Shown piece by piece: positions 1-64,000 of a stretch of 64,000 bases of DNA (the first letter of the stretch is position 1; every line of letters starts with the position of its first letter). A model generated the notes under the pieces. That model was not told the origin of the DNA. It did not search any database and saw only the letters and a list, made by a program, of their open reading frames with translations. Source of the DNA: Algisphaera agarilytica (GTDB lineage: Bacteria > Planctomycetota > Phycisphaerae > Phycisphaerales > Phycisphaeraceae); NCBI RefSeq assembly GCF_014207595.1, contig NZ_JACHGY010000001.1:310001-374000 (forward strand), in the 5' to 3' direction. A program made the translations under genes and the position numbers.

Positions 1-1
1 T

Positions 2-286
2 CGCGACCGCCCCGCCGAGTTCGCCGCCGCCCGCGACAACCCTGTGGCGAGTACGCCCACCGAACTCGCCGACCATCTCCGCGTTGCGGTCGATGACGCC
101 AAAGACATCATCGAATCCCTCAACAAAGACAACCTGCTCGAACCCCGCAACATCCAGGGCTTCGACGTCACCGGCATGGGCGCGGTCTGGCACAGCGTCA
201 GCCACCTGGAAGGCCACGCCCAGGAAACCATCTTCGCCACCCGCCTCCTGCTCGGCGACGCCTATCGGTTCAAAGACCAGTATTGA
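2..286 (+). CDS. DinB-like protein, C-terminal fragment (5' truncated by window edge)
   Basis: The reading frame is open from the window edge to a TGA at 284-286, giving 94 residues of the C-terminal part of a protein. A GTG at 44 could start a short form, but the frame continues upstream without a stop, so I treat the gene as truncated. The segment around HSVSHLEGHAQE, followed by a helix ending in DAYRFKDQY, resembles the metal-binding histidine helices of DinB/DUF1572 helical-bundle proteins. Such proteins are often thiol-transfer or stress proteins, but no substrate can be inferred here. Assignment rests on a short stretch. Confidence 0.5.
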   Translation, partial: RDRPAEFAAARDNPVASTPTELADHLRVAVDDAKDIIESLNKDNLLEPRNIQGFDVTGMGAVWHSVSHLEGHAQETIFATRLLLGDAYRFKDQY

Positions 287-361
287 TTCCCTCCTACGAA
301 AGCCCGCCACTGCGAAGCTGTGGCGCGGCTCTCCCCCGCACGCATCCCCTACAATCGCATC

Positions 362-1312
362 ATGCGAGAAAACGATCTCCTCCAACACGTCTACGCCGGG
401 AACACGGCGTTGCCCGATGCGGTGACAATCCCGCCGGGGGACGACATGGGGGCGATCACCTTCGGCGACCGCTCGCTGCTGGTCGCGGTGGATCAGGTCG
501 CCGACGGCGTGCACTTCGACCTCGCCAACACGCCCTTGGCCAAGGTCGGCCGGAAGGCCATCACCCGTAACCTCTCGGACATCGCCGCGATGGCGGCCAA
601 GCCCACCGCCGCCGTGGTCGCGGCCTGCCTGCCGCGTGACTTCGGCGAGGCCAACGCCACCGCCCTGTTCAACGCCATGCGCGACACCGCCCAGACCTAC
701 AGCTGCCCGCTCATCGGCGGCGACACCGCGATCTGGGACGGCAAGCTGCTGCTCAGCGTCACCGTCTTCGCCGAGCCTTGGCGCGATGCGGAAGATCAGC
801 CCATCGCCCCCGTCGAACGCACGGGTGCCCAACCGGGCGACGCGATCTACGTCACCGGCGAGCTCGGCCACTCCTTCCCCACCGGCCACCACCTCGACTT
901 CGAACCCCGCATCGAGCTTGCCCGCGAACTCGTACTCGCTTCCGGGGGCGCGACCCGCCCCACCGCGATGATCGATCTGTCTGATGGCATCGCCCAGGAC
1001 CTGCCCCGCCTCGTCGAACACGCCGAGCTGCAGATGCGCATCCTGCCGCTGCGTCAGGGAGAATCCGTCGACGGCCGTGAGCCCTGGCAACACGCTCTCG
1101 GCGACGGCGAAGACTACGAACTGCTCTTCACCGCCCCCGCCGACGCCGTCATCCCCCACGCCTTCGGCCACGACGAAGACGAATCGAAACACGTCCTCAT
1201 CACCCGCATCGGCACCGTCACCGACGCCGGCGGTATCGTCGTCGTCACCCCCGAAGGCGAATCGCTCGCGCTCGATCAAGCCGACGCGAAAGGCTGGGAG
1301 CACACCGCGTGA
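362..1312 (+). CDS. thiL: Thiamine-monophosphate kinase
   Basis: ThiL phosphorylates thiamine monophosphate to the active cofactor thiamine diphosphate in the cytosol. The 316-residue product has the family layout: an N-terminal GDDMGAITFG segment in place of the usual GDDAA motif, the metal-binding VDQVADGVHF segment, a central GGDTA motif, and C-terminal DLSDGIAQDL and GEDYELLF motifs. I start at the ATG at 362 because the protein then begins MRENDLLQ, as in other ThiL proteins; the in-frame extension to 320 adds unconserved residues. The stop codon overlaps the GTG start of tsaE (GTGA), which suggests translational coupling. No thiamine riboswitch is visible upstream. Confidence 0.92.
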   Translation: MRENDLLQHVYAGNTALPDAVTIPPGDDMGAITFGDRSLLVAVDQVADGVHFDLANTPLAKVGRKAITRNLSDIAAMAAKPTAAVVAACLPRDFGEANATALFNAMRDTAQTYSCPLIGGDTAIWDGKLLLSVTVFAEPWRDAEDQPIAPVERTGAQPGDAIYVTGELGHSFPTGHHLDFEPRIELARELVLASGGATRPTAMIDLSDGIAQDLPRLVEHAELQMRILPLRQGESVDGREPWQHALGDGEDYELLFTAPADAVIPHAFGHDEDESKHVLITRIGTVTDAGGIVVVTPEGESLALDQADAKGWEHTA

Positions 1313-1842
1313 TCGAACTGCTCTCGACCAACCTCGACGACACCGTCGCCCTCGGCAGGCGCCTCGGCGAACTCGCCCAGCCCGGCGACGTCCTCGCACT
1401 TGATGGCGAACTCGGGGCCGGCAAAACCCAGCTCGTCCGCGGCCTCGCCCAGGGCATGGGCCTCGACCCCACTCACGTCAGCAGCCCGACCTTCGTCTTC
1501 ATGCACGAATACACCCCCGAAGACGAGCACGGCCACCCCATCGACGACGACCCCACACGCCCCGTCCTGGTCCACATCGACGCCTACCGCGTCACCAGCG
1601 CCAGCGACCTCGCCACCCTAGGCTACGACGACGAGACGCGCGACACATCCGTCACCGCTGTCGAATGGGCGAAGCTGATCGCCGCCGCCCCCGGCAACCC
1701 GCTGGGTGATGACCGCCTGCACCTCGACATCCAACACGTCGGCGACGACCGCCGCCAGATCATCCTCGTCCCCCACGGCCGATGGGTGCCGCGACTATCG
1801 ACATTCTCGATGCCCGCTGATTCAAACACCCCTTTGCCATAG
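1309..1842 (+). CDS. tsaE: tRNA threonylcarbamoyladenosine biosynthesis ATPase TsaE
   Basis: TsaE is the small ATPase that works with TsaB and TsaD to make N6-threonylcarbamoyladenosine at position 37 of ANN-decoding tRNAs. The 177-residue product has a Walker A motif GELGAGKTQLVRG near residue 37, the SSPTFVFMHEY switch segment, HIDAYR, and the late AVEWAKL motif. It is somewhat longer than the usual 150 residues because of an acidic insertion (EDEHGHPIDDDPTR) and a C-terminal tail. It starts with GTG, overlapping the thiL stop by 4 bases. Its TAG stop codon forms the first three bases of a dispersed palindromic repeat. Confidence 0.9.
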   Translation: MIELLSTNLDDTVALGRRLGELAQPGDVLALDGELGAGKTQLVRGLAQGMGLDPTHVSSPTFVFMHEYTPEDEHGHPIDDDPTRPVLVHIDAYRVTSASDLATLGYDDETRDTSVTAVEWAKLIAAAPGNPLGDDRLHLDIQHVGDDRRQIILVPHGRWVPRLSTFSMPADSNTPLP

Positions 1843-1908
1843 CTGCGACGCCATGCGTCGCTGCACCTTGTCAACCATCACAACCAGCGACGCGTGGCGT
1901 CGCAGCTA
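1840..1908. repeat. Paired inverted repeat, family B (copy 1)
   Basis: A 24-bp arm at 1840-1863 (AGCTGCGACGCC, then ATGCGTCGCTG) is followed 21 bases later by its near-perfect reverse complement at 1885-1908. Each arm is also internally palindromic around GCGACGC/GCGTCGC. The same pair occurs at 63832-63906. The left arm begins with the tsaE stop codon. The structure resembles BIME-type paired REP elements. Confidence 0.85.
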
Positions 1909-1933
1909 AATCCAACCCTCAACCTCAAACGCC

Positions 1934-2122
1934 ATGACCGACCGCAATCTCTCCCCAAAAACCTCGCCCTGCCCCACGTGCAAAACCCCGGTCACCGAAA
2001 ACGCCAAAACCTTCCCCTTCTGCAGCGCCCGCTGCCAAACCATCGACCTGGGCCGCTGGTTCGGCAAGTCCTACAAAGTCAGCCGCCCGATCGAGCAGTC
2101 GGATATCGAAGAAGGCGACTAA
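1934..2122 (+). CDS. yacG: DNA gyrase inhibitor YacG
   Basis: YacG is a small zinc protein that in Escherichia coli binds GyrB and inhibits DNA gyrase. The 62-residue product has the diagnostic arrangement: CPTC at residues 13-16, FCSARC with cysteines at 30 and 34, then the conserved TIDLGRWF helix, and a C-terminal acidic tail after YKVSRPIEQSDIEEGD. Length and motif spacing fit the family. It stands alone between a repeat pair and a convergent gene, so there is no operon evidence. Confidence 0.88.
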   Translation: MTDRNLSPKTSPCPTCKTPVTENAKTFPFCSARCQTIDLGRWFGKSYKVSRPIEQSDIEEGD

Positions 2123-2128
2123 AACCAA

Positions 2129-2416
2129 TCAGACGTCGATCTGTCTCAAAAATTCTGCGATGTCATCAGCGCCGAGGATTCGCGCTTCATGGACTCGCTC
2201 GCCACTTCGCAATTCGTACAGCTCGACGTAATGCGATGTGTCGAAGACCAGCTCGTATCCATTCTTTTTGAATACAAATGCCCCTGCTTCTACCCAGCCT
2301 TGATCAGCAAGGATGAGCAGCACCCGTTGCTGTTCCGGATCGATGAATTTCGATTCATAAGGAACCGGTCTACTCAAAAGCACTTTGCATAGACGGAATA
2401 ACCCACGGGACAACAT
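2129..2416 (-). CDS. Hypothetical protein, 95 residues
   Basis: A short open frame convergent with yacG, ending 6 bases beyond the yacG stop. The sequence is globular-looking, without signal peptide or membrane segment: a PYESKFIDPEQQRVLLILADQGW segment is followed by aromatic-rich strands (GYELVFDTSHYVELYEL) and a C-terminal ADDIAEFLRQI helix. I do not recognise a family. Base composition is less GC-rich than the neighbours. The first dozen residues may not belong to the real protein. Confidence 0.5.
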   Translation of the reverse strand: MLSRGLFRLCKVLLSRPVPYESKFIDPEQQRVLLILADQGWVEAGAFVFKKNGYELVFDTSHYVELYELRSGERVHEARILGADDIAEFLRQIDV

Positions 2417-2433
2417 TTAGAAATTACGCGTCC

Positions 2434-2979
2434 TTAGCTGTCTGAATCGGCTTGCTCAGCCTGCTCCGCCTTCTGCGCCTCCGGCGACACCCCATACACC
2501 ACAAACCGGTGGCTCACGGGATCGAACCCATTCTCTTCACAGATGCGTTGCATGAGCGCATCCAGCTCGGCCGTGGGGAACTCGACGATGCGCTGCGTCT
2601 CGACGCACACGAGGTGCCCCTTGGGTGCTTTGCCGAACGACAGCTCGTAGTGGGCCTTGTTCGAGTCGATCAGCACCTCTCGGATGATGCCCGCTTCGAG
2701 CAGGTGCTTGAGCGTGCGGTAGACCGTGGCCCGGCTCACGCGGTGGCCGGCCGACTTCATCTCGTCGAGCAGCTCGTCCGCCTCGAAGACACGTTCTTTG
2801 CCCAGCACGACGTCGAGCGTCTGGGCGCGTTCGGTGGTGAACTTCAGGCCCTGGCGTTTGAGGAACCGGCGGAAGATCGCGCAGATCGGCGTGATCAGCA
2901 GGTCATCCGCGGGCACGGCGGGCGAAGCGGCGGCGTTGGGGGCGGGGGTCTCACTCACGCAGGTAGTGTAGCCGCGCAT
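2434..2979 (-). CDS. Fur-family transcriptional regulator, atypical metal sites
   Basis: A Fur/PerR/Zur-type repressor of up to 181 residues. The winged helix is clear: LKFTTERAQTLDVVLG near residue 40, the recognition helix RVSRATVYRTLKHLLEAGII, then a dimerisation domain with HLVCVETQRIVEF and HRFVVYGV. The usual HHDH motif is reduced to KGHL, and the CxxC pairs that bind structural zinc are absent: one cysteine remains in HLVC and the C-terminus has none. The metal and ligand specificity therefore cannot be guessed. A GTG at 2958 (VSETPAP) is an alternative start. It is divergent from hom with a 77-base spacer. Confidence 0.82.
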   Translation of the reverse strand: MRGYTTCVSETPAPNAAASPAVPADDLLITPICAIFRRFLKRQGLKFTTERAQTLDVVLGKERVFEADELLDEMKSAGHRVSRATVYRTLKHLLEAGIIREVLIDSNKAHYELSFGKAPKGHLVCVETQRIVEFPTAELDALMQRICEENGFDPVSHRFVVYGVSPEAQKAEQAEQADSDS

Positions 2980-3056
2980 GCGGGCGACTGGTATCCTGCT
3001 CCGCTCCGTTCACCCGATTTCCCGGCCCCGGCCGACCGCTTTAGGAGTTTGAATCG

Positions 3057-4373
3057 ATGTCGCAGCAACCCCTCTCCGTCGCCATGATCGGCTACGGCAC
3101 CGTCGGCCGCGGCGTGGCCCAACTGCTGCACGAACAGGCCGAGCTCTACACCCAACGCACCGGCCGGGCGATCACCCTCGCCAAAGTCCTGGTCCGCGAC
3201 ACCGCCAAGGCCCTCGCCGCGGGCGGCATCGATGAATCGCTGCTCACCAACGATGCCGACGAATTCTTCGCCACCGACGCCGAGGTCGTCATCGAAGTCG
3301 CCGGCGGGATCGACCCGGTGGGTGGTTTCGTCCGCCGGGCACTCGAGGCCGGCAAGCACGTCATCACCGCCAACAAATCGCTGCTGGCCAAAGACGGCCC
3401 CGCCCTCTTCGCCCTCGCCCGGCAGCACAACGTGTCGATCGCCTTCGAAGCGTCCATCGGCGGCGGCATCCCCTGCGTCACCGCCCTCACCGCTGGGCTC
3501 ATGGCCAACGAGATCTCCGGCCTCTTCGGCATCCTCAACGGCACCTGCAACTACATCCTCACCCAGATGACCCAGCACGGCGAGTCCTATGCCGACGCCC
3601 TCCAAGGCGCTAAAGAAAAAGGTTACGCCGAGGCCGACGAAACCCTCGACGTGTCCGGCGCCGACGCCGCCCAAAAACTCGCCGTACTCGCCTCGCTCGC
3701 CTACGGCGTGAACATCGGCGAAGACGACGTGCCCTGCCACGGCATCGACACCCTCGACCTCGACGATGTCCGCTTCGGCGACGAGCTGGGCTTCGACATC
3801 AAGCTCATCGCCTCGGCCGAGCGTTGGCCCGGCCAGCCCTACATCGCGCTCAACACCGCCCCGTGCTTCATCCCCAAGGCCGAGCAACTTGCCCAGGTGC
3901 ACGGCTCGTTCAACGCGTTGTCCGTCGTCGGCCACGCCGTGGGCCACACCATGTTCTACGGCCGCGGCGCCGGCCAAGGCCCGACCGCCTCGGCCATCGT
4001 CAGCGACCTGCTCAACGTCGCCTGCGGCGCCTACCCGCTCGCCTTCGCCAACCTCCAGCTCACCCCCGACCTGCACGACCCCGCCCCGCTCGTCGAGCCC
4101 GGCGACCTCGAGAGCCGCTGGTACCTCCGCGTCAACGCCCTGGACGTCCCCGGCGTCATGGCCAGGCTCACCGACGCCCTCGGCTCCCGCGGCATCAGCC
4201 TCTCCTCGCTGCTCCAGCACGACGCCCTCGACGGCCAAGACACCGTCCCCGTCGTCATCGCCACCCACGAAGCCCGCCGCGGCGACCTCCAAGCCGCCGC
4301 CGACGTGATCGAGAACCTCCCGGAAGTGCACGGTAAACCTGTGATCTACCGGATTCTCGATCTGCCGAGCTGA
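3057..4373 (+). CDS. hom: Homoserine dehydrogenase
   Basis: Catalyses NAD(P)H-dependent reduction of aspartate semialdehyde to homoserine, the branch point to threonine and methionine. The 438-residue product has an N-terminal Rossmann motif (IGYGTVGRGVAQLL, residues 10-24), NKSLLAKDG with the conserved lysine, the GILNGTCNYILTQM signature near residue 160, and a C-terminal ACT domain from about residue 355 (YLRVNALDVPGVMARL). The ACT domain normally mediates threonine feedback inhibition. A TAGGAG ribosome-binding site lies 9 bases before the ATG. The gene stands alone, divergent from the Fur-family gene. Confidence 0.95.
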   Translation: MSQQPLSVAMIGYGTVGRGVAQLLHEQAELYTQRTGRAITLAKVLVRDTAKALAAGGIDESLLTNDADEFFATDAEVVIEVAGGIDPVGGFVRRALEAGKHVITANKSLLAKDGPALFALARQHNVSIAFEASIGGGIPCVTALTAGLMANEISGLFGILNGTCNYILTQMTQHGESYADALQGAKEKGYAEADETLDVSGADAAQKLAVLASLAYGVNIGEDDVPCHGIDTLDLDDVRFGDELGFDIKLIASAERWPGQPYIALNTAPCFIPKAEQLAQVHGSFNALSVVGHAVGHTMFYGRGAGQGPTASAIVSDLLNVACGAYPLAFANLQLTPDLHDPAPLVEPGDLESRWYLRVNALDVPGVMARLTDALGSRGISLSSLLQHDALDGQDTVPVVIATHEARRGDLQAAADVIENLPEVHGKPVIYRILDLPS

Positions 4374-4397
4374 TTCATCGTTTCACATCACTCGAAA

Positions 4398-4425
4398 CGT
4401 TTAGCGGGCGATCGCAGATCGCCGT
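4398..4425. repeat. Palindromic repeat, family H (single arm)
   Basis: CGTTTAGCGGGCGATCGCAG continuing into ATCGCCG. The core GGCGATCGCAGATCGCC is palindromic. Nearly the same sequence occurs at 48559-48585, where it is paired with an inverted GCCGCTAAACG arm. Confidence 0.7.
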
Positions 4426-4461
4426 GTGCCATCCAACGTGATGTGTATGTGGCGACCTATC

Positions 4462-4501
4462 GCCTACGCGGCGGGCGGTCAGGGCTTCGCCCCGACACCC
4501 C
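4462..4501. repeat. Dispersed 40-bp repeat, family I (copy 1)
   Basis: Begins GCCTACGCGGCGGGCGGTCA and continues GGGCTTCGCCCCGACACCC. A copy with one difference (GGGCTTTGCC) lies at 12941-12980. Both are intergenic. The core contains a GGGC/GCCC stem. Confidence 0.75.
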
Positions 4502-4508
4502 ATACAAC

Positions 4509-4724
4509 CTAATCCGATTCAATGTCGGACCGGTCAATTGGCTTGTCTGGGGTAATCATTGGGGAAAGCGTATCGAATTCATGGCTGCATACCCTGCAGC
4601 GATAACGTATCACATTCCCCAACTCTTCGATTAACCCAAGAAATTCAAATTCACCCTCTTTCAGGTCCTGATCACAACCTGGACAATAAACAATATTTCT
4701 TTCGAATGGTGTCTCGCCGCTCAT
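4509..4724 (-). CDS. Small zinc-ribbon-like hypothetical protein
   Basis: A 71-residue protein with two cysteine pairs, CPGC at residues 14-17 and CRVC near residue 43, separated by an acidic helix (LKEGEFEFLGLIEELGNVIRY). This spacing suggests a zinc ribbon. The C-terminal tail is acidic (DKPIDRSDIESD). No family is recognised. It stands in a low-GC pocket (about 4500-4760) between repeats and the cupin gene, so it may be a recent arrival. Confidence 0.6.
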   Translation of the reverse strand: MSGETPFERNIVYCPGCDQDLKEGEFEFLGLIEELGNVIRYRCRVCSHEFDTLSPMITPDKPIDRSDIESD

Positions 4725-4878
4725 TATTTAGAATCCCCTGATTGTCAATCGCTATGAAAACCCCACCTACCACACTGGCTGCCTTATCGGGGTGCAGGGG
4801 CAGAGCCCCCGCCGCTCGCCGCGCAGGCGATCCGTAACGAATCGGCCACAAACCCATCCACGTAAAACAACATCGACG

Positions 4879-5409
4879 CTATGAACCTTTAGTCTTCTTT
4901 AGCTTCTCGAAATTTTCTTCCGTAAACGGCAACGCCGTACCCGACTCCCCGTCGAACAGATCGCGCTCGACCTGCGTCAACGGACCGAGGTACACGTGCA
5001 GCGCATCGCTCGGCTGATCGCCCACGGCCGTCACCGCGTGGATCGCGTCTTCACCGATCGCCACGACGTCCCCGGGGTGGATCGTGCGGGTGCCGATTTC
5101 GTGGAGGCCGTCCTCGTCACGCCGGTAGAAGATGTTTTGCTCGGCCCCGGAGATCACACCGATCCACACCGGCATCTTGTGTTCGTGCGGCGGGATCACC
5201 ACGTTCGGCTGGAACCGGCAGTTCCAGATCGACACCGTGCCGTCCTCGAACAGGTGCACCTCGTCTTCCTCACGCGGCGGGATCGCGGCCGCCACCGCTG
5301 CGGGGTCGGCGAGTGTTTCGCGCAGTAACTGAGCCACCGCTTCGCCGGGGCGCTCTTGCGTGACCGCGTCGCGGACCGCCTGCACAAAGCCGTCGTAGGT
5401 AAACGCCAT
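4879..5409 (-). CDS. Cupin-domain protein (cysteine dioxygenase-like, COG5553 type)
   Basis: A 176-residue predicted metal-dependent enzyme of the double-stranded beta-helix superfamily. The metal-binding cupin motif is PPHEHKMPVWIGVISG near residue 72, with the second motif IHPGDVVAIGEDAIHAVTA supplying the last histidine. The N-terminal helical part (FVQAVRDAVTQERPGEAVAQLL) matches cysteine-dioxygenase-like cupins. Substrate is unknown; thiol dioxygenation is one possibility. It follows the 5413-5781 gene on the same strand with a 3-base gap, so the two are probably co-transcribed. Confidence 0.75.
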   Translation of the reverse strand: MAFTYDGFVQAVRDAVTQERPGEAVAQLLRETLADPAAVAAAIPPREEDEVHLFEDGTVSIWNCRFQPNVVIPPHEHKMPVWIGVISGAEQNIFYRRDEDGLHEIGTRTIHPGDVVAIGEDAIHAVTAVGDQPSDALHVYLGPLTQVERDLFDGESGTALPFTEENFEKLKKTKGS

Positions 5410-5412
5410 GGC

Positions 5413-5781
5413 TCAGCTCCCGTGTTGGGTGATCAGTTCGGGCAGTTGGGTTGTGAACGCGCCGCGGGCCATCGACAGGTGTGCCCCCGCTCGCTCGGCC
5501 CCGGCCAGGGCATCGACCATCACGTGCGGGCCGAACGCGATCACTTGCGGTTGGGCGTCGTGGGTTGCAGCGAGCTTGATCAAGTCGAACGCGAACTCGC
5601 CGAGCTCGAGGTCGACCATGACGCACGTCACCGGGCCGTTGGCTTTGCCATCCTCGACCTGGTCGAGCCGGGCTTGGAGCATGTCGAGGTTGCGGGCCGG
5701 GCGTGAATCGATCTGCAACACCTCGGCGGTGCTGCGGATCTTGGTGGCAAAAATCAGGTCACTACAGGAATAAACAAGCAT
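5413..5781 (-). CDS. Hypothetical protein, receiver-like alpha/beta fold
   Basis: A 122-residue protein beginning MLVYSCSDLIFATKIRS; an in-frame ATG at 5808 would add nine residues. The pattern of short hydrophobic strands (TCVMVDLELGEF, PQVIAFGPHV) alternating with helices resembles a degenerate response-regulator receiver domain, with D in VMVDLEL where the phosphoacceptor strand would be. I cannot show that it is phosphorylated. It is first in a two-gene unit with the cupin gene. Function unknown. Confidence 0.6.
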   Translation of the reverse strand: MLVYSCSDLIFATKIRSTAEVLQIDSRPARNLDMLQARLDQVEDGKANGPVTCVMVDLELGEFAFDLIKLAATHDAQPQVIAFGPHVMVDALAGAERAGAHLSMARGAFTTQLPELITQHGS

Positions 5782-5921
5782 GGTCCGCCCATTGTAATCA
5801 GTGTGCATCCGCCGCCGTATTCAATGATGCCAGCACGCGTCGTGGTCGATAATATCTTTAGGCCACGCCACCTCGCCCCCCGGCCGACCGCTCCGCTCCG
5901 TCCCGTCAACCAAGGTCCTGC

Positions 5922-7238
5922 ATGCCCAACTCCCCCGCCCGCATCCTCGCCGACCTCGGCTTCCGCTACGACCCCGCCAACGTATACCAGCAGGTCATCA
6001 CCCAGGTGCTCGAGGCCGGCCACCGGCTCAACCTGCCGCGCCACCTTCAGCTCATCATGGCCGAGCCCAAGTCCGAGGTGATGGTGCACTTCCCCGTGGA
6101 GATGGACGACGGCAGCTTCAAACTTTTCAAGGGCTACCGCGTCCAGCACAACAACATCCTCGGCCCGTACAAAGGCGGCATCCGCTACCACCACGGCGTC
6201 AGCCTCGACCACGTCAAAGCGTTGTCGGTGCTGATGACCATGAAGTGCTCGCTCGCCGGGCTGCCGCTGGGCGGCGGCAAGGGCGGCGTGCAGGTCAACC
6301 CGCGTGAACTCTCGCAAGACGAACTCATGCGGCTGACCCGCCGGTTCACTGCGGCGCTGGGCGACAACATCGGGCCCAACCACGACATCCCCGCCCCCGA
6401 CGTCGGCACCAACGCCCAGGTCATGGCATGGATGGCCGACACCTACATCAACTTCAACAACGCCACCCACCACGGCAGCGGCGCCGCCGTCGTCACCGGC
6501 AAGCCCGTCGCCTTCGGCGGATCGGTCGGCCGCGAAAAAGCCACCGGCCAGGGCGTCGTCTACGTCATCGAAGACCTCCTGCCCGAGATGATCAGCAAGC
6601 CGCTGGCCGACACGACCTACTCCGTCGTCGGCTACGGCAACGTGGGCTCGTGGACCGGCAAACTCATGGCCGCCCACGGCAGCAAACTCCTCGCCGTGAT
6701 GGACCACACCGGCGCGATCGCCCCGAACGATGTCGCGGAGGGCCTGGACGCCATTGCGCTTGCCGACTACGTCACCGAGACGGGCGGCGTCGCGAACTTC
6801 CCCGGCTCCAAGCCGATCAGCGAAGAAGCGTTCTACACCACCAAGGTCGACTTGTTTGTCCCCGCTGCCCTCGAGCAGATGATCGGGACCAAAGAGGCGC
6901 AGATGCTCAACTGCCGCGTCATCGCCGAGGCCGCCAACGCCCCGACCACGCCCGAAGGTGAGAAGGTCCTGGCCGAGCGCGGCATCGACGTCTTGCCCGC
7001 GATCCTGTGCAACTGCGGCGGCGTAGTCGTGAGCTACTTCGAGTGGATGCAGAACCGCCAGAGCGAGATCTGGGAGCTCGATCGGGTGGACGCCGAACTA
7101 CGCAAACACATGCGCAGCGCCGCCGCCAAAGTCCTCGCCGCCCGCACCGAACTCGATTGCGACATGCGCACCGCCGCCTTCGCCGCCGCCCTCAAGCACG
7201 TGGCCGAGGTGTATCGCTTGCGGGGTATTTTTCCCTAA
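5922..7238 (+). CDS. gdhA: Glutamate dehydrogenase (Glu/Leu/Phe/Val family)
   Basis: Oxidative deamination of glutamate to 2-oxoglutarate or the reverse, using NAD(P). The 438-residue product has GPYKGGIRYH, the catalytic lysine motif PLGGGKGGVQVNP, GPNHDIPAPDVGT, and the C-terminal Rossmann motif VVGYGNVGSWTG near residue 238. The length fits the bacterial hexameric subgroup. Downstream, 17 bases after the stop, lies a REP-like repeat pair. The neighbouring genes do not form an operon with it. Coenzyme preference is not resolved by eye. Confidence 0.92.
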   Translation: MPNSPARILADLGFRYDPANVYQQVITQVLEAGHRLNLPRHLQLIMAEPKSEVMVHFPVEMDDGSFKLFKGYRVQHNNILGPYKGGIRYHHGVSLDHVKALSVLMTMKCSLAGLPLGGGKGGVQVNPRELSQDELMRLTRRFTAALGDNIGPNHDIPAPDVGTNAQVMAWMADTYINFNNATHHGSGAAVVTGKPVAFGGSVGREKATGQGVVYVIEDLLPEMISKPLADTTYSVVGYGNVGSWTGKLMAAHGSKLLAVMDHTGAIAPNDVAEGLDAIALADYVTETGGVANFPGSKPISEEAFYTTKVDLFVPAALEQMIGTKEAQMLNCRVIAEAANAPTTPEGEKVLAERGIDVLPAILCNCGGVVVSYFEWMQNRQSEIWELDRVDAELRKHMRSAAAKVLAARTELDCDMRTAAFAAALKHVAEVYRLRGIFP

Positions 7239-7255
7239 TCAGCGATCCCGTTTTC

Positions 7256-7322
7256 CGTAGGGTGGGCACCGCCCACCGCCACATCCATACACTCTCCAAG
7301 GTGGGCAATGCCCACCCTACGC
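7256..7322. repeat. REP-like paired palindrome, family A (3' of RAYT)
   Basis: Two GGTGGGCNNNGCCCACC palindromes in about 66 bp, the outer ends being CGTAGGGTGGGC and its complement GCCCACCCTACG. The right arm contains the TAG stop codon of the transposase gene (7317-7319). Other copies lie at 7893-7957, 22181-22241 and 45502-45567. Confidence 0.88.
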
Positions 7323-7865
7323 CTCACCACTCTGGTCTTCGAAATCATCAAACGAACCCGGCGACGGCATCCATGAAGGCGGGTAATGCCCGTCCTTTAC
7401 AAACTTGGCGAAACTCGAATACGGCCAATCAATCGGTCGCTCACAATATCCATGCTTCACCGGATTGAAATGGATGTAATCCAAACGACCCGAAAGTTCG
7501 TCTTCATCACGAATCATCCGGTCGTAGAACCGGCGCTGCCAGACGTCAGTTTCACGATGTCGTTGGCGTGAGGCAGAGGATGTCGAACATCCAGCTTTGA
7601 GCATACTGCTGAATTTTGCCTTGCAAAGCCCTACTCGCTTTGACAAATCACCTTCACATGCCGGCAAGCTAATTAACAGGTGAACATGGTTGGGCAAGAC
7701 CACCCCCGCAAGAACGTCAAAAGGGAAAACCTGTTGTGATTGCCGAATCGCCTCTCGCCAAAGTTGGACGGACGAGTCATTGGAGAAGATGGCACGCCGC
7801 TGGTGCGTCATAATCGTGACAAAATACGTAACGCCCGGAATCCATAGACGTCGATAATTCGGCAT
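7317..7865 (-). CDS. REP-associated tyrosine transposase (RAYT, IS200/Y1 superfamily)
   Basis: A 182-residue HUH-type single-strand endonuclease of the TnpA-REP class, which processes REP palindromes. Visible signatures are the N-terminal MPNYRRLWIPGVTYFVTIMT strand, the HVH metal-binding motif in LPNHVHLLISLP, WQRRFYDRMIRDEDEL, and YIHFNPVKHGY followed by WPYSSFAKFV. I choose the ATG at 7865 because translation from further upstream would run into the flanking repeat. Repeats of family A lie 28 bases before the start and across the stop codon, which is the arrangement expected of a RAYT and its cognate REPs. Confidence 0.88.
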   Translation of the reverse strand: MPNYRRLWIPGVTYFVTIMTHQRRAIFSNDSSVQLWREAIRQSQQVFPFDVLAGVVLPNHVHLLISLPACEGDLSKRVGLCKAKFSSMLKAGCSTSSASRQRHRETDVWQRRFYDRMIRDEDELSGRLDYIHFNPVKHGYCERPIDWPYSSFAKFVKDGHYPPSWMPSPGSFDDFEDQSGEA

Positions 7866-7892
7866 CTTGCCCCCGTATTGGGCATGTTGCCC

Positions 7893-7957
7893 CGTAGGGT
7901 GGGCAACGCCCACCACGCACATCAGAAAACACCGCCGGTGGGCAGTGCCCACCCTAC
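7893..7957. repeat. REP-like paired palindrome, family A (5' of RAYT)
   Basis: CGTAGGGTGGGCAACGCCCA starts the left arm and GGTGGGCAGTGCCCACCCTA makes the right arm, separated by about 22 variable bases. Same architecture as 7256-7322. Confidence 0.88.
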
Positions 7958-7961
7958 ATTA

Positions 7962-8372
7962 CTATTCCGCCTTATCTTCAACTGCTTGCAGCCCAATCAG
8001 CTCACCCTCCCACTTGCTCGTGTGGAGAAACAAATGTTTCTCGTGGGTATACGTGAAAGCCAGACCGACCTGATTAGAACTGGGGGTCAAGATCTTGCCA
8101 CCCACTTGTATCCCAAGCTGCTTGCCCTCACGATCCAACTGAACATCGACAGCGTCGAATACATCCCCACGAAAAACCACATCGCCATCACGTGTGATCT
8201 CCGCAATCGAGGATTTGATGCCATCGACGTTTATCTCGCCATAAAGGTCATCGCCTTGAATTGACTCAACAATCACCACGGTGTCGGGCTCTTCTACTTC
8301 GGCATACACCCAGGTACAACACAAACCCAAAGCGACAAGGCCAACGAACACGCCAGTCGATTTGATTCGCAT
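7962..8372 (-). CDS. Hypothetical exported protein
   Basis: A 136-residue protein starting MRIKSTGVFVGLVALGLCCT, a plausible signal peptide with cleavage after VYAEVEE or nearby. A three-residue longer start at 8381 is possible. The mature part is acidic and strand-rich (DTVVIVESIQGDDLYGEINVDGIK) with no recognised domain. Composition is less GC-rich than gdhA and recA. It is downstream of the RAYT promoter region and reads the same way as recA, separated from it by the recA terminator. Confidence 0.6.
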   Translation of the reverse strand: MRIKSTGVFVGLVALGLCCTWVYAEVEEPDTVVIVESIQGDDLYGEINVDGIKSSIAEITRDGDVVFRGDVFDAVDVQLDREGKQLGIQVGGKILTPSSNQVGLAFTYTHEKHLFLHTSKWEGELIGLQAVEDKAE

Positions 8373-8490
8373 ACAACACACTTTTCAGTTGATTGTGTAC
8401 GGATATCAAACTAATTGTATTGCTCAATTCAGGCAGATCAGCCTGAAAACCATGCCGGAAAATTCTAAAACTCGGTCTTCGAGCGCATCC

Positions 8491-8525
8491 AGCAAAACCC
8501 CGGGCCATTGGCCCGGGGCTAAAGT
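8491..8525 (-). terminator. recA terminator, also repeat family K copy 1
   Basis: The palindrome CCCCGGGCC-ATT-GGCCCGGGG spans 8498-8518 and, read on the minus strand, is followed by TTTT, starting 16 bases past the recA stop. The 28-bp sequence including the adjoining CTAAAGTT recurs with two or three changes at 39961-39989. Confidence 0.75.
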
Positions 8526-8534
8526 TTGCTTGGC

Positions 8535-9680
8535 TTAGATGTCCTCGGGAGCGTCGAGGGGTTCTTCGTCGGGTGGGGTTTCGCCGACGGGGATGACGCC
8601 TTTCTTTTCGAGGACCAGTTTTTTGATCTCGTCGAAGAGGTCTTTGTTTTCGCGGATGAAGGTCTTGCTGTTTTCGCGGCCCTGGCCGAGACGGACTTCG
8701 CCGAAGCTGAACCAGGCGCCGGACTTCTGGACGACTTCTTCTTCGACGGCCATGTCGAGCAGGTCGCCGGAGGCGGAGATGCCTTCGTTGAACATGATGT
8801 CGAACTCGGCCTGGCGGAACGGCGGGGCGATCTTGTTCTTCACGACACGGGCGCGGGTGCGGTTGCCCACGGCCTTGTCGCCGTCTTTGATCGAGGCGGT
8901 GCGGCGGATGTCGATGCGGACCGAGGAGTAGAACTTCAAGGCGCGTCCGCCTGGGGTGGTTTCGGGGTTGCCGAACATCACGCCGATCTTCTCGCGGATC
9001 TGGTTGATGAAGATGACGGTGGTCTTGGAGCGGGCGATGGCACCGGTGAGCTTCCGCATGGCCTGCGACATGAGGCGGGCCTGGAGGCCGACGTGGCTGT
9101 CGCCCATCTCGCCTTCGATCTCGGCCCGGGGAATCAACGCCGCGACCGAGTCGACCACGATCAGGTCGACCGCGTTGGACTGGACCAGCAGCTCGCAGAT
9201 CTCCAGGCCCTGCTCGCCGGTGTCGGGCTGGGAAACGAGCAGTTCTTCGAGGTTGACGCCCAGGCGGCGGGCCCAGGAGGGGTCGAGGGCGTGCTCGGCG
9301 TCGATGAAGGCGGCGACGCCGCCGGTCTTCTGGACCTCGGCGATGGTGTGGAGGGTGAGGGTGGTTTTACCCGACGATTCTGGGCCGTAGACCTCGACGA
9401 TACGGCCGCGGGGGATGCCCCGGCCGCCCAGGGCGAGGTCGAGGGAGATCGAGCCGGTGGAGATGCCCTCGGGGAGGTTGGAGGGGTCGTCGTCCAGCCG
9501 CATGATCGAGCCCTTGCCGAAGGAACGCTCGATCTGCGTGACGGCCTGGGAGAGGGCTTTTTCGCGGTTGGCGTCGGTGACGGGGGCGGAATCGGCGGAT
9601 CGAGAAGATTTGGACTTGGCCATGGATTTGGATTTCTTGCCGTTGAGGGAGGAAGCGGGTTTGCTGAGGGTTGCGACCAT
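8535..9680 (-). CDS. recA: Recombinase A
   Basis: RecA forms filaments on single-stranded DNA, performs homologous strand exchange and drives SOS repressor cleavage. The 381-residue product has a basic, low-complexity N-terminal extension of about 35 residues ([19 protein letters not shown]), the Walker A motif [22 protein letters not shown], the Walker B strand [19 protein letters not shown], and the DNA-binding loop region [10 protein letters not shown]...[21 protein letters not shown]. The C-terminus is acidic ([11 protein letters not shown]), as usual. A transposon is inserted 100 bases upstream of the ATG, so the promoter region is short or shared with the element end. Confidence 0.97.
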
Positions 9681-9772
9681 GGTAGGGCTCCGGGGGCTGG
9701 CGTCAATGTTTGGGGTTTGGCAGGATAGGACTAGGTTAGGACATGTTCGGGTTGTGTCAAGGGGTTGGTTTA

Positions 9773-9780
9773 ATTTTTAT
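9773..9780. repeat. Left target-site duplication
   Basis: ATTTTTAT directly precedes the left terminal repeat and is repeated exactly at 12882-12889 after the right end. Eight bases is the duplication length known for the IS1595 family. Confidence 0.92.
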
Positions 9781-9803
9781 GGCAAGTATGTACTTAGCTA
9801 AAA
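9781..9803 (+). repeat. Left terminal inverted repeat
   Basis: GGCAAGTATGTACTT followed by AGCTAAAA; pairs with 12859-12881, where the middle triplet is GAG instead of AGC. Confidence 0.92.
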
Positions 9804-9928
9804 CGAACCGTAAGCCCATACAAGAAAAGGCGTTGCCGATAAATACAACGCCAAACACAATATTTACATCCAAAAAAGTTTTCGGAAATTCCCGCAATAC
9901 GACCTAACAAGCTGCTCTTAAGCCGAGA

Positions 9929-10093
9929 TCAATCGGCGTCATCATCCCCGCCGCTTTGTTCAACATCTTCAGGCCAACCCTCTTCGGGCTTCGGCTTGTT
10001 CAGAGCCTTCTGAACCGCAGATTCCCAGTCCTCATCTATCTTCAGTCGGTCGGCTTCTGGGCCGGGCGAAGATTCTTTCTTTTCGTCAGACAT
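9929..10093 (-). CDS. Small acidic hypothetical protein, transposon cargo
   Basis: A 54-residue acidic protein starting MSDEKKESSPGPEADRL, with a central amphipathic stretch KIDEDWESAVQKALNKPKP and an acidic C-terminus. An ATG at 10111 would add six residues. The IDEDW element recalls the start of DUF1844 proteins, but the rest does not match, so I give no family. It is divergent from the 10201 gene with a 107-base A/T-rich spacer that must hold both promoters. Confidence 0.5.
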   Translation of the reverse strand: MSDEKKESSPGPEADRLKIDEDWESAVQKALNKPKPEEGWPEDVEQSGGDDDAD

Positions 10094-10200
10094 CTGTAAG
10101 TCCCTTTGCATTCAATAGTTAACAAAAGCGCTGAAAATTACCGCAATAAACAGCTTTATTAAACGCTTGGCGCTGCGGGTATGGCGCCTATAATCTTCTT

Positions 10201-10647
10201 ATGACCAGCACCGACTACTCCACTTTGACGGAACTCAAGAACCGTTATTCCGCACGCGAATCGCTGATTTCAGCCGTTCTCAACCATATTACCAGCGATC
10301 CCGAGTTTGGCGAAGAGCTTGCACAAGCATTGCTGGAAGCGGGATGTAAGACAGGCGCGGTGTCCGCACAAGGTAGCCGAAGGGGAACGCAAGCCGAGCA
10401 GATCATGGCTTACTTCAGGTCGCGGGGGAACGAGTGGGCTGAAGTATCGCAAATCCGCAAGGCTACCGATATCGGTCGCGGTGCAATCGCCAACGTTCTT
10501 TACAAAACCCACGTTCATCGTTTTGAACACCAACAGCACCCAAGCCACAAGTCGCGGAAAGTTTGGCGGCTCAAGCCCAAAAGCGAGCAGGAAAGGCTGC
10601 TCACACCCATTGGGGGTGATGAGCTAGATTTCAAGGACCAGGATTAA
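10201..10647 (+). CDS. Putative winged-helix DNA-binding protein, transposon cargo
   Basis: A 148-residue protein. The N-terminal half is helical (STLTELKNRYSARESLISAVLNHI). The segment from about residue 66, QIMAYFRSRGNEWAEVSQIRKATDIG followed by RGAIANVLYKT, has the shape of a winged helix with the second helix as recognition helix, and a basic wing follows (HQQHPSHKSRKVWRLKP). No catalytic motif is seen. A role in regulating the element is a guess from location. Composition is less GC-rich than the host genes. Confidence 0.55.
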   Translation: MTSTDYSTLTELKNRYSARESLISAVLNHITSDPEFGEELAQALLEAGCKTGAVSAQGSRRGTQAEQIMAYFRSRGNEWAEVSQIRKATDIGRGAIANVLYKTHVHRFEHQQHPSHKSRKVWRLKPKSEQERLLTPIGGDELDFKDQD

Positions 10648-10749
10648 ATGAAAGGAGGCACGGATGCCCCCTCCGTTACCAGCCTTATTAGCTGATGGGT
10701 TGGCCTGCTACGGCTGGCAACGCCAACCCCGCCGAAACGTAAAAGAACA

Positions 10750-10775
10750 GACCCGAGCTACCACTCAGGTCTGCA
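10750..10775 (+). other. Stem-loop upstream of the tRNA
   Basis: CAGACC-C-GAG pairs with CTC-A-GGTCTG around a CTACCA loop. There is no T-run, so it is not a simple terminator. It could be a processing or leader structure for the tRNA 60 bases downstream. Confidence 0.45.
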
Positions 10776-10836
10776 TCTAGGCCGAAGCCGTTTAACCTTT
10801 TTGCCTCGATCCGCTTTGCGGCGGGTCTTGGCGTTT

Positions 10837-10920
10837 GCTCCTGTGGCGAAATTGGTAAACGCCGTGCGTCTGGGACGCACCGTCTGGCTGGACTTGCGGG
10901 TTCGAATCCCGCCAGGAGCA
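10837..10920 (+). tRNA. Class II tRNA, leucine-type body with UGG (proline) anticodon
   Basis: A full cloverleaf can be drawn. The acceptor GCTCCTG (10837-10843) pairs with CAGGAGC (10913-10919), with discriminator A at 10920. The D-stem is GCG/CGC with loop AAATTGGTAAA. The anticodon stem GTGCG/CGCAC closes loop TCTGGGA. A 15-base variable arm contains GTC/GAC, and the T-stem GCGGG/CCCGC closes TTCGAAT. The TGGCGAAATTGGTAAACGC D-region, long variable arm and A73 are leucine-tRNA features. The anticodon TGG reads proline CCA, and position 33 is C rather than the near-universal U. CCA is not encoded. It lies inside the transposon. Confidence 0.85.
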
Positions 10921-11022
10921 TTGATAAAGCGTAGCGCGACTACGGCAATCGTGCAAGCACCAAATCCAAAGCAATGTATCGCGCGCGCGAGTAAGAATTT
11001 GCGGCAATTTATTTCTTTATAC

Positions 11023-11050
11023 TTGACGTAAATATTTACTCAAGTAAAAT
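11023..11050 (+). promoter_or_regulatory. Transposase promoter
   Basis: TTGACG at 11023-11028 and TAAAAT at 11045-11050, spaced by 16 bases. The expected start point, about 7 bases after the -10 box, falls on or near the ATG at 11057, so the transcript may be leaderless. The spacer contains the palindrome GTAAATATTTAC and a CTCAAGTAAAA segment that also occurs in the right terminal repeat. Confidence 0.6.
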
Positions 11051-11056
11051 GATGCA

Positions 11057-12049
11057 ATGAACAACAAGGGAAGCAAAACCAAGGTCGGACAAGACAAAAG
11101 CGAGCTGGTCGCCAAGCTTCCAATGGCTTGCGCTGATGAGCGATCGGCCATTGAGTTCTTCGAGAAACAACGCTGGGGCGATACACCATGCTGCCCCGAG
11201 TGTGGCGACACCGATGTCTACCAAATGAAAGACCGCGATGGCAATCGCCAAAAGAACTGCCGTTGGCGGTGCCGTGGTTGCGGGAAGCAGTACACATGGC
11301 GCACCGGCACCGTTATGGAAGACAGCCGTATCCCCGCCCACAATTGGGCGTATGGCTTTTGGCGGGCCGCTACGTCGAAGAAAGGCGTTAGCGCTCTTGA
11401 GATCAAGCGTCACACCGGCCTGTCGTATAAGAGCGCGTTGTTCCTGATGCACCGCATCCGCTTTGCGATGGCCCCAACCGATGGTGGCCCCAAACTTACC
11501 GGCACCGTTGAAGCTGACGAAACATTTGTCGGCGGTAAACCCCGTAAACGCACGCCTCAAAAACCATTCGGCAAGCCCGGCCAAGAGCCCAGCAATGCGC
11601 AGACAATGAAAGATCGCAAGACACCCGTGTTTGGCGTGGTGTCCCGCGAGACTGGCGAGGTTCGCGCCCGCGTATTGCCCGACGTAAAAGCCCACAACCT
11701 CAAGGCCGCGTGCGATGAATTGATCGACAAATCGGCCAAGCTGATGACCGATGAGGCGATGGCCTACCGCACCATCGGCAAGGCGTATGCGGGCCACGAG
11801 ACGGTTACCCACGGTCGGGGCGAGTACGTTCGGGGCGATGTAACCACTAACACTATCGAGGGCTTCTGGAGCCTTCTAAAGCGTGGCGTTTACGGCACGT
11901 TCCATAACGTCAGTCGGGCGCACCTGCAGCGCTACGTTGATGAGTTAGAGTTTCGGTACAACCACCGAAAGCTAGAAGACGGCCAGCGAACGCTTGCGGC
12001 GATCGCAGGGGGCGAGGGCAAGCGGCTTATGTACTGCGATCCAATTTAA
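11057..12049 (+). CDS. IS1595-family (ISXO2-like) transposase
   Basis: A 330-residue DDE transposase. The N-terminal zinc ribbon has CCPECG near residue 39 and CRGCGKQYTWRTGT near residue 72. The catalytic domain shows VEADETFVGGK (first acidic residues), LMTDEAMAY (second) and NTIEGFWSLLKRGVYG (third region), followed by YVDELEFRYNHR, all typical of the IS1595 family. No frameshift or stop interrupts it. It is flanked on the left by the tRNA and on the right by a convergent cargo gene. The gene uses proline CCA codons, for example at 11120-11122. Confidence 0.94.
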   Translation: MNNKGSKTKVGQDKSELVAKLPMACADERSAIEFFEKQRWGDTPCCPECGDTDVYQMKDRDGNRQKNCRWRCRGCGKQYTWRTGTVMEDSRIPAHNWAYGFWRAATSKKGVSALEIKRHTGLSYKSALFLMHRIRFAMAPTDGGPKLTGTVEADETFVGGKPRKRTPQKPFGKPGQEPSNAQTMKDRKTPVFGVVSRETGEVRARVLPDVKAHNLKAACDELIDKSAKLMTDEAMAYRTIGKAYAGHETVTHGRGEYVRGDVTTNTIEGFWSLLKRGVYGTFHNVSRAHLQRYVDELEFRYNHRKLEDGQRTLAAIAGGEGKRLMYCDPI

Positions 12050-12060
12050 GGTGGGCCACT

Positions 12061-12098
12061 ACAAAAAAGTAGGCGACTCGATCTCTCGAAGTCGCCTG
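12061..12098 (-). terminator. Terminator of the DUF3800-like gene
   Basis: AGGCGACT (12071-12078) pairs with AGTCGCCT (12090-12097). Read on the minus strand the hairpin is followed by ACTTTTTTGT, a good intrinsic terminator placed 58 bases past the stop of the minus-strand cargo gene. Confidence 0.78.
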
Positions 12099-12155
12099 CA
12101 ATAGACTCACGCCTTAGAAGGCGTTATCTGTTTTTATATCGTCAAATAGATCGCA

Positions 12156-12815
12156 TCAATCTATTTTCTGTGTTCTATCGTAGACGCACGATCCGTCCGC
12201 GTCAAGATGCTGGGCGAGATATCCGGCTAGGTAGGTTTTATTTTCCGTACTCTTAAGCCTCTTTCCAGACTTCACTTGTGACTCAAGCTCAGGGTACTTC
12301 TGCCTGGCGAACGGGTCATCTCTCAGTCTGATTGTCGCGTTAAGTAAAAGGTCGCAACACTGGAGGCAGTCGTTGTTTCGGCTGTCAAGGTGGTAGCAGC
12401 GACGTATGCCCGATGTTCTCTGAATCGAATTTTGGATGTCGCTACGACTGTGTTCGTTATCAAAATCTAAGAAAGCGACAACGTCATACGGCTTACTAAG
12501 CTGCTTATTTCTCACGAACTCATCAAGGAATGACAGGATCTCGTATTCCTTAGTTCTTGAATCTTCCCACCGTTCCACAAAAAACTTGGTTCCCCGATGC
12601 TGGAAAGTTCGATAAATCCACTTCTCGGCCAACTCCCGACAATCGCCCCTGATGTTCGACCAGTGAACCTCGTGAGGACGAAAGGCTCCAGCTATATTTC
12701 TGCATAAGTGCAGCTTGTGCAGAAAGGAAGCGGTATTTGGAACCACTAGGAAGCCAAGCGCCCTGTCCCCCTTTACCTTTCTTTCATCGATGTAGATATC
12801 CCACGGAGTAGACAT
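12156..12815 (-). CDS. DUF3800-like protein, transposon cargo
   Basis: A 219-residue protein beginning MSTPWDIYIDERKVKG; a start at 12839 would add eight residues. The early YIDER strand, the middle VVAFLDFDNEHS segment and the late NNDCLQCCDLLLNATIRL segment match the pattern of DUF3800 proteins, which have an RNase H-like fold with acidic residues on these three elements. DUF3800 proteins are often found near mobile or defence genes, but their biochemistry is poorly known. It is convergent with the transposase and has its own terminator. GC content is well below that of host genes. Confidence 0.68.
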   Translation of the reverse strand: MSTPWDIYIDERKVKGDRALGFLVVPNTASFLHKLHLCRNIAGAFRPHEVHWSNIRGDCRELAEKWIYRTFQHRGTKFFVERWEDSRTKEYEILSFLDEFVRNKQLSKPYDVVAFLDFDNEHSRSDIQNSIQRTSGIRRCYHLDSRNNDCLQCCDLLLNATIRLRDDPFARQKYPELESQVKSGKRLKSTENKTYLAGYLAQHLDADGSCVYDRTQKID

Positions 12816-12858
12816 TCGTTCAGAATAGCGGATGGGCACCCGATATACCGCAATCTAA

Positions 12859-12881
12859 TTTTACTCAAGTACATACTTGCC
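12859..12881 (-). repeat. Right terminal inverted repeat
   Basis: Reads GGCAAGTATGTACTT then GAGTAAAA on the minus strand, ending exactly at the right target-site duplication. Confidence 0.92.
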
Positions 12882-12889
12882 ATTTTTAT
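12882..12889. repeat. Right target-site duplication
   Basis: ATTTTTAT, identical to 9773-9780. Confidence 0.92.
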
Positions 12890-13206
12890 CGTATTTTGTT
12901 CGGATAGGTGTTTGTAGGTTTGGAAATGGGGTTTCGGAGCGCCTACGCGGCGGGCGGTCAGGGCTTTGCCCCGACACCCCCCCAAGGCAATTCGAGGCAA
13001 TGAGGGATCTGAGGGCATCTGCTAAACGGGGCGAGGGGTTTGACTTGTGCTGCGGAAATGGGACATAACGCCCGGTTTGTTGCGGGGTTTATGCGAGGGT
13101 GGCGTTATGCTGGTGTCATGGCCCGGGCGTTGTTGCTGGGGCTGGAACATGTGAGCCTGCGGGGTGCCCCTGAGGGGTTGGCCCGTGATTGGAAAGGAAA
13201 GTACAG
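12890..13206. other. Spacer between transposon and lipoprotein gene
   Basis: No convincing coding frame. It holds the second copy of repeat family I (12941-12980). A possible promoter for the lipoprotein gene is TTGACT at 13040-13045 with CATAAC at 13064-13069 (18-base spacing), which would give a leader of about 130 bases. Confidence 0.5.
12941..12980. repeat. Dispersed 40-bp repeat, family I (copy 2)
   Basis: GCCTACGCGGCGGGCGGTCA followed by GGGCTTTGCCCCGACACCCC; one base differs from the copy at 4462-4501. Confidence 0.75.
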
Positions 13207-13425
13207 ATGGAATCGATGATGAAGTTGTTGGCCTCGGCCTTCCTGGTGTGCGGCCTGGTGATGGGCGCGGGTCTGGTCACGGGTTGCGCGGAAGAAAGCT
13301 CGGACACCGGAGCCGCGATCGAAAGCGCAGCGAGCGACGCCAAGGACGCGGCGGAAGACGCGGCGAAGGAAGGCGAGAAGGCTGCGGAAGATGCGGCTGA
13401 TGCGCTGAAAGACGCCACCGAGTAA
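13207..13425 (+). CDS. Small alanine-rich lipoprotein
   Basis: A 72-residue secreted lipoprotein. The signal peptide MESMMKLLASAFLVCGLVMGAG runs into a lipobox LVTGC, so the mature protein begins at the cysteine near residue 27. The mature part is almost entirely alanine, lysine, aspartate and glutamate in a repeated (A/S)DAKDAAEDAAKE pattern that should form one amphipathic helix. This resembles small entericidin-like or Lpp-like envelope lipoproteins, but no family is certain. A GGAAAGG sequence precedes the start and a strong terminator follows. Confidence 0.72.
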   Translation: MESMMKLLASAFLVCGLVMGAGLVTGCAEESSDTGAAIESAASDAKDAAEDAAKEGEKAAEDAADALKDATE

Positions 13426-13457
13426 TCGGCGCGGCGGATAAGACTCATAGAGCACTG

Positions 13458-13490
13458 GGCCCACGCGGGAACGCGTGGGCCTATTTTTTT
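13458..13490 (+). terminator. Intrinsic terminator of the lipoprotein gene
   Basis: GGCCCACGC (13458-13466) pairs with GCGTGGGCC (13473-13481) around GGGAAC, followed by TATTTTTTT. Confidence 0.9.
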
Positions 13491-13501
13491 GGGGAGGGGG
13501 C

Positions 13502-13546
13502 GATACCAGACGCTTCGCCCCCGGAAGGGGCTCAGCGTCGGCGTAG
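13502..13546. repeat. Dispersed repeat, family E (copy 1)
   Basis: GATACCAGACGCTTCGCCC at the left and CTCAGCGTCGGCGTA at the right. Other copies are at 14591-14636 and, inside rarA, at 61732-61771. Confidence 0.78.
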
Positions 13547-13559
13547 GGTGGAGGTGGGG

Positions 13560-14537
13560 TCAGTTGGTTGGTGGGGCGAACCGCGCGGGGCCGAGCTTGT
13601 CTTGTGTGGGTGGGGGCGGGAGGTGGTCGGGGCGACGACGGACCAGGAAGTAGAGGACGATGCCCAGCCCCCAGAACACGGGCAACGCCAGGAGCACCGT
13701 GACGATCCACCAGCCCTTGGGCATATCGCTGGAGTAGCTGAATTGGTTGGCGACCGAGAATTGGATCGGCGTGAGGTTGGTCAGCCCCTGCGTGGGTTGA
13801 GCCTGGATGATCTGGAGCAGTTCGTCGGCCTCGGCGATGACTTCGGGCTTGGTGACGTCCACCCCGCCGGACTTCATCCACGCCAGCAGCACCGACTGAT
13901 CCAACACCGCGGTCGCGGGCTGGCCGGGGTTGGACGGCGAGGTCGCGGGCACCGGGGGCGTGAAGCTGACGTAGGACGGGTCGTAGGTCATGTTGACCGC
14001 ATCGACCTCGAGCCAGGCGTAGTTGTTGTTCTGTCCCTGCAGGCTGATGTCCAACACATCCAGGGACGGCGCACTCCCGGCGGGGATGAACCAGTACGCC
14101 CATGCCCCGATGGCGGAGTGGTCGTTGAGATCGATCGATACGTACTCCCCGGACTGCACGGGGTTGAGCGTCACGTTTTCGACCATGTCTTGGTGCTTGG
14201 GGCCGATGGAGATCATCACGACGGCCAAGGTCAGCGCGGGCACGGGGTAGCAGAGGGTCCAGAAGAGGATGAAGCCCACCGGGCCGAGGGGGCGTCGGCG
14301 TTGGGACGGGGTGACGATCCCCACCTCGCGGAGGTCGGCCCCGCACTCGGAGCATTCGAGGTTGACCGCCCCCCGCGTGGGGTAGCCGCAGGCTCCGCAC
14401 TGAGCCAGGGCGTCACCCTTGGCCTTGATATCTCGTCGGTCGAGGCCGACACGCACCCAGATCCAGATCAGCCCGACGATCGAGGCGACCAGCAACATGC
14501 AGGGGATCAACGCGAATAACCCGAAAGCAATGCCCAT
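13560..14537 (-). CDS. Zinc-ribbon membrane protein of unknown function
   Basis: A 325-residue protein with an N-terminal membrane segment (FGLFALIPCMLLVASIVGLIW), a cytosolic zinc ribbon CGACGYPTRG...CSECGADL at about residues 47-67, a second membrane segment (GFILFWTLCYPVPALTLAVVM), a long exported domain of about 180 residues, a third membrane segment near residue 285 (WIVTVLLALPVFWGLGIVLYF) and a proline-rich tail. Similar zinc-ribbon-plus-membrane layouts are frequent in planctomycetes, but I know no function. It follows the exporter operon on the same strand after a 117-base spacer carrying repeat family E. Confidence 0.65.
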   Translation of the reverse strand: MGIAFGLFALIPCMLLVASIVGLIWIWVRVGLDRRDIKAKGDALAQCGACGYPTRGAVNLECSECGADLREVGIVTPSQRRRPLGPVGFILFWTLCYPVPALTLAVVMISIGPKHQDMVENVTLNPVQSGEYVSIDLNDHSAIGAWAYWFIPAGSAPSLDVLDISLQGQNNNYAWLEVDAVNMTYDPSYVSFTPPVPATSPSNPGQPATAVLDQSVLLAWMKSGGVDVTKPEVIAEADELLQIIQAQPTQGLTNLTPIQFSVANQFSYSSDMPKGWWIVTVLLALPVFWGLGIVLYFLVRRRPDHLPPPPTQDKLGPARFAPPTN

Positions 14538-14590
14538 GGGTTTATCTTCGGGATCGGGGGGTGGGCGTCAAGGGTTGGTGTGGGTTGGTA

Positions 14591-14636
14591 GGGATACCAG
14601 ACGCTTTGCTCGCAGACTCGCTCAGCGTCGGCGTAG
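14591..14636. repeat. Dispersed repeat, family E (copy 2)
   Basis: GATACCAGACGCTTTGCTCG to GCTCAGCGTCGGCGTAG; the middle differs from copy 1 but the two ends are conserved. Confidence 0.78.
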
Positions 14637-14654
14637 CTGGGAATGGCGTGCGTG

Positions 14655-15443
14655 TCAGCTGCTGGCGCTGGTGTAGTGGCGCAGGGCGAAGCGCCAGAAC
14701 CACCGGGACAGGAGCAGCAGGCCCACCGCGACGCCGAGCGCAGCAAGCAAGGCGGTCGAGCCCGCGTCGCCGGTGACGAGTTGCGCGGGCACGGTGGTCA
14801 TGAAGGCGACGGGCAGGATGAACGTGAAGAAGATGCGGTAGGCGTGGGGGTAGGCGGTCACGGGGTACCGCCCCGCTTCGAGCAGCGACTGCATCGCGAT
14901 CGTGATGTTGTTGAGCTTCACGAACCAGATCGTCAGCGTCGAGAGCAGGTAGCCCAGGGCGTAGACGATCACGAAGCCGATGAGCATCGGGGGGATGAAA
15001 CGCAGGAGGCCGAGGAAGCCGACCGACGGGTCGAGCTGCGACCAGGCGAACACCGCCAGCGCCACGCCCAGCACCAGGTTGGGCACGCCCCAGATCTTCA
15101 CGTGGCGGACCGACAGCCAGAACTGCGTGTCGATGGGTTTGAGCAGGACGAAGTCGAGCGTGCCTTCGCGGACCATCTCGCCGACCTGTTGGCGGTTGGG
15201 CGCGAGCAGGGTGTTTTGCAAGCCGTCGAGCAGCGTGTAGGCCGCGACGACGAGCAGCGCCTCGGGCCAGGTCCACCCGCCGAGTTGGTAGCCGGTGCGA
15301 AAGAGCGACCAGAGCACGAAGACCGCGCCCGCCAGGCCGAGCGAGCTCTGGATCGCGGTGAGCACGAAGTTGGCGCGGTACTCCATCTCGGCGGAGACCG
15401 AGGTGGTCCAGAAGAGGCGGAGAGTTTGGGCGTAGCGTTTCAT
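14655..15443 (-). CDS. ABC-2 family transporter permease
   Basis: A 262-residue inner-membrane protein with about six membrane segments, starting MKRYAQTLRLFWTTSVSAEMEYRANF. The early cytosolic helix with WTTSVSAEMEYR and later VREGTLDFVLLKPIDTQFWL match the DUF990/ABC-2 permeases that pair with an ATPase such as the 16418 product. It is the last gene of a three-gene operon (ATPase, permease, permease). Substrate is unknown; drug or polymer export is usual for the family. A palindromic 8-bp periodic array begins exactly at its start codon. Confidence 0.85.
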   Translation of the reverse strand: MKRYAQTLRLFWTTSVSAEMEYRANFVLTAIQSSLGLAGAVFVLWSLFRTGYQLGGWTWPEALLVVAAYTLLDGLQNTLLAPNRQQVGEMVREGTLDFVLLKPIDTQFWLSVRHVKIWGVPNLVLGVALAVFAWSQLDPSVGFLGLLRFIPPMLIGFVIVYALGYLLSTLTIWFVKLNNITIAMQSLLEAGRYPVTAYPHAYRIFFTFILPVAFMTTVPAQLVTGDAGSTALLAALGVAVGLLLLSRWFWRFALRHYTSASS

Positions 15444-15518
15444 TTGGTGATTTTGTGATTTGGCGATTTAGTGATTGAATTGAAATCGCAAAATCACGAA
15501 ATCACCCAATCGCCAAAT
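15442..15518. repeat. Octamer-periodic inverted repeat in ABC operon
   Basis: Left arm 15442-15476 consists of four 8-base units of the type nnTGATTT or nnCGATTT; right arm 15484-15518 is the inverse. The two 35-base arms match at 28 of 35 positions as inverted repeats. The left arm overlaps the ATG of the downstream permease. Confidence 0.85.
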
Positions 15519-15520
15519 GC

Positions 15521-16342
15521 CTACGCTCCCATCGCCGAGTAGTGTTTCAGACCCTTGCGCCACAGCCAGCGGTTGATGAGCCACAGCACCACGATCCACC
15601 CCGCCAGCGTCGCGAAGCCGCGCACCAGATCCACCTCGCCCCCGGCGATCAGCGTGGCGGGCAGCCAGACCATGTACGGGAATGGCGTCCAGAGCACCGC
15701 CTCCCGCGCCGCGTCCGGCATCACCTGCAACGGCACCACCAGCCCCGACAAAAACGTGTACGGGATCATCGTCAACGAATCGATCGCGCTGACCCGCTCC
15801 AACCAAAACGCCAGGAGCGCGATCGTGTACTGAAGCAGAAACCGCAGCAAGAACGCCGCGTAACACGCCACGACCGCCAGGATCACCCGCCACCACGCGG
15901 GCAACCACATGCCCGGGTCTTCCTCGCTGCCCCACAGCGCCTGCGGCTGGATGAAGAAGCACAAGCCCACCAGCAACACCCCGAACGGCCAACGCGCCAT
16001 CTGCTCACCCAACAACTCCGTGATGTACCGCACCATCGGATCGATCGGGTGCAGCAGCAACGGCGAAAGCTTGCCGCTCACCACGTGATACTCAAACTCG
16101 TAGATCACCCACACAATCGTGAGCTGGCGGATCGCAAAGACCGCGATGAAGTACCGCGCCGCGTCCACCGCGGTGAACCCCGGGAACTGGCCGCTGTTCC
16201 CCGCTTCGACCCACACGCCCATCATGATCAGCGGCAGCGACGTCGCGATCGCCCACAGAAAAATCTCCGCCCGGTACTGGCACATGAACGCGTACCAGGT
16301 GGTCAAAAAGGTGCGGAGGGTGCGGGCGGTGTAGGCGGACAT
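15521..16342 (-). CDS. ABC-2 family transporter permease
   Basis: A 273-residue inner-membrane protein, six predicted membrane segments, with N-terminal FLTTWYAFMCQYRAEIFLW and the motif EFEYHVVSGKLSPLLLHPIDPMV that corresponds to the VREGTLDFVLLKPID segment of its partner. The two probably form a heterodimeric channel driven by the ATPase encoded upstream. The start is 75 bases after the ATPase stop, and that spacer contains a heptamer array at 16354-16388. Confidence 0.86.
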   Translation of the reverse strand: MSAYTARTLRTFLTTWYAFMCQYRAEIFLWAIATSLPLIMMGVWVEAGNSGQFPGFTAVDAARYFIAVFAIRQLTIVWVIYEFEYHVVSGKLSPLLLHPIDPMVRYITELLGEQMARWPFGVLLVGLCFFIQPQALWGSEEDPGMWLPAWWRVILAVVACYAAFLLRFLLQYTIALLAFWLERVSAIDSLTMIPYTFLSGLVVPLQVMPDAAREAVLWTPFPYMVWLPATLIAGGEVDLVRGFATLAGWIVVLWLINRWLWRKGLKHYSAMGA

Positions 16343-16353
16343 GAGGGGAAGGA

Positions 16354-16388
16354 GTTGGGAGTTAGGGGTTTGGAGTTGGGAGTTGGGA
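16354..16388. repeat. Heptamer array upstream of ABC permease
   Basis: Five consecutive 7-base units of the type GTTGGGA, with variants GTTAGGG and GTTTGGA, ending 12 bases before the permease start. On the coding strand it reads as C/A/T-rich TCCCAAC units. Confidence 0.88.
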
Positions 16389-16417
16389 CGAAGCGTCGCG
16401 GCTCTGCCGCGCGAAAT

Positions 16418-17428
16418 TCAGGTCACCGCAGCGTCGGTCGCCTCGGGCGTCGTTTTCCCCGAATCAAACAGCCGCGCAATCACATCCTCGATCGGCGGGT
16501 CGGCAATCGTCAGGTCGGCAACCTCCAACTCGCCCAGCAGCCGCGTCACGGTGTCGGTCAATACCTCGCGTTGCACGAGCAGGCGGACCTGGTTGCCGTC
16601 GTTGGATTCGATCTCGCCGTAGGCAGACAGCACGTCATCAGCGACGGGCGCGCCGAGGTCCAGCCGGACCTCGCGCAGCGGCGCGAAGCGTTGGATCACG
16701 CCGTCGAGCGTGCCGTCGTAGAGGATCGTGCCTTTGTCGATCACCACGACACGTTCACACAGCGCGGTGATGTCGGCCATGTAGTGGCTGGTGAGCAAAA
16801 TGCTCGCGCCGTGCTCGGCGTTGTACTGCTGCAAAAACTCACGCACCGCGGTCTGCGCGTTCACATCCAGCCCGAGCGTCGGCTCGTCCAGAAACAACAC
16901 CTTGGGGTGGTGCAGCAACGCCGCGACGAGTTCGCACTTCATCCGCTGGCCCAGCGACAGCTTCCGCACCGGCTGGGTGAGTTCTTTGTCGAGCTCGAGC
17001 AGCGAGGCAAACGCCTTGATCCGCCGATCCGCTTCGTCTTCGGGGATCGCGTACACCGCGGCGTTCACGCGTAGCGAATCCATCGCGGGCAGGTCCCAGA
17101 GCAGTTGTTGCTTGTTGCCCATCACCAGCGTGATCTGCCGGAGGAAGTCCGCCCGGCGTTTGAACGGCTCGTGGTCGAGCACGCGCACCTGGCCCGCCGA
17201 GGGGTGGATCAGCCCGGTCAGCATCTTGATCGCGGTGGTCTTGCCCGCGCCGTTGGGGCCGAGGAACCCGACGATCTCGCCCGGCTGGATGTCGAACGAG
17301 ATGTCGCGCACCGCTTCGATGTCGCGGTGCTTGCGTTTGACGAAGTGTTTGACGGTGCCCACGAAGCCCGGCTGCTTGTCCGCGACGCGGTAGGTCTTGC
17401 TGAGTTGCTGCACAGAAACGATGGGCAT
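16418..17428 (-). CDS. ABC transporter ATP-binding protein
   Basis: A 336-residue ATPase of the ABC-2 exporter class. Walker A GPNGAGKTT is near residue 60, a Q-loop follows in VMGNKQQLLWDLP, the signature is LSLGQRMKCEL, and Walker B is KVLFLDEPTLGLD with the switch histidine in LLTSHYMADI. The N-terminal insertion KHFVKRKHRDIEAV is typical of the group paired with DUF990 permeases. The last 100 residues form the usual C-terminal regulatory domain. It is the first gene of the operon with the two permeases. Confidence 0.93.
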   Translation of the reverse strand: MPIVSVQQLSKTYRVADKQPGFVGTVKHFVKRKHRDIEAVRDISFDIQPGEIVGFLGPNGAGKTTAIKMLTGLIHPSAGQVRVLDHEPFKRRADFLRQITLVMGNKQQLLWDLPAMDSLRVNAAVYAIPEDEADRRIKAFASLLELDKELTQPVRKLSLGQRMKCELVAALLHHPKVLFLDEPTLGLDVNAQTAVREFLQQYNAEHGASILLTSHYMADITALCERVVVIDKGTILYDGTLDGVIQRFAPLREVRLDLGAPVADDVLSAYGEIESNDGNQVRLLVQREVLTDTVTRLLGELEVADLTIADPPIEDVIARLFDSGKTTPEATDAAVT

Positions 17429-17511
17429 GGCGGGATTGTACTCAGGATGAATCGCCCGCCGACAGCTCGTTACAGATTATTGAGATTTCGATTGAGCGCC
17501 ACGGAATTTAT

Positions 17512-17611
17512 CCCCCTCCCTTGAGGGAGGGGCTAGGGGAGGGTGCCGAGTCATCGAACGTCAACGGAAACTCGGCACCCCCACCCGGCCTCCCCCTCAA
17601 GGGGGAGGAGT
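17512..17611. repeat. 100-bp palindromic repeat, family F (copy 1)
   Basis: Begins CCCCCTCCCTTGAGGGAGG, contains an inner inverted repeat GGGTGCCGAGT/ACTCGGCACCC, and ends CTCCCCCTCAAGGGGGAGGA. The same layout and length recur at 32634-32731. No gene is inside; it lies between the ABC operon promoter and the end of hpnE. Confidence 0.85.
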
Positions 17612-17644
17612 GAAGACATCATCAGCCGTTGCGCAACCGATGGG

Positions 17645-19015
17645 TTATGGAGATTTCACCGCACGGGCCGCGGCGAACCCGCTGCGGGCAGCGCCTTCCA
17701 TCGTGGCGGGCCAACCCGTTGCGCACCAGTCGCCCGCCAACAGCAGATTCGCTATCGGGCCGCTCGTCTCCGGGCGCAGCGCATCCACCCCCGGCACGCA
17801 CGAAAACGTCGCCCGGCGTTCCTTGATCACCCGCCCTTCCACCAACTCCGCCTCCGCACAGCCCGGCACAAGCCGGTGCAGTTCTTTCATCGCCACGTCG
17901 AGAATCTCTGCGTTGGGTTGGTCGACCAGATCGTGTGCCGCACTGACCACGCCGTGCAGGTGCTGCACGCCTCCATCGTCGGTGCCCTGGTCGAAGACCC
18001 AGTGCAACGGCGAACCCGTCAGCGCGATATGTGGCAGCGTCATCGTCGGCCCACCGCCGGGCGAACGCACCCACAGATGCAACCCCACAATCGGGCTGAC
18101 TTCCAACTCACCCAACCGTTGCAGTCGCGGATCGTCCGTCTTCATCGCCTCGCCCACCACACGATCCAGCACGTCAAACGGCAACGCCGAGACATAGGTA
18201 TCTGCCTCGAGCCGAGTCCCGTCGTTGAGCACCACGCCCCGTACCGTTTGCGATACCGCGTCGTAGTCCAACGACTTGGCCGATGCCTGCAACACCGTGC
18301 CGCCGTGCTTCGAGATGATCGTCTCGGCCGGGTCGTACAGCCCGACCAACGGCACGTCACTCAGCCCCATCTCGTAGCCGGAGTTCGTTTCGAGGAAGCC
18401 CTCGCGGAACACCTGCAGCGCATAACCCGCCGCGACACGATCCAGCGTTTCGTTGCACGCCCCCACCACCACCGGCTCCCAGAATCGCTCGATCGCACGC
18501 GCAGTCTGTTTACGTTTCGTCAACCAATCCGCAAAGCTCTCGGCGTTCACCCGATCGCGGTCCTCGGGTTTGGGCGGCGACCAAAACACCTCGTGCATCG
18601 CCCGGGCGATGCCGAACTTGTCGCGCAAGGACAGCCCTTTCAGTGTGAGGAACGGCAATGCGAAGTGCGTCGGCGCGGGCAGCCGGGTCGCTTGCAGCGA
18701 CGCACGCGTGCCGTTGGCGTGCACAAAGTCGAACTTGCGATGCCAAACCATCCGCTCGGCCACGCCCAGCGTTTCATAGAGCTCCAGCAACGCGGTACAG
18801 CAGCGCATCACCACGTGTTGGCAGTTGTCCAGCATCTGCCCCGACGACGGATCGGGGATGCTCGTCGCCCGCCCGCCCAGGCGCGGCCGCATCTCCACCA
18901 GCGTCACCCGCACCCCCGCCTCGGCCAAGCGCACCGCCGCCGCGATCCCCGCGACCCCTCCGCCGAGGACGACGGCGGATTTCGGATTGGGGATTTCGGA
19001 TGGCGGGGTTGTCAT
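17645..19015 (-). CDS. hpnE: Hydroxysqualene dehydroxylase
   Basis: HpnE is the FAD-dependent enzyme that reduces hydroxysqualene to squalene, third step of the HpnCDE route. The product has the dinucleotide-binding motif VVLGGGVAGIAAAVRLAEAG, the MRPRLGGRATS loop, the family segment MLDNCQHVVMRCC, and a C-terminal FAD segment LLLAGDWCATGWPATMEGA. I start at the ATG at 19015, giving 456 residues; an ATG at 19063 is possible. Codons 5-13 are made of a heptamer repeat (18977-19004) that encodes SEIPNPKS, an addition not expected in the family. It is third in order after hpnC and hpnD. Confidence 0.9.
   Translation of the reverse strand: MTTPPSEIPNPKSAVVLGGGVAGIAAAVRLAEAGVRVTLVEMRPRLGGRATSIPDPSSGQMLDNCQHVVMRCCTALLELYETLGVAERMVWHRKFDFVHANGTRASLQATRLPAPTHFALPFLTLKGLSLRDKFGIARAMHEVFWSPPKPEDRDRVNAESFADWLTKRKQTARAIERFWEPVVVGACNETLDRVAAGYALQVFREGFLETNSGYEMGLSDVPLVGLYDPAETIISKHGGTVLQASAKSLDYDAVSQTVRGVVLNDGTRLEADTYVSALPFDVLDRVVGEAMKTDDPRLQRLGELEVSPIVGLHLWVRSPGGGPTMTLPHIALTGSPLHWVFDQGTDDGGVQHLHGVVSAAHDLVDQPNAEILDVAMKELHRLVPGCAEAELVEGRVIKERRATFSCVPGVDALRPETSGPIANLLLAGDWCATGWPATMEGAARSGFAAARAVKSP
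18977..19004. repeat. Heptamer array inside the hpnE start region
   Basis: Four 7-base units, GGATTTC and GGATTGG alternating and ending GGATGGC, on the plus strand. Translated in the hpnE frame as part of the N-terminus. Confidence 0.85.
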
Positions 19016-19051
19016 TTGAGGCCAAGTCTCCGCGGATGCTCGCATTGCGAT

Positions 19052-19079
19052 ATCCGAAATCATAAATCCGAAATCCGAA
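19052..19079. repeat. Heptamer array upstream of hpnE
   Basis: Four 7-base units, three of them ATCCGAA and one ATCATAA, 37 bases before the chosen hpnE start. Confidence 0.85.
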
Positions 19080-19088
19080 GTTGTTTTT

Positions 19089-19964
19089 TCACCCCCACGA
19101 ACGCTTGAGCTTCGCCCCCGCCACCACCGCGAGCTTCGTGTGCAGCGGCAGGCTCACGCGTTTGTGCAGCACCTTCTCGGGGTTCTCGGCGATGCGGTCC
19201 AGCAGCACGCGGTAGGTCCGCATGATCGCCCAACACGTCGATCGGCAGTCAGGCTCGAGGTGGCGCTCGAGCGTGGCTGACATCTCGTAGTAGCTCCGGG
19301 CCCGCTCGAGTTGGAACTGCATCAGCCGGGTAAACGATTGGCCGCCCTCGCCCAGGCGGATCTGCTCCGGGGTCACGCCGAACCGCGTGAGGTCTTCCAC
19401 GGGCAGGTAGCACCGGCCGCGCTCGGCATCCTCCGCCAGGTCACGCAGCACGTTGGTCAGTTGCAAGGCCACGCCGCGGTACTCCGCCAGCTTCGCGACC
19501 GCCGGATCGCCGTCGTCGCCCCACACCTTCACGCAGGTCAACCCCACCGTCGACGCCACGCGGTAGCAGTAGCGATACAAATCCTCAAACGTCTGGCACG
19601 ACACCGGCTGCAGGTCGCTCCGCTGCCCGTCAAGCATGGTGTAGAGGTGCTCACCCGGCAGGGCATACGTCTCCACCGTGTCGCGGAACGCCGGCCAGAT
19701 CGGGCCCGCCGGCAACGGCTGGGCGGGGTCCATCGCCGCAGCGGTCTCTTCGTGGAACACAGTGAGTTGATCCGCCGAATCGTCCCCCGGCTCACAGTCG
19801 TCGGCCAGGTCGTCGGCCGCCCGCATCCACGCATAAACCGCATAGATCGCCGAGCGTTTGGGCTCGGGCGTCAGACTCATGCCGCGGTAAAAATTCCCGG
19901 CGGCCCGCCGCGCCACGGCCCGGCAATGTTCATAGGAGGCAACCACTTCGGAGGAGACAGTCAT
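19089..19964 (-). CDS. hpnD: Presqualene diphosphate synthase
   Basis: HpnD condenses two farnesyl diphosphates to presqualene diphosphate, first step of the bacterial squalene route. From the ATG at 19964 (MTVSSEVVASYEHC) the product has 291 residues. Signatures are FYRGMSLTPEPKRSAIYAVYAW, the first aspartate motif DDLADD, and the second NVLRDLAEDAERGRCYLP. I reject the upstream extension to 20084 because it enters the intergenic repeat region and lacks family residues. It lies between hpnC and hpnE in the order C-D-E, all on the minus strand. Confidence 0.92.
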   Translation of the reverse strand: MTVSSEVVASYEHCRAVARRAAGNFYRGMSLTPEPKRSAIYAVYAWMRAADDLADDCEPGDDSADQLTVFHEETAAAMDPAQPLPAGPIWPAFRDTVETYALPGEHLYTMLDGQRSDLQPVSCQTFEDLYRYCYRVASTVGLTCVKVWGDDGDPAVAKLAEYRGVALQLTNVLRDLAEDAERGRCYLPVEDLTRFGVTPEQIRLGEGGQSFTRLMQFQLERARSYYEMSATLERHLEPDCRSTCWAIMRTYRVLLDRIAENPEKVLHKRVSLPLHTKLAVVAGAKLKRSWG

Positions 19965-20070
19965 AATCACACCGGTGAAGTCTAGGCCGAACACTACCGG
20001 CCGACATTCCGATCCGCAGGCCGTTACAGCGTACCCGGTTTCACGCCCCAACAACGCGCCCGCCAGCACT

Positions 20071-20141
20071 CGTAGGTCAGGCATGCTTGCCTGACATCGG
20101 GAAACAGAAGCACCGCGTCAGGCAGGCATGCCTGACCTACG
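20071..20141. repeat. Paired inverted repeat, family C
   Basis: CGTAGGTCAGGCATGCTTGC at 20071-20090 is answered by GGCATGCCTGACCTACG ending at 20141. Each arm also contains its own GTCAGGCA/TGCCTGAC hairpin. It occupies most of the hpnC-hpnD spacer. Confidence 0.85.
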
Positions 20142-20154
20142 GATCTCACCTCCG

Positions 20155-21168
20155 CTACCCGCCGAACACGCGTCCCGCCAGCACACGCAACATCAACTTC
20201 GCCTTGGTCAGGTTGCCGATCACCGGCCGCTGGGTCCACGTGTCGTAGCGCAGCCGTTCGATCTTCCGCAGCACCGTCTCCCCGCCCAGCGTGTAGAGCT
20301 TCAGGTCGCTGCGGACCCGCGGCCCCACCACCGGCCAGAGCTGCCTCCCTTCCTCAAACAACGGCCAGGTCTTCTGCACCAACGCGTGCAGCGTGGCGCG
20401 ATACGCCGGCATCAATTCGCCCAACCCGCCCGAGGCCTTGCCCAGGCCCGAGTTGGCGAGGGCAGCGGTCCCGCACGCGGCGCAGCGCACCGCTTCGTCG
20501 AGGCGGGTGAGTCGGACCATCGCTTCGAGTTCCAGGCCGTGGACCGTCGCGAGGTCCGCCGGGATGTAGACCCGGTCGCGTTCGAGGATGTCGCGCCGAA
20601 CGTCCTGCCAGAAGTTGGCCAGCTGCAAGGCGGTGCACGTCGCGTCGGCGAGTTGGTCCGCTTCGTCGTCGTGCGTGCCGTACAGCCGAAGCACCAGTCG
20701 GCCGACGGGGTTCGCGCTGCGCGTGCAGTAGTCCAGCACCTGGTCCCAGGTCTCGTAGCGTTTCTGGTACTGGTCCTGCGTGAACGCGGAGATCAGGTCC
20801 GCGAAGGGTTGCTGGGGCAGGTCGTGCTTCTGGATCGTTTCGTGCAGCGCAACGAACACCGGGTGGCGTGGCTCGCCCCGGTAACAGCGCTCCAGCTCGT
20901 CGGACCACCACTCGAGTAGCTCGATGCCGCGCGAAGGGTCGTCGCCCTCGGCCCGCTCATCGCCCAAGTCGTCCGCCCAGCGGCAGAAGGCGTAGACCGC
21001 GTGAAAATCGTCTCGCAGCTCGCGGGGCAGAAATCGGCTGGCGACGGAGAAATTCTCGTGGTTGGCCCGTGTCATGGCCTGGGTGTACTCGCGGGCCTGG
21101 GCCGGCGAGAGGGCGTCGCTGCGGTCCGGGCCGTAGGTCTCGAGTTCCTGGATGATCGGGCGTGGCAT
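20155..21168 (-). CDS. hpnC: Hydroxysqualene synthase
   Basis: HpnC converts presqualene diphosphate to hydroxysqualene. The 337-residue product from the ATG at 21168 carries the HpnC marker NHENFSVASRFLP, the first aspartate motif ADDLGDE, and the second NFWQDVRRDILERDRVYIP. Starts ten residues further upstream (GTG at 21198 or internal ATGs) are possible; a GGGTGG sequence precedes them. It is the promoter-proximal gene of hpnCDE. No squalene-hopene cyclase is in the window, so whether the product is hopanoid or squalene-derived otherwise cannot be said. Confidence 0.92.
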   Translation of the reverse strand: MPRPIIQELETYGPDRSDALSPAQAREYTQAMTRANHENFSVASRFLPRELRDDFHAVYAFCRWADDLGDERAEGDDPSRGIELLEWWSDELERCYRGEPRHPVFVALHETIQKHDLPQQPFADLISAFTQDQYQKRYETWDQVLDYCTRSANPVGRLVLRLYGTHDDEADQLADATCTALQLANFWQDVRRDILERDRVYIPADLATVHGLELEAMVRLTRLDEAVRCAACGTAALANSGLGKASGGLGELMPAYRATLHALVQKTWPLFEEGRQLWPVVGPRVRSDLKLYTLGGETVLRKIERLRYDTWTQRPVIGNLTKAKLMLRVLAGRVFGG

Positions 21169-21357
21169 GGTAAAGACGGTCCGACCCATCATATCCACCC
21201 TGATAGCGGGGGCCCGGCCGATAACAGGCGGATGTGAGGGTTTGATGATGAATCCACCTAGGGAACATGCCGATGGTGAAGGGCCCGGAAATCTGGAGAA
21301 TACTGACCGCTTGGGTCGGCAGGACCTGCCGCTTCCACCCGAGAGAAAGTCAAGAGC

Positions 21358-21699
21358 ATGAAATCGATCAGCCCCCCCTTTTCCCCCGCGACGGCGTCGC
21401 TACGCCCGTTATCCCGTGAACGCGCCTCCTGGCGTTTCTCGGTCCAATGCCCCAAGGCCGAGCAGGTCATGCTCGTGACCGAGGACGAGGCGGGGATTAG
21501 CTCGTGGGCGCCGATGAACGCCGCCGACGACGGGGTGGGCACGTGGCACCTCGACATCCCCGAGAACAGCGTGATCGGCCCGGTGCGTTACTACACCATC
21601 GAGGCCGGCTCGGTGCTGAACTGCGGCACCGCCGGTCTCAGCGCCACCCGCGTGCCGGGTTACCCCAACGCCGACAGCACGCTCGCCGCCACGGCGTAA
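21358..21699 (+). CDS. Hypothetical protein, possible early-set/CBM48-like domain
   Basis: A 113-residue protein. After a 25-residue basic N-terminus, the segment FSVQCPKAEQVMLVTEDEAGISSWAPM followed by DGVGTWHLDIPEN resembles the beta-sandwich that precedes glycogen-branching or AMPK-type carbohydrate-binding domains (value-of-charge, W-x-P-M, then D-G-x-W). The C-terminus RVPGYPNADSTLAATA is unrelated. A free-standing domain like this could be regulatory. A strong terminator follows the stop. Moderate confidence that it is a real gene, low confidence in the fold. Confidence 0.6.
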   Translation: MKSISPPFSPATASLRPLSRERASWRFSVQCPKAEQVMLVTEDEAGISSWAPMNAADDGVGTWHLDIPENSVIGPVRYYTIEAGSVLNCGTAGLSATRVPGYPNADSTLAATA

Positions 21700-21731
21700 G
21701 ACACTCCCGGACGCTTCATCTAGATGCAACG

Positions 21732-21761
21732 ACGGCGGCTCCACGGCCGCCGTTATTTTTT
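21732..21761 (+). terminator. Intrinsic terminator
   Basis: ACGGCGGC (21732-21739) pairs with GCCGCCGT (21746-21753), followed by TATTTTTT. It ends the 21358-21699 gene and lies just before the convergent ybaB stop. Confidence 0.88.
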
Positions 21762-21768
21762 GGGCGGG

Positions 21769-22137
21769 TCAGCCGCCCATGAGCTGATCCATGCCCGGCA
21801 GGTTCAGCCCGCCGGTGACCGAGGCCATTTCGTCCTTGATCATGAGTTGGGCTTTGGCCATCGCGGCGTTGGTGGCCGAGGCGATGAGTTCCTCGACCAT
21901 GCCCTTGTCCGCTTCGGTGCCGCTGCCGACCAGCGCGGTGGTCATGGCGGGGTCGATGTGGACGCCGACGACGCGCAGGTGGCCGTTCACCGTCACCCGC
22001 ACCGCACCCGCCCCGGCGTCGGCCTCGGCGGTCTTGTTCTCGAGCTCGGCCTGCATGGCTTCAAACTTGGCTTTGATCTCACCCGCGTTGCCCATGAGGC
22101 CGGCGAGCTGCTTGAGGTTTTTCATTTGGTCGAACAT
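21769..22137 (-). CDS. ybaB: YbaB/EbfC-family nucleoid-associated protein
   Basis: A 122-residue DNA-binding protein of the YbaB/EbfC family. The start MFDQMKNLKQLAGLMGNAGEIKAKFEAMQAEL is the family N-terminal helix, followed by the strand region AVRVTVNGHLRVVGVHIDPAM and a C-terminal helix ending in a methionine/glycine-rich tail (GGLNLPGMDQLMGG). It follows dnaX on the same strand, the linkage seen in many bacteria (dnaX-ybaB). The spacer from dnaX holds a family A repeat that touches the dnaX stop and a heptamer array ending 4 bases before this ATG. Confidence 0.9.
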   Translation of the reverse strand: MFDQMKNLKQLAGLMGNAGEIKAKFEAMQAELENKTAEADAGAGAVRVTVNGHLRVVGVHIDPAMTTALVGSGTEADKGMVEELIASATNAAMAKAQLMIKDEMASVTGGLNLPGMDQLMGG

Positions 22138-22140
22138 GGC

Positions 22141-22176
22141 GGATTGGGGGCTTGGGTGTTGGGGGCTTGGGCTTGT
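22141..22176. repeat. Heptamer array upstream of ybaB
   Basis: About five units of the type GGGCTTG, GGTGTTG and GGATTGG (one unit of 8 bases), directly upstream of the ybaB start; C/A-rich on the coding strand. Confidence 0.78.
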
Positions 22177-22180
22177 GTGT

Positions 22181-22241
22181 GGTGGGCATTGCCTACCACG
22201 TACGTCACTTGTCATCGGCGGTGGGCGGTGCCCACCCTACG
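22181..22241. repeat. REP-like paired palindrome, family A (dnaX-ybaB spacer)
   Basis: GGTGGGCATTGCCTACCACG and GGTGGGCGGTGCCCACCCTA, separated by about 20 bases. The right end abuts the dnaX stop codon at 22242-22244. Confidence 0.85.
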
Positions 22242-24050
22242 TTACTCGGCTTGAGGGGGCGGGTCTTGTTTGCGGGTGTTGATCAGGGAGGCGTCGGGGA
22301 AGACTTCGAAGACGTCGCGCACCAGCGGCAGGTTCAGCGCCTCGCGTCGATCGACGGCGTTGCCACGCATCGAGTTGTCGGGGGCGCCGCCCTGCTGCGG
22401 GCCGCCTCTCTGGGATGTGTCGCCGGTGGCGGGGCGCTGGGTGTCGGCGAGTTGGGCCTGGGTGGCTCGGCCGATGATCTGGGTGATGGTGTCGGCAACG
22501 CGCTGGAGGCGTGGGCCGGTTGCCACGTTGGCCGCGCCGCCGGCGAAACTCATGGTCGACACCAGCGTCGCGACCGCGGGGTTGGACGAGGTGTCGATCG
22601 AATCGATGCGGAAGTGGTCCATCCACGCCGCGGCGTTGGACTGGCCGACGGTGTCGAGGACGGCCTGCCAGACGGCGGCGGGGTTGCTTGCGTCGGCGGT
22701 GGGCATCGCCCCTTGGGCAGTGGGCGGTGGGGTTTGGGCAGTGGGGTTGGGGGCGGCCGCTTGCGGCTTAGCGGGGGTCGCGTGTGATGGGGTCGTACCC
22801 GCGCGGGGGGTATCCGGGGCTTTGTCGCTGCGCTCCGCAGCCCTCGGCTTCGCCTGGGGGTTAGCGGTTAGCTTTTTTTTTTCGGCGATGGCAACGCCGC
22901 CGGACAGAACGGCGCTGACGTCGGCCATCTTCTCGGCGAGCGCCAAACGCACGATCGTCGCGTCGAGCAAAGCCCGGGGGTTGCTGCTGGCTTTGGCGTG
23001 GCGGTGCAGGTTTTCGCAGAGCGCGATCATGTGCACGAGGCCCGCGGCGTCGAAACGCTGGGACTGCTCAACCGCCTGAGGCTTGGCGTCCTCGGACAGC
23101 TCGATCAATTCGCTGTCGGGGCCGCACGCCGCGACGAGCATGAGTTGGCGTAGCCGTTCGATCAGCACCTCGACGAGTTGGTCCTGGCCGATGCCGCGAC
23201 CGAGCAGGTCGGCCGTGGCGGTGAGGGAAGCCTTCACGTCTCCATTCGCCAACGCATCGATCAGCGCCGCGATCAGCTCGGCGTCCGGCAGCCCGAGCAT
23301 GTCTTGCAACACCTTCGCGGTCAGCGGCGACTCACCCGTCGCCAGCAAGCGATCCATCAGCGACAGCGCATCCCGCATCGAGCCGTTGCCCAGCCGGGCG
23401 ACCTGCCACACGACTTCGCTGTCGGCCTCGACGCTCTCGCCCTTGAGCACCTCGCTCAGGTGATCGGCGATCTTGCCCGTGGCGATGTTGCGGAAGTCGA
23501 ACCGCTGGCAGCGCGACTGGATCGTCGGCGGCACCTTGTGCGGCTCGGTCGTGCACAGGATGAACTTCACGTGCGACGGCGGCTCTTCCATTGTCTTGAG
23601 CAGCGCGTTGAACGCGGCGCCCGAGAGCATGTGCACCTCGTCGATGATGTAGATCTTGTAGAGAGCGTTGGCTGTGGGCGAGAGCCCGGCATTCGCGATG
23701 AGTTGGCGGGCTTGGTCGACCGAGTTGTTGGACGCCCCGTCGATCTCGATGACGTTGAGGTCCTCGCCCTTCATGATGGCCTCGGCCATGCGCTGCTGGA
23801 CGTCGTCCTCGGGGTACTCGGTGCCCTCGACCGCGGGGGCGTCGTCGATCGTGGCCGGGGCGTTGAGCGCCCGGGCGAAGATCCGCGCCATCGAGGTCTT
23901 GCCGACCCCGCGCGTGCCGCAGAACAGGTAGGCGTGGGCCACCCGCTCGGACTTGATCGCGTTGATCAGCGTCGACGCGATCGGCTCCTGGCCCACGACA
24001 GAGCCGAAGGACTGCGAGCGGTAGCGTCGGGCTAGAACCGTATAAGCCAT
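22242..24050 (-). CDS. dnaX: DNA polymerase III subunit tau (and possibly gamma)
   Basis: Clamp-loader ATPase of 602 residues. Visible are YLFCGTRGVGKTSMARIFARAL (Walker A, residue 43 on), VIEIDGASNNSVDQ, IYIIDEVHMLSGAAFNALLKTMEEPP (Walker B) and QSRCQRFDFRNI (arginine finger region). The four-cysteine zinc module normally between Walker A and EIDAASN is missing: the segment NAPATIDDAPAVEGTEYPEDD has no cysteine. From about residue 390 the sequence becomes low-complexity. An A10 run at 22873-22882 (codons EKKK) is a likely slippage point. A family J repeat is embedded near 22756-22777. ybaB follows; the SRP RNA gene precedes. Confidence 0.93.
   Translation of the reverse strand: MAYTVLARRYRSQSFGSVVGQEPIASTLINAIKSERVAHAYLFCGTRGVGKTSMARIFARALNAPATIDDAPAVEGTEYPEDDVQQRMAEAIMKGEDLNVIEIDGASNNSVDQARQLIANAGLSPTANALYKIYIIDEVHMLSGAAFNALLKTMEEPPSHVKFILCTTEPHKVPPTIQSRCQRFDFRNIATGKIADHLSEVLKGESVEADSEVVWQVARLGNGSMRDALSLMDRLLATGESPLTAKVLQDMLGLPDAELIAALIDALANGDVKASLTATADLLGRGIGQDQLVEVLIERLRQLMLVAACGPDSELIELSEDAKPQAVEQSQRFDAAGLVHMIALCENLHRHAKASSNPRALLDATIVRLALAEKMADVSAVLSGGVAIAEKKKLTANPQAKPRAAERSDKAPDTPRAGTTPSHATPAKPQAAAPNPTAQTPPPTAQGAMPTADASNPAAVWQAVLDTVGQSNAAAWMDHFRIDSIDTSSNPAVATLVSTMSFAGGAANVATGPRLQRVADTITQIIGRATQAQLADTQRPATGDTSQRGGPQQGGAPDNSMRGNAVDRREALNLPLVRDVFEVFPDASLINTRKQDPPPQAE
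22756..22777. repeat. Family J repeat inside dnaX
   Basis: GGCCGCTTGCGGCTTAGCGG lies within the low-complexity linker of dnaX. The same core is paired in inverted orientation at 50641-50693. Confidence 0.7.
22873..22882 (-). promoter_or_regulatory. A10 slippage site in dnaX
   Basis: Ten consecutive A on the coding strand (GAA AAA AAA AAG CTA ACC GCT AA). With nine A the next codon after AGC is TAA; with eleven A the frame reads GCT AAC CGC TAA. Either error ends translation near residue 394-397, giving a product with the size of a gamma subunit. Confidence 0.65.
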
Positions 24051-24055
24051 GATTC

Positions 24056-24083
24056 AGTGACGAGTGATCAGTGAACAGTGATG
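24056..24083. repeat. Heptamer array upstream of dnaX (left arm)
   Basis: Four units of the type AGTGANN (AGTGACG, AGTGATC, AGTGAAC, AGTGATG), starting 5 bases upstream of the dnaX ATG. Inverted counterpart at 24119-24146. Confidence 0.85.
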
Positions 24084-24118
24084 AGTTCAACGCATGATAC
24101 CGGCCAGGACGGTACAGC

Positions 24119-24146
24119 ACTGTTCACTGGGTACTGTTCACTCATC
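24119..24146. repeat. Heptamer array upstream of dnaX (right arm)
   Basis: Four units of the type ACTGTTC (with ACTGGGT and ACTCATC), inverted relative to 24056-24083 and separated from it by 35 bases. Confidence 0.85.
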
Positions 24147-24180
24147 ACTGCGTTTCGCGGCTTCGCCGCAAACGCCCCGT

Positions 24181-24293
24181 GGAGAGACGGCCAGGACACC
24201 GACGGCACCGGGCCGACGACACTTAGGGCTGCTCCGGTCAAGGCCTGACCCGATTCGTGAGCCGTCCCGTGCATCGAGCCCAGCCGCCTCTCC
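24181..24293 (-). ncRNA. ffs: Signal recognition particle RNA (4.5S type)
   Basis: On the minus strand GGGTCAGG-CC-TTGACC-GG-AGCAGCCC (24217-24252) matches the conserved helix 8 of bacterial SRP RNA, including both strands of the symmetric loop (CAGG and AGCAG). The ends GGAGAGGCGGCTGGG (24279-24293) and CCTGGCCGTCTCTCC (24181-24195) form a 15-bp helix with three wobbles, defining a 113-nt hairpin. Inner pairing includes GCACGGG with CCCGGTGC. The apical loop is not the usual GGAA. It lies upstream of dnaX on the same strand, a known linkage of this gene. Confidence 0.85.
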
Positions 24294-24573
24294 AACAAGG
24301 CGTTCACGGCCCGAGATCACCTCAAGCCGAGCCACGAACAATAACCGCCCCGACGCCCCCCGGCAAACCCGCCACCCTCTCTTACCCAAAGCCCCAAACT
24401 ACGCGCCCCGGCCCCCGACAAGGCCTGGCCTGAACCCGCCGGAGCCGCCCTCCGTCTACGCGACCGCAGCCAACTCTAGACACCCCGGGCAAAGGCTTTA
24501 TGCTCTATAGGTATACATCTGTCGGCCGCATCCCCATCCATCCCCCGCCGACTCCGCTCTCAGGAATCTCGAC
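24294..24573. other. Spacer between SRP RNA and PIN-TRAM gene
   Basis: A C-rich 280-base stretch. The open frames across it are low-complexity and not convincing. It should contain the ffs promoter (reading left) and that of the 24574 gene. I see no clear box for either. Confidence 0.4.
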
Positions 24574-25893
24574 ATGATTTTGTTCATCCTCCGCGGCGCG
24601 TTTCTTGTCCTGGTCGCCGCTGTGATCTCACTTTTTGTGGGCAAAGAGTTTCAGGCCCAGGCCGGGCTGGGCTTCGGGCCAATCGCCGCGATCATCGGGA
24701 TCGCGATCGCCGTGGCCGTGCTGGTCATCGGGCTGGACACCGGCACCAAGGACAAAAAACTGTCCTCGGTCTCGGGCGTGTTCCTCGGGTTGATCGCGGG
24801 CCTCATCGTGGCCTACGCCTTGTCCTTCGTCGTGGACCTCGTCGGCGCCTACACCGAACCCACGGTTGACGGCGTCAAACCCACCATCACCGAAACCGAG
24901 TTCCAGGCCCTCAACTCCGAAGAGGTCATCCTGTTCGAAGCCCGCGTGGCCGAGTATCAGGCCCAGCTCGACCGCGTCGAGGCCTTCGGCAACCTGCTCA
25001 GCGGCATCAAGGTCATCATCGGCCTGATCACCTGCTACGTCGCCATCTCGCTGGTCCTTCAAACCAAGAACGACTTCCGCTTCGTCATCCCCTACGTCGA
25101 GTTCGCCAAGGAAGTCCGCGGCAACCGGCCGACGCTGCTGGACACCTCGGTCATCGTCGACGGCCGGATCCTCGACATCATCGACACCAAACTGATGCAG
25201 GGCTCGCTCATCGTGCCCAAGTTCGTGCTCGACGAGCTGCAACTCATCGCCGACTCTTCGGACAAGATCAAGCGCTCCCGCGGACGACGGGGCCTGGACA
25301 TCCTGCAGAAGCTGCAGGGCTCGACCATCATCGACGTCCACATCGAAGAGAAAGACGCCGAGGGCAACAACGTCGACCAGAAACTCATCGCGCTGGGCCA
25401 GGAACTCAAAGCCCGCGTGATGACCAACGACTTCAACCTCAACAAGATCGCCACCCTTCGCGGCGTGGATGTGATCAACCTCAACGACCTGGCCAAGGCG
25501 CTGCGCCCGGTCGTCCTGCCCGGCGAACACCTGCACGTAAAACTCGTCAAGCCCGGCGAGTCCGGCACCCAGGGCGTGGGCTATCTCGATGACGGCACCA
25601 TGGTCGTGGTCGAGGGCGGTCGCACCCACCTGGGCCATCAATGCGATGTGGTTGTGACCTCGACGCTGCAGACTTCCGCGGGCCGCATGATCTTCGGACG
25701 GTTCGCCCACGAAGACGACCCGGACGAAGAAACCCCTGAAGACGGGGCATCGCAGTCCGACCCGGAGCCGCCTCAACCCGCCGCCCCGGAGACTCCTTCC
25801 GAATCGCACACGCATCCAGCCCCTGCCGCCACCGCGCCGCCCAAGTCCAACCCCCGGGCCGCATCCACCCGCCGCAACCCCCGACGCGGATAA
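24574..25893 (+). CDS. PIN and TRAM domain membrane protein (YacL-like)
   Basis: A 439-residue integral membrane protein. Four hydrophobic segments occupy residues 1-30, 33-50, 65-95 and about 145-165. A PIN nuclease domain follows from residue 188, with LLDTSVIVDGRILDI, FVLDELQLIADS and the late acidic MTNDFNLNKIA. A TRAM RNA-binding domain covers about 315-375 (HVKLVKPGESGTQGVGYLDDGTMVVVEGG). The C-terminal 60 residues are proline- and acid-rich. This is the architecture of Bacillus YacL, thought to be a membrane-tethered RNase. It stands alone. Confidence 0.9.
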   Translation: MILFILRGAFLVLVAAVISLFVGKEFQAQAGLGFGPIAAIIGIAIAVAVLVIGLDTGTKDKKLSSVSGVFLGLIAGLIVAYALSFVVDLVGAYTEPTVDGVKPTITETEFQALNSEEVILFEARVAEYQAQLDRVEAFGNLLSGIKVIIGLITCYVAISLVLQTKNDFRFVIPYVEFAKEVRGNRPTLLDTSVIVDGRILDIIDTKLMQGSLIVPKFVLDELQLIADSSDKIKRSRGRRGLDILQKLQGSTIIDVHIEEKDAEGNNVDQKLIALGQELKARVMTNDFNLNKIATLRGVDVINLNDLAKALRPVVLPGEHLHVKLVKPGESGTQGVGYLDDGTMVVVEGGRTHLGHQCDVVVTSTLQTSAGRMIFGRFAHEDDPDEETPEDGASQSDPEPPQPAAPETPSESHTHPAPAATAPPKSNPRAASTRRNPRRG

Positions 25894-26105
25894 CCCCCGG
25901 CCGCTCTCGGCCTCCGCTACGTTCCGTGGCAGAGGCGTGGCCGTTTACTGATCCCTACAGGCGTTACCGCCAACACGGGCCACCGGGTCCGTTTGAGGTT
26001 ATCCCGTCTCACGCTTCACCGACCGCCACAAGGCGTCGATGCGATGGCGTGAACTCGGGGATGTCTATCGGCCTGTACACGCCGATTCTGATTCAGGAGA
26101 AAACT

Positions 26106-26825
26106 GTGCTCGAACCCTCCCGCCACCCGCGTGGTTTTACCATCATTGAACTGCTGGTGACCATCGCGATCATCGCCGTCCTGGTGGCCATCGCCACCCC
26201 CGCCATCCTCAAGGCGAACACCGCCGCGCAGGAAGTCAAATGCCTGACGAACATCCGCTCGATCGGCCAGGCCACCCTGCTCTACACCAACGACCACACC
26301 CAGAACTTCCCCGTGGGCCTCGGCAACGACCTGAACCTGCTGAACCTCGTCGGCAAACGCGGAACCAACAACGGCATCGGTGGCGTCGAGCCCGAAGACC
26401 GCCTGCTCTACGACTACGTCAACCAGCAAACCGACATCGCCGCCTGCCCGTTGGATATAGGCTTCGACAACAGCCTGAGCTGTTTCGATCTATACGGCTC
26501 GTCCTACCTTTATATGGACAGCAACACCAACAGCCCCACCACCCGCTACCGGGGACGCAACGACATCTGGTCGCTGGAAGGCCACCGGACAACCCGCGTC
26601 ACGGCCCCCAAGAAGAAGATGCTGATCGGCGAAGCCACGGTCATCCGGGCATCCTCGAACCCCAACCACCACTGGCACAACGACGAGGCCAACCTGAAGG
26701 GCTCGATGTCCTTTGTCGACGGACACGCCGAGGTCGTCGAGCACAAGACCGACGAGAACGGTAGGTACCGGAACTACAACCGGGCCACCATCGAAGGATG
26801 GGCCACTCAAGACGACTATTACTAA
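26106..26825 (+). CDS. Prepilin-type N-terminal domain protein with H-X9-DG-like C-terminus
   Basis: A 239-residue pseudopilin-like protein of the kind abundant in planctomycetes. The prepilin cleavage/methylation motif is HPRGFTIIELLVTIAIIAVL near residue 6, cleaved after the glycine by a prepilin peptidase. The C-terminal SSNPNHHWHNDEANLKGSMS leading to FVDGHAEVV is the histidine/DGH motif of the DUF1559-like group. I choose the GTG at 26106 because AGGAGA lies 6 bases upstream and the leader is then short and basic; an ATG at 26058 would add 16 residues. A terminator follows. Confidence 0.85.
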   Translation: MLEPSRHPRGFTIIELLVTIAIIAVLVAIATPAILKANTAAQEVKCLTNIRSIGQATLLYTNDHTQNFPVGLGNDLNLLNLVGKRGTNNGIGGVEPEDRLLYDYVNQQTDIAACPLDIGFDNSLSCFDLYGSSYLYMDSNTNSPTTRYRGRNDIWSLEGHRTTRVTAPKKKMLIGEATVIRASSNPNHHWHNDEANLKGSMSFVDGHAEVVEHKTDENGRYRNYNRATIEGWATQDDYY

Positions 26826-26860
26826 GTCGCCCAAAGCACCATCAATCCAGATTTCGTTTT

Positions 26861-26890
26861 AAACCCGCGGCAAAACCGCGGGTTTTCTCT
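26861..26890 (+). terminator. Intrinsic terminator
   Basis: AACCCGCGG (26862-26870) pairs with CCGCGGGTT (26876-26884), loop CAAAA, followed by TTCTCTT. It ends the pseudopilin-like gene. Confidence 0.88.
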
Positions 26891-27171
26891 TATTTCCACC
26901 GACTCGGAGCCACACGATCGGGGCCGGGTTGTAACGGTTATGCCTGAACTACGGCCACTTGACCACGGTCTTCTGAAAAATAGTGGGTTTTGGGGATGAA
27001 GAGTTCGCGTGCTCTCGGAGCCGTGCTACTTTTCGATCGAACGAAGGGGGTGGACTCGCCGCCAAAGGCACCACTCAGCATCTCAGACGCCTTGATCCGC
27101 CGACGTCGGCGGAGGGTATCCCTACATACGGGCACATCTATCATCGCCCACCGATCAAGAGGAACAGCATC
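26891..27171. other. Spacer upstream of the sorted surface protein gene
   Basis: About 280 bases with no convincing gene, presumably the promoter and a long leader. Lower GC at 26935-27030. An open frame through it joins the downstream gene but shows no protein-like character. Confidence 0.4.
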
Positions 27172-27663
27172 ATGAAGAAACTCCTTACCACGCTCGCCGC
27201 CGCTGCCATCGCAGTCACCTTCACCGCCGCCCCGGCCCAAGCCGGCTCCGCCTTCGGTGGCAACAAATCCTTCAACCTCAAGAAGTACCAGGTCAACTGC
27301 TTCCCCGTCCAATTCGCGGGTGACCGCGACCGTGGCGGTGACCGCGACCGCATGGACCGCAAAGACCGCAACGGCAAGAAAGCCCAGAAGCCGCTCTTCA
27401 AGAAGTTCGATCCGCCCAAGAAGGCCAAGAAGAACGACGGCCCCAAGAAGAACAAGAAGTACAACAAGCCCGGCAAGAAGTTCGGCAAGTTCTGCCTGCC
27501 CCCCAAGGACATCTGCAAGCCCGGCAAGAAGGACCGTCGCCCCAAGCGTGGCGGTGGTAAGTGCGAAGCCGTGCCCACCCCCAGCGCCGCCGCGGCCGGC
27601 ATGATCGGCCTCGCCGCCCTCGCCGCCCGTCGCCGTCGTGGTACCGAAGACGCTGAAGACTAA
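27172..27663 (+). CDS. Exported lysine-rich protein with C-terminal sorting signal
   Basis: A 163-residue protein with signal peptide MKKLLTTLAAAAIAVTFTAAPAQAG (cleavage after AQA), a very basic middle (repeated KKNKK, GKKFGK, PKKAKK blocks and DRDRGGDRDR), three CxxP-like cysteines, and a C-terminal tripartite signal: VPTPSAAAAG, a hydrophobic stretch MIGLAALAA, then RRRRG. That tail is the PEP-CTERM-like sorting signal seen in Phycisphaerae, normally removed by an exosortase-type enzyme. Function of the basic body is unknown. Strong terminator downstream. Confidence 0.82.
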   Translation: MKKLLTTLAAAAIAVTFTAAPAQAGSAFGGNKSFNLKKYQVNCFPVQFAGDRDRGGDRDRMDRKDRNGKKAQKPLFKKFDPPKKAKKNDGPKKNKKYNKPGKKFGKFCLPPKDICKPGKKDRRPKRGGGKCEAVPTPSAAAAGMIGLAALAARRRRGTEDAED

Positions 27664-27687
27664 GCCTCAACACCGCTCTCCAAATCC

Positions 27688-27721
27688 GAAAGCCCACGCC
27701 ATCCCGGCGTGGGCTTTTTTA
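27688..27721 (+). terminator. Intrinsic terminator
   Basis: AGCCCACGCC (27691-27700) pairs with GGCGTGGGCT (27706-27715), followed by TTTTT. Confidence 0.92.
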
Positions 27722-27783
27722 CGTCCCCACCCCGCGTTGCCTAAAGTTAATCAGCGTAAACAGAGCCAAACTCGGAACCGATC

Positions 27784-28059
27784 ATGCGACACGCCTCCCA
27801 TATCCGCCGCGTCTTCCCCCCGCTCCTGCTCGGACTCGCCGCCACCCTGATCGGCTGCTCCGCCCTCTACGACGCGGGGTTCCGCTCGAACGAGGCACGC
27901 TACGAGGAGTTGGCCGCCCCCGACGTCTCCGGGCTGTCTCCCGAAGAGGCGCAGGAGAAGATCGACGCCGCCGAGAACCACGCGCGTCGCGTCGAGTTCA
28001 TCGAACGCCAACGCAAACTCCGACAACTCGGCGGCGGCGCGAGAACGCCCGGAGGCTAA
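27784..28059 (+). CDS. Small lipoprotein
   Basis: A 91-residue protein with signal peptide MRHASHIRRVFPPLLLGLAA ending in lipobox LIGC (cysteine near residue 25). The mature part is mostly helical and charged (VSGLSPEEAQEKIDAAENHARRVEFIERQRKL) with a glycine-rich end. No family recognised. It is followed after 54 bases by the esterase gene on the same strand, which could be co-transcribed. Confidence 0.68.
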   Translation: MRHASHIRRVFPPLLLGLAATLIGCSALYDAGFRSNEARYEELAAPDVSGLSPEEAQEKIDAAENHARRVEFIERQRKLRQLGGGARTPGG

Positions 28060-28113
28060 ACCCCGCCAACCAGACCCATCGCAATAGGCAGGCGTTACCC
28101 GCGTTTCATCGCT

Positions 28114-28989
28114 ATGAAGATTTCACCGCCATCTCTCATCGCTCTCGCCATCGCCCCGCTGATCGCGCTCTCGTGGCCCGCCCCCTCCGCCGCAGACCCC
28201 ACCCCGGTGTTGAATCAGCCCTACGTCGAGAACGCCGCCGACCGGCAGACGCTCGACATCTACCCGGCCTCTGAGCAGGTCACACCCGATCAACCCAAAC
28301 CCGCGATCATCTTCATCCACGGCGGCGGCTGGATGCGGGGCGACAAACAATCCGCCGCCCGCTTCGCCGACACGTTTACCGAGTCGGGCATTCACGTCAT
28401 CAGCCTCGGCTATCGCCTGGTCCCCGATGTCGCCTGGCCGGAGAACGCACGCGATCTCGCCGCCGGTGTCGACTGGGTGTTCCGGCATGCGCAAGAGCTG
28501 GACATCGACCCGCAGCGCATCACGCTGATGGGGCACTCTGCGGGAGCACACCTGGCCGCCGTCCTCGGCGCCGATGCGCGTTGGCTGGCCGAGCACGACC
28601 AAAGCCCCGCCCGGCTGCGCAGCGTCGTGCTGCTCGATGGGGCCGGCTACCACATCCCCAACGTCATCGCGGAGAAGGTCGCCCTCCGCCCCGAGCTGTA
28701 TTCCACTGCGTTTGGCAACGACCCCGAAGGCTGGGCCGACGCTTCCCCCGCACTGAACGTCAGCCCCGACGAGGGCTGCGGCACGTGGGTGTCGATCATC
28801 AACGACGACCGCGAGGTGTCGCACCACCAGTCCGGGTTCCTGTTCGAGGCACTCCGCCAGGCGGGCCACGAAGACACCACCCTCCTCCCGGTCAAGGAAT
28901 CCCACCGCGATGTCGCGCTCAGCCTCGGCAACCCCGACGACCCCGAGGCCTTGTACATCATCGAGCTCGCCAAGTCCCCGCGACCGTAG
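28114..28989 (+). CDS. Exported alpha/beta-hydrolase (carboxylesterase-type)
   Basis: A 291-residue secreted esterase. Signal peptide MKISPPSLIALAIAPLIALS ends near SAAD. The oxyanion motif FIHGGGWMRGDK is near residue 67, the nucleophile elbow MGHSAGAHLAAVLG near 139, and a likely catalytic histidine in KESHRDVAL near 265, with an aspartate in INDDREVSHH. This is the hormone-sensitive-lipase/BD-FAE pattern; planctomycetes use such enzymes on acetylated or feruloylated polysaccharides, but the substrate here is not indicated by its neighbours. Confidence 0.85.
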   Translation: MKISPPSLIALAIAPLIALSWPAPSAADPTPVLNQPYVENAADRQTLDIYPASEQVTPDQPKPAIIFIHGGGWMRGDKQSAARFADTFTESGIHVISLGYRLVPDVAWPENARDLAAGVDWVFRHAQELDIDPQRITLMGHSAGAHLAAVLGADARWLAEHDQSPARLRSVVLLDGAGYHIPNVIAEKVALRPELYSTAFGNDPEGWADASPALNVSPDEGCGTWVSIINDDREVSHHQSGFLFEALRQAGHEDTTLLPVKESHRDVALSLGNPDDPEALYIIELAKSPRP

Positions 28990-29050
28990 GCCCCCACGCC
29001 TGCGGCTCGAGGCATTTCGAATCCGGATCGAGTCGCGGTAAACTGATTCG

Positions 29051-29962
29051 ATGTCCGCACCATTCGCCGTCGCTGCGCTCTACCGCTTCGTCCGCCTGCC
29101 CGACCCCGCGTCGATGCAGCCGGCGATGCAGGATCGCCTGCGCGACGCCGGGCTCTGCGGGACGCTGCTGCTCGCTGAGGAAGGTATCAACGGCACGATC
29201 GCCGGGCCGCCCGAGGCGTTGCGTGGGTTTGTCGAAGCGCTCAAGACCGACCCGCAGTATGGGGGCCGTTTCGCCGACCTGGATGTGAAATGGTCGACCG
29301 CCGAGGACAAGCCCTTCCGCAAGGCACGCGTCCGGCTCAAAAAAGAAATCGTGACCATGGGCGTGCCCGAGGTGAACCCCGGCGACCCGGAGAACGTCGG
29401 CCGATACGTCGACCCCGACGAGTGGAACCGGCTTTTGGATGACCCCGAGGTCGTGCTCATCGACACCCGCAACGACTACGAATTCGAGATCGGCACGTTC
29501 GAGTCCGCCGCCGGCCCCGCGGTCAATCCCAACACCCACACCTTCCGCGAGTTCCCCGCGTTCGTCGCCGAGCAGCTCGATCCCGGGAAGCACAAGAAGG
29601 TCGCCATGTTCTGCACCGGCGGCATCCGCTGCGAGAAGTCCACCGCCCTGCTCAAATCCCAGGGCTTCGAGGACGTCGTGCACCTGCGTGGCGGGATCCT
29701 CAAGTACCTCGAGACCGTGCCGGAACCCGAGTCGAAGTTCAACGGGGCGTGTTTCGTCTTCGACCGCCGGGTCGCGGTGACCCACGGCCTGGAAGAGACC
29801 GACCACGAGCTCTGCTACGCCTGCGGCTGGCCAACCACCCCCGCCGACCGAGCCCACCCGGACTACACCCCGGGCATCGCCTGCCCCCGCTGCGTCGGCC
29901 AACACACCCCCGAACAGATCGCACGGTTCACGATGCGTCAGAGCCAGATCGCTGCGGGCTGA
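29051..29962 (+). CDS. trhO: tRNA uridine(34) hydroxylase, rhodanese family
   Basis: TrhO (YceA) makes 5-hydroxyuridine at position 34 of certain tRNAs. The 303-residue product has an N-terminal ferredoxin-like domain (residues 5-95, containing GLCGTLLLAEEGINGTIAG), a rhodanese domain with VLIDTRNDYEFEIGTF and the catalytic-cysteine loop FCTGGIRCEKST near residue 195, and a C-terminal zinc-ribbon-like segment CYACGW...CPRCVGQ. Length and domain order match the family. It stands alone. Confidence 0.93.
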   Translation: MSAPFAVAALYRFVRLPDPASMQPAMQDRLRDAGLCGTLLLAEEGINGTIAGPPEALRGFVEALKTDPQYGGRFADLDVKWSTAEDKPFRKARVRLKKEIVTMGVPEVNPGDPENVGRYVDPDEWNRLLDDPEVVLIDTRNDYEFEIGTFESAAGPAVNPNTHTFREFPAFVAEQLDPGKHKKVAMFCTGGIRCEKSTALLKSQGFEDVVHLRGGILKYLETVPEPESKFNGACFVFDRRVAVTHGLEETDHELCYACGWPTTPADRAHPDYTPGIACPRCVGQHTPEQIARFTMRQSQIAAG

Positions 29963-30433
29963 CCCAGTTCCTGCCGCTGTCGCAGACCGCAGGTTAGACG
30001 ACTGGGAGATGCAGAATTCATGACAAAATCGTATTTGGATTACGTGTTTGCCCCATTATGATGATCTAAAGTCTGGATTTGGTTTTAATCCAGGCTTGAA
30101 TTCTCAGTCTCTTGTTTAGGTCAAACCCCTCTGGAACTTACCCTAGCTGAGCCCACGAGAAAGTCAGGCCTACGGTCTTCGTAGACCTATCTGACAGCCC
30201 CCATTCTTCTCTAAACAGTTGTTTTTGTACGGAAAATTTCAAATTTGATGGATTCAGGCACCTTTGGCCTTGCGTTTGGTTTCAAACACGGTATATTATT
30301 GTAGACAATTGACACTCAACGTATTCGTTTATTTTTCTTCTGTTAGCCAGCTCCCGCTCGGGTCTGCTTCTCCCCATTTCTCCGACCCACATGTTCACTG
30401 AACCTGTGCGTCAAAACGTGATCGAGTACCGCC
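29963..30433. other. Long non-coding spacer with hairpins
   Basis: A 470-base, AT-richer stretch without a convincing gene. It holds a hairpin CTGGATT/AATCCAG (around 30073-30095), a larger hairpin GTCAG-GCCTACG-GTCTT-CGTAGACC-CTGAC (about 30164-30196), and a likely promoter at 30270-30297. The spacer ends at the 30434 pseudopilin-like gene, leaving a leader of about 130 bases. Confidence 0.5.
30270..30297 (+). promoter_or_regulatory. Promoter of the 30434 pseudopilin-like gene
   Basis: TTGCGT at 30270-30275 and TATATT at 30292-30297 with 16-base spacing. Confidence 0.5.
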
Positions 30434-31312
30434 ATGCATACACATACCCCTTCATCGACTCACTCGCGTCATCACCAAGGCTTTACGCTCATCGAGCTGC
30501 TCGTAGTCATCAGCATTATTGCTCTGCTGATCGGCATCCTGCTGCCCGCTTTGGGTGCGGCACGTCGGCAAGCCCGAATTGTCGCATGTGCGACACAGCA
30601 ACAGCAGATCGGCCGGGCGCTTGCCGCCTACCAAGCCGACAGCGATGACTTTTTCCCCTATATGTCCATTTCAACCGACGGTACCGGCCGGGTTTCTGCG
30701 GGCTTTGCGGATGAAATGTCCTGGGACGGTAGCTTGGGACGCGGCGGCTACGACGGCCGGGCGTTGACCGATATTCTGCAATATCGTCGTAACCCTGACG
30801 CCGAATTTGGACTTTACACCTGCCCGTTCGATGAAGCTTCTCGCCCGGGTATCGAAAAAGTTCGCTCCTATGCCCTTAACGCCGGCGGTGTGAATAACTA
30901 CGCCCCGGGCTTGACCATGAGCGAAGACCGAGCCACTTGGCCATGGCAAAAAGGTGCTTCAATCGCTGCGACTCAGCGTGTGATTGAGATCACCAAACCC
31001 AGCAACACGATTATCCTCTCCGACGCTCGCGTGCTCTCCCCGCCGGCCACCGACACCTCGCAAGCCAGCAACTGGCTCGGACGTCACAACGGTGGATTCA
31101 TTATTCCTAACGCACACAACCCCACCGGTGCTGCCGCGACCACCATCGATCACCACCGCATCGACGATGGTACCGGAGCCAGCGCCAAATACCGTCCCAA
31201 CTATCTCTTCGGTGACGGCCACGTCGAAAACCTTGATGTGAACGTGACGTTTGAGAACGCTCTGGCCTTCCCCGGCAACTTGGATGGCTCCATGTGGGAT
31301 GTAACCCAATAA
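30434..31312 (+). CDS. Prepilin-type N-terminal domain protein, DGH-type C-terminus
   Basis: A 292-residue pseudopilin-like protein. The leader MHTHTPSSTHSRHHQG precedes the cleavage motif and hydrophobic helix FTLIELLVVISIIALLIGIL. Downstream features include CATQQQQIGRALAAYQADSDDFFP, an IIDHHR-like histidine cluster (TIDHHRIDDGTG) and NYLFGDGHVENLD, the counterpart of the DGH motif at the end of the 26106 product. Such proteins probably assemble in, or are exported by, a type II/type IV pilus-like machine. The next gene, 102 bases on, is probably co-transcribed. Confidence 0.85.
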   Translation: MHTHTPSSTHSRHHQGFTLIELLVVISIIALLIGILLPALGAARRQARIVACATQQQQIGRALAAYQADSDDFFPYMSISTDGTGRVSAGFADEMSWDGSLGRGGYDGRALTDILQYRRNPDAEFGLYTCPFDEASRPGIEKVRSYALNAGGVNNYAPGLTMSEDRATWPWQKGASIAATQRVIEITKPSNTIILSDARVLSPPATDTSQASNWLGRHNGGFIIPNAHNPTGAAATTIDHHRIDDGTGASAKYRPNYLFGDGHVENLDVNVTFENALAFPGNLDGSMWDVTQ

Positions 31313-31414
31313 GTCTAATCTTCGATTTACACCAAACTGTCCAATCAATAGATTAAAACTGCACAGGCCTGGCGGGCAATCTCCCGGGGCCTGGGATCCC
31401 ACCTTGGTTAATTC

Positions 31415-31954
31415 ATGGAAAAGAACAACATTATCAAGCTGAGCGTTTCAGCAGCAGTTCTGGTTCTCGCCGCGATTCTCTTGATTAATAATCTTGGTAA
31501 AGCCGGTTCCCAACCCGATTCGAGATACTTCATTGATCTCGCCACCCAAGAACTCCATGTCGGCGACGCTGGTTTAGTCCCGCCCACCATGGAACTCGGG
31601 GGGGCGGAATGGGACTACGAAGGCATGGGAACCGCAGGCAGTGTGGTCGAAGCCATGATCTTCGGTTGCGGCGGGACCCACGACAAAGTGAAGTTCAAGT
31701 CTGTTCAAGATATCCAAGATAAGGGCGCGAAGCTTGGCTTCGTTCGGCGTCTGACGCCGATTGCCGCAGAAGTCGCGAACACCGAAGAGCCGACGGCAGA
31801 GCAAATCATGCAGATGGGGCAAGCCCCGTATGTCCATGCTTCGCCGGAAGGCAAGACTTGGTACTCCGAGTTGAGTCCCGATGGCCGAAAGCTGGCGAGT
31901 GATTTTTCGGGACTGGATTGCACGCCAGAACAAGTCTTCGTCATGCTCCCCTGA
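31415..31954 (+). CDS. Membrane-anchored hypothetical protein
   Basis: A 179-residue protein with a single N-terminal membrane segment (IIKLSVSAAVLVLAAILLIN) and an exported domain: RYFIDLATQELHVGDAGLVPP, then FGCGGTHDKVKF and SELSPDGRKLASDFSGLDC. Two cysteines might be disulfide-bonded. No family known to me. It shares lower GC with the preceding pseudopilin-like gene and is closed by a strong terminator, so the two probably form one transcription unit. Confidence 0.68.
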   Translation: MEKNNIIKLSVSAAVLVLAAILLINNLGKAGSQPDSRYFIDLATQELHVGDAGLVPPTMELGGAEWDYEGMGTAGSVVEAMIFGCGGTHDKVKFKSVQDIQDKGAKLGFVRRLTPIAAEVANTEEPTAEQIMQMGQAPYVHASPEGKTWYSELSPDGRKLASDFSGLDCTPEQVFVMLP

Positions 31955-31981
31955 ACCATACACCCAAACGTGTGAATACTT

Positions 31982-32010
31982 AAAGAGCCCCCGCCATGGG
32001 GGCTCTTTTC
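31982..32010 (+). terminator. Intrinsic terminator
   Basis: AAAGAGCCCCC (31982-31992) pairs with GGGGGCTCTTT (31998-32008) around GCCAT, followed by TC. Confidence 0.88.
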
Positions 32011-32198
32011 ATTTATCCAAGCATCCGTTTAGACCTTATTGGATTTCGGGCTATTGAGAAACATAGGCCATATATCCCTACCGCATGCCATTCTCCGTGC
32101 AGGTTCACAGAACGGCTCCCCTCAAGACATTGAACTGAAACTCAAAAGGCCCAGCTCTCTTGATCATTGGATTGCCAAAGAGCGAACGCTCGGCGGAT

Positions 32199-32237
32199 AG
32201 CGGATCGTGTGCATCGGCCCATACGATCCGCTTTTTC
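32199..32237 (+). terminator. Orphan terminator hairpin
   Basis: AGCGGATCGT (32199-32208) pairs with ACGATCCGCT (32223-32232), followed by TTTTCTTT. There is no protein gene in the 190 bases upstream, so it may end a small RNA or read-through from 31954. Confidence 0.7.
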
Positions 32238-32633
32238 TTTGCGCCGTCGTCCTCGACCCGCGTGTTTGGGGGTGGCTACGCGATTACGCGGTAGTCCATC
32301 GTGTCTGTTGCCGGCAAGGTGGCTCACCGACGAACGCCGAAACCCCCGCACTTCAAGACGCGAACCCGGCCCTCCCGACGCGCCCGGCGAGACAGTCCTT
32401 GCCTGCCACCGCCCCGCCGCCGTCGGGTGCCGATACATCTCCCTCCATCAAGGGATGCGGCGATTGGGGTGTGCGCATGGCGATGACGTTTGCCCGGTGG
32501 GTAGCGATTCAAACCCTGTGTCCCACAACAGATGAAAATTCTTGCTGGCTTGCCGATTTCACGCCTCTTGTTGTCACCGTTGTGCGCACACCACAAGCGG
32601 TTCCCGCTTACCCATCAAGAGTGCCGCTTTCAG

Positions 32634-32731
32634 TCCCCTCCCTTGAGGGAGGGGTTAGGGGGGGGCCATGCGCTCTCACCGCACACACGGGGCGGCACCC
32701 CCACCCAACCTCCCCCTCAAGGGGGAGGAGT
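32634..32731. repeat. 98-bp palindromic repeat, family F (copy 2)
   Basis: CCCCTCCCTTGAGGGAGGGG at the left, GCACCCCCACCC and CTCCCCCTCAAGGGGGAGGA at the right; same ends and near-equal length as 17512-17611, with a different centre. Confidence 0.85.
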
Positions 32732-32893
32732 CAAGACACGCGATACCAAGCTAATCAGTGCGGCCTCAAACAAGTTTAAGGATGGTTAGCGATAGCCCGT
32801 GCGCTGCACCTTCGTCGCCCGTGCCGCATAAGCAACCCGAGGGTATAGTCTTGCTGTCACACACTCCCCCTCCCCTGAAATGAAAGCCGAGCC

Positions 32894-34123
32894 ATGAAGA
32901 CGCTGGAGATCAACAGCTTCCTCGCCGTGACCCTCGGCCTGCTCGTGTACTTCCTCGGGGGCTTCCTCACCCGGCACGTCGCGTTCCTGCGCAACTACAA
33001 CATCCCCGAGCCCGTCTCCGGCGGGCTGGCCGCCGCGGTCGCCACGGGTGTCCTCTACGCCCTGGGTACCGAGGTCGTGTTCGATCTCGAAGCACGCGAC
33101 ATGCTGCTGGTGATCTTCTTCACGACCATCGGGCTCAACGCCCGCTTCGCCGACCTCAAGGCGGGCGGCAAGATGTTGGGCGTGCTGCTGGTGCTCACCG
33201 TCGGGTTCATGGTGCTGCAGAACACGGTGGCGTTGCTGGGCGTGATGGCGTTCGATCAGCCCCGGCCGGTGGGCGTGTTACTCGGCACGGCGTCGCTCAT
33301 CGGCGGGCACGGTACGGCCATCGCGTGGGGGCCGACCATCGGCGAGCAGACCGGATTCGAGGCCGCCGCCGAGATCGGCATCGCCGCGGCCACGCTCGGC
33401 CTGGTCTGCGCCTCGGTTGTCGGCGGGCCCATCGCCAAGTTCCTGATCAACCGCAACCAGCTCGAAGCCGGCCAAGCCGACGGGCCCGTCGTCGGCCTGC
33501 CCTACGACAGCGACGACGACAAAACCGAGGCCCAGGCCAAGACGCGCCGCCCACCGCTCGACCACGTCGACCTCATGCGGGCGATGCTCGCGGTGAACGT
33601 CGCGATCATCCTCGGCTACCTCGCCCACCAGGTCATCCTCGACCTCGGGCTCAAGCTGCCGCTGTTCGTGCCCTGCCTGCTGGTGGGGATTGTCTTGTCC
33701 AACACGGTCCCGCCGATTTTTCCGAAGCTGCCCTGGCCGGCACGGACACCCGCGCTCGCGGTGATCTCCGACTACAGCCTGATGGTGTTCCTCTCGATGT
33801 CGCTGATGAGCATGAAGCTGTGGACCCTCGCGGGCCTGGGCGGGCCGCTCGTCGGCGTGCTGGCGTTGCAGGTCGCCGCGGCGGTGCTGTTCATCCTGTT
33901 TGTCGTGTTCCCGTTGATGGGGCGGGACTACAACGCGGCGGTGCTCGGCGCGGGCTTCGCGGGGTTCACGCTCGGGGCGACGCCGACCGCGATCGCCAAC
34001 ATGTCGGCCGTGACCAAACGCTACGGCCCCGCCCCGCTGGCGTTCATCATGCTACCGCTGGTGTCGGCCTTCTTCGTCGACCTGGCCAACGCGTTTTTGA
34101 TCAAGTTCTTTACGTCGCTGTAG
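32894..34123 (+). CDS. gltS: Sodium/glutamate symporter
   Basis: GltS imports glutamate with sodium across the inner membrane. The 409-residue product has about eleven hydrophobic segments and the two family signatures in inverted topology: GTASLIGGHGTAIAWGPT near residue 133 and GAGFAGFTLGATPTAIANMSAV near 352. The N-terminal FLGGFLTRHVAFLRNYNIPEPVSGGL and IFFTTIGLNARF segments are also characteristic. A central acidic loop (DSDDDKTEAQAKTRR) separates the halves. It is convergent with the porin-like gene. Together with gdhA it suggests glutamate use as nitrogen or carbon source. Confidence 0.94.
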   Translation: MKTLEINSFLAVTLGLLVYFLGGFLTRHVAFLRNYNIPEPVSGGLAAAVATGVLYALGTEVVFDLEARDMLLVIFFTTIGLNARFADLKAGGKMLGVLLVLTVGFMVLQNTVALLGVMAFDQPRPVGVLLGTASLIGGHGTAIAWGPTIGEQTGFEAAAEIGIAAATLGLVCASVVGGPIAKFLINRNQLEAGQADGPVVGLPYDSDDDKTEAQAKTRRPPLDHVDLMRAMLAVNVAIILGYLAHQVILDLGLKLPLFVPCLLVGIVLSNTVPPIFPKLPWPARTPALAVISDYSLMVFLSMSLMSMKLWTLAGLGGPLVGVLALQVAAAVLFILFVVFPLMGRDYNAAVLGAGFAGFTLGATPTAIANMSAVTKRYGPAPLAFIMLPLVSAFFVDLANAFLIKFFTSL

Positions 34124-34130
34124 ACCGGGA

Positions 34131-34149
34131 CGGCGATTTAAAATCGCCG
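34131..34149. terminator. Palindrome between convergent genes
   Basis: CGGCGATTTAAAATCGCCG, 8 bases after the gltS stop. It could end both convergent transcripts; its core resembles repeat family H. No strong T-run. Confidence 0.45.
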
Positions 34150-34175
34150 GCTAACGGTTGCGTCCACGACGCAAA

Positions 34176-34922
34176 TTAAAAATACACGCGCAGGCCGATC
34201 TCGCCGCCGACGGCGGCGGTGTCGACCTCGAGGAACTCGTTGCGGATTTTGCCCGAGTCGGTGTAGCGCACGCCGCCGTAGAGCTGCAGGTTGGGGTCGA
34301 TGGTGACGGTCACGCCGGCCATCGCCTGGATGAACAACCCGTCGCCGGAGATCGACGACTCGCTGCCGCCGCTGCCGCTGCTGAAGCTGAACGAGCTGAG
34401 GCGGAAGCCCACGCCCCCGCCTGCGTACACCCCCACAGGGCCGAGCAGGTTGGATTGGTCGTACAGCACGTTGATCGCGAACGTGTGCAGCGACACGTCG
34501 TTGTCCGACACGAAACCCGCGACCGGGTCGGTGTAGGAGTCGTGGCTGAATCGGCGGAACATGTACTCGAACTCCCACGCCAACGGCAGGTAGTCCATCT
34601 TGAACCCCGCCGCCGCGGTCAGCCCGAAGCCGTCGTCCGTGTCGACCCGCTGACCGTCCGAACGGGCCCGCACATCGTTCGTCGGCTCGACGCCCATCAA
34701 CGAGCCGCGGAAGTAGTAGCCCCACACATCCTGCCTATCACCAAGGAGGTCCTGGCCTGTCCACTCGGGCTCGGAGGTGTCGGCATTCGACGCCACGCCG
34801 AGGGCCAGCGCGTTGGACCACGCCCCCGCGTCACCCGCCGCCTGAACCCCCGCGGATTGAGCCAGCGAAGCGCCGCCGAGGGAAACAGCCAAGCAAGAAA
34901 ATAGAAGGTGGCGAATGAACAT
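34176..34922 (-). CDS. Outer-membrane beta-barrel protein
   Basis: A 248-residue exported protein. The signal peptide MFIRHLLFSCLAVSLGGASLAQS precedes alternating amphipathic strands (VWGYYFRGSLMGVEP, LTAAAGFKMDYLPLAWEFEYMF, VGVYAGGGVGFRLSSFSFS, PNLQLYGGVRYTDSG) and ends EIGLRVYF, the aromatic C-terminus of an OmpA/OmpW-like barrel. It is probably an eight- to ten-stranded barrel. Ligand unknown. It is convergent with gltS and stands alone. Confidence 0.8.
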   Translation of the reverse strand: MFIRHLLFSCLAVSLGGASLAQSAGVQAAGDAGAWSNALALGVASNADTSEPEWTGQDLLGDRQDVWGYYFRGSLMGVEPTNDVRARSDGQRVDTDDGFGLTAAAGFKMDYLPLAWEFEYMFRRFSHDSYTDPVAGFVSDNDVSLHTFAINVLYDQSNLLGPVGVYAGGGVGFRLSSFSFSSGSGGSESSISGDGLFIQAMAGVTVTIDPNLQLYGGVRYTDSGKIRNEFLEVDTAAVGGEIGLRVYF

Positions 34923-35004
34923 GAAGACACTCCTGAGCGATCAAAAGACCCCGCCATCATAACGGCGACCGCCTCGCTCGGAACGTCTCGCAGCCCGATG
35001 CGAT

Positions 35005-36915
35005 TCAGTACTCGGGGAACGGCTCGCCGGGAAACTCCTGGTCCCAGAACTGTTTCAGGCGGGTGGCGTTGAACAACATCGCAGACTGGCGGGTGCCCTG
35101 GATCACCTTGTTGGCTGCGTCGGGTTGCTGCTGCAACAACTCCCGGGCCGACTGCACCGCGATGAGGGCTTCGACGCTGCGGACCTGATCGCGTTGGCGT
35201 TGCCAGACGTCGTACATCACACGCTTCGCGCCGGTGCGTTCGTCGTGGGCCGCGTCTTCGACGAAGCGGACAAACTCGTCGTAGTCCAGATCGCCCGACA
35301 GGAAGTTTTTGAATTGCCCCAGGTACTGCGTCCGCAGGTTGCCGGCCTGGGTGTCGTAGGGATTCGTCCGGTCACCGCTGGCGAGCCCTTCGGGGTTGGG
35401 GATGAACGCGGCCAACTCGGCCTTGGGCAGGCCGCCGATCACCATGGGCAGGCGCTCGGCCCGGCGGTTGAACTCCACGTTCACCGAATAGCTCGTGAGG
35501 TACCGCAGGAAGTCCAAGGCCCACGCCTTGTTGGGCGAGCGCTGGGAGATCATGAACTGGCCGCTGCCGTTGGCCTGCGCGTCGCTGGCGGGGTGGGTGA
35601 TGTGGTCGTGCCAGCGTTCGTCGGGGCCGGGCAGGGGGAAGCCCATGATCTTGACGCCGAAGCGGTGGTTCTTGTGCGGCAGGCCGCGGAACTCGGTGGC
35701 GATCTCGCTGGGCAAGAGCGGGTTGTCTTCGGTGACAACGGTGCCCTGCGCCGCATCGAACAGGCTCTTGGCGTCCCACGCGCCGGTGGCGATCATGCCG
35801 GCTTGAGCCGTGACGAAACGCCGCCGGGCCTGCTCGCGGTCGAGGCCGAGGAAGCCCGGGGGGAACTGCTTGCAGATCTCGCGGAGGCAGTCGAAGTACG
35901 CCGCATGGGCCGGGTCCTCGAAGCTCCACCGCCCCGCCATCCACGACAGCCACGCCTCCGAGCCGCTGACCCACGTGTCGCCGTCGTAGTTCATCGACTC
36001 GGCCAGCGTCGAGGTGAACGGCACCGCGTAGCGCTCGGCGAACATCGTGTCCGAGTAGCTGCTGCCCGCGATCGGCACGAGCTGGTCGTTGCCCGTCTGC
36101 TTGCCGATCTGCCAGATCGCTTCGCACACCATCATCAGTCGGCCGAGCGTTTCGGGCACCTCATCATTGAGCACCCACGCGCGCAGCTCGGGCGTGTCGA
36201 CGACGTAGCCGGTCTCGGCATCGCCGGTGCGGTCCCAGACCAGGTCGCGGTACCACGACGGCTGCGGGCTCTGCTGCATCGCCTCGACGAGCAGCGCCTT
36301 GGCGTCCGCGAAGAGGTTCTCGTTGTAAAAAATCTTGACCGAGCCCACAAAGCTGGTGGGCACCGCATAGAAGTCCTGCAGCTCGAGCACGTAGCTCGCC
36401 TGCATGCCATCAATCAACGTGTCCCGCCAGGGCCCGTTGGACAACGCGTCGGCGAGCTCGGGATCGAGCCCTTCGGGCAGGTACTGCGGCGCGTTGTACG
36501 GGTTGGGCTCCAGCCCCGCATCGCCCAGCGAGTCGAAGTACTGCGCGATGCCCGCCCCCTGCGCGATCGCCCCCTTGTCCGGCCCGCCCCGCCCGCAGAT
36601 GTCCGGCGCCGTCCCGCTCACCGCGTGCACATTCAACACCTGGGCGTAGACCCGCTCGGTGATGTCGAGCTGCCGCAGTTCGACGTTGGCCTCCTTGACG
36701 TGCGGCAACGCGTTGTACTCATCCATCACATCCTGCATCGCCTCCCGGAACCCCGGCTCGAGCGACCAGTGCATGAGCTGCACCACCTTCTTCCCATCCC
36801 CCGCATTCTGGCTGAGCGCCCCCTCATCAAACGACCGCGACACCACCGAAAACAGGCTCACAACAAACCCACCCACCAGGAGCACCAGCCCGACCAGATT
36901 CATGTTGAACTTCAT
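35005..36915 (-). CDS. Extracellular solute-binding protein, sugar-type
   Basis: A 636-residue membrane-anchored or exported binding protein, starting MKFNMNLVGLVLLVGGFVVSLF; an upstream start at 36966 would put 17 extra residues before the signal segment. After it, VVQLMHWSLEPGFREAMQDVMDEYNALP and VNVHAVSGTAPDIC resemble family 1 (maltose-type) binding proteins. Later segments KNHRFGVKIMGFPLPGPDERWHD, NKAWALDFLRYLTSYSVN and FKNFLSGDLDYDEFVRFVED fit the same fold. It is unusually long. No permease or ATPase gene is adjacent, although the end of a sugar permease gene lies at the right edge of the window. Confidence 0.8.
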   Translation of the reverse strand: MKFNMNLVGLVLLVGGFVVSLFSVVSRSFDEGALSQNAGDGKKVVQLMHWSLEPGFREAMQDVMDEYNALPHVKEANVELRQLDITERVYAQVLNVHAVSGTAPDICGRGGPDKGAIAQGAGIAQYFDSLGDAGLEPNPYNAPQYLPEGLDPELADALSNGPWRDTLIDGMQASYVLELQDFYAVPTSFVGSVKIFYNENLFADAKALLVEAMQQSPQPSWYRDLVWDRTGDAETGYVVDTPELRAWVLNDEVPETLGRLMMVCEAIWQIGKQTGNDQLVPIAGSSYSDTMFAERYAVPFTSTLAESMNYDGDTWVSGSEAWLSWMAGRWSFEDPAHAAYFDCLREICKQFPPGFLGLDREQARRRFVTAQAGMIATGAWDAKSLFDAAQGTVVTEDNPLLPSEIATEFRGLPHKNHRFGVKIMGFPLPGPDERWHDHITHPASDAQANGSGQFMISQRSPNKAWALDFLRYLTSYSVNVEFNRRAERLPMVIGGLPKAELAAFIPNPEGLASGDRTNPYDTQAGNLRTQYLGQFKNFLSGDLDYDEFVRFVEDAAHDERTGAKRVMYDVWQRQRDQVRSVEALIAVQSARELLQQQPDAANKVIQGTRQSAMLFNATRLKQFWDQEFPGEPFPEY

Positions 36916-37039
36916 GCCGTTCCTCAGAGGGGAAAAGTTCGAGGGCGGCATCGCCGCTTTGAGCATGATATCCGGCCAGATGTCTGCAAACGTTAAGTTT
37001 TGCGATAGATTACTGATTCAATCATTACTGCAAGAAGAG

Positions 37040-38818
37040 TCACGCGTCTATCCATTCAATAAACGATTCTAGAGAATCAAAATGCGCAAGTAATTCAGTC
37101 AAGTCCGACTGTGGATTCAGAATGTCATGCGCCAACCGATTCCAGACTTTCTCATTCTTGCCCCTCTCCCCTAAATAATCCTCAATACAGCCCTTCTTCC
37201 ATATCCAAACATTATGCTGCAAAAGTGATTCATGAATACTGTCAATCGCTGAAAACGCCTCTTGTGTTGATCCGAGCAATGAAAATGCTTGGGAAGCGCT
37301 CATCGATCCACCTTTACAAGGAAGCCCCCTACCATCCAGGTTGAAATCATTGCTAGCACAAAGATCTGAAAAAATTGCGACACACTTTTGGATTTCGTCG
37401 TAACAGTTGTCCAACCACTCGCAATTTTCTGCACGAAATGCAAAATCCAAATCAACAACTGCCTTATGCGGAACTGAAATCGCATCCAAAACCTTTGAGC
37501 ATTTATGGACGCCGCCCGAACCGTCTGGCACCACTAAGGCTTTTTTTGCAAGTGCAAGAGTTTTTCCTGTAACCCGCTCGTACAAGGGCGGGAGGATGCG
37601 TTTTTCAGTTTTACCCTCGGCTAAAACCACGCTATCTGAAAAAAGAACCTCACTTGCATTACTCAACTCAAATATTGTTTGAGTTTGACTTGGATTGTCT
37701 TGCAGCACACCAGAAATCGCATCAGCCAATCTTTTCTTTGATCGAGTCCCATTGAGTCTGTCTCGACGAACTACCAGGGCATTAGGCACATCGTCGCGTT
37801 GAATCATTGATGCGGAATGTGTTGAAAAAACAATCTGGAATGAAGTTTCAGAAAGCGTAACCAATGCTTGCCTTACTTGTTCAACGCCCTGCGGATGCAA
37901 ATATAATTCCGGTTCATCGATAAGCAGCAACGGTGCTGGCTTACTCGAATCAAAATTCTTTGCTGCCAAATAGCAAATTAATGCCATTTGTATTGTTCTC
38001 TGAGCCCCATGCCCCATATTTACGACATCACGCCAAACATCTGAGCCTTTATCCCTAACTTTCAGTGTGCCAGATTTAAAAATTTGCGATATCTCAGGCG
38101 CAGGAATATGGGCCGCAATCTCCACACCAGGAAAAAGAGCGCTGACTTGAGCGTTCGCATGCGTATCGAAATCGATGATTTCTTGCGGCCTCTGTAGTCC
38201 GTCTGCTTCAAGGCGATCACGTATGCCTTCAAGTATCTCACTCAGTTCATCGCCTTGCGATTCGCGAATCGGATCAACTATCAAGCCTAACAACTTAGAA
38301 ATAGTTGTTCCCGACTTACTCTTTGCAACATCTTCAGCAGCATCATCCATCGCATCAATTGGGATGGGCTCTGGAAACATAGCTTGTATGGCTTGACGAA
38401 TACCTGAAACATTCTTCCATGCGTCAGGATCATCCTCATCCGCGACGTCTAAATCACGGATCTCATATGCCGTTTTTGCTGCTGATATTCCTGGCTCTGA
38501 ATGAATGGTTCTAAATCTAATAATTCCGTTTGCACAGAATGGTTCAATTTTTTTTCGATGCGTCGCTCCAAGATTAGATAGCACCTGCTCTGACATACCC
38601 TCAACCGTACCACGCACCTCAACAGCTTGATTAATATCAAAAAAATCGCCCGTTCCTAATGAGAACGGGCGAATAAGCCAAGTAATAGCCGACAGGATAT
38701 TGGATTTACCTGCGTTGTTATAACCTACAAGTGGCGTAAATCGTTCTAGCGCGAAAGACTGTTTCGTTATTGATCGATAATTAAGAACATCGATCTGGGA
38801 CAATCTGTAAACCGTCAT
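37040..38818 (-). CDS. OLD-family ATP-dependent endonuclease (AAA ATPase plus Toprim)
   Basis: A 592-residue protein with an ABC-type ATPase domain: LSQIDVLNYRSI, Walker A LVGYNNAGKSNILSAI (residue 32 on), signature-like MGHGAQRTIQMAL, Walker B LLLIDEPELYLHPQG and FSTHSASMI. It is followed by a Toprim domain with VVLAEGKTEKRILPPL near residue 400 and VDLDFAF near 460. This is the class 1 OLD architecture, as in phage P2 Old and GajA. The coding sequence is far less GC-rich than its neighbours, which suggests transfer. No helicase or reverse transcriptase partner is adjacent, so a solitary OLD defence role is likely but unproven. Confidence 0.88.
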   Translation of the reverse strand: MTVYRLSQIDVLNYRSITKQSFALERFTPLVGYNNAGKSNILSAITWLIRPFSLGTGDFFDINQAVEVRGTVEGMSEQVLSNLGATHRKKIEPFCANGIIRFRTIHSEPGISAAKTAYEIRDLDVADEDDPDAWKNVSGIRQAIQAMFPEPIPIDAMDDAAEDVAKSKSGTTISKLLGLIVDPIRESQGDELSEILEGIRDRLEADGLQRPQEIIDFDTHANAQVSALFPGVEIAAHIPAPEISQIFKSGTLKVRDKGSDVWRDVVNMGHGAQRTIQMALICYLAAKNFDSSKPAPLLLIDEPELYLHPQGVEQVRQALVTLSETSFQIVFSTHSASMIQRDDVPNALVVRRDRLNGTRSKKRLADAISGVLQDNPSQTQTIFELSNASEVLFSDSVVLAEGKTEKRILPPLYERVTGKTLALAKKALVVPDGSGGVHKCSKVLDAISVPHKAVVDLDFAFRAENCEWLDNCYDEIQKCVAIFSDLCASNDFNLDGRGLPCKGGSMSASQAFSLLGSTQEAFSAIDSIHESLLQHNVWIWKKGCIEDYLGERGKNEKVWNRLAHDILNPQSDLTELLAHFDSLESFIEWIDA

Positions 38819-38845
38819 TGTTCCTCCGGAAGTAAGGGAGTGAGT

Positions 38846-39802
<957 letters not shown>

Positions 39803-39806
39803 GGTG

Positions 39807-39845
39807 ATTTAGGGGCTTGGGGGCTTAGGGATTGGAGGCCTGGAT
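39807..39845. repeat. Imperfect heptamer array upstream of sucD
   Basis: Units such as GGGGCTT, AGGGATT and GGAGGCC starting 5 bases from the sucD ATG; C/A/T-rich on the coding strand. Less regular than the other arrays. Confidence 0.6.
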
Positions 39846-39960
39846 TTAAGGCGGGCATCGTAGCATTCTGACGGGGGGTTGGGGGGCGGGATCGGGGAAG
39901 TCTTTGGGGACAGCGGGGTTGGGGAGGGCCGGGATGGAGAAGGGTAGGTCGCCGTGGCGG

Positions 39961-39989
39961 CCCCGGGTCAATGACCCGGGGCTAAAGTT
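39961..39989. repeat. Palindromic repeat, family K (copy 2)
   Basis: CCCCGGGTCAATGACCCGGG then GCTAAAGTT, a counterpart of the recA terminator region at 8498-8525, 28 bases before the 40018 start. Confidence 0.75.
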
Positions 39990-40017
39990 GGGGCGAGGCG
40001 GGTATGCTGGCGGGGGT

Positions 40018-40986
40018 ATGGATGACGCGATGATCCAACTCGGGAGCCGGCTGCTGGGCGCGATGGCGGAGCGCCAGGGGCTGCCGCGGCCGGACTGGCA
40101 GCGGGTGCAGATGCGCTGGTGGGCGCTGCCGAGCGAGGCGCAGCCCGCAGCGTGGACGGCGGTGGAGTGGGTCTGGCAGCACACGCTGGCGGCGTCCTGG
40201 GGCGGGGACTTCCGCGTCGTGCAGCAGGGCGAATGCATCATGACGACCGACCTGCCCGAGGAAGAGGCCCAGCGGGCGGTGGCGTTCATGGAGCGGGCCT
40301 TGGCGACCATCGAGCGCTGCGTGACGGGGTTGGGGTTGGACGACTATTCGGATGGCGGGCCGGGGCTGGACGTGGCGGTGGTGTGCCGGGAGGTGGAGGA
40401 CTATCTGGATTACGTGAGCGATGCGCACGAGCCGGACTACGTCGGCGCGGTCAGCGGCGGGATGTGCCTGCACCAGGGCTCGGTGCACGTGGCGGCCCAC
40501 GGCAAGACGGCGGCGACGCTCGAGCCGGTGATGGCCCACGAGCTGGCCCACAGCCGACTCGCGGGGCTGGGTTTGCCCGTGTGGCTGGAGGAAGGGCTGG
40601 TGGTGCACCTCGAAAAAGCCGTCGCGCCCAACGAAGACTTCGCCAACGACCTGCACACCATCGCGCTGCACCGCGCGTTCTGGACGCCGCGTCGGCTGGC
40701 CGATTTTTTCACCGGCGACGCGTTCTGCGGCCCCGACGATGCGCACGGCCTGCCGTATGCCTTGGCGTACCAAATGGTCGGCGAACTCATGCAAGACGAC
40801 ACCACGAAGCTTGCGACGCTGCTCGAAGCCGCGGCGTGGGAAGACCAGGGCATCTCGGCGTGCGAAGCGGTCTACGGCGTCCCCCCCATCGAGCTGATCC
40901 CCCGCTTCATCCGCGATGCTGCCGAGGCAAACGCGGCGGACGAGGCGATCAACGAACCGCCCCATCCCGACGACGACCCAGAGTAA
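40018..40986 (+). CDS. Metalloprotease-like protein with HELAH motif
   Basis: A 322-residue protein starting MDDAMIQLGSRLLG. The zinc motif HELAHSRLAGLGLPVWLEEGLV (HExxH, then the distal glutamate in EEG) near residue 179 is that of gluzincin peptidases. Before it, VHVAAHGKTAATLEPVMA is the expected helix entry. The N-terminal domain (LPRPDWQRVQMRWWALP) and the acidic C-terminus are not recognised. No signal peptide is seen, so it is presumably cytosolic. It is followed after 15 bases by tag, suggesting an operon. Confidence 0.72.
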   Translation: MDDAMIQLGSRLLGAMAERQGLPRPDWQRVQMRWWALPSEAQPAAWTAVEWVWQHTLAASWGGDFRVVQQGECIMTTDLPEEEAQRAVAFMERALATIERCVTGLGLDDYSDGGPGLDVAVVCREVEDYLDYVSDAHEPDYVGAVSGGMCLHQGSVHVAAHGKTAATLEPVMAHELAHSRLAGLGLPVWLEEGLVVHLEKAVAPNEDFANDLHTIALHRAFWTPRRLADFFTGDAFCGPDDAHGLPYALAYQMVGELMQDDTTKLATLLEAAAWEDQGISACEAVYGVPPIELIPRFIRDAAEANAADEAINEPPHPDDDPE

Positions 40987-41001
40987 GACGAGGACCGAAC
41001 C

Positions 41002-41568
41002 ATGCCGCGATGCGAATGGGCCAAGGGCGAGATTTACGAGCAGTACCACGACGAGGAATGGGGTGTGCCCTCGCGGGACGAGCGTCACCTGTTTGAGATG
41101 TTGATCCTCGAAGGGGCCCAGGCGGGGCTGAGCTGGATCACGATCCTGAACAAGCGCGAACACTACCGCAAGGTGTACGACAACTTCGATGTGAAGAAGG
41201 TCGCGCGCTACACCGAGGCGAAGCAGAAGAAGCTGCTGGCCGACCCCGGGATCGTGCGCAACCGGCTGAAGGTCGCCGCGTCGGTGCAGAACGCCAAGGC
41301 ATTCCTCGCGGTGCAGGATGAGTTCGGCAGCTTTGCCGACTACGTCTGGGCATTCGTCGATCACAAGCCCATCCAGAACCGCTTCAAATCCCTGAGCGAA
41401 GTCCCCGCCAAGACCGACATCTCCGACTCACTGTCGAAAGACCTCAAGAAGCGCGGCTTCAAGTTCGTCGGCTCGACGATCATGTACGCCTTCATGCAAT
41501 CCGTCGGCATGGTCAACGACCACGTGATCGATTGCCCCCGGCACCGGGCGTGTGCCGAGCTCGGTTGA
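41002..41568 (+). CDS. tag: DNA-3-methyladenine glycosylase I
   Basis: Tag excises 3-methyladenine from alkylated DNA. The 188-residue product matches end to end: RCEWAKGEIYEQYHDEEWGVP with zinc ligand cysteine and histidine, FEMLILEGAQAGLSWITILNKRE (active-site glutamate and tryptophan), and the C-terminal GSTIMYAFMQSVGMVNDHVIDCPRH supplying the other zinc ligands. Length is normal. It follows the metalloprotease-like gene closely and shares its strand. Confidence 0.95.
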   Translation: MPRCEWAKGEIYEQYHDEEWGVPSRDERHLFEMLILEGAQAGLSWITILNKREHYRKVYDNFDVKKVARYTEAKQKKLLADPGIVRNRLKVAASVQNAKAFLAVQDEFGSFADYVWAFVDHKPIQNRFKSLSEVPAKTDISDSLSKDLKKRGFKFVGSTIMYAFMQSVGMVNDHVIDCPRHRACAELG

Positions 41569-41766
41569 GGTTTTATCGGCCGATCGCTTCAGCGCATGCG
41601 TTCTGCTGTGTGAGCGAATCGTTATCAATGTGAATAACGGGTTGTGGAGTCTCCTGTTCAAAAAAAGGGTTCTCCCTTAGCCGATAGCCATCGTTGGGTG
41701 GGCGTGTCTGCCGCGATGGGCAGCATCGAGCGCGGTGTATAGCCGCGGGCCTTGAGTGTTTCTGTT

Positions 41767-43710
41767 ATGCCAAACGAATCCGAATCGACGCATCCCTCTT
41801 TGGCTCATGGCCGAGGACACGAAGGCGAGATGGACCTTAAACCCAACCGGCTGAAGTTGACCTGGCTGCGGGATATCTGTCGGGAGTATTGCATCCAGAC
41901 CCGGGTGCAAATTCGAGAGCCGCTTGATCAGGTCATGAAGCGTTTCGAACAATCGCCGGAGCTGTTCGGCGTGCTGCTTTACGACGGCGACCGGTTCGTC
42001 GGGCCGTTGGCACGGGCGACGATCTACACCCAGCTCGCCAAGGCGTTCCAGCGTGACCTGTACCTCTACCGCCCCGTCGGCTTGTTTTACGAATACCAGG
42101 CCACCGAGCCCGCGGAGATCCTCTCGGCCGACCTCTCCCTGACCGAGGCGATCGAGCGGGTCATCGAGCGTCCCGCGTCGCGGCGGTACGACCCGGTTGT
42201 CGTCGAATTCGAAGACGGTTCGCTCTGCCTGATCGATGTGCGCGACCTGATCGGCCAGCAGTGCGGCCAACTGACTCACGCCATCAACGAAGTCGAGAAC
42301 CAGCGACGCGAAGCCTACTGGGCCGCCCGTCACGACCGCCTCACCGGGCTGCCCAACCGCAAGTACGCCCTCGAGCGGCTCGAGTCCGCGCAGATCAGCG
42401 AACAGGAACGGGCGTTGCTGTTCCTGGACTTCGACCGCTTCAAACTCATCAACGACAGCCTGGGCCACGACGCGGGCGACGAGCTGTTGGTCTCGATCGC
42501 CCGGCGGATGGAAAACATCCTTGCGCCCTATGAGTCGATCGACCTGCCCGGCGTCAAGGACACCGAAGAGGCTGCGGGTCCGTGCTGCTCGATCGATTCG
42601 CCCAACGCCCGGGTCACGCCGATCCGTCTGGGCGGGGACGAGTTCTTGGTCATCGTCGATCCGATCCGGGACCACGAAGAACCCAAACGGATCGCCGAGG
42701 CGCTCCTGCGCACCATGGGCGAGCCGCACCTGATCAAGCAGCAGTCGGTGACCTCGACGCCCAGCATCGGCGTGACGTGCAGCTCGATCAGCGGGGCCGA
42801 CGCGCACACGCTGATCCGCGACGCGGACACCGCGATGTACCACGCCAAATCGGAGGGCCGCAACTGCTACTGCGTGTTCGAAGCCGCGATGCACGCGGCG
42901 ACCGCGCGCAAGGCCGAGGTCGAGGTCGCGCTGCGGGGGGCGATCCAGAACCGCGAACTCGAGCTGCACTATCAACCGATCATCGAGACCGACACGGGCC
43001 GGCTCAAAGGCTTTGAATCGCTCTGCCGGTGGCACCACGAACAGCTCGGACGCGTCACGCCGGGCGAGTTCATCCCGATCGCCGAAGACGCGGGGCTGAT
43101 CGATCAAGTGGGCCGGCAGTGCCTGGAGCTCGCCGCCGAGCAACTCGCGTCGTGGCGGAGCCAGGGCCTGGTTGACCCGAACCTGTACATCAGTGTGAAC
43201 GTGTCCAAACGTCAACTGCTGGTGCCCGACATGATCGATCACCTGGAACGCGTGATGGCCAACGCGGACCTCCCGTGTTCGTCGATCTGCCTGGAGATCA
43301 CTGAGACGGCACTGGGCGATAACCGCGTGCCCGTCACGCCGATCCTCAAGAAGCTGCGTCGGCTGGGCTACCGGCTGTTCATCGACGACTTCGGCACGGG
43401 CACCTCGTCGCTGACTTCGCTGCACGATGTACCCGCCGACGTCTTGAAGATCGACCGCGGCTTCATCCTGCAGATGCAGCGCGACCTCAGCTACACCGCC
43501 ATCGTCGACGCGGTGATCAACCTGGCCCGCAACCTCAAGATGACCGTGATCGCCGAGGGCATCGAGGAGTCGGCCCAGTTCATGCAGGTCCAGACCCTGG
43601 GCTGTGACGCGGTGCAGGGCTACCTGTTCTCCGCGCCGCTCCCCGCCGACAAGGCCACCGCCCTGCTGGCCGAAGGCAAGACCTTCGCCCCGCAAGACAT
43701 GGCCGCCTGA
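41767..43710 (+). CDS. GGDEF and EAL domain protein
   Basis: A 647-residue cyclic-di-GMP protein. Residues 30-170 form an N-terminal region with two CBS-like halves (MKRFEQSPELFGVLLYDGD and YDPVVVEFEDGSLCLIDVRDL). A short coiled linker leads to a diguanylate cyclase domain (HDRLTGLPNR, then RLGGDEFLVI) and an EAL domain from about residue 390 (LELHYQPIIETD). The EAL triplet reads ESL in GFESLCRWHHE; the catalytic glutamate is kept, and later motifs LEITETAL, IDDFGTG and KIDRGF are intact. A GTG at 41752 is an alternative start. It has no membrane segment. Confidence 0.9.
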   Translation: MPNESESTHPSLAHGRGHEGEMDLKPNRLKLTWLRDICREYCIQTRVQIREPLDQVMKRFEQSPELFGVLLYDGDRFVGPLARATIYTQLAKAFQRDLYLYRPVGLFYEYQATEPAEILSADLSLTEAIERVIERPASRRYDPVVVEFEDGSLCLIDVRDLIGQQCGQLTHAINEVENQRREAYWAARHDRLTGLPNRKYALERLESAQISEQERALLFLDFDRFKLINDSLGHDAGDELLVSIARRMENILAPYESIDLPGVKDTEEAAGPCCSIDSPNARVTPIRLGGDEFLVIVDPIRDHEEPKRIAEALLRTMGEPHLIKQQSVTSTPSIGVTCSSISGADAHTLIRDADTAMYHAKSEGRNCYCVFEAAMHAATARKAEVEVALRGAIQNRELELHYQPIIETDTGRLKGFESLCRWHHEQLGRVTPGEFIPIAEDAGLIDQVGRQCLELAAEQLASWRSQGLVDPNLYISVNVSKRQLLVPDMIDHLERVMANADLPCSSICLEITETALGDNRVPVTPILKKLRRLGYRLFIDDFGTGTSSLTSLHDVPADVLKIDRGFILQMQRDLSYTAIVDAVINLARNLKMTVIAEGIEESAQFMQVQTLGCDAVQGYLFSAPLPADKATALLAEGKTFAPQDMAA

Positions 43711-43802
43711 GCTCGAAAAATCTGAAGCGCTCCTGCAATACGCTTGCCCCTCCCGCGTTGGACCAGCAACAGCCCCCCTTTTTTCCTTCACAGGAGCCTG
43801 CC

Positions 43803-44291
43803 ATGATATTGCGAACTTTGTCCCTGTCTATCGCTGCGCTCGTTGCCCCCGCGTGCCTCGCCGCAGCCCCCCTTTCGGTCTCCGCCGCCTCCCCCGCCGC
43901 CATCACCAGCCCGACCGACGGCCTCGTTGCGATGGCCGAGAAAGGCGACCGGGCCGACAAGCGTGAAGACCACCGCGACCGCCGTGAAGACAAGCGCGAC
44001 CGCGCGGAGGACCGGCGGGACAAGAAGGAAGATGTCCGCGATCGCCGGGAAGACGTGCGCGACAAGCGCGAAGATGTTCGTGACCGGCGCGAAGATCGCC
44101 GGGACGCCCAATCCGACGACGGCAAGCGTGACCGACTCGAAGACCGCCGCGACAAACGCGAAGACGTCCGCGACCGCCGCGAAGATCGGCGGGATGCGCG
44201 AGAAGACAAACGCGACCGTGCGGAAGATCGGCGGGACAAGCGTGAAGACGTCCGTGACCGCCGTGAAGACCGCCGCGACCGCAACGACTGA
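43803..44291 (+). CDS. Exported protein made of RED heptad repeats
   Basis: A 162-residue protein with signal peptide MILRTLSLSIAALVAPACLA continuing to about residue 38. Nearly all of the mature part consists of 7-residue units of the type DRREDVR or DKREDRR, repeated roughly 16 times with one break (DAQSDDGKRD). Such a pattern of alternating acidic and basic residues should form a long charged single alpha-helix. No function is known. The DNA repeats with a 21-base period, which also leaves other frames open. A CAGGAG site precedes the ATG, and a strong terminator follows. Confidence 0.72.
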   Translation: MILRTLSLSIAALVAPACLAAAPLSVSAASPAAITSPTDGLVAMAEKGDRADKREDHRDRREDKRDRAEDRRDKKEDVRDRREDVRDKREDVRDRREDRRDAQSDDGKRDRLEDRRDKREDVRDRREDRRDAREDKRDRAEDRRDKREDVRDRREDRRDRND

Positions 44292-44323
44292 TCACACGTC
44301 GAGAGAAAAGAGTTCCCTTGGTG

Positions 44324-44361
44324 AAGAGCCCGCGCATCCCCCGCGCGGGCTCTTTGCTTTT
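44324..44361 (+). terminator. Intrinsic terminator
   Basis: AAGAGCCCGCGC (44324-44335) pairs with GCGCGGGCTCTT (44343-44354), followed by TGCTTTTGTG. Confidence 0.85.
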
Positions 44362-44373
44362 GTGTATTGTCTT

Positions 44374-44504
44374 GCTCCCTCTCCCGCCGGGAGAGGGTTG
44401 GGGTGAGGGAACACGGAGCGTGAAAACGCCACAAGCGTAATGCGGACTTACGCTCCCCCCCCGACGGGCTTCGCCCGCCACCTCCCCCGAGGGGGGAGGG
44501 GTTT
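44374..44504. repeat. Palindromic repeat pair, family G (copy 1)
   Basis: CTCCCTCTCCCGCCGGGAGA and GGGGTGAGGG at the left, then ACCTCCCCCGAGGGGGGAGG at the right. The left module (CCCTCTCCC, GGGAGAGGG, GGGTGAGGG) recurs at 62472-62589. Confidence 0.75.
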
Positions 44505-44530
44505 CATAAGCACGCCCCGGTCGATTTGAT

Positions 44531-44959
44531 TCAATACCCGGGCGGCAGGCGGTCGTCGTCTTCCTCGTCTTCGAAGTCGTCGCCTCCGGTGGAGCGTGGC
44601 GCGTCGTCGGGGTGTCGGCCGAGTTCCACGGTGATGCGGGAGCGGATGCCGCCACGGCCCTTCCACTCGGTGACGATCTGCATCCAGATCGGGTCCATCG
44701 AACGGTCCAGGTCCTCAGCGATCTTGTTGGTCACCGCTTCGTAGTAGATGCCCTCGTTGCGGAAGCTCTGGTAGTAGAGCTTGAGCGACTTGAGTTCGAT
44801 GCAGGCATCGCGGGGGATGTACTGGAGGATGACCGAGCCGAAGTCGGGGTGGCCGGTCTCGGGGCAGACGCTGGTGAACTCATCGGAGATGTGTTCGATG
44901 ACGAAGGGCCGCCCCGGGTTGGGGTTATCAAAACACTTGAGCAGGTCGCGATCGGGCAT
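44531..44959 (-). CDS. queF: NADPH-dependent 7-cyano-7-deazaguanine reductase
   Basis: QueF reduces preQ0 to preQ1 in queuosine biosynthesis. The 142-residue product is the short, single-domain type. It has FTSVCPETGHPDFG, where the cysteine forms the thioimide with substrate, CIELKSLKLYYQSFRNEGIYYE, the QueF signature near residue 56, and ITVELGRHP. The C-terminal 25 residues are acidic (DDFEDEEDDDR) and extra to the family core. No other queuosine gene is near. A heptamer array lies 9 bases before its start. Confidence 0.94.
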   Translation of the reverse strand: MPDRDLLKCFDNPNPGRPFVIEHISDEFTSVCPETGHPDFGSVILQYIPRDACIELKSLKLYYQSFRNEGIYYEAVTNKIAEDLDRSMDPIWMQIVTEWKGRGGIRSRITVELGRHPDDAPRSTGGDDFEDEEDDDRLPPGY

Positions 44960-44968
44960 GGCGGGGAA

Positions 44969-44998
44969 GGGGTTGGGGGCTTAGGGGTTGGGAGTTAG
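44969..44998. repeat. Heptamer array upstream of queF
   Basis: About four units such as GGGGTTG, GGGGCTT, AGGGGTT and GGGAGTT on the plus strand; C/A-rich in the queF sense. Confidence 0.8.
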
Positions 44999-45083
44999 GT
45001 GGGGCGATCGGGGTCGCCTCGGGCAGTTCGAAAGTCTACCGCAAGTCCGTGCGGTGGATAAAGCATAGGCCAGGACTCCCCTA

Positions 45084-45167
45084 CTCACCCCTCACTCCTC
45101 AATCCTCACCCCTCAATCCCAAATCCCAAATCCCAAATCCCAAATCCCAAATCCCAAATCCCAAATC
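45084..45167. repeat. Heptamer array upstream of gatC, 12 units
   Basis: Twelve 7-base units in phase: five variants of CTCAATC (including CTCACCC and CTCACTC), followed by seven perfect CCAAATC. It ends 22 bases before the gatC ATG. This is the longest and most regular array in the window. Confidence 0.95.
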
Positions 45168-45189
45168 CGCCCAATGGTATGATTTCCCC

Positions 45190-45498
45190 ATGAGCCAACC
45201 CATCACCGAAGACGACGTCCGCCAGGTCGCCAAGCTCAGCCGGCTGGCGTTGTCGGACGACGATATCAAGCACTTCACCGGCCAGCTCGCCGCGGTCCTG
45301 GATTACGTCGGCAAGCTCAACGAGCTGGACGTCGAGGGCGTCGAGCCGTTGTTCCACCCCTCGGACCACCACAGCGTGACCCGGGAAGACATCGAGCAGC
45401 CCGGCCTTGCCCCCGACGACGCCCTGGCCAACGCCCCCGCCCGGCAGGACAACTTCTTCAAAGTGCCCAAGGTCCTGGGCGACGGCGGCGGGGCCTGA
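45190..45498 (+). CDS. gatC: Aspartyl/glutamyl-tRNA amidotransferase subunit C
   Basis: GatC is the small subunit of the amidotransferase that converts misacylated Glu-tRNA(Gln) or Asp-tRNA(Asn). The 102-residue product has the GatC pattern ITEDDVRQVAKLSRLALSDDDI at the N-terminus, LAAVLDYVGKLNELDVEGVEPL in the middle and ALANAPARQDNFFKVPKVL at the end. The ATG at 45190 is chosen because the family begins a few residues before this pattern and the upstream sequence is repeat. gatA and gatB are not in the window. Confidence 0.93.
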   Translation: MSQPITEDDVRQVAKLSRLALSDDDIKHFTGQLAAVLDYVGKLNELDVEGVEPLFHPSDHHSVTREDIEQPGLAPDDALANAPARQDNFFKVPKVLGDGGGA

Positions 45499-45501
45499 TT
45501 C

Positions 45502-45567
45502 CGTAGGGTGGGCACCGCCCACCCGATGGCTGGACACACGTTCGCGGTGGGCACTGCCCACCCTACG
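45502..45567. repeat. REP-like paired palindrome, family A (gatC-glk spacer)
   Basis: CGTAGGGTGGGCACCGCCCA and GGTGGGCACTGCCCACCCTA arms, 3 bases after the gatC stop. Same architecture as the two pairs around the RAYT gene. Confidence 0.88.
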
Positions 45568-45582
45568 CAAGAGACTTGATCT

Positions 45583-46542
45583 ATGGCTCATGAAACGCCC
45601 CCCACCCTGGGCATCGATCTCGGGGGAACCAACATCCAGTGCGGCGTCGTAATCGACGGCAAAGTTAAAGAACGCGACGACACCAAAACCAAAGCGGCCG
45701 AGGGTTCGGACGCGGTGATCCAACGCCTCGTCAAACTCTGCGACAAGGTGCTCGAACAGGCCTCGCTCAAACGCAAGGACCTCGGAGCGATCGGCATCGG
45801 TGCGCCGGGCGCGATCAACATCAAGAAGGGCCAGGTGATCCAGGCCGTCAACCTCGGGTGGAACGACTTCCCGCTGCGTGACGTTCTGAGCAAAGAGCTG
45901 GGTGTGCCGGTTGTGGTGGACAACGATGTGAACGTCGGCGCGTGGGGCGAGCACCAGGCGGGCGCGGGGCGCGGGTTCGATGACCTGTTCGCGGTGTTCG
46001 TCGGCACGGGCATCGGCGGCGGACTGATCCTGGACAACAAGATCTATCACGGCGCGAAACACACCGCGGGCGAGATCGGGCACACGCTGCTTCGCGCGGA
46101 TGCTGGCATCGGTCGGCGCAGCGTCGAGGACCTCGCCAGCCGAACCAACATCGTGAACCTGCTCAAGCAGCTCATCGCCAGCGGGCGCGAGTCGGTGATC
46201 CCCGAACTGGTGGACGGCGACCTATCGCGTGTGCGGTCGAAGGTGCTCGGCCAAGCGATTAAACAGGAAGACCCGCTGACCATGGAAGTCGTCCACCGCG
46301 CCGCGACTTACGTGGGCATCTCGATCGCCAACACGGTGACGCTGCTGAGCCTGCCCTGCGTGGTGATGGGCGGCGGAGCGACCGAGGCGATGGGCAAGAC
46401 CTGGATGAAGTGGATCCGCGAGGCGTTTGAGGCCTACGTCTTCCCCGAAGAAATGAAATCGTGCAAGATCGTGGCCAGCGAGCTGGGCGACGACGCGGGC
46501 CTGCTCGGGGCCGGAATTCTGGCCCAAAACGCCATTCCGTGA
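45583..46542 (+). CDS. glk: ROK-family glucokinase
   Basis: Phosphorylates glucose (or a related hexose) with ATP. The 319-residue product has the ROK signatures: LGIDLGGTNIQCGVV near residue 9, IGIGAPGAINIKKG, VVDNDVNVGAWGE, FVGTGIGGGLILDNKIYHGAKHTAGEIGH with the conserved histidine and glutamate, and VVMGGGATEAMG at the end. The usual CxCGxxGCxE zinc motif is not present; in its place is DAGIGRRSVEDLAS. Substrate could therefore be other than glucose. It follows gatC after a family A repeat. Confidence 0.87.
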   Translation: MAHETPPTLGIDLGGTNIQCGVVIDGKVKERDDTKTKAAEGSDAVIQRLVKLCDKVLEQASLKRKDLGAIGIGAPGAINIKKGQVIQAVNLGWNDFPLRDVLSKELGVPVVVDNDVNVGAWGEHQAGAGRGFDDLFAVFVGTGIGGGLILDNKIYHGAKHTAGEIGHTLLRADAGIGRRSVEDLASRTNIVNLLKQLIASGRESVIPELVDGDLSRVRSKVLGQAIKQEDPLTMEVVHRAATYVGISIANTVTLLSLPCVVMGGGATEAMGKTWMKWIREAFEAYVFPEEMKSCKIVASELGDDAGLLGAGILAQNAIP

Positions 46543-46961
46543 TTTACATCACTCACAAAACGGGAAAAAATGCGAAAAAAAGTCGCGCCAAGCGTCCGAT
46601 AGCCAGAAATTAGGCTTCCGTAAACGCTTGCGGGCGCGTAAAATGTAAAGATAGGATGACCTTAATCCTTGATTATCTTTTTCTCATCGAATAAAAATTG
46701 ATGAGACTCTGCGATCAGAGGCGATAAATTAGGTAATAAAACTGCTTTCTCCCCTCCGCCCCGTTGTCGCTTATGCGGCAGCGGGGTTTTCTCTTAGGTC
46801 AATCCCCTCCACGCATCGGCTTCATCTGGCCACAAGGGATAAATCGTACGGCCTTGGTGCGACATAAACCCTTGATATGCAACGACCAGCGCATTGTCAT
46901 ACACTGGCGCCGCCACGCGCTGGGAGCGTGGTCCCGCCCCCCGATCCTCCCCGAGATTGCC
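46543..46961. other. AT-rich spacer with terminator, candidate small RNA
   Basis: The first 200 bases are AT-rich for this genome and hold no gene. The hairpin at 46759-46795 ends some transcript. Candidate transcript: roughly 46640-46795. The rest, 46796-46961, is the upstream region of pntAA and translates without family residues. Confidence 0.45.
46759..46795 (+). terminator. Intrinsic terminator between glk and pntAA
   Basis: CCCCGTTGTCGC (46759-46770) pairs with GCGGCAGCGGGG (46775-46786) around TTAT, followed by TTTTCTCTT. It is 217 bases after the glk stop. Confidence 0.88.
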
Positions 46962-48164
46962 ATGCTTGTCTTTGCCCCGTTGCCGCGTGACGCCGACGAA
47001 ACCCGCACCCCGCTGACGCCCAGTGTGGTTAAGAAATTGGTCGGAGAGGGCCTGGACGTGACGGTGGAGCCGGGCCTCGGTGCTAAAAGTTTTATCTCTG
47101 ACCAGGACTTCACCGACGCCGGGGCGACCCTCGCGGGCCCAGGCCACCACGCCTGGGAGGACGCCGACATCGTGGTCAAGGTCGATGCGCCAACGCCCGA
47201 GCAGGTCGGCCGGATGCGTGAAGGCGCGGCGGTGGTGGGTTTGTTGTCGCCGACGTTGGAACACGACGTGGTCCGCGCCGCGGTCGGCGCGAAGGTGTCG
47301 GCCGTGTCGCTGGAGTTTGTTCCACGCACCAGCCGGGCGCAGTCGATGGATGTGCTCTCCAGCCAGGCCAACCTCGCGGGTTACAAAGCGGTGCTGCTGG
47401 GGGCGAATCATTGCCCGAAGCTGATGCCGATGATGATCACCGCGGCGGGCACGCTGAGCCCGGGACGCGTGATGGTCGTGGGCGTAGGCGTGGCGGGCCT
47501 GCAGGCGATCGCGACGGCCAAGCGCTTAGGCGCGATCGTCGAAGCGTATGACGTCCGCCCCGCCACCAAAGAACAAGTCTTGTCGCTCGGTGCACGCTTC
47601 ATCGAGTTACCCAACGCCGGCGGCGGTGAGACCGAAGGCGGCTACGCCAAAGAACAGACCGACGAAGAACGCGCCCAGCAGGCCGAGCTCATGGCCAAGC
47701 ACGTGACCGGGTCGGACGTCGTGGTCACCACCGCCGCGGTCTTCGGCAAAGCGCCGCCGGTGCTGATCCCCGCCGACGTCGTCGCCGACATGAAGCCCGG
47801 CAGCGTCATCGTTGACCTCGCCGCCAACGAGGCCCACGGCCGAGGCAACTGCGAACTCACTCAGCCCGGCCAGATCATCACCACCGACAACCAGGTCACC
47901 ATCGTCGGCACGACCAACCTGCCCGGCACGCTCCCGGTCCACGCCAGCAGCGTCTTCGCCAACAACGTGTGGGCCCTGCTCGAAACCATGATCGAGCAAC
48001 CCGAAGTCGACGAAGAATCCAACGCCGCGCCCAAGCAACCCTCGCTGAAGATCGACCTGGACGACGACATCCACGTCGGCGCCCTCATCACCCACGCCGG
48101 CCAGATCGTCAACGACCTGGTCAAAGACATGATCGATCCCGCTCCGGAACAAACAAGCGACTAA
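46962..48164 (+). CDS. pntAA: NAD(P) transhydrogenase subunit alpha part 1
   Basis: The soluble NAD(H)-binding domain I of proton-translocating transhydrogenase, which makes NADPH from NADH at the expense of proton-motive force. The 400-residue product starts MLVFAPLPRDADETRTPLTP and shows SVVGLLSPT-like VVGLLSPTLEHDVV, RTSRAQSMDVLSSQANLAGYKAVLLGA, the NAD Rossmann motif VVGVGVAGLQAIATAKRLGA and VIVDLAANEAHGRGNCELT. The upstream extension to 46764 is rejected since it crosses a terminator. It heads a three-gene unit with pntAB and pntB. Confidence 0.94.
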   Translation: MLVFAPLPRDADETRTPLTPSVVKKLVGEGLDVTVEPGLGAKSFISDQDFTDAGATLAGPGHHAWEDADIVVKVDAPTPEQVGRMREGAAVVGLLSPTLEHDVVRAAVGAKVSAVSLEFVPRTSRAQSMDVLSSQANLAGYKAVLLGANHCPKLMPMMITAAGTLSPGRVMVVGVGVAGLQAIATAKRLGAIVEAYDVRPATKEQVLSLGARFIELPNAGGGETEGGYAKEQTDEERAQQAELMAKHVTGSDVVVTTAAVFGKAPPVLIPADVVADMKPGSVIVDLAANEAHGRGNCELTQPGQIITTDNQVTIVGTTNLPGTLPVHASSVFANNVWALLETMIEQPEVDEESNAAPKQPSLKIDLDDDIHVGALITHAGQIVNDLVKDMIDPAPEQTSD

Positions 48165-48175
48165 CCCCCGCTCGC

Positions 48176-48203
48176 TCCGAAATCCGAAATCACCAATCCG
48201 AAA
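48176..48203. repeat. Heptamer array upstream of pntAB
   Basis: Four units, three of them TCCGAAA and one TCACCAA, ending 24 bases before the pntAB ATG. Confidence 0.88.
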
Positions 48204-48227
48204 TCCCTTTACCCTCGAGCCCCCACC

Positions 48228-48548
48228 ATGCTCACCCACCTCACCCTCGCCGCGACCTACCCGCCCAGCGCCTTTGTCATCGGCATCGTCGTCTTCGTCC
48301 TGGCCGTGTTCATCGGCTTCGAGCTGATCTCCAAGGTGCCCTCCCGCCTGCACACCCCGCTGATGTCCGGCAGCAACGCGATCTCGGGTATCACCATCGT
48401 CGGGGCCCTGCTCTGCAGCTACTCCGGCAGCGTGTTCGGGGTCATGCTCGCGTTCCTGGGCATCGTCTTCGCCACCACCAACGTCGTCGGCGGCTACCTC
48501 GTCACCGACCGCATGCTCAAGATGTTCCAGCACAAAGAAGACAAGTAA
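48228..48548 (+). CDS. pntAB: NAD(P) transhydrogenase subunit alpha part 2
   Basis: The membrane part of the alpha subunit in organisms where PntA is split. The 106-residue product has three hydrophobic helices (FVIGIVVFVLAVFIGFELI, ISGITIVGALLCSYSG, VMLAFLGIVFATTNVVGGYLV) and the family motif VPSRLHTPLMSGSNAISGI. The end FLVTDRML-like YLVTDRMLKMFQHKED matches the family. It is 63 bases after pntAA and 100 bases before pntB; both spacers carry repeats. Confidence 0.94.
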   Translation: MLTHLTLAATYPPSAFVIGIVVFVLAVFIGFELISKVPSRLHTPLMSGSNAISGITIVGALLCSYSGSVFGVMLAFLGIVFATTNVVGGYLVTDRMLKMFQHKEDK

Positions 48549-48558
48549 CCCAAACCCC

Positions 48559-48635
48559 GTTTAGCCGGCGATCGCAGATCGCCGCTCGCCCCACGCACTC
48601 CCTCCACCCGCGGATCACCCATCCGCCGCTAAACG
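48559..48635. repeat. Paired inverted repeat, family H
   Basis: CGTTTAGCCGGCGATCGCAG continuing ATCGCCG at the left and ATCCGCCGCTAAACG at the right form an outer inverted repeat with an inner palindrome in the left arm. Related to 4398-4425. Confidence 0.78.
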
Positions 48636-48648
48636 ACCAAGGCCCCCC

Positions 48649-50121
48649 ATGACCCTTGCCACCCTCGGCCACGACCTGATCAACCTCCTGTACCTCCTCG
48701 CGGCGGTCTGCTTCATCTTCGGCCTGAAGATGCTCGGCAAGGTCGAAACCGCCGCCCGCGGCAACATGATCTCGGCCGTCGGCATGCTACTGGCCACCGT
48801 CGTCACGTTCTTCTACATCACCGGCGGCACCTGGCTCAGCCTGCTGTGGATCGTCCCGGCCCTCGCGCTCGGCTGCGTCGCGGGCACCGTCATGGCCAAG
48901 CGCGTCGAGATGACGCAGATGCCCCAGATGGTCGCCCTGCTCAACGGCTTCGGCGGCATCGCGTCGATGCTCGTCGCGCTGGCGGATTACTTCAACAAGT
49001 TCGGTAAGAAACTCTCCTACACGGACGCGGAGTTTGGTGAGGGTGTGATCTCCGCGGTCGCCGTGCAACCCTGGAGCTACGGCCTGTCCATCGGCCTGGC
49101 CGTGGCCATCGGCGGCGTGACCTTCACCGGCTCGATCATGGCCTTCGGCAAGCTGCAAGGCACATCCTGGGCCCCCGACCAGCCCGTGCAATTACCCAGA
49201 CAACGGGACATCGTCTTCGGGCTGCTTGGCGCGTTGGCGCTGATGGTGTTGTTCATCATGATCTGGCCCGCCGCGTGGCCTTGGATCTTCCTGATGACGA
49301 TCGTCGCGCTGGGGCTCGGCGTGCTCTTGGTCATCGGCATCGGCGGGGCCGACATGCCCGTGGTCGTCGCGCTGCTCAACAGCTACTCCGGCGTCGCCGC
49401 CGCGATGGCGGGCTTCGTCCTCAACAACTACGCCCTGATCATCACCGGCTCGCTAGTCGGCAGCTCCGGCCTGATCCTGACCAACATCATGTGCAAGGCG
49501 ATGAACCGCTCGCTCATGAACGTGCTCTTCGGCGGCATGGGCGCCGCACCCGCCGGCGTGCCCGCTTCAGCGGGCATGGAAACCCAAGGCACCGCCACCG
49601 AGTCCAGCCCCGAAGACGCCGCGATCGTCCTCGAAGCCGCGTCGTCCGTCGTCGTCGTGCCCGGCTACGGCATGGCCGTCGCTCAAGCGCAACACGCCGT
49701 GAAAGAGTTCGCCGCCGAGCTCGAATCCAAGGGCATCGAAGTCACCTACGCGATCCACCCCGTCGCGGGCCGGATGCCCGGGCACATGAACGTGCTGCTC
49801 GCCGAGGCCGGCGTCGAATACGACGTGCTGCTCGACCTCGAGCCCGCCAACGCCAAGCTCGAGTCGGCCGACGTCGCTTTGGTCATCGGCGCCAACGACG
49901 TGACCAACCCCGCCGCCCGCCACGACACAGCCAGCCCGCTCTACGGCATGCCGATCCTCAACGTCGACCACGCCCGCACCGTGTTCGTCATCAAACGCAG
50001 CCTCAACCCCGGCTTCGCCGGCATCCAGAACCCGCTGTACTTCCAAGACAACACCCGCATGGTCTTCGGCGACGCGAAGAAAGTCGTCACCGAACTCGTG
50101 GGTGAACTCGAACAGCTCTGA
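48649..50121 (+). CDS. pntB: NAD(P) transhydrogenase subunit beta
   Basis: The beta subunit carries membrane helices and the NADP(H)-binding domain III. The 490-residue product has about eight to nine hydrophobic helices in residues 1-285, including MVALLNGFGGIASMLVALADY and VVVALLNSYSGVAAAMAGFVLNNYALIITGSLVGSSG, then a linker and domain III from about residue 325: VVVVPGYGMAVAQAQHAVKE, IHPVAGRMPGHMNVLLAEA, VIGANDVTNPAAR and KRSLNPGFAGIQNPLYF. All expected motifs are intact. The linker contains PASAGMETQGTATESSP, longer than usual. Confidence 0.95.
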   Translation: MTLATLGHDLINLLYLLAAVCFIFGLKMLGKVETAARGNMISAVGMLLATVVTFFYITGGTWLSLLWIVPALALGCVAGTVMAKRVEMTQMPQMVALLNGFGGIASMLVALADYFNKFGKKLSYTDAEFGEGVISAVAVQPWSYGLSIGLAVAIGGVTFTGSIMAFGKLQGTSWAPDQPVQLPRQRDIVFGLLGALALMVLFIMIWPAAWPWIFLMTIVALGLGVLLVIGIGGADMPVVVALLNSYSGVAAAMAGFVLNNYALIITGSLVGSSGLILTNIMCKAMNRSLMNVLFGGMGAAPAGVPASAGMETQGTATESSPEDAAIVLEAASSVVVVPGYGMAVAQAQHAVKEFAAELESKGIEVTYAIHPVAGRMPGHMNVLLAEAGVEYDVLLDLEPANAKLESADVALVIGANDVTNPAARHDTASPLYGMPILNVDHARTVFVIKRSLNPGFAGIQNPLYFQDNTRMVFGDAKKVVTELVGELEQL

Positions 50122-50225
50122 TTAAAAACTCAAATGATCACCACGAAGCGCCGCGGCTCGGCCGCGAAACGCGGCAAAGCCGCGTCGCTTCCATCCCCGA
50201 TTCGCTGCCCCGCACACCGAATCGC

Positions 50226-50615
50226 TTACTCATCATCCATCAACCACCCCGCCGCCTCCACACGCAGCTTCACCTTGCGGAACGCTGCACCCTTGTGCCG
50301 GGTGACGAGTTCACGTTCAAGCCCTTCGCGCAGCCGACGATCCACCTCGTACAGCCGTGCACTCGAATCCACCGCCACGGTCAGCACGCCGCGTTGCAGC
50401 GCTTCGAGCCGTGTCCCCGCCGCCACCTCTTCGGGCAACAGCTCGTTCCACAACTCCACCAAATCTCCGAGCTGCTTGAACGGCCGAGCCACCTCGCGCT
50501 TGAACTGGTCCGCTAAGAACCCCAGTGACAGGTCGGGTTGCGGCTTCACCCGCCGCTCGCGCAACGCCTCCACGTGTCGGCGGGCGGTCTGGTCTTGGGG
50601 AGATTCGGACATCAT
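50226..50615 (-). CDS. DciA-like protein (DUF721)
   Basis: A 129-residue protein of the DUF721/DciA group, whose studied members help load the replicative helicase DnaB. The pattern LGDLVELWNELLPEEVAAGTRLEALQRGVLTVAVDSSARLYEV is the family core (a helix, then the strand with LTVxVDSSA). The C-terminal KVKLRVEAAGW is also typical. The first methionine is followed by a second (MMSESPQ); either could start. It is convergent with pntB and divergent from aroK, with a family J repeat pair upstream. Confidence 0.78.
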   Translation of the reverse strand: MMSESPQDQTARRHVEALRERRVKPQPDLSLGFLADQFKREVARPFKQLGDLVELWNELLPEEVAAGTRLEALQRGVLTVAVDSSARLYEVDRRLREGLERELVTRHKGAAFRKVKLRVEAAGWLMDDE

Positions 50616-50640
50616 CCCATCATACTGCCCCGCCTCTCCG

Positions 50641-50693
50641 CGGCCGCTTGCGGCTTAGCGAACAAAGTTTCTCCCGCTAAGCCGCAAGCGGCG
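50641..50693. repeat. Paired inverted repeat, family J
   Basis: CGGCCGCTTGCGGCTTAGCG and, 12 bases on, CGCTAAGCCGCAAGCGGCG. Each arm has its own GCCGC/GCGGC stem. The same core occurs inside dnaX, and a related GCTAAGCCGCAAAGCGGCG is part of the rarA repeat. Confidence 0.82.
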
Positions 50694-50745
50694 AAATCGG
50701 ATCAACGGTTTACCCCCGCCCCCCGAAATCGCCGATACTCTCGGC

Positions 50746-51276
50746 ATGAACATCATCCTCATGGGCTATCGCGGCAGCGGCAAAACCTCCATCGGCAAGA
50801 AGATCGCCGACCAGACCTGGAAAGACTTCGTCGACACCGACACCGAGGTCGTCAAACGGTTCGACGGCCGATCGATCGCCGACATCTGGGAGACCGACGG
50901 CGAGCCCGCGTTCCGCGCCGCCGAAGTCGAAGTCGCCAAGCAGTGCCTGGGCCGGGACAACCACGTCATCGCCCTGGGCGGCGGCACGGTGATGCAGGAC
51001 GGCGTGGCCGATCTGGTCAAGGCCGCGCCTGACGCCATCCGGATCTATCTGAACTGCAAGCCCGCCGTGCTCGCCGAGCGCATCGCCGCCGACGCCGCCA
51101 GCACCGCCGCCCGCCCCTCGCTCACCGGCACCGCCGCCGCGAGCAGCGTGGAAGAAATCACCGCCGTACTCGAAGAGCGCGACCCGGTTTACAAAGACGT
51201 GGCCGACGTCGTGTTCGACGTGAGCTACGTCGACATCCCCGCGGCGGTGGCGTACCTCACGCGACACCATCTCTAG
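50746..51276 (+). CDS. aroK: Shikimate kinase
   Basis: Phosphorylates shikimate at the 3-hydroxyl in the aromatic amino acid pathway. The 176-residue product has Walker A LMGYRGSGKTSIGKKIA (residue 4 on), the shikimate-binding FVDTDTEV aspartate, EPAFRAAEVEV, the glycine-rich VIALGGGTVM and a C-terminal lid region where RPSLTGTAAASSVEEITAVLEERDPVYKDVADVV ends the family core. Length is normal. It stands alone, divergent from the DciA-like gene. Confidence 0.93.
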   Translation: MNIILMGYRGSGKTSIGKKIADQTWKDFVDTDTEVVKRFDGRSIADIWETDGEPAFRAAEVEVAKQCLGRDNHVIALGGGTVMQDGVADLVKAAPDAIRIYLNCKPAVLAERIAADAASTAARPSLTGTAAASSVEEITAVLEERDPVYKDVADVVFDVSYVDIPAAVAYLTRHHL

Positions 51277-51412
51277 CGCTTTTCCCGGACGGTGTGAGTT
51301 GAATGCGAAGCGCGAGTGTTTTTTCTAGACCTCGGCGTTCGCCCCGTTACAATTCAGTTGTAACCTTCCCTCTCCTTCTGGGACAACTTTCTCACCTATT
51401 TCTGGGGCCAAC

Positions 51413-52444
51413 ATGAAACGTATTGTGATCTGCGCGGACGGGACTTGGAACTCACCCGAATCTCGTGACGCCACGAACGTCCTCCAACTCGCCAGGGCCA
51501 TCAAGCCGGTCGCCAACAACGGCACCGAGCAGGTGGTGTTTTACGATTGGGGAGTCGGCAGCGACCGGAAGAAGCTCTCCGGCGGCATCAGCGGCGTCGG
51601 TATCGACAAGAACATCATGGACTGCTACCGGTTCATCGTTCAGAACTACCGCAGCGGCGACCACCTGATGTTCTTCGGCTTCAGCCGTGGGGCGTACACC
51701 GTACGGTCGCTCGGCGGCTTCATCCGCAACTGCGGCGTGCTGAAACGCGTGCACGCCGACCGGATCGCCGAGGCGTACGACATCTACCGCGACCGCAACC
51801 CGCGTTCGTCGCACCCCGACCAACCCAAGTCCAAGGCGTTCCGCAGGAAGTACGCCCACGCCGACCGCACACCGATCGAGTTCATCGGGGCGTGGGACAC
51901 GGTGGGCAGCCTGGGCGTGCCGATCTTGTTCTGGGGCTCGATCGGCGATGAAAAAATCCTCTTCCACGACACAGAACCCAGCAGCATCATCCGTCACGCC
52001 CGCCACGCGATCGCCATCGATGAGACCCGCGAAGATTTCGATTACACCGAATGGGACCACAAGCCCAACATCGATCTGAAGCAGGTCTTCTTCCCCGGGG
52101 TCCACGGCAACGTCGGCGGGGGCTACGCCGACCGCGGTTTGTCCGACGGGGCCTTCCGCTGGATCCTGGACGAAGCCAAGGCCTGCGGCCTGGCACTCGA
52201 GCCCTTCCTCATGGCCGGCCTCAAAGACCGCGCCGACGGGCACGAGCCCAACTCCCGCCGCAGCATCTTCAAGCTGAGGGGGAAGATCGTGCGAAACCTG
52301 GACAAGATCGGTCGCCAACCCGTCTTCCACCGCTCCGCAAAACAACGGTGGGACCGTGAGACTTCGCGGCGCCGCAGCCGTGCGCTCAAAGCCTACTTCC
52401 GAGAGACCGGCCTGGATTGGTCGGACGTCGAGATCGTCGGTTAG
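51413..52444 (+). CDS. DUF2235 alpha/beta-hydrolase
   Basis: A 343-residue protein of the DUF2235 (T6SS phospholipase Tle1-like) hydrolase family. It shows IVICADGTWNSPESRDATNV at the N-terminus, the nucleophile elbow MFFGFSRGAYTVRSLGGFI (GxSxG with serine near residue 88), GAWDTVGSLGVP with the likely catalytic aspartate, and FFPGVHGNVGGGYADRGLSD with the catalytic histidine. There is no signal peptide, VgrG or immunity gene nearby, so a secreted effector role is unsupported; cytosolic members exist in many bacteria. GC is slightly lower than that of neighbouring genes. Confidence 0.87.
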   Translation: MKRIVICADGTWNSPESRDATNVLQLARAIKPVANNGTEQVVFYDWGVGSDRKKLSGGISGVGIDKNIMDCYRFIVQNYRSGDHLMFFGFSRGAYTVRSLGGFIRNCGVLKRVHADRIAEAYDIYRDRNPRSSHPDQPKSKAFRRKYAHADRTPIEFIGAWDTVGSLGVPILFWGSIGDEKILFHDTEPSSIIRHARHAIAIDETREDFDYTEWDHKPNIDLKQVFFPGVHGNVGGGYADRGLSDGAFRWILDEAKACGLALEPFLMAGLKDRADGHEPNSRRSIFKLRGKIVRNLDKIGRQPVFHRSAKQRWDRETSRRRSRALKAYFRETGLDWSDVEIVG

Positions 52445-52460
52445 TCAGCCGACCCGCCCG

Positions 52461-53105
52461 TCACATCGTGCCGAAATACCGATCCCCCGCATCGCCGAGG
52501 CCGGGGACGATGTAGCCGTTGTCGTTGAGCTCACGGTCGATGCCGGCGACGATGACGGGGACGTCGGGATGAGCCGCGGTGAGGGTTTTGACGCCTTCGG
52601 GGGCGGCGAGGACGCCGACGAACTTGAGTTGGGTGCACCCGAGTTCCTTGAGGCGTTGCACGGCGGCGACGGCGCTGCCGCCGGTGGCGAGCATGGGGTC
52701 GGCGACGAGCACGAGGCTGTCGGCGACGTTGGTCGGAAGCTTCTCGTAGTACGACTCGGGCTCGAGCGTTTCTTCGTTGCGGGCCATGCCGAGGTGGCCG
52801 ACCTGGGCCCCCGGGAGCAGGCGGAGCATGCCGTCGGCCAGGCCGAGCCCGGCGCGGAGGATCGGCACGATGGTGATCGTCTGGGTCATCCGCGGCGCAT
52901 CCATCGTCTCGAGCGGCGTCTGGATGGTTTCGTTGGCCAGCGGCGCATCGCGGATCGCTTCGTAGGCAAGCAGGTGCCCCAGCGCCTCGACCGCCTCGCG
53001 GAAACGAAGCGCCGGCGTCTCGCGGTCGCGCAGGTCGGTCAGCAACGCCTCGATCAGCGGGTGGTTGGCGAGGGTCACATTGCCTTTGAGTTCGGGGTGG
53101 TCCAC
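52461..53105 (-). CDS. upp: Uracil phosphoribosyltransferase
   Basis: Salvages uracil to UMP with PRPP. The 214-residue product has the family motifs VPILRAGLGLADGMLRLLPGAQVGHLGMARNEETLEP, the PRPP loop VLVADPMLATGGSAVAA near residue 130, and the C-terminal uracil-binding GYIVPGLGDAGDRYFGTM. Length is normal. It is convergent with the DUF2235 gene. Upstream is a 380-base spacer with a possible leader element (53296-53348). Confidence 0.96.
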   Translation of the reverse strand: MDHPELKGNVTLANHPLIEALLTDLRDRETPALRFREAVEALGHLLAYEAIRDAPLANETIQTPLETMDAPRMTQTITIVPILRAGLGLADGMLRLLPGAQVGHLGMARNEETLEPESYYEKLPTNVADSLVLVADPMLATGGSAVAAVQRLKELGCTQLKFVGVLAAPEGVKTLTAAHPDVPVIVAGIDRELNDNGYIVPGLGDAGDRYFGTM

Positions 53106-53484
53106 AGCGGTCCTCGATGAATGATGTCGTTGTGCGCAGGTGACGGTTGGAGTGTAACGGCAAAGCCCGGAGTTGATGAGAGATTCGGCGTCGGGGCTCA
53201 GAAAATCAGCGCATTAAAAAACCGAGCGACGCGGGATGAATGGACGAATGAAAATAACAAGGGGGTATGCGTTTGCGTTCGCTCGGCGGGGAAAACTCAC
53301 CCTGATCTATCGGTGTACATCGCGTCGGTTGGACCTCCTTTCGGGGGGTAAAAGTCGCTGCCTGTCTACAACTATTATCTGAAACAGCCCGGGGCCGATC
53401 AAGAAAAATCAACCCTGAAATGCAGATCAGGGGGCAATATCAGCTAAAAAACACGCTAAAACGCAGATTTCAGTGATGGGTTTC
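53106..53484. other. Spacer upstream of upp
   Basis: No convincing gene. On the minus strand a hairpin ACCCCCC-GAAA-GGAGGT (53332-53348) contains a perfect AAAGGAGGT anti-16S complement, and 13 bases later an ATG opens a seven-codon frame (53296-53319). This could be a leader peptide for upp or chance. Confidence 0.4.
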
Positions 53485-55608
53485 TCAATCCGGCACGACC
53501 ATGAGAACCGTGGGGGATGTCGGGCTACCCACGTGTGTCCAATCTTGAACCAGGCGGTGCAGGCGTGTCGAGGTGACGCCGTCGTCGAAGCCGTAGGTCG
53601 CGTGGAGCCGATCGAGTTCGCTGTAGCCCAGCCAGAGGTGGGTGATGCCGTCGGCCCGCAGTCGTTGCACGAGTTGCGCCGGTGTCACGTCGCCCGAAAG
53701 CTTCGCGGTGATCGGCGAGGGATCAAACGCGCTAGCGTATTCGATTTCGGGCTGCATGTAGAACAGCGACTGGTTGTTGCCCACGACCATGACCTTGCTG
53801 CCCGGGGGCAGGTCGTTGAGTTCGAGGTCTTGCATGGTGTTCATGCCGTGGGGCGCTGGCAGGCCGTCGACGAGGAACCACAGCGGTGCGGTGACGCGTT
53901 GGCCGTCGAAGGTGGCGAGTTGGGTCGCCTGGGACCAAGTGGTGATTAGCGCGGCCAGCGTGAGGGGTAGGCCGACGAGGACCGCGATCACCCCGCCTGC
54001 GGTGATGCTGGAGCTGAGTTTGCGTCCGTCGAGCTTACCCACGAGCAAGCCCGTACCGACACACAGCGGCACGATCGTCACCACGAGGAAGCGGCTCTGC
54101 AGGTGCGTCATCGACAACCACCACACGAACTGCCCGACGAGCACCACCGCCAACACAGCCGCGAGCCAGCGCGTCTTGCGGTTGATCCCCGCGCAGATTA
54201 CGCCCGCTAACGCGGCGAGCCAGAACACGGGCACGCCGCCCTCGCGTTCGAAGCGTGCGATGTTTTTGGTTTCTTTGGGCGTGGGTGCGCCGCCGAGGGC
54301 GCCGTAGCCCGTGTTGCCAAGGGCCTGCCGCCAGATCGAGCTTATGCGTTCGCCCATCGGTTGGTCGAGCATGTGCGCCGCGTCCCAACGCTCGGCCCGC
54401 GCTTCATCCCAATGGGCGTAACCCATCACCGACCCCGCAAAGGGAAACACCGGGTTGCCCGTCCACGCCGCGTTGCGGGCCAGGTACGGCGACAACGCCG
54501 CAAAACCCACGACGACGCACAACACCGTGGGGGCGATCGTTTGACGGATCGGCCGATCCTTGAGCAGCCGCCACATCAACACCGCGCCCAGGGGCAGCGC
54601 CACCGTGAACGCGGCGGTGAGTTTTGCCAAGGTCGCGGCGCCCGCCAGCAGGCCGATCGAAAGCCCGGTGCGTCCACAAGGATGTGCGGACCCCGCGACC
54701 AAGCTCAGACCCACCGCCGCGAAGGCGACGACGACCATCTCGTTGTACGCCAGCGACCCCGTGACGATCACCCAGGGCACGAGCAGTACCAACGCGCCGC
54801 CCACCGCCGCGCTTGACTCCGATACGTAACTCTTCAGCAGCGACGCCACCCCCGCCGCGGCCAACAGCGCAAACGAGGCGTGAAAGAGTTGGCAGAGGTA
54901 GACCGATCCGACCGGATCGCCGCCCCGCATGGTCATCAGCGACGCGTAGGCGGATTCCATCAGCCCGGGCAGGTAGGCGTAGACGTTGTGCTCGAGCTCG
55001 ACCATCTTCGCCGCAGCGACCCACTCGCGGGGGATCTGCAGGTGGTAGCTGGTCACGTCGTAACCCATCGCTTCGACCTGCCACATCGTGCCCGGCGGGC
55101 AGCACGCCGCCACGATCAACATCGCCACACCCGGGATGCCGAGCAGCCACCAGGGCGAGAGCCAATGCATGCGCTGGGTATCGGCCAACTCATCCGCCTT
55201 GGATCGCTGGGCAATGACGACCTGCACCACAAGCAACGCCACCCCAACGACACACAACCCCCAAGAGATCGCCCCGGCGTAGCCGACCACATATCCCGCG
55301 AGGTATTGCAGCAACAGAAGCACCGCCATGCCCACGCCGACCTGCGCCACGCCGCGTTGCCGCAGCGCAAAGCCAAAGCCCGCGGCACCCAGCCACCACG
55401 CGGCGAGCAGGGGCAGCGATTCCAAGACGATGACCGCAAGCCCGATGAGCGAGGCGGTTGAATCCGGTGCCGGGGTGATGCCGCCCTGGTGCACCACCCA
55501 GATGCACGCCAAGAGCCACAGGAATCCGGCCGCCGCGATCACCGCCGGCCGGCGGGACGAAGCGCGACCAGACGCCTCGGCGGGCAACGGCGGATCGGCC
55601 TCACTCAT
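53485..55608 (-). CDS. Polytopic glycosyltransferase-like membrane protein (GT39/ArnT type)
   Basis: A 707-residue inner-membrane protein. After an N-terminal cytosolic tail (MSEADPPLPAEASGRAS) there are about twelve hydrophobic segments. The first large periplasmic loop MGYDVTSYHLQIPREWVAAAKM resembles the DxxxYH substrate region of GT-C dolichyl-phosphate-mannose or ArnT-type transferases. The C-terminal 150 residues are soluble (GSKVMVVGNNQSLFYMQPEIEYASAF), possibly periplasmic. Lipid-linked sugar donor is assumed, acceptor unknown. Its ATG overlaps the hemA stop by 8 bases, so it belongs to the same transcript. Confidence 0.7.
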   Translation of the reverse strand: MSEADPPLPAEASGRASSRRPAVIAAAGFLWLLACIWVVHQGGITPAPDSTASLIGLAVIVLESLPLLAAWWLGAAGFGFALRQRGVAQVGVGMAVLLLLQYLAGYVVGYAGAISWGLCVVGVALLVVQVVIAQRSKADELADTQRMHWLSPWWLLGIPGVAMLIVAACCPPGTMWQVEAMGYDVTSYHLQIPREWVAAAKMVELEHNVYAYLPGLMESAYASLMTMRGGDPVGSVYLCQLFHASFALLAAAGVASLLKSYVSESSAAVGGALVLLVPWVIVTGSLAYNEMVVVAFAAVGLSLVAGSAHPCGRTGLSIGLLAGAATLAKLTAAFTVALPLGAVLMWRLLKDRPIRQTIAPTVLCVVVGFAALSPYLARNAAWTGNPVFPFAGSVMGYAHWDEARAERWDAAHMLDQPMGERISSIWRQALGNTGYGALGGAPTPKETKNIARFEREGGVPVFWLAALAGVICAGINRKTRWLAAVLAVVLVGQFVWWLSMTHLQSRFLVVTIVPLCVGTGLLVGKLDGRKLSSSITAGGVIAVLVGLPLTLAALITTWSQATQLATFDGQRVTAPLWFLVDGLPAPHGMNTMQDLELNDLPPGSKVMVVGNNQSLFYMQPEIEYASAFDPSPITAKLSGDVTPAQLVQRLRADGITHLWLGYSELDRLHATYGFDDGVTSTRLHRLVQDWTHVGSPTSPTVLMVVPD

Positions 55609-56986
55609 CGTCCGCTTCCGTTGCTGGGGTCGGAGGGGAAGCCTCGCCCGATCCGGGCACGTCTTCGAGATCGAACAAACGACGCAGCGCCGCCGCGTAG
55701 AAGCTGATCGGGGCTTCCTCGTCCTTGTGCTTCTTGAGATCAAGCTGGCTCAGCGGCAGGTGCAGCACCTTGTTGATCAGGCGGTGGGTGTGCTCGTCGA
55801 TCAGGCTCTCGAGCTTGTCGTACTCCCCCGCCTCGTGCAGGTTCTGCATCTTGCGTTGGGTGCGGGCGCGTTCCTGGTCGCCGATGTCCAGCAGCTTGTT
55901 GCGGAGTTGGCGGACCAGCACGCCCAGGTCCTGGTGCTGCGCCGCGCCGACGCAGCGCTCGGCCGCCTCGCGCACCATCGCCTCGCAGCGGTCGATCTTC
56001 TCCCGCCGACGCGGAACGTCCGCCAACGCGCGATTCAGGTCATCAATATTGTAGAGGTAGACGTTGGGCAGACTCCCCACCGCCGGCTCCACGTCGCGCG
56101 GCACCGCCAGGTCGATGAAGAACACCGGGCGGTTGCGTCGGCGTCGCAAGAGTTTCTTGAATCGCGACGCGGTGATCACCGGCTCGGGCGATGCGGTACC
56201 GGTCAGGATGATGTCAGCCTCGACGAGGATTTCGTCGAGATCGCCCCACGGCCGGGCTCCGCCGGGGTGTTCGGCTCCGCCCTCCGAGCCGAGCCCGAGG
56301 GTCTTGGCGAGTTGGAGACCCGCCGCGGGCGAGCGGTTCACCACCCAGGTCTTGCCGGGCGACTTGCCGAGCATGCGTTGGAGCGTGGCCTTGGTGATTT
56401 CGCCAGCGCCCAGGCCCGCGACGGTCTTGTCGGAGAACGATTCGAAGAGGTTGCCCGCGAATTCGACCGCCATCGAGCTGACCGATTGCTGCAGGCCCGC
56501 GACGCCGCTCTGCTGGTGGGCCTGCTTCACGTCACGCAGGGCGCTTTGGAACACACGGTTGAGCGCGGGGCCGACGGTGCCGGCGTTCTGCGCGGCCTCG
56601 TAGGCCCGGCGGACCTGGCCGATGACTTGCGTCTCTCCGACGGCCATGGCGTCGAGTCCTGCGGTCACGCGGAACAGGTGGTGCACCGCGGGCTGCTGCT
56701 CGCGGTGGATCGACGACGCGGTGATCGTGTCCAGCGCCGTGCCGGTTTGGTCGGCGAGGAATTGCCGGAGCGAATCGATGGTCGGCTCGGAGTGGCTCGG
56801 CCGGGCGACGTACATTTCGGTGCGGTTGCAGGTGGACAGCAACACACACTCGCCGCCCGCGCCGTCGCCGTAGGACGCACGGAACGCATCGAGCACCGAC
56901 GGCAGGCGGTCGGCGTTGATCGCCAAGGCCTCGCGGAGCTCGACCGGCGCGGTGCGGTGATTGATGCCCAGCAGCAGGAGTCGCAT
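55601..56986 (-). CDS. hemA: Glutamyl-tRNA reductase
   Basis: First committed step of tetrapyrrole synthesis by the C5 route: reduces Glu-tRNA(Glu) to glutamate-1-semialdehyde. From the ATG at 56986 the product has 461 residues, starting MRLLLLGINHRTAPVELREAL. The catalytic cysteine is in LLSTCNRTEMYV near residue 50; AVGETQVIGQVRRAYE and FQSALRDVKQAH follow, then the NADPH domain (GAGEITKATLQRMLG) and the dimerisation helix. The ATG shares its A with the stop of the HemX-like gene. The frame continues upstream but those residues are not part of the family. Confidence 0.94.
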   Translation of the reverse strand: MRLLLLGINHRTAPVELREALAINADRLPSVLDAFRASYGDGAGGECVLLSTCNRTEMYVARPSHSEPTIDSLRQFLADQTGTALDTITASSIHREQQPAVHHLFRVTAGLDAMAVGETQVIGQVRRAYEAAQNAGTVGPALNRVFQSALRDVKQAHQQSGVAGLQQSVSSMAVEFAGNLFESFSDKTVAGLGAGEITKATLQRMLGKSPGKTWVVNRSPAAGLQLAKTLGLGSEGGAEHPGGARPWGDLDEILVEADIILTGTASPEPVITASRFKKLLRRRRNRPVFFIDLAVPRDVEPAVGSLPNVYLYNIDDLNRALADVPRRREKIDRCEAMVREAAERCVGAAQHQDLGVLVRQLRNKLLDIGDQERARTQRKMQNLHEAGEYDKLESLIDEHTHRLINKVLHLPLSQLDLKKHKDEEAPISFYAAALRRLFDLEDVPGSGEASPPTPATEADDE

Positions 56987-57870
56987 CAGGCGGGCCCTCC
57001 CGTCACGATGCCGTAGACCACCAGCAGCAGCACGAAGCCGCCGATGGCCAGCCACGCCGCACGCCGCCCGCGGAAGACGCTGGCGTAGCGCACGTTCATG
57101 ACCACCGCATAGACCAGCCACGCGGCGAAGGCGAACAACACCTTGGGTGAGTACCACCAGCCGGGGCCGAGCACTTCGCCTTCGGTGCGGAGGATGACCA
57201 CACCCGAGACCAGGCCGACGGTCAACAGCCCGAAGCCCAGCGACGCGGCTTGGGTGATCAGGCGTTCGAGCGATTCGAGGCTGGCCAGCCGTAGCAAGCC
57301 GCGGGGGTTGCGTTTGAGTTTGAGCTGTCGTTGGACGAACAGGTACATCACGCCCGCCATGGCCGCGACGGCGCAGCCCAGCGTGCCGAGGTAGACCCCG
57401 GCGAGGTGGACGCCGGTCCAGACCGGGCTGAGCGAGTTGAGGTTGAACGGCCGATACGTCCACGCCGAGGCGCAGATCGCCCAGGCGAGGATCAGCGTGA
57501 GCATGGGCAGGATGAACACCGCCATCCCGCCGAGGCGCGGCCGGCTCTGGATGTAGAGCCCGACGATCGCCATGAGCGAGGCGATCAACAGCAGGCCGTC
57601 GACGTGGGCCGTCAGCGGGTTCCATCCCTCGCCGATCTGCTGCCAGCGGTACACGAGCAGCCCCGCGGAGACGAGCGCAATCACCGCCACGATGGCGTTC
57701 ATCAGCGCTTTGCTGGGGCGGCGCGAGTCCGGGGCCGGTTCGTTGTCGGCCGAAGGCGGTGACAGGGCCAGGCCCATGGTCGTCCGCAGTCGGACAATCG
57801 CCAGCACCGAGGCCCCCGCCGCGAGCAGGGTCAGGATGACCAGGATGGTGTTGGTGAGGGTCTGGATCAT
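56986..57870 (-). CDS. hemX: HemX/CcsA-like membrane protein
   Basis: A 294-residue polytopic protein with about eight hydrophobic segments, related to CcsA/ResC and HemX. The family segment is VWTGVHLAGVYLGTLGCAVAAMAGVMYLFVQRQLK, followed by GFGLLTVGLVSGVVILRTE and GWWYSPKVLFAFAAWLVYAVV. The tryptophan-rich WWD motif of true cytochrome c haem handlers is reduced to GPGWWYSPK. HemX is thought to modulate glutamyl-tRNA reductase level, which fits its place between the precorrin dehydrogenase gene and hemA. Confidence 0.8.
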   Translation of the reverse strand: MIQTLTNTILVILTLLAAGASVLAIVRLRTTMGLALSPPSADNEPAPDSRRPSKALMNAIVAVIALVSAGLLVYRWQQIGEGWNPLTAHVDGLLLIASLMAIVGLYIQSRPRLGGMAVFILPMLTLILAWAICASAWTYRPFNLNSLSPVWTGVHLAGVYLGTLGCAVAAMAGVMYLFVQRQLKLKRNPRGLLRLASLESLERLITQAASLGFGLLTVGLVSGVVILRTEGEVLGPGWWYSPKVLFAFAAWLVYAVVMNVRYASVFRGRRAAWLAIGGFVLLLVVYGIVTGGPA

Positions 57871-57875
57871 GGTGT

Positions 57876-58532
57876 TCAGTCGTCGGCACGGCCCTCGGCG
57901 ACGGCTTGCAGCCGGGCCCGCAACGCGGAGACGCCCTGATGCTTGAGGGTCTGCATGGCCGTGTCGTCGGCGAGTTGGCGTAGCCGGCGGGCTCGCTCCG
58001 AATCATCGGGAACCGAGCTCTGGATTTTAGCACGCCACGGCCGGGCCTCGGTGAGGAGCGTGATCCAGTCGTCGTCGAGCGCCTCGAGCAACTCGGCCCG
58101 GATCGCCTTGGCCGCGGCGGCGGAGGTCTGCCCCGTGTCCACCGCCAGGGTCAGCGGGCCGCGGCGGTCGTGGGCCATCACCGTCAGATCGCCCGCCCCG
58201 GCGTTGTCGGCCCGGTTGATCAATACGCCCGCTTCTGCCGCCTCGTCGGCCACCCGCTGGTTCACGGCCGGGTTGTCCGTCGCGATCACCACGAGAAACG
58301 CCCCGTCCAGATCCCCCGCCTCGTAGCCGCGCTCGGCCCTCTCGATGAGCAGTTCGTCGAGCTTCGGGTCCATGGCCGGGGCCACCACCACGACCTGGGC
58401 CCCGCACGCCACCAGCGACGCGGCCCGACGTGCCGCGACCGCCCCGCCGCCCACGACAACGCAGCGCTGCCCCCGCAGGCGGAGCATCACCGGGAGGCAG
58501 GGCAAAACATCTTGGGCGGAACCGTCGCGCAT
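57876..58532 (-). CDS. Precorrin-2 dehydrogenase/ferrochelatase-type (CysG N-domain)
   Basis: A 218-residue NAD-dependent enzyme that oxidises precorrin-2 to sirohydrochlorin and may insert iron. The Rossmann motif is VVVGGGAVAARRAASLVACGA near residue 25. AFLVVIATDNPAVNQRVADEAAEAGVLINRADNAGAGDLTVMA is the CysG/Met8 core, and the later LAVDTGQTSAAAAKAIRAELLEAL is the C-terminal part. Stand-alone like Met8 and SirC. It is first in an operon with hemX-like, hemA and the glycosyltransferase-like gene; spacing to hemX is 5 bases. Confidence 0.88.
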   Translation of the reverse strand: MRDGSAQDVLPCLPVMLRLRGQRCVVVGGGAVAARRAASLVACGAQVVVVAPAMDPKLDELLIERAERGYEAGDLDGAFLVVIATDNPAVNQRVADEAAEAGVLINRADNAGAGDLTVMAHDRRGPLTLAVDTGQTSAAAAKAIRAELLEALDDDWITLLTEARPWRAKIQSSVPDDSERARRLRQLADDTAMQTLKHQGVSALRARLQAVAEGRADD

Positions 58533-58628
58533 CGGGACAGTGTAAAGCGCAGACGCGGCGCACGAAAAGCGGCGGGCCCTGCGCTCAGGGCCCGCCGCAA
58601 ACGGGGGTTCTTCATGTCGTGGTTGGCG

Positions 58629-60668
58629 TTAGCCTTGCTCGACCATCTTCGGGTCGACCTTGAACTTGCAGACCAGACCCTGGAGGCGTTCGGCCCGCTC
58701 GGAGAGCTGCTGGGCGGCGACCGCGGCCTGGCGGGTGCCGTCGTTCGACTCCTGGATGACGCTGGCGATGTTCTCGACGTTGCGGGCGACCTCTTCGCTG
58801 GTGGCCGACTGCTCTTCGGTGGCGGCGGCGATCGATTGGATCATGCCAGCCACTTCACGGGCGTTGCTGACGATCTGGGTCAGGCTGCGACCGGCGTCTG
58901 TGGCCTTGGCCACGCCCGACTCGACCTGTTGGCTGCCGGTGTTCATACGTTCCACCGCGCTGGTGGTTTCGGACTGGATCGCCTGGATCGAGGCACCGAT
59001 CTCTTCGGTCGCCTGGGTGGTCCGGTCGGCGAGCTTGCGGACCTCGTCGGCGACGACGGCGAAACCTCGGCCGTGCTCGCCGGCTCGTGCCGCTTCGATC
59101 GCGGCGTTGAGGGCCAGCAGGTTGGTCTGATCGGCGATGTCGTTGATGACCTCGATGATCTCGCCGATCTGTTCACCGCGTTTGCCCAGCTCGGCAACGC
59201 TCTTGGAAGAGGCGTCCACCGCTTCGCGGATGGCGTTGATCTCATTGATGGTCTGGTCGACGACCTCGCCGCCTTCAGACGCGGCCTGGCCGGACTGCTC
59301 GGCGTTGTTGGACGCTTCGGCGGATTTGCGGGCGACTTCGATGACCGAGGCGGACATCTCTTCGACCGCGGCGCTGATCTGGGTGACCTGCGAGGACTGC
59401 TCGTTCATGCCGGTGGAGATCTGCTCGCTGGTCGCGGCGATCTCGGTGGCGGCGGCAGCGACTTCCGAAACCGTGCAGTTCACCTCGTTGATGATCTTGG
59501 AGATGCTTTGGGCCATCTCGTTGAAGTTGCGGCCCAGGTCGCCGACCTCGTCGTTGCTTCGGATATCGACGCGGGCGGTCAGGTCGCCGTCGGCGATGCG
59601 TTGGACGGCCTCGGCGGTGCGGGACAGGGGCGGGCAGATCGTGCGACGCAGGAACCAGGCGATGCCGATCGCCGCGATCACGGTCAGCAGCGAGAGCGAG
59701 ATCATCATGGTCTGCACGAAGTTCGATCGGGTGATCAGGCTGTCGATGTGCGCCTCTGCCGTCTCGGTGGATTGGTGAGCGATCTCACCGATCAGGCCAT
59801 CAGCCTTGATCGCCAACGGGGTCACGGTGCCGCCGCAGATGTACTGGGCGATATTCCAATCGTCAGCCGACCGGGTCTCGATGACCTTGCCGGCAACGGC
59901 GAGGAATTCGTTGCGGTGGCTGATGTAGGCATCGAAGTCGGCACGCTGCGCCGGGGTGAACAGGTGCACGTCTTTCTTGAGCTTCTCGACCGAGCGGGCA
60001 CACGCGGCGATCTCGCCGTTGAGCACGCTCAGTTGCTCTTCGTTGCCGTCGATCAGGTACTGGGTCAGGGCCGCGGTCACCTTGAGCAGGTGGGCCTCGG
60101 CGTTGCCGACGTGGTGGACCATGAGCTTGCGCTCGGCGGTCGTGGGCTCGAGGTCTTCGGCGTCCATGATGGCTTCGAGGTGCTTCTGCATCTTCTTGCC
60201 GTAGGGCAGGGCCTCGTCTTCGAAGAGCACGGTCGCCGGGGTGTTTTCGCGCTCGTGAGCGATGGCGACGATCTTGGCCTGGCTGGCCGCGAAGTCTTTG
60301 AGGGTGGTTTGGAGCTCGGCCATGGTTTGAATGGCGTGCTCGTCTCCGGCCTCGGTGACGAGGTGGATGAGTTCTTCGGTCTCGGCGTCAATCTGCTTCC
60401 AGATGTCCGCCCGCTCGGTTTTGAGCTCTTCGAGGCCCAGGATGATGTAGCCGCGGTGGGCCGAGAGGGCTGCATGGATGTGGCCGCGCAGCTCGAGGGC
60501 TTTGACCTCGGTGGGGATATCGCGGTTGACCAGGGTGTCCTGCTCGTGAGCGACGCGACGCACCTGGGTATATGTGATCCCGGAAACCACGATCAGCAAC
60601 GCCACGATAATGGCAAAGCCCGCGTTCAATTTCTGCCCAACGGTCAAACGGATATTCTTCAATTTCAT
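58629..60668 (-). CDS. Methyl-accepting chemotaxis protein
   Basis: A 679-residue chemoreceptor starting [21 protein letters not shown]; an ATG at 60692 would add eight residues. The first membrane segment is near residues 13-35, followed by a helical sensor domain of about 270 residues with [19 protein letters not shown] and similar helical-bundle segments, a second membrane segment ([22 protein letters not shown]), a HAMP domain ([20 protein letters not shown]) and the signalling domain with the hairpin tip [24 protein letters not shown]. Unlike typical receptors no C-terminal CheR-binding pentapeptide is seen. Other chemotaxis genes are not in the window. Confidence 0.93.
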
Positions 60669-61049
60669 CGTTTCGGTTTCCTGAATCTTCAAAACGTTGG
60701 CACCGTGCCGGCGTCAATTCTTGGATATGAGCGATCCTCCATCGCTTCATGGACTTGTATCGATACTCTGGCCGGGCTCGACCAATCGACCGGATCCATC
60801 GATAAGTCAGAATTCGGACGTAACCCTCAAACAGCCGCGGACGGTGTGGACGTTTTCCAATGCTTCTACAAGCTAGACACGAAAATTATGGCGCCTGTTG
60901 CCGAAAAATGAGTTGGTTTTGGATGTTTTTCAGCCCTAGGAAGAACCTGTAAATCCAGGACCTGTCAAACGTTGCAATCCCTACGAGTGTTAACGCCGCC
61001 CGGCCACGCAATCGGCGCCTCCCTAAGGTTCACCTAATATGATCCATTG
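60669..61049. other. Spacer between divergent chemoreceptor and rarA genes
   Basis: About 380 bases, lower GC, no convincing gene or named element. It must contain both promoters. No strong -10/-35 pair stands out. Confidence 0.4.
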
Positions 61050-62453
61050 ATGGCTGACCTTTGGGCCGATCAACACGCAACTAACCTCAAGGCGGCCGAG
61101 CCGTTGGCGGTGCGGATGCGCCCCCGCACCCTCGACGAGTTTGCCGGGCAGCAGCACTTTCTCGGACCCGGCATGCTGCTGCGGCGTATGCTCGAAGCCG
61201 ACCGCATCACGTCGGTGCTTTTCTACGGCCCGCCCGGCACCGGCAAGACCACCCTCGCCGAGCTCATCGCCCAACACACCCAGGCCCACTTCGACCGCGG
61301 CAACGCGGCGGTGGTCGGCGTGAAAGATGTCCGGCACGTCCTCGACGGTGCACGGCGACGCCTCGAACAGGACGGCCGACGCACCATCTTCTTCCTCGAC
61401 GAGATCCACCGCTTCAACAAGGCCCAGCAGGACGTGCTCCTGGGCGACGTCGAACGCGGTATCGTCACGCTCATCGGGGCGACCACCGAGAACCCATACT
61501 TCACCGTCAACAACGCGCTGGTCAGCCGTTCCCAGGTCTTCCAGTTCGAACCGCTCACCGAAGACGACATCCTCGGCGTGCTGCGGCGCGCGATCGCGGA
61601 CGACCAGCGCGGGTACGGCAAGCTCGACCTGCAGATCGACGGCGACGCCCTGGACCACTGGGCCATGGCGTGTGATGGCGACGCGCGGCGGGCCCTGACC
61701 GCGCTCGAGATCGCAGTGCTTTCTGAACACGCCGACGCTAAGCCGCAAAGCGGCGAAGCGTCTGGTATCCCCTCCACCCACATCACCCTCGCCACCGCCG
61801 AAGCCTCCATCCAGCAGAAGTCCATCAACTACGACCGCGACGGCGATGAGCACTACGACGCCATCTCCGCGTTCATCAAGTCCGTCCGCGGCAGCGACCC
61901 GGATGCGGCGATCTACTGGCTGGCCCGCATGCTCGTGGCGGGCGAAGACCCGATGTTCATCGCCCGCCGCATCGCCATCCTCGCCAGCGAGGACATCGGC
62001 AACGCCGACCCCCGCGGGATCTCGGTCGCCTCGGCCTGCTACGACATCGTCCACCGCATCGGCATGCCCGAGTGCCGGATCACCCTCGCCCAGGCGACCA
62101 TCTACCTCGCCACCGCCCCGAAATCCAACGCCTCCTACGCCGCGGTCAATACCGCCATGCAGGACGTCAAGCACCAGCGCACCGTCCCCGTGCCCAAGAA
62201 ACTGCGTTCAGCGAAGAACCGCAAGGACGGCACCTACGCCTACGCCCACGACTCCGAAACCGGCTTCGTCGACCAGGACTACCTCGGCGTCGACAAGACC
62301 TACTACACCCCCACCGGGCGGGGCTACGAGCACCGGATCGCCGAATTTCTCCAGTGGATCGACCAGCAACGCGACGAGCCCAAGCGCGAACCTCCCACCC
62401 CTCCCGTGCGTCCCAATAATCGTGGCGAGCCCGCCGAGGTTCAGCCGAAATAA
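61050..62453 (+). CDS. rarA: Replication-associated recombination protein A (AAA+ ATPase)
   Basis: RarA/MgsA acts at stalled forks and double-strand ends. The 467-residue product has Walker A FYGPPGTGKTTLAELIAQ near residue 58, Walker B IFFLDEIHRFNKAQQD, sensor IGATTENPYFTVNNALVSRSQVF, and the C-terminal tetramerisation part IYWLARMLVAGEDPMFIARRIAILASEDIGNADP and LAQATIYLATAPKSNASY. An in-frame dispersed repeat at 61732-61771 encodes the extra segment HADAKPQSGEASGIPSTH in the loop after the AAA+ helical domain. The start at 61047 or 61050 is uncertain by one codon. Confidence 0.93.
   Translation: MADLWADQHATNLKAAEPLAVRMRPRTLDEFAGQQHFLGPGMLLRRMLEADRITSVLFYGPPGTGKTTLAELIAQHTQAHFDRGNAAVVGVKDVRHVLDGARRRLEQDGRRTIFFLDEIHRFNKAQQDVLLGDVERGIVTLIGATTENPYFTVNNALVSRSQVFQFEPLTEDDILGVLRRAIADDQRGYGKLDLQIDGDALDHWAMACDGDARRALTALEIAVLSEHADAKPQSGEASGIPSTHITLATAEASIQQKSINYDRDGDEHYDAISAFIKSVRGSDPDAAIYWLARMLVAGEDPMFIARRIAILASEDIGNADPRGISVASACYDIVHRIGMPECRITLAQATIYLATAPKSNASYAAVNTAMQDVKHQRTVPVPKKLRSAKNRKDGTYAYAHDSETGFVDQDYLGVDKTYYTPTGRGYEHRIAEFLQWIDQQRDEPKREPPTPPVRPNNRGEPAEVQPK
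61732..61771. repeat. Dispersed repeat, family E (copy 3, within rarA)
   Basis: On the minus strand it reads GATACCAGACGCTTCGCCGC then TTTGCGGCTTAGCGTCGGCG, the same ends as 13502-13546 and 14591-14636, with a family J-like core. It keeps the rarA frame. Confidence 0.82.
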
Positions 62454-62471
62454 CGTTTGATTGGCTGTTCT

Positions 62472-62589
62472 TCCCCCTCTCCCCCCGGGAGAGGGCCGGG
62501 GTGAGGGTAGCCGAGGTACCAACACGCTGGCCTTTGATCAATAAACTCTAAACCGCCTTCACCCTAACCCTCTCACGAAGGGAGAGGGA
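62472..62589. repeat. Palindromic repeat pair, family G (copy 2)
   Basis: Left module CCCCCTCTCCCCCCGGGAGA with GGGTGAGGG (62472-62507), right module CACCCTAACCCTCTC with GGGAGAGGG (62559-62589), inverted to each other. It fills the rarA-ldt spacer. Confidence 0.8.
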
Positions 62590-62616
62590 CCAAGCCAACC
62601 CCCAAAGACTCCGCCT

Positions 62617-63822
62617 ATGCAATCCCAATCCCCCCGCCGCAACATGAGCTCCCGCCGCCGCAAAGGCATGGGCAAAGCGCCCAAGATCCTCCTGCTCGCG
62701 GCGGTCCTGGTCGGGGTGGTGTATTTCTTCTGGGGCGGCGACTCGGGCAACTCCCCCGTGGCCGACGCCGCGGACCGTCCTGCCGAAAGCATCGCCTCGA
62801 CGGACCTGCCCACGCTCGATTCCCCGCGGACCGACCTGATCATCACCCCCCCGCTGCCGGACGCGAGCCGGGACACCACCCCCACCCCCCGTCCGCAGAT
62901 CCGCCCGATCGAGCCGCTACCCGAACCCCAGCCCGCCCGCGTCGAGCCGACGCCCGAGCCGCCCGCCCCGGTCGAGGCCGACCCCGAGATCGTCCGTACG
63001 GTCAAGGAACTGACCGAAGCGATCCCCGCGCCCAAGCCGTTCACCTCCGGCGCCGACGCCGCGACGCTGTACAACCGCGGCGACGAGCTCATCGCCGACG
63101 GCCAACTGATCGAGGGCCGTTCGCTCTTGTCCCGGCTCCTGTTTGCCGAGAACCTCAAGCTCTCCGCCGCCGACGCGGACGCCGTCCGCCAACGCCTCGC
63201 CGAAGTCAACCGCGAACTGCTGTGGACCCGCCAGATTACCGACGGCGACACCATCACCAAGCCCTTCCAAAACGACGGCAAGTACCTCAGCCAGATCGGC
63301 GTGCAGCACCGCGTGCCCTACCAACTGCTCGAGCGCATCAACAACATGGACGCCCGCAACCTGCAGAAGGACCAGATCATCAAGGTGATCCAGGGCCCGC
63401 TGCACGCCCGGGTGAGCAAGACGCGTTTCGTGATGGACGTCTACGCGATCGACGCCCAAGGGATGCCCGTGTTCGTGCAGAGCTTCCCCGTGGGCCTGGG
63501 CAAGAACACGCCCATGGGCAACTGGGAAGTCATCAAGGGCAGCAAGGTCCAGAACCCCTCGTGGAAAGACGAACTCAACGGCGACTACTTCGCCTCCGAC
63601 GACCCGGAAAACCCCATCGGCGAATACTGGATCGCCATCGAAGGCCTCGACGACGACAACCGCGACAAACGCGGCTTCGGCATCCACGGCACGATCGAGC
63701 CCGACTCCATCGGCAAGGAAGAATCCCGCGGCTGCATCCGCCTGCTCGACGACGACATCGAGATGGTCTACTACATGCTGACCGACCACAGCCAGGGCAG
63801 CACGGTGCAGATCGTTCCTTGA
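62617..63822 (+). CDS. L,D-transpeptidase (YkuD) with LysM-like domain
   Basis: A 401-residue envelope enzyme. A basic N-terminus and one membrane segment (APKILLLAAVLVGVVYFFW, about residues 21-40) are followed by a proline-rich linker. A helical region then precedes a LysM-like segment (RQITDGDTITKPFQNDGKYLSQ...NMDARNLQKDQIIKVIQGP, about 205-265) and a YkuD domain with FPVGLGKNTPMGNWEV and the catalytic FGIHGTIEPDSIGKEESRGCIRLLDDD. The cysteine and histidine of the active site are present. It would form 3-3 peptidoglycan crosslinks or attach proteins, notable because planctomycete walls were long doubted. Confidence 0.9.
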   Translation: MQSQSPRRNMSSRRRKGMGKAPKILLLAAVLVGVVYFFWGGDSGNSPVADAADRPAESIASTDLPTLDSPRTDLIITPPLPDASRDTTPTPRPQIRPIEPLPEPQPARVEPTPEPPAPVEADPEIVRTVKELTEAIPAPKPFTSGADAATLYNRGDELIADGQLIEGRSLLSRLLFAENLKLSAADADAVRQRLAEVNRELLWTRQITDGDTITKPFQNDGKYLSQIGVQHRVPYQLLERINNMDARNLQKDQIIKVIQGPLHARVSKTRFVMDVYAIDAQGMPVFVQSFPVGLGKNTPMGNWEVIKGSKVQNPSWKDELNGDYFASDDPENPIGEYWIAIEGLDDDNRDKRGFGIHGTIEPDSIGKEESRGCIRLLDDDIEMVYYMLTDHSQGSTVQIVP

Positions 63823-63831
63823 TCGAAAACA

Positions 63832-63906
63832 CAGCGACGCGTGGCGTCGCAGCTATTTAGAAAAGCACACAGTTCTATAGATTAGCTGCGACGCCACGCG
63901 TCGCTG
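63832..63906. repeat. Paired inverted repeat, family B (copy 2)
   Basis: CAGCGACGCGTGGCGTCGCA plus GCTA at the left and TAGCTGCGACGCCACGCGTC plus GCTG at the right, 27 bases apart. Same arms as 1840-1908 but in the opposite order. Confidence 0.88.
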
Positions 63907-63911
63907 CCCTT

Positions 63912-64000
63912 CTATCCCTTCAACCCGCTCATCGAGATGCCCTCGATGAACATGCGTTGGGCCATGAAGAACAGGATGATGATCGGGGCGACCACCAGCG
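63912..64000 (-). CDS. Sugar ABC transporter permease, C-terminal end (truncated)
   Basis: The minus strand reads LVVAPIIILFFMAQRMFIEG followed by ISMSGLKG and a TAG stop. This is the standard end of MalG-type carbohydrate ABC permeases (P-x-I-x-x-F-x-x-Q-R-x-F-x-x-G, then G-x-x-K-G). The gene continues beyond the window. It may serve the solute-binding protein at 35005, but they are 27 kb apart. Confidence 0.82.
   Translation of the reverse strand, partial: LVVAPIIILFFMAQRMFIEGISMSGLKG

Follow-up and report, generated by a model that had tools for sequence, protein, structure and literature searches.

A family of IS1595-type transposons carries its own mismatched tRNA, and the anticodon of this tRNA fits one strongly conserved codon near the start of the element's own transposase gene, suggesting that the element deliberately misreads its own gene at that point. 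The link between the RNA and the codon is well supported; the misreading is inferred from codon usage. In the 29 elements with a UGG-anticodon RNA, transposase codon 22 (Pro) was CCA in 28 and CCT in one. In 10 elements without a UGG RNA it was CCA in 3, but always Pro.

A tRNA with a UGG anticodon inside an IS1595-family transposon

The window analysed is a 64,000-nucleotide stretch of Algisphaera agarilytica (assembly GCF_014207595.1, contig NZ_JACHGY010000001.1, positions 310,001 to 374,000). ARAGORN called tRNA-Pro(TGG) at 10836-10921, and Rfam RF00005 matched 10837-10920 with 52.4 bits (E 2.2e-8). The initial annotation had described a complete class II cloverleaf of leucine type with a proline UGG anticodon, lying between the ends of an intact transposon next to a transposase gene with CCA codons. 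This observation was confirmed. The 84-nt RNA has a 7-bp acceptor stem, a 5-bp anticodon stem, loop TCTGGGA (with C at position 33), a 15-nt variable arm (10881-10895), a 5-bp T stem and A73. The transposon is 3,101 bp long, and its features are as follows.

9773..9780: left copy of the 8-bp target-site duplication, ATTTTTAT
9781..9803 (+): left terminal inverted repeat, GGCAAGTATGTACTT...; relatives have similar ends (consensus CGGAAGTATGTACTT)
9929..10111 (-): small conserved protein of 60 aa (PGPxPxRLKI..WExAV..AL.KP.P..GWP)
10201..10647 (+): 148-aa ORF of unknown family, without a Pfam hit; a promoter-like site precedes it at 10167-10194
10837..10920 (+): class II Leu-type tRNA with UGG anticodon
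10871..10873 (+): anticodon TGG (reads CCA)
11023..11050 (+): promoter-like site before the transposase; overlaps TTTACTCAAGTA (11035-11046), identical to 12860-12871 in the inner right end
11057..12049 (+): IS1595-family DDE transposase of 330 aa with zinc ribbon
11120..11122 (+): codon 22 (CCA), the proposed target of the tRNA
12156..12839 (-): DUF3800 protein, cargo (PF12686, 2.7e-7)
12859..12881 (-): right terminal inverted repeat
12882..12889: right copy of the target-site duplication

The transposase has an ISXO2-like DDE domain with a zinc ribbon (PF12762, 2.2e-41, and PF12760, 4.1e-9), and its gene has 5 CCA codons. Inverted ends and an 8-bp duplication, the size typical of the family, were also present. 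The promoter-like sites were no more frequent than in shuffled sequence (3 against a mean of 2.3), and a 12-nt repeat in two copies, as for TTTACTCAAGTA, can arise by chance. A profile of the small protein hit 27 of the 29 UGG elements and all 10 others, four of them weakly (scores 15-24); the window copy had no Pfam match. The second Pro of its PGP motif was CCA in 12 of 26 UGG elements and 1 of 9 others, too weak a difference to use. A search with the whole element found one place in the 4.17-Mb genome, which has two ordinary tRNA-Pro(UGG) genes with C1:G72. This genome also has, beside a dispersed set, an array of 28 tRNA genes in about 8.6 kb (locus L057, G000 C1:2039000-2049500, where G000 is the window's genome; L numbers denote loci throughout). 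The tRNA-Leu genes of the array (CAG, CAA, GAG) are only 74-76 nt, without a long variable arm. A bacterial small SRP RNA lies elsewhere in the window at 24186-24285 (-) (47.4 bits).

Recurrence and identity of the element RNAs

To find relatives, named genomes were scanned with the transposase, giving 25 loci. Further searches covered 400 genomes of the order (26 with a match at 1e-100), 392 of the phylum (12 at 1e-80), 154 of one class with another query (4 at 1e-60), 347 and 249 of two other phyla (4 and 3 at 1e-100) and 216 of another order (3 at 1e-90); these counts include genomes already known. Among plasmids, 406 records were found, all under 60% identity (best-ranked 39.5%), and among phages 4 records (24-34%). 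The window transposase alone found no relative in IMG/VR, although a profile did (see below). UGG-RNA elements occur in seven groups: Phycisphaeraceae/Phycisphaerales, Gammaproteobacteria, Gemmatimonadetes, Eisenbacteria, Binatia, Acidobacteria and Deltaproteobacteria; however, these are metagenome bins, and single assignments can be wrong. The elements share ends (consensus CGGAAGTATGTACTT), whereas other cargo differs from element to element. In 20 of the 29 UGG elements both ends and a target duplication of 7 or 8 matching bases were found, and in all 20 the RNA lies between the ends.

Of 39 elements with Pro22 that could be classified, 24 (window included) carry a class II UGG tRNA, 5 carry a ~70-nt tRNA-like RNA with a UGG loop ("mini"; L036, L040, L116, L117, L120), and in 10 no UGG RNA was found. 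Partial or cut elements were left out of this count (L046, L047, L049, L051, L054, L056, L127; codon 22 is CCA in L046, L047, L049, L054 and L056, CCG in L051, absent in L127). Also left out were an Arg22 outgroup (L048, L129, L131, L132, L133, L135, L159; L131 carries a class II UGG tRNA), longer versions of loci already included (L104-L107, L125, L134), short-flank copies (L068-L103, L137-L143, L147-L157, L166, L167) and distant transposases (L052, L053, L055, L126, L128, L136, L144-L146, L160, L161, L165, L169). The RNAs were classified with knowledge of the codons. Minis were sought after CCA elements without a class II RNA had been seen; the same script was run on all loci then at hand and a similar one on later loci, but the permissive Rfam scan that found the mini of L040 was run on only 6 and then 8 chosen loci.

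In the 24 class II RNAs, 99.2% of 480 stem cells were paired and 19 of 20 pairs showed a change on both sides. The covariation score was 0.749, against 0.180 in shuffles and at most 0.137 in slid controls. Part of this set was picked by a script that requires acceptor and T pairing, but not D or anticodon stem pairing. The initial annotation had named degeneracy, or decayed copies in homologous elements, as evidence against its reading; instead, homologous elements carry intact, covarying copies. A captured host tRNA or pseudogene of no function is therefore very unlikely, even though some relatives lack the RNA and L035 has a UUA anticodon.

The class II RNAs have A73 and A14 in 24 of 24, A15 in 23, U48 in 21, C72 in 20 and U33 in 21. 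In E. coli, Leu identity rests on A73 and A14 with tertiary contacts, and the anticodon arm is dispensable for leucylation; bacterial Pro identity lists G72 and G15:C48 beside G35, G36 and A73, and bacterial Ala identity lists G3:U70 and A73 (PMC9976931). A15:U48 is a further Leu feature. The RNAs have a Leu-type body without a leucine anticodon. Eight aligned minis (the five above plus L035, L127 and L164) have G3:U70 and A73, whereas G3:U70 is found in 0 of 24 class II RNAs. Six of the eight have UGG in the loop (not L035 or L164). Two further mini-like RNAs lie outside this alignment, one in L124 without UGG and without G3:U70, and one in L179 with both. Leucine is expected on the first kind of RNA and alanine on the second. 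Charging with proline, the RNA simply helping to decode CCA, is improbable. The UGG anticodon, A73 and G37 (16 of 24), which are among the bacterial Pro determinants (PMC9976931), and G72 (3 of 24) would fit it. However, the window tRNA has G1:C72 and A15, the set mostly lacks G72 and G15:C48 and has a class II arm, the host already has two tRNA-Pro(UGG), CCA is avoided at conserved Pro sites, and the minis carry the Ala signal.

Other tRNA-like RNAs were found in these elements. L116 (oriented 4736-4828, -) has, between its ends and in addition to its UGG mini, a Ser-type class II tRNA (G73) with Leu anticodon UAG. L161 (3002-3086, +), a divergent IS1595 element (42% identity) without a Pro22 equivalent, has a Ser-like class II tRNA with UGG and G73. 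Arg22-clade elements L129, L132 and L159 carry Leu-type class II tRNAs with UGC anticodons; a GCA codon is suggestive at residue 16 (L132, L159), but no consistent site was found. Four elements have a second tRNA-like RNA with U73 (L037 5070-5144, L038 5382-5453 (-), L041 2345-2417, L043 3657-3731), that of L037 with a Cys-like GCA loop. L036 has an Rfam DUF3800-IX RNA (3818-3882, -; 52 bits) next to an ORF (3190-3819) that looks DUF3800-like by eye.

Codon 22 and the use of CCA in the transposase

To determine which codons the tRNA might serve, we examined 107 conserved columns with degenerate codons in 47 transposases. Pro22 was the strongest outlier (0.94 bits; CCA 31 of 40, against 136 of 561 Pro codons overall), followed by S286 (0.78 bits; AGC 33 of 42). 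CCA was found in 28 of 29 elements with a UGG RNA (CCT in L108) and in 3 of 10 without (CCC 2, CCG 4, CCT 1; Fisher p = 5.7e-5). Two unrelated RNA types fit the same codon, class II (23 of 24 CCA) and G3:U70 minis with a UGG loop (5 of 5). Against the CCA share at variable Pro sites of the same genes (74/281) the binomial p was 1.3e-15. Relatedness makes this value too small; however, neighbouring conserved residues A24, C25, E28 and A31 have mixed codons (A24: GCC 13, GCG 7, GCT 6, GCA 3), so shared ancestry alone does not fix codons here. On the transposase tree the RNA needs 8 changes and CCA22 needs 7. Only four independent contrasts lie on well-supported branches; in most pairings three go together, none goes against and one is a tie, too few for significance. 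L111, L112 and L123 keep CCA22 without a UGG RNA.

In UGG elements CCA was nearly absent where Pro is conserved (80%-conserved columns, codon 22 left out): 3/80, against 74/281 at variable columns (Fisher p = 1.9e-6). In the 24 other transposases the values were 13/63 and 36/182, and UGG elements differed from the others at conserved columns (p = 0.0023). Seven other A-ending codons showed at most a slight gap in UGG elements (largest: GCA 21/219 against 103/656, TCA 10/91 against 36/222). By site, CCA in UGG elements was 2/24 at 44, 0/23 at 47, 1/28 at 93, 0/20 at 145, 0/28 at 162, 1/21 at 190 and 1/20 at 208, but 14/20 at 140, 4/5 at 146, 4/4 at 242, 5/5 at 243 and 13/16 at 329. Other variable sites were low or mixed (16 0/5, 167 0/6, 235 0/8, 225 2/9, 144 5/8), and the window itself uses CCA at the otherwise avoided Pro44. 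At seven critical Pro sites, a list made after the data had been seen (unlike the 80%-conserved columns), CCA was 4/136 with class II RNAs and 1/28 with minis, against 59/150 and 12/36 at other sites except 22; in elements without UGG it was 9/54 and 8/49. At CCA sites other than 22, aligned residues were Pro in 24.5% in UGG elements, against 50-57% for the other Pro codons and 49% for CCA in other elements. Cargo ORFs of 100 aa or more, in elements with found ends, also used less CCA in UGG elements (87/478 against 53/154), although their make-up differs. A residue-likelihood test at CCA sites still ranked Pro first and singled out neither Leu nor Ala. Host RecA uses CCA in its GPESSGKTT and NPETTPGG stretches, at conserved prolines, so misreading in this host must be partial or weak.

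CCA rare at critical and common at tolerant Pro sites is also what a neutral ratchet predicts, in which a misreading tRNA hitch-hiked in and codon use drifted to tolerate ambiguous CCA, making tRNA and transposase mutually dependent without regulatory benefit. This explanation is possible but unlikely, because it does not predict near-fixation of CCA at one invariant Pro with two different RNA types.

The link was then tested on held-out elements, with three expectations written down beforehand. A family search gave no new elements; a profile scan of IMG/VR gave 13 loci, some of them copies of one element. Codon 22 was CCA in 4 of 4 elements with a UGG RNA and a readable codon (L170, L171, L174, L177), as expected. 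Two expectations did not clearly hold. CCA at critical Pro sites of UGG elements was 2 of 18, or 4 of 21 with L179, whose transposase lacks its start, instead of under 10%. CCA22 without UGG was 2 of 4 (CCA in L175 and L178, CCT in L172, whose left end is cut off, CCC in L173), or 4 of 6 with L180 and L182, which are cut by their contigs, instead of about 25%; this slightly lowered our confidence. No tRNA-family match appeared in L172, L175, L178, L180 or L182. L173 (oriented 4152-4252, +) carries a class II tRNA with anticodon AGG, found by our scan and not by ARAGORN, beside a CCC codon 22: a possible swapped anticodon-codon pair, although its ends were not confirmed by a duplication.

Stalling or shifting of ribosomes at CCA22, or a role of the RNA outside translation, is improbable. 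C33 in the window and irregular anticodon loops in the minis would fit it, and a shift into the +2 frame would stop after 3-4 codons in 14 of 28 UGG elements. However, in the other 14 this stop lies 9-369 codons away, the base after CCA varies, only the triplet itself is kept, and U33 is present in 21 of 24 RNAs. C33, stressed in the initial annotation, is rare (2 of 24 RNAs, the window and L110). Anticodon-mRNA pairing extending beyond the triplet was looked for by eye and not found. Stop suppression was considered because the L035 tRNA reads UAA; no in-frame UAA with a matching role was found, its transposase and one cargo ORF end in TAA, and L035 has CCG22, so it is treated as a decayed case. 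The in-frame TAA in the transposase of L032/L069 looks like a simple broken copy.

Proposed missense decoding and comparison with known systems

The explanation we favour, held with somewhat better than even confidence, is that the element encodes a missense tRNA. Its Leu-type body should be charged with leucine (in some relatives a mini should be charged with alanine), and its UGG anticodon would compete with host tRNA-Pro at CCA. The selected target would be codon 22, yielding two isoforms from one gene: Pro22, made by the host tRNA, and Leu22 (or Ala22), made by the element tRNA. An AlphaFold2 model (mean pLDDT 81.8; blocks 11-20 and 21-30 at 66 and 92) puts residue 22 inside predicted helix 16-26, followed by helix 28-40, where the zinc-ribbon match (27-78) begins; sites 140, 146, 242, 243 and 329 are outside helices. 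Pro in mid-helix kinks it, whereas Leu and Ala both favour helix. Elements without a UGG RNA keep Pro at 22 (10 of 10) with any codon, and 9 of 10 have 8/8 target duplications, so Pro22 looks like the working residue. A UGG RNA is almost never seen without CCA22, so its benefit seems to lie at that codon. The most likely use is dosage-dependent self-control in trans, in which the substituted isoform restrains the Pro22 form, so that cells already carrying the element would limit further transposition. The TTTACTCAAGTA repeat before the transposase and in the inner right end would fit a form that binds DNA as repressor, but this is speculation.

The anatomy of the RNA, its location inside the element, its recurrence, the codon-22 link and the avoidance of CCA elsewhere were shown, whereas charging, misreading, the isoform roles and the direction of control are inferences made without charging, expression or protein data. 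The opposite direction, in which Leu22 or Ala22 is the active form and the transposase is licensed by the element's tRNA, is possible but less likely. CCA22 is kept in 28 of 29 UGG elements, and among Pro codons at sites usually K, R or E CCA predominates (146, 242 and 243), as if CCA often means something other than Pro; however, elements without a UGG RNA never have Leu or Ala at 22.

The interpretation in the initial annotation, that the RNA would put leucine (or serine) at CCA or serve as a non-decoding RNA, was partly supported. Leu rather than Ser identity was supported, as was, by inference from codon usage alone, misreading of CCA. That the RNA is a recurrent part of this IS1595 clade and is tied to one transposase codon was not foreseen.

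A broader reading, not excluded but doubtful, is that these transposons run a private, ambiguous code. Each lineage would carry a missense tRNA with a given anticodon and amino acid (UGG with Leu or Ala; AGG with codon 22 CCC; possibly UGC and UUA types), matched to one codon of its own transposase, as a trans-acting copy-number and superinfection control in which different anticodons form different immunity groups.

Here a target can be named: one codon, in the same element, with a comparative signature and natural elements without the RNA as controls. If the favoured reading is true, a mobile element uses programmed sense-codon ambiguity to make two forms of its transposase. Searches of open-access PMC, limited to listings and starts of abstracts, turned up no such way of gene control, no tRNA in an IS1595 element and no tRNA tied to a transposase codon. 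Mismatched tRNAs themselves are known from allo-tRNAs (PMC7609411; original Mukai et al. 2017) and tRNA-ProX (PMC11415595); a link of some allo-tRNAs to transposable elements was suggested there. Allo-tRNAs are natural bacterial tRNAs whose identity and anticodon disagree, as here, and some bear G3:U70. They have a 12-bp acceptor/T domain arranged 8/4 or 9/3 and mostly Ser identity, whereas the class II RNAs described here have 7 acceptor and 5 T-stem pairs in all 24 (partly a selection criterion of our scan) with Leu identity, and the others are minis; no codon target is given for allo-tRNAs in the section describing them. The tRNA-ProX/ProRSx system is likewise a genetically encoded tRNA that mistranslates a sense codon, with unknown benefit. 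Its direction is reversed (Pro put at Ala, Asn or Thr codons), it has its own synthetase, whereas none was found among the five window-element ORFs searched in Pfam, and no mobile-element context or codon target appears in the text consulted. IS1595-family transposons with passenger genes share the transposase, ends, 8-bp duplication and variable cargo, but a tRNA as a recurrent part tied to the transposase gene is not known in the family. In recoded phages, a mobile element carries its own suppressor tRNA to read codons in its own genes; those tRNAs read stop codons, whereas the codon here is a sense codon that the host also reads. IS1, IS911 and IS50 make two transposase forms from one gene by frameshift or inner start, one form restraining the other; here the second form would arise by amino-acid substitution through a dedicated tRNA.
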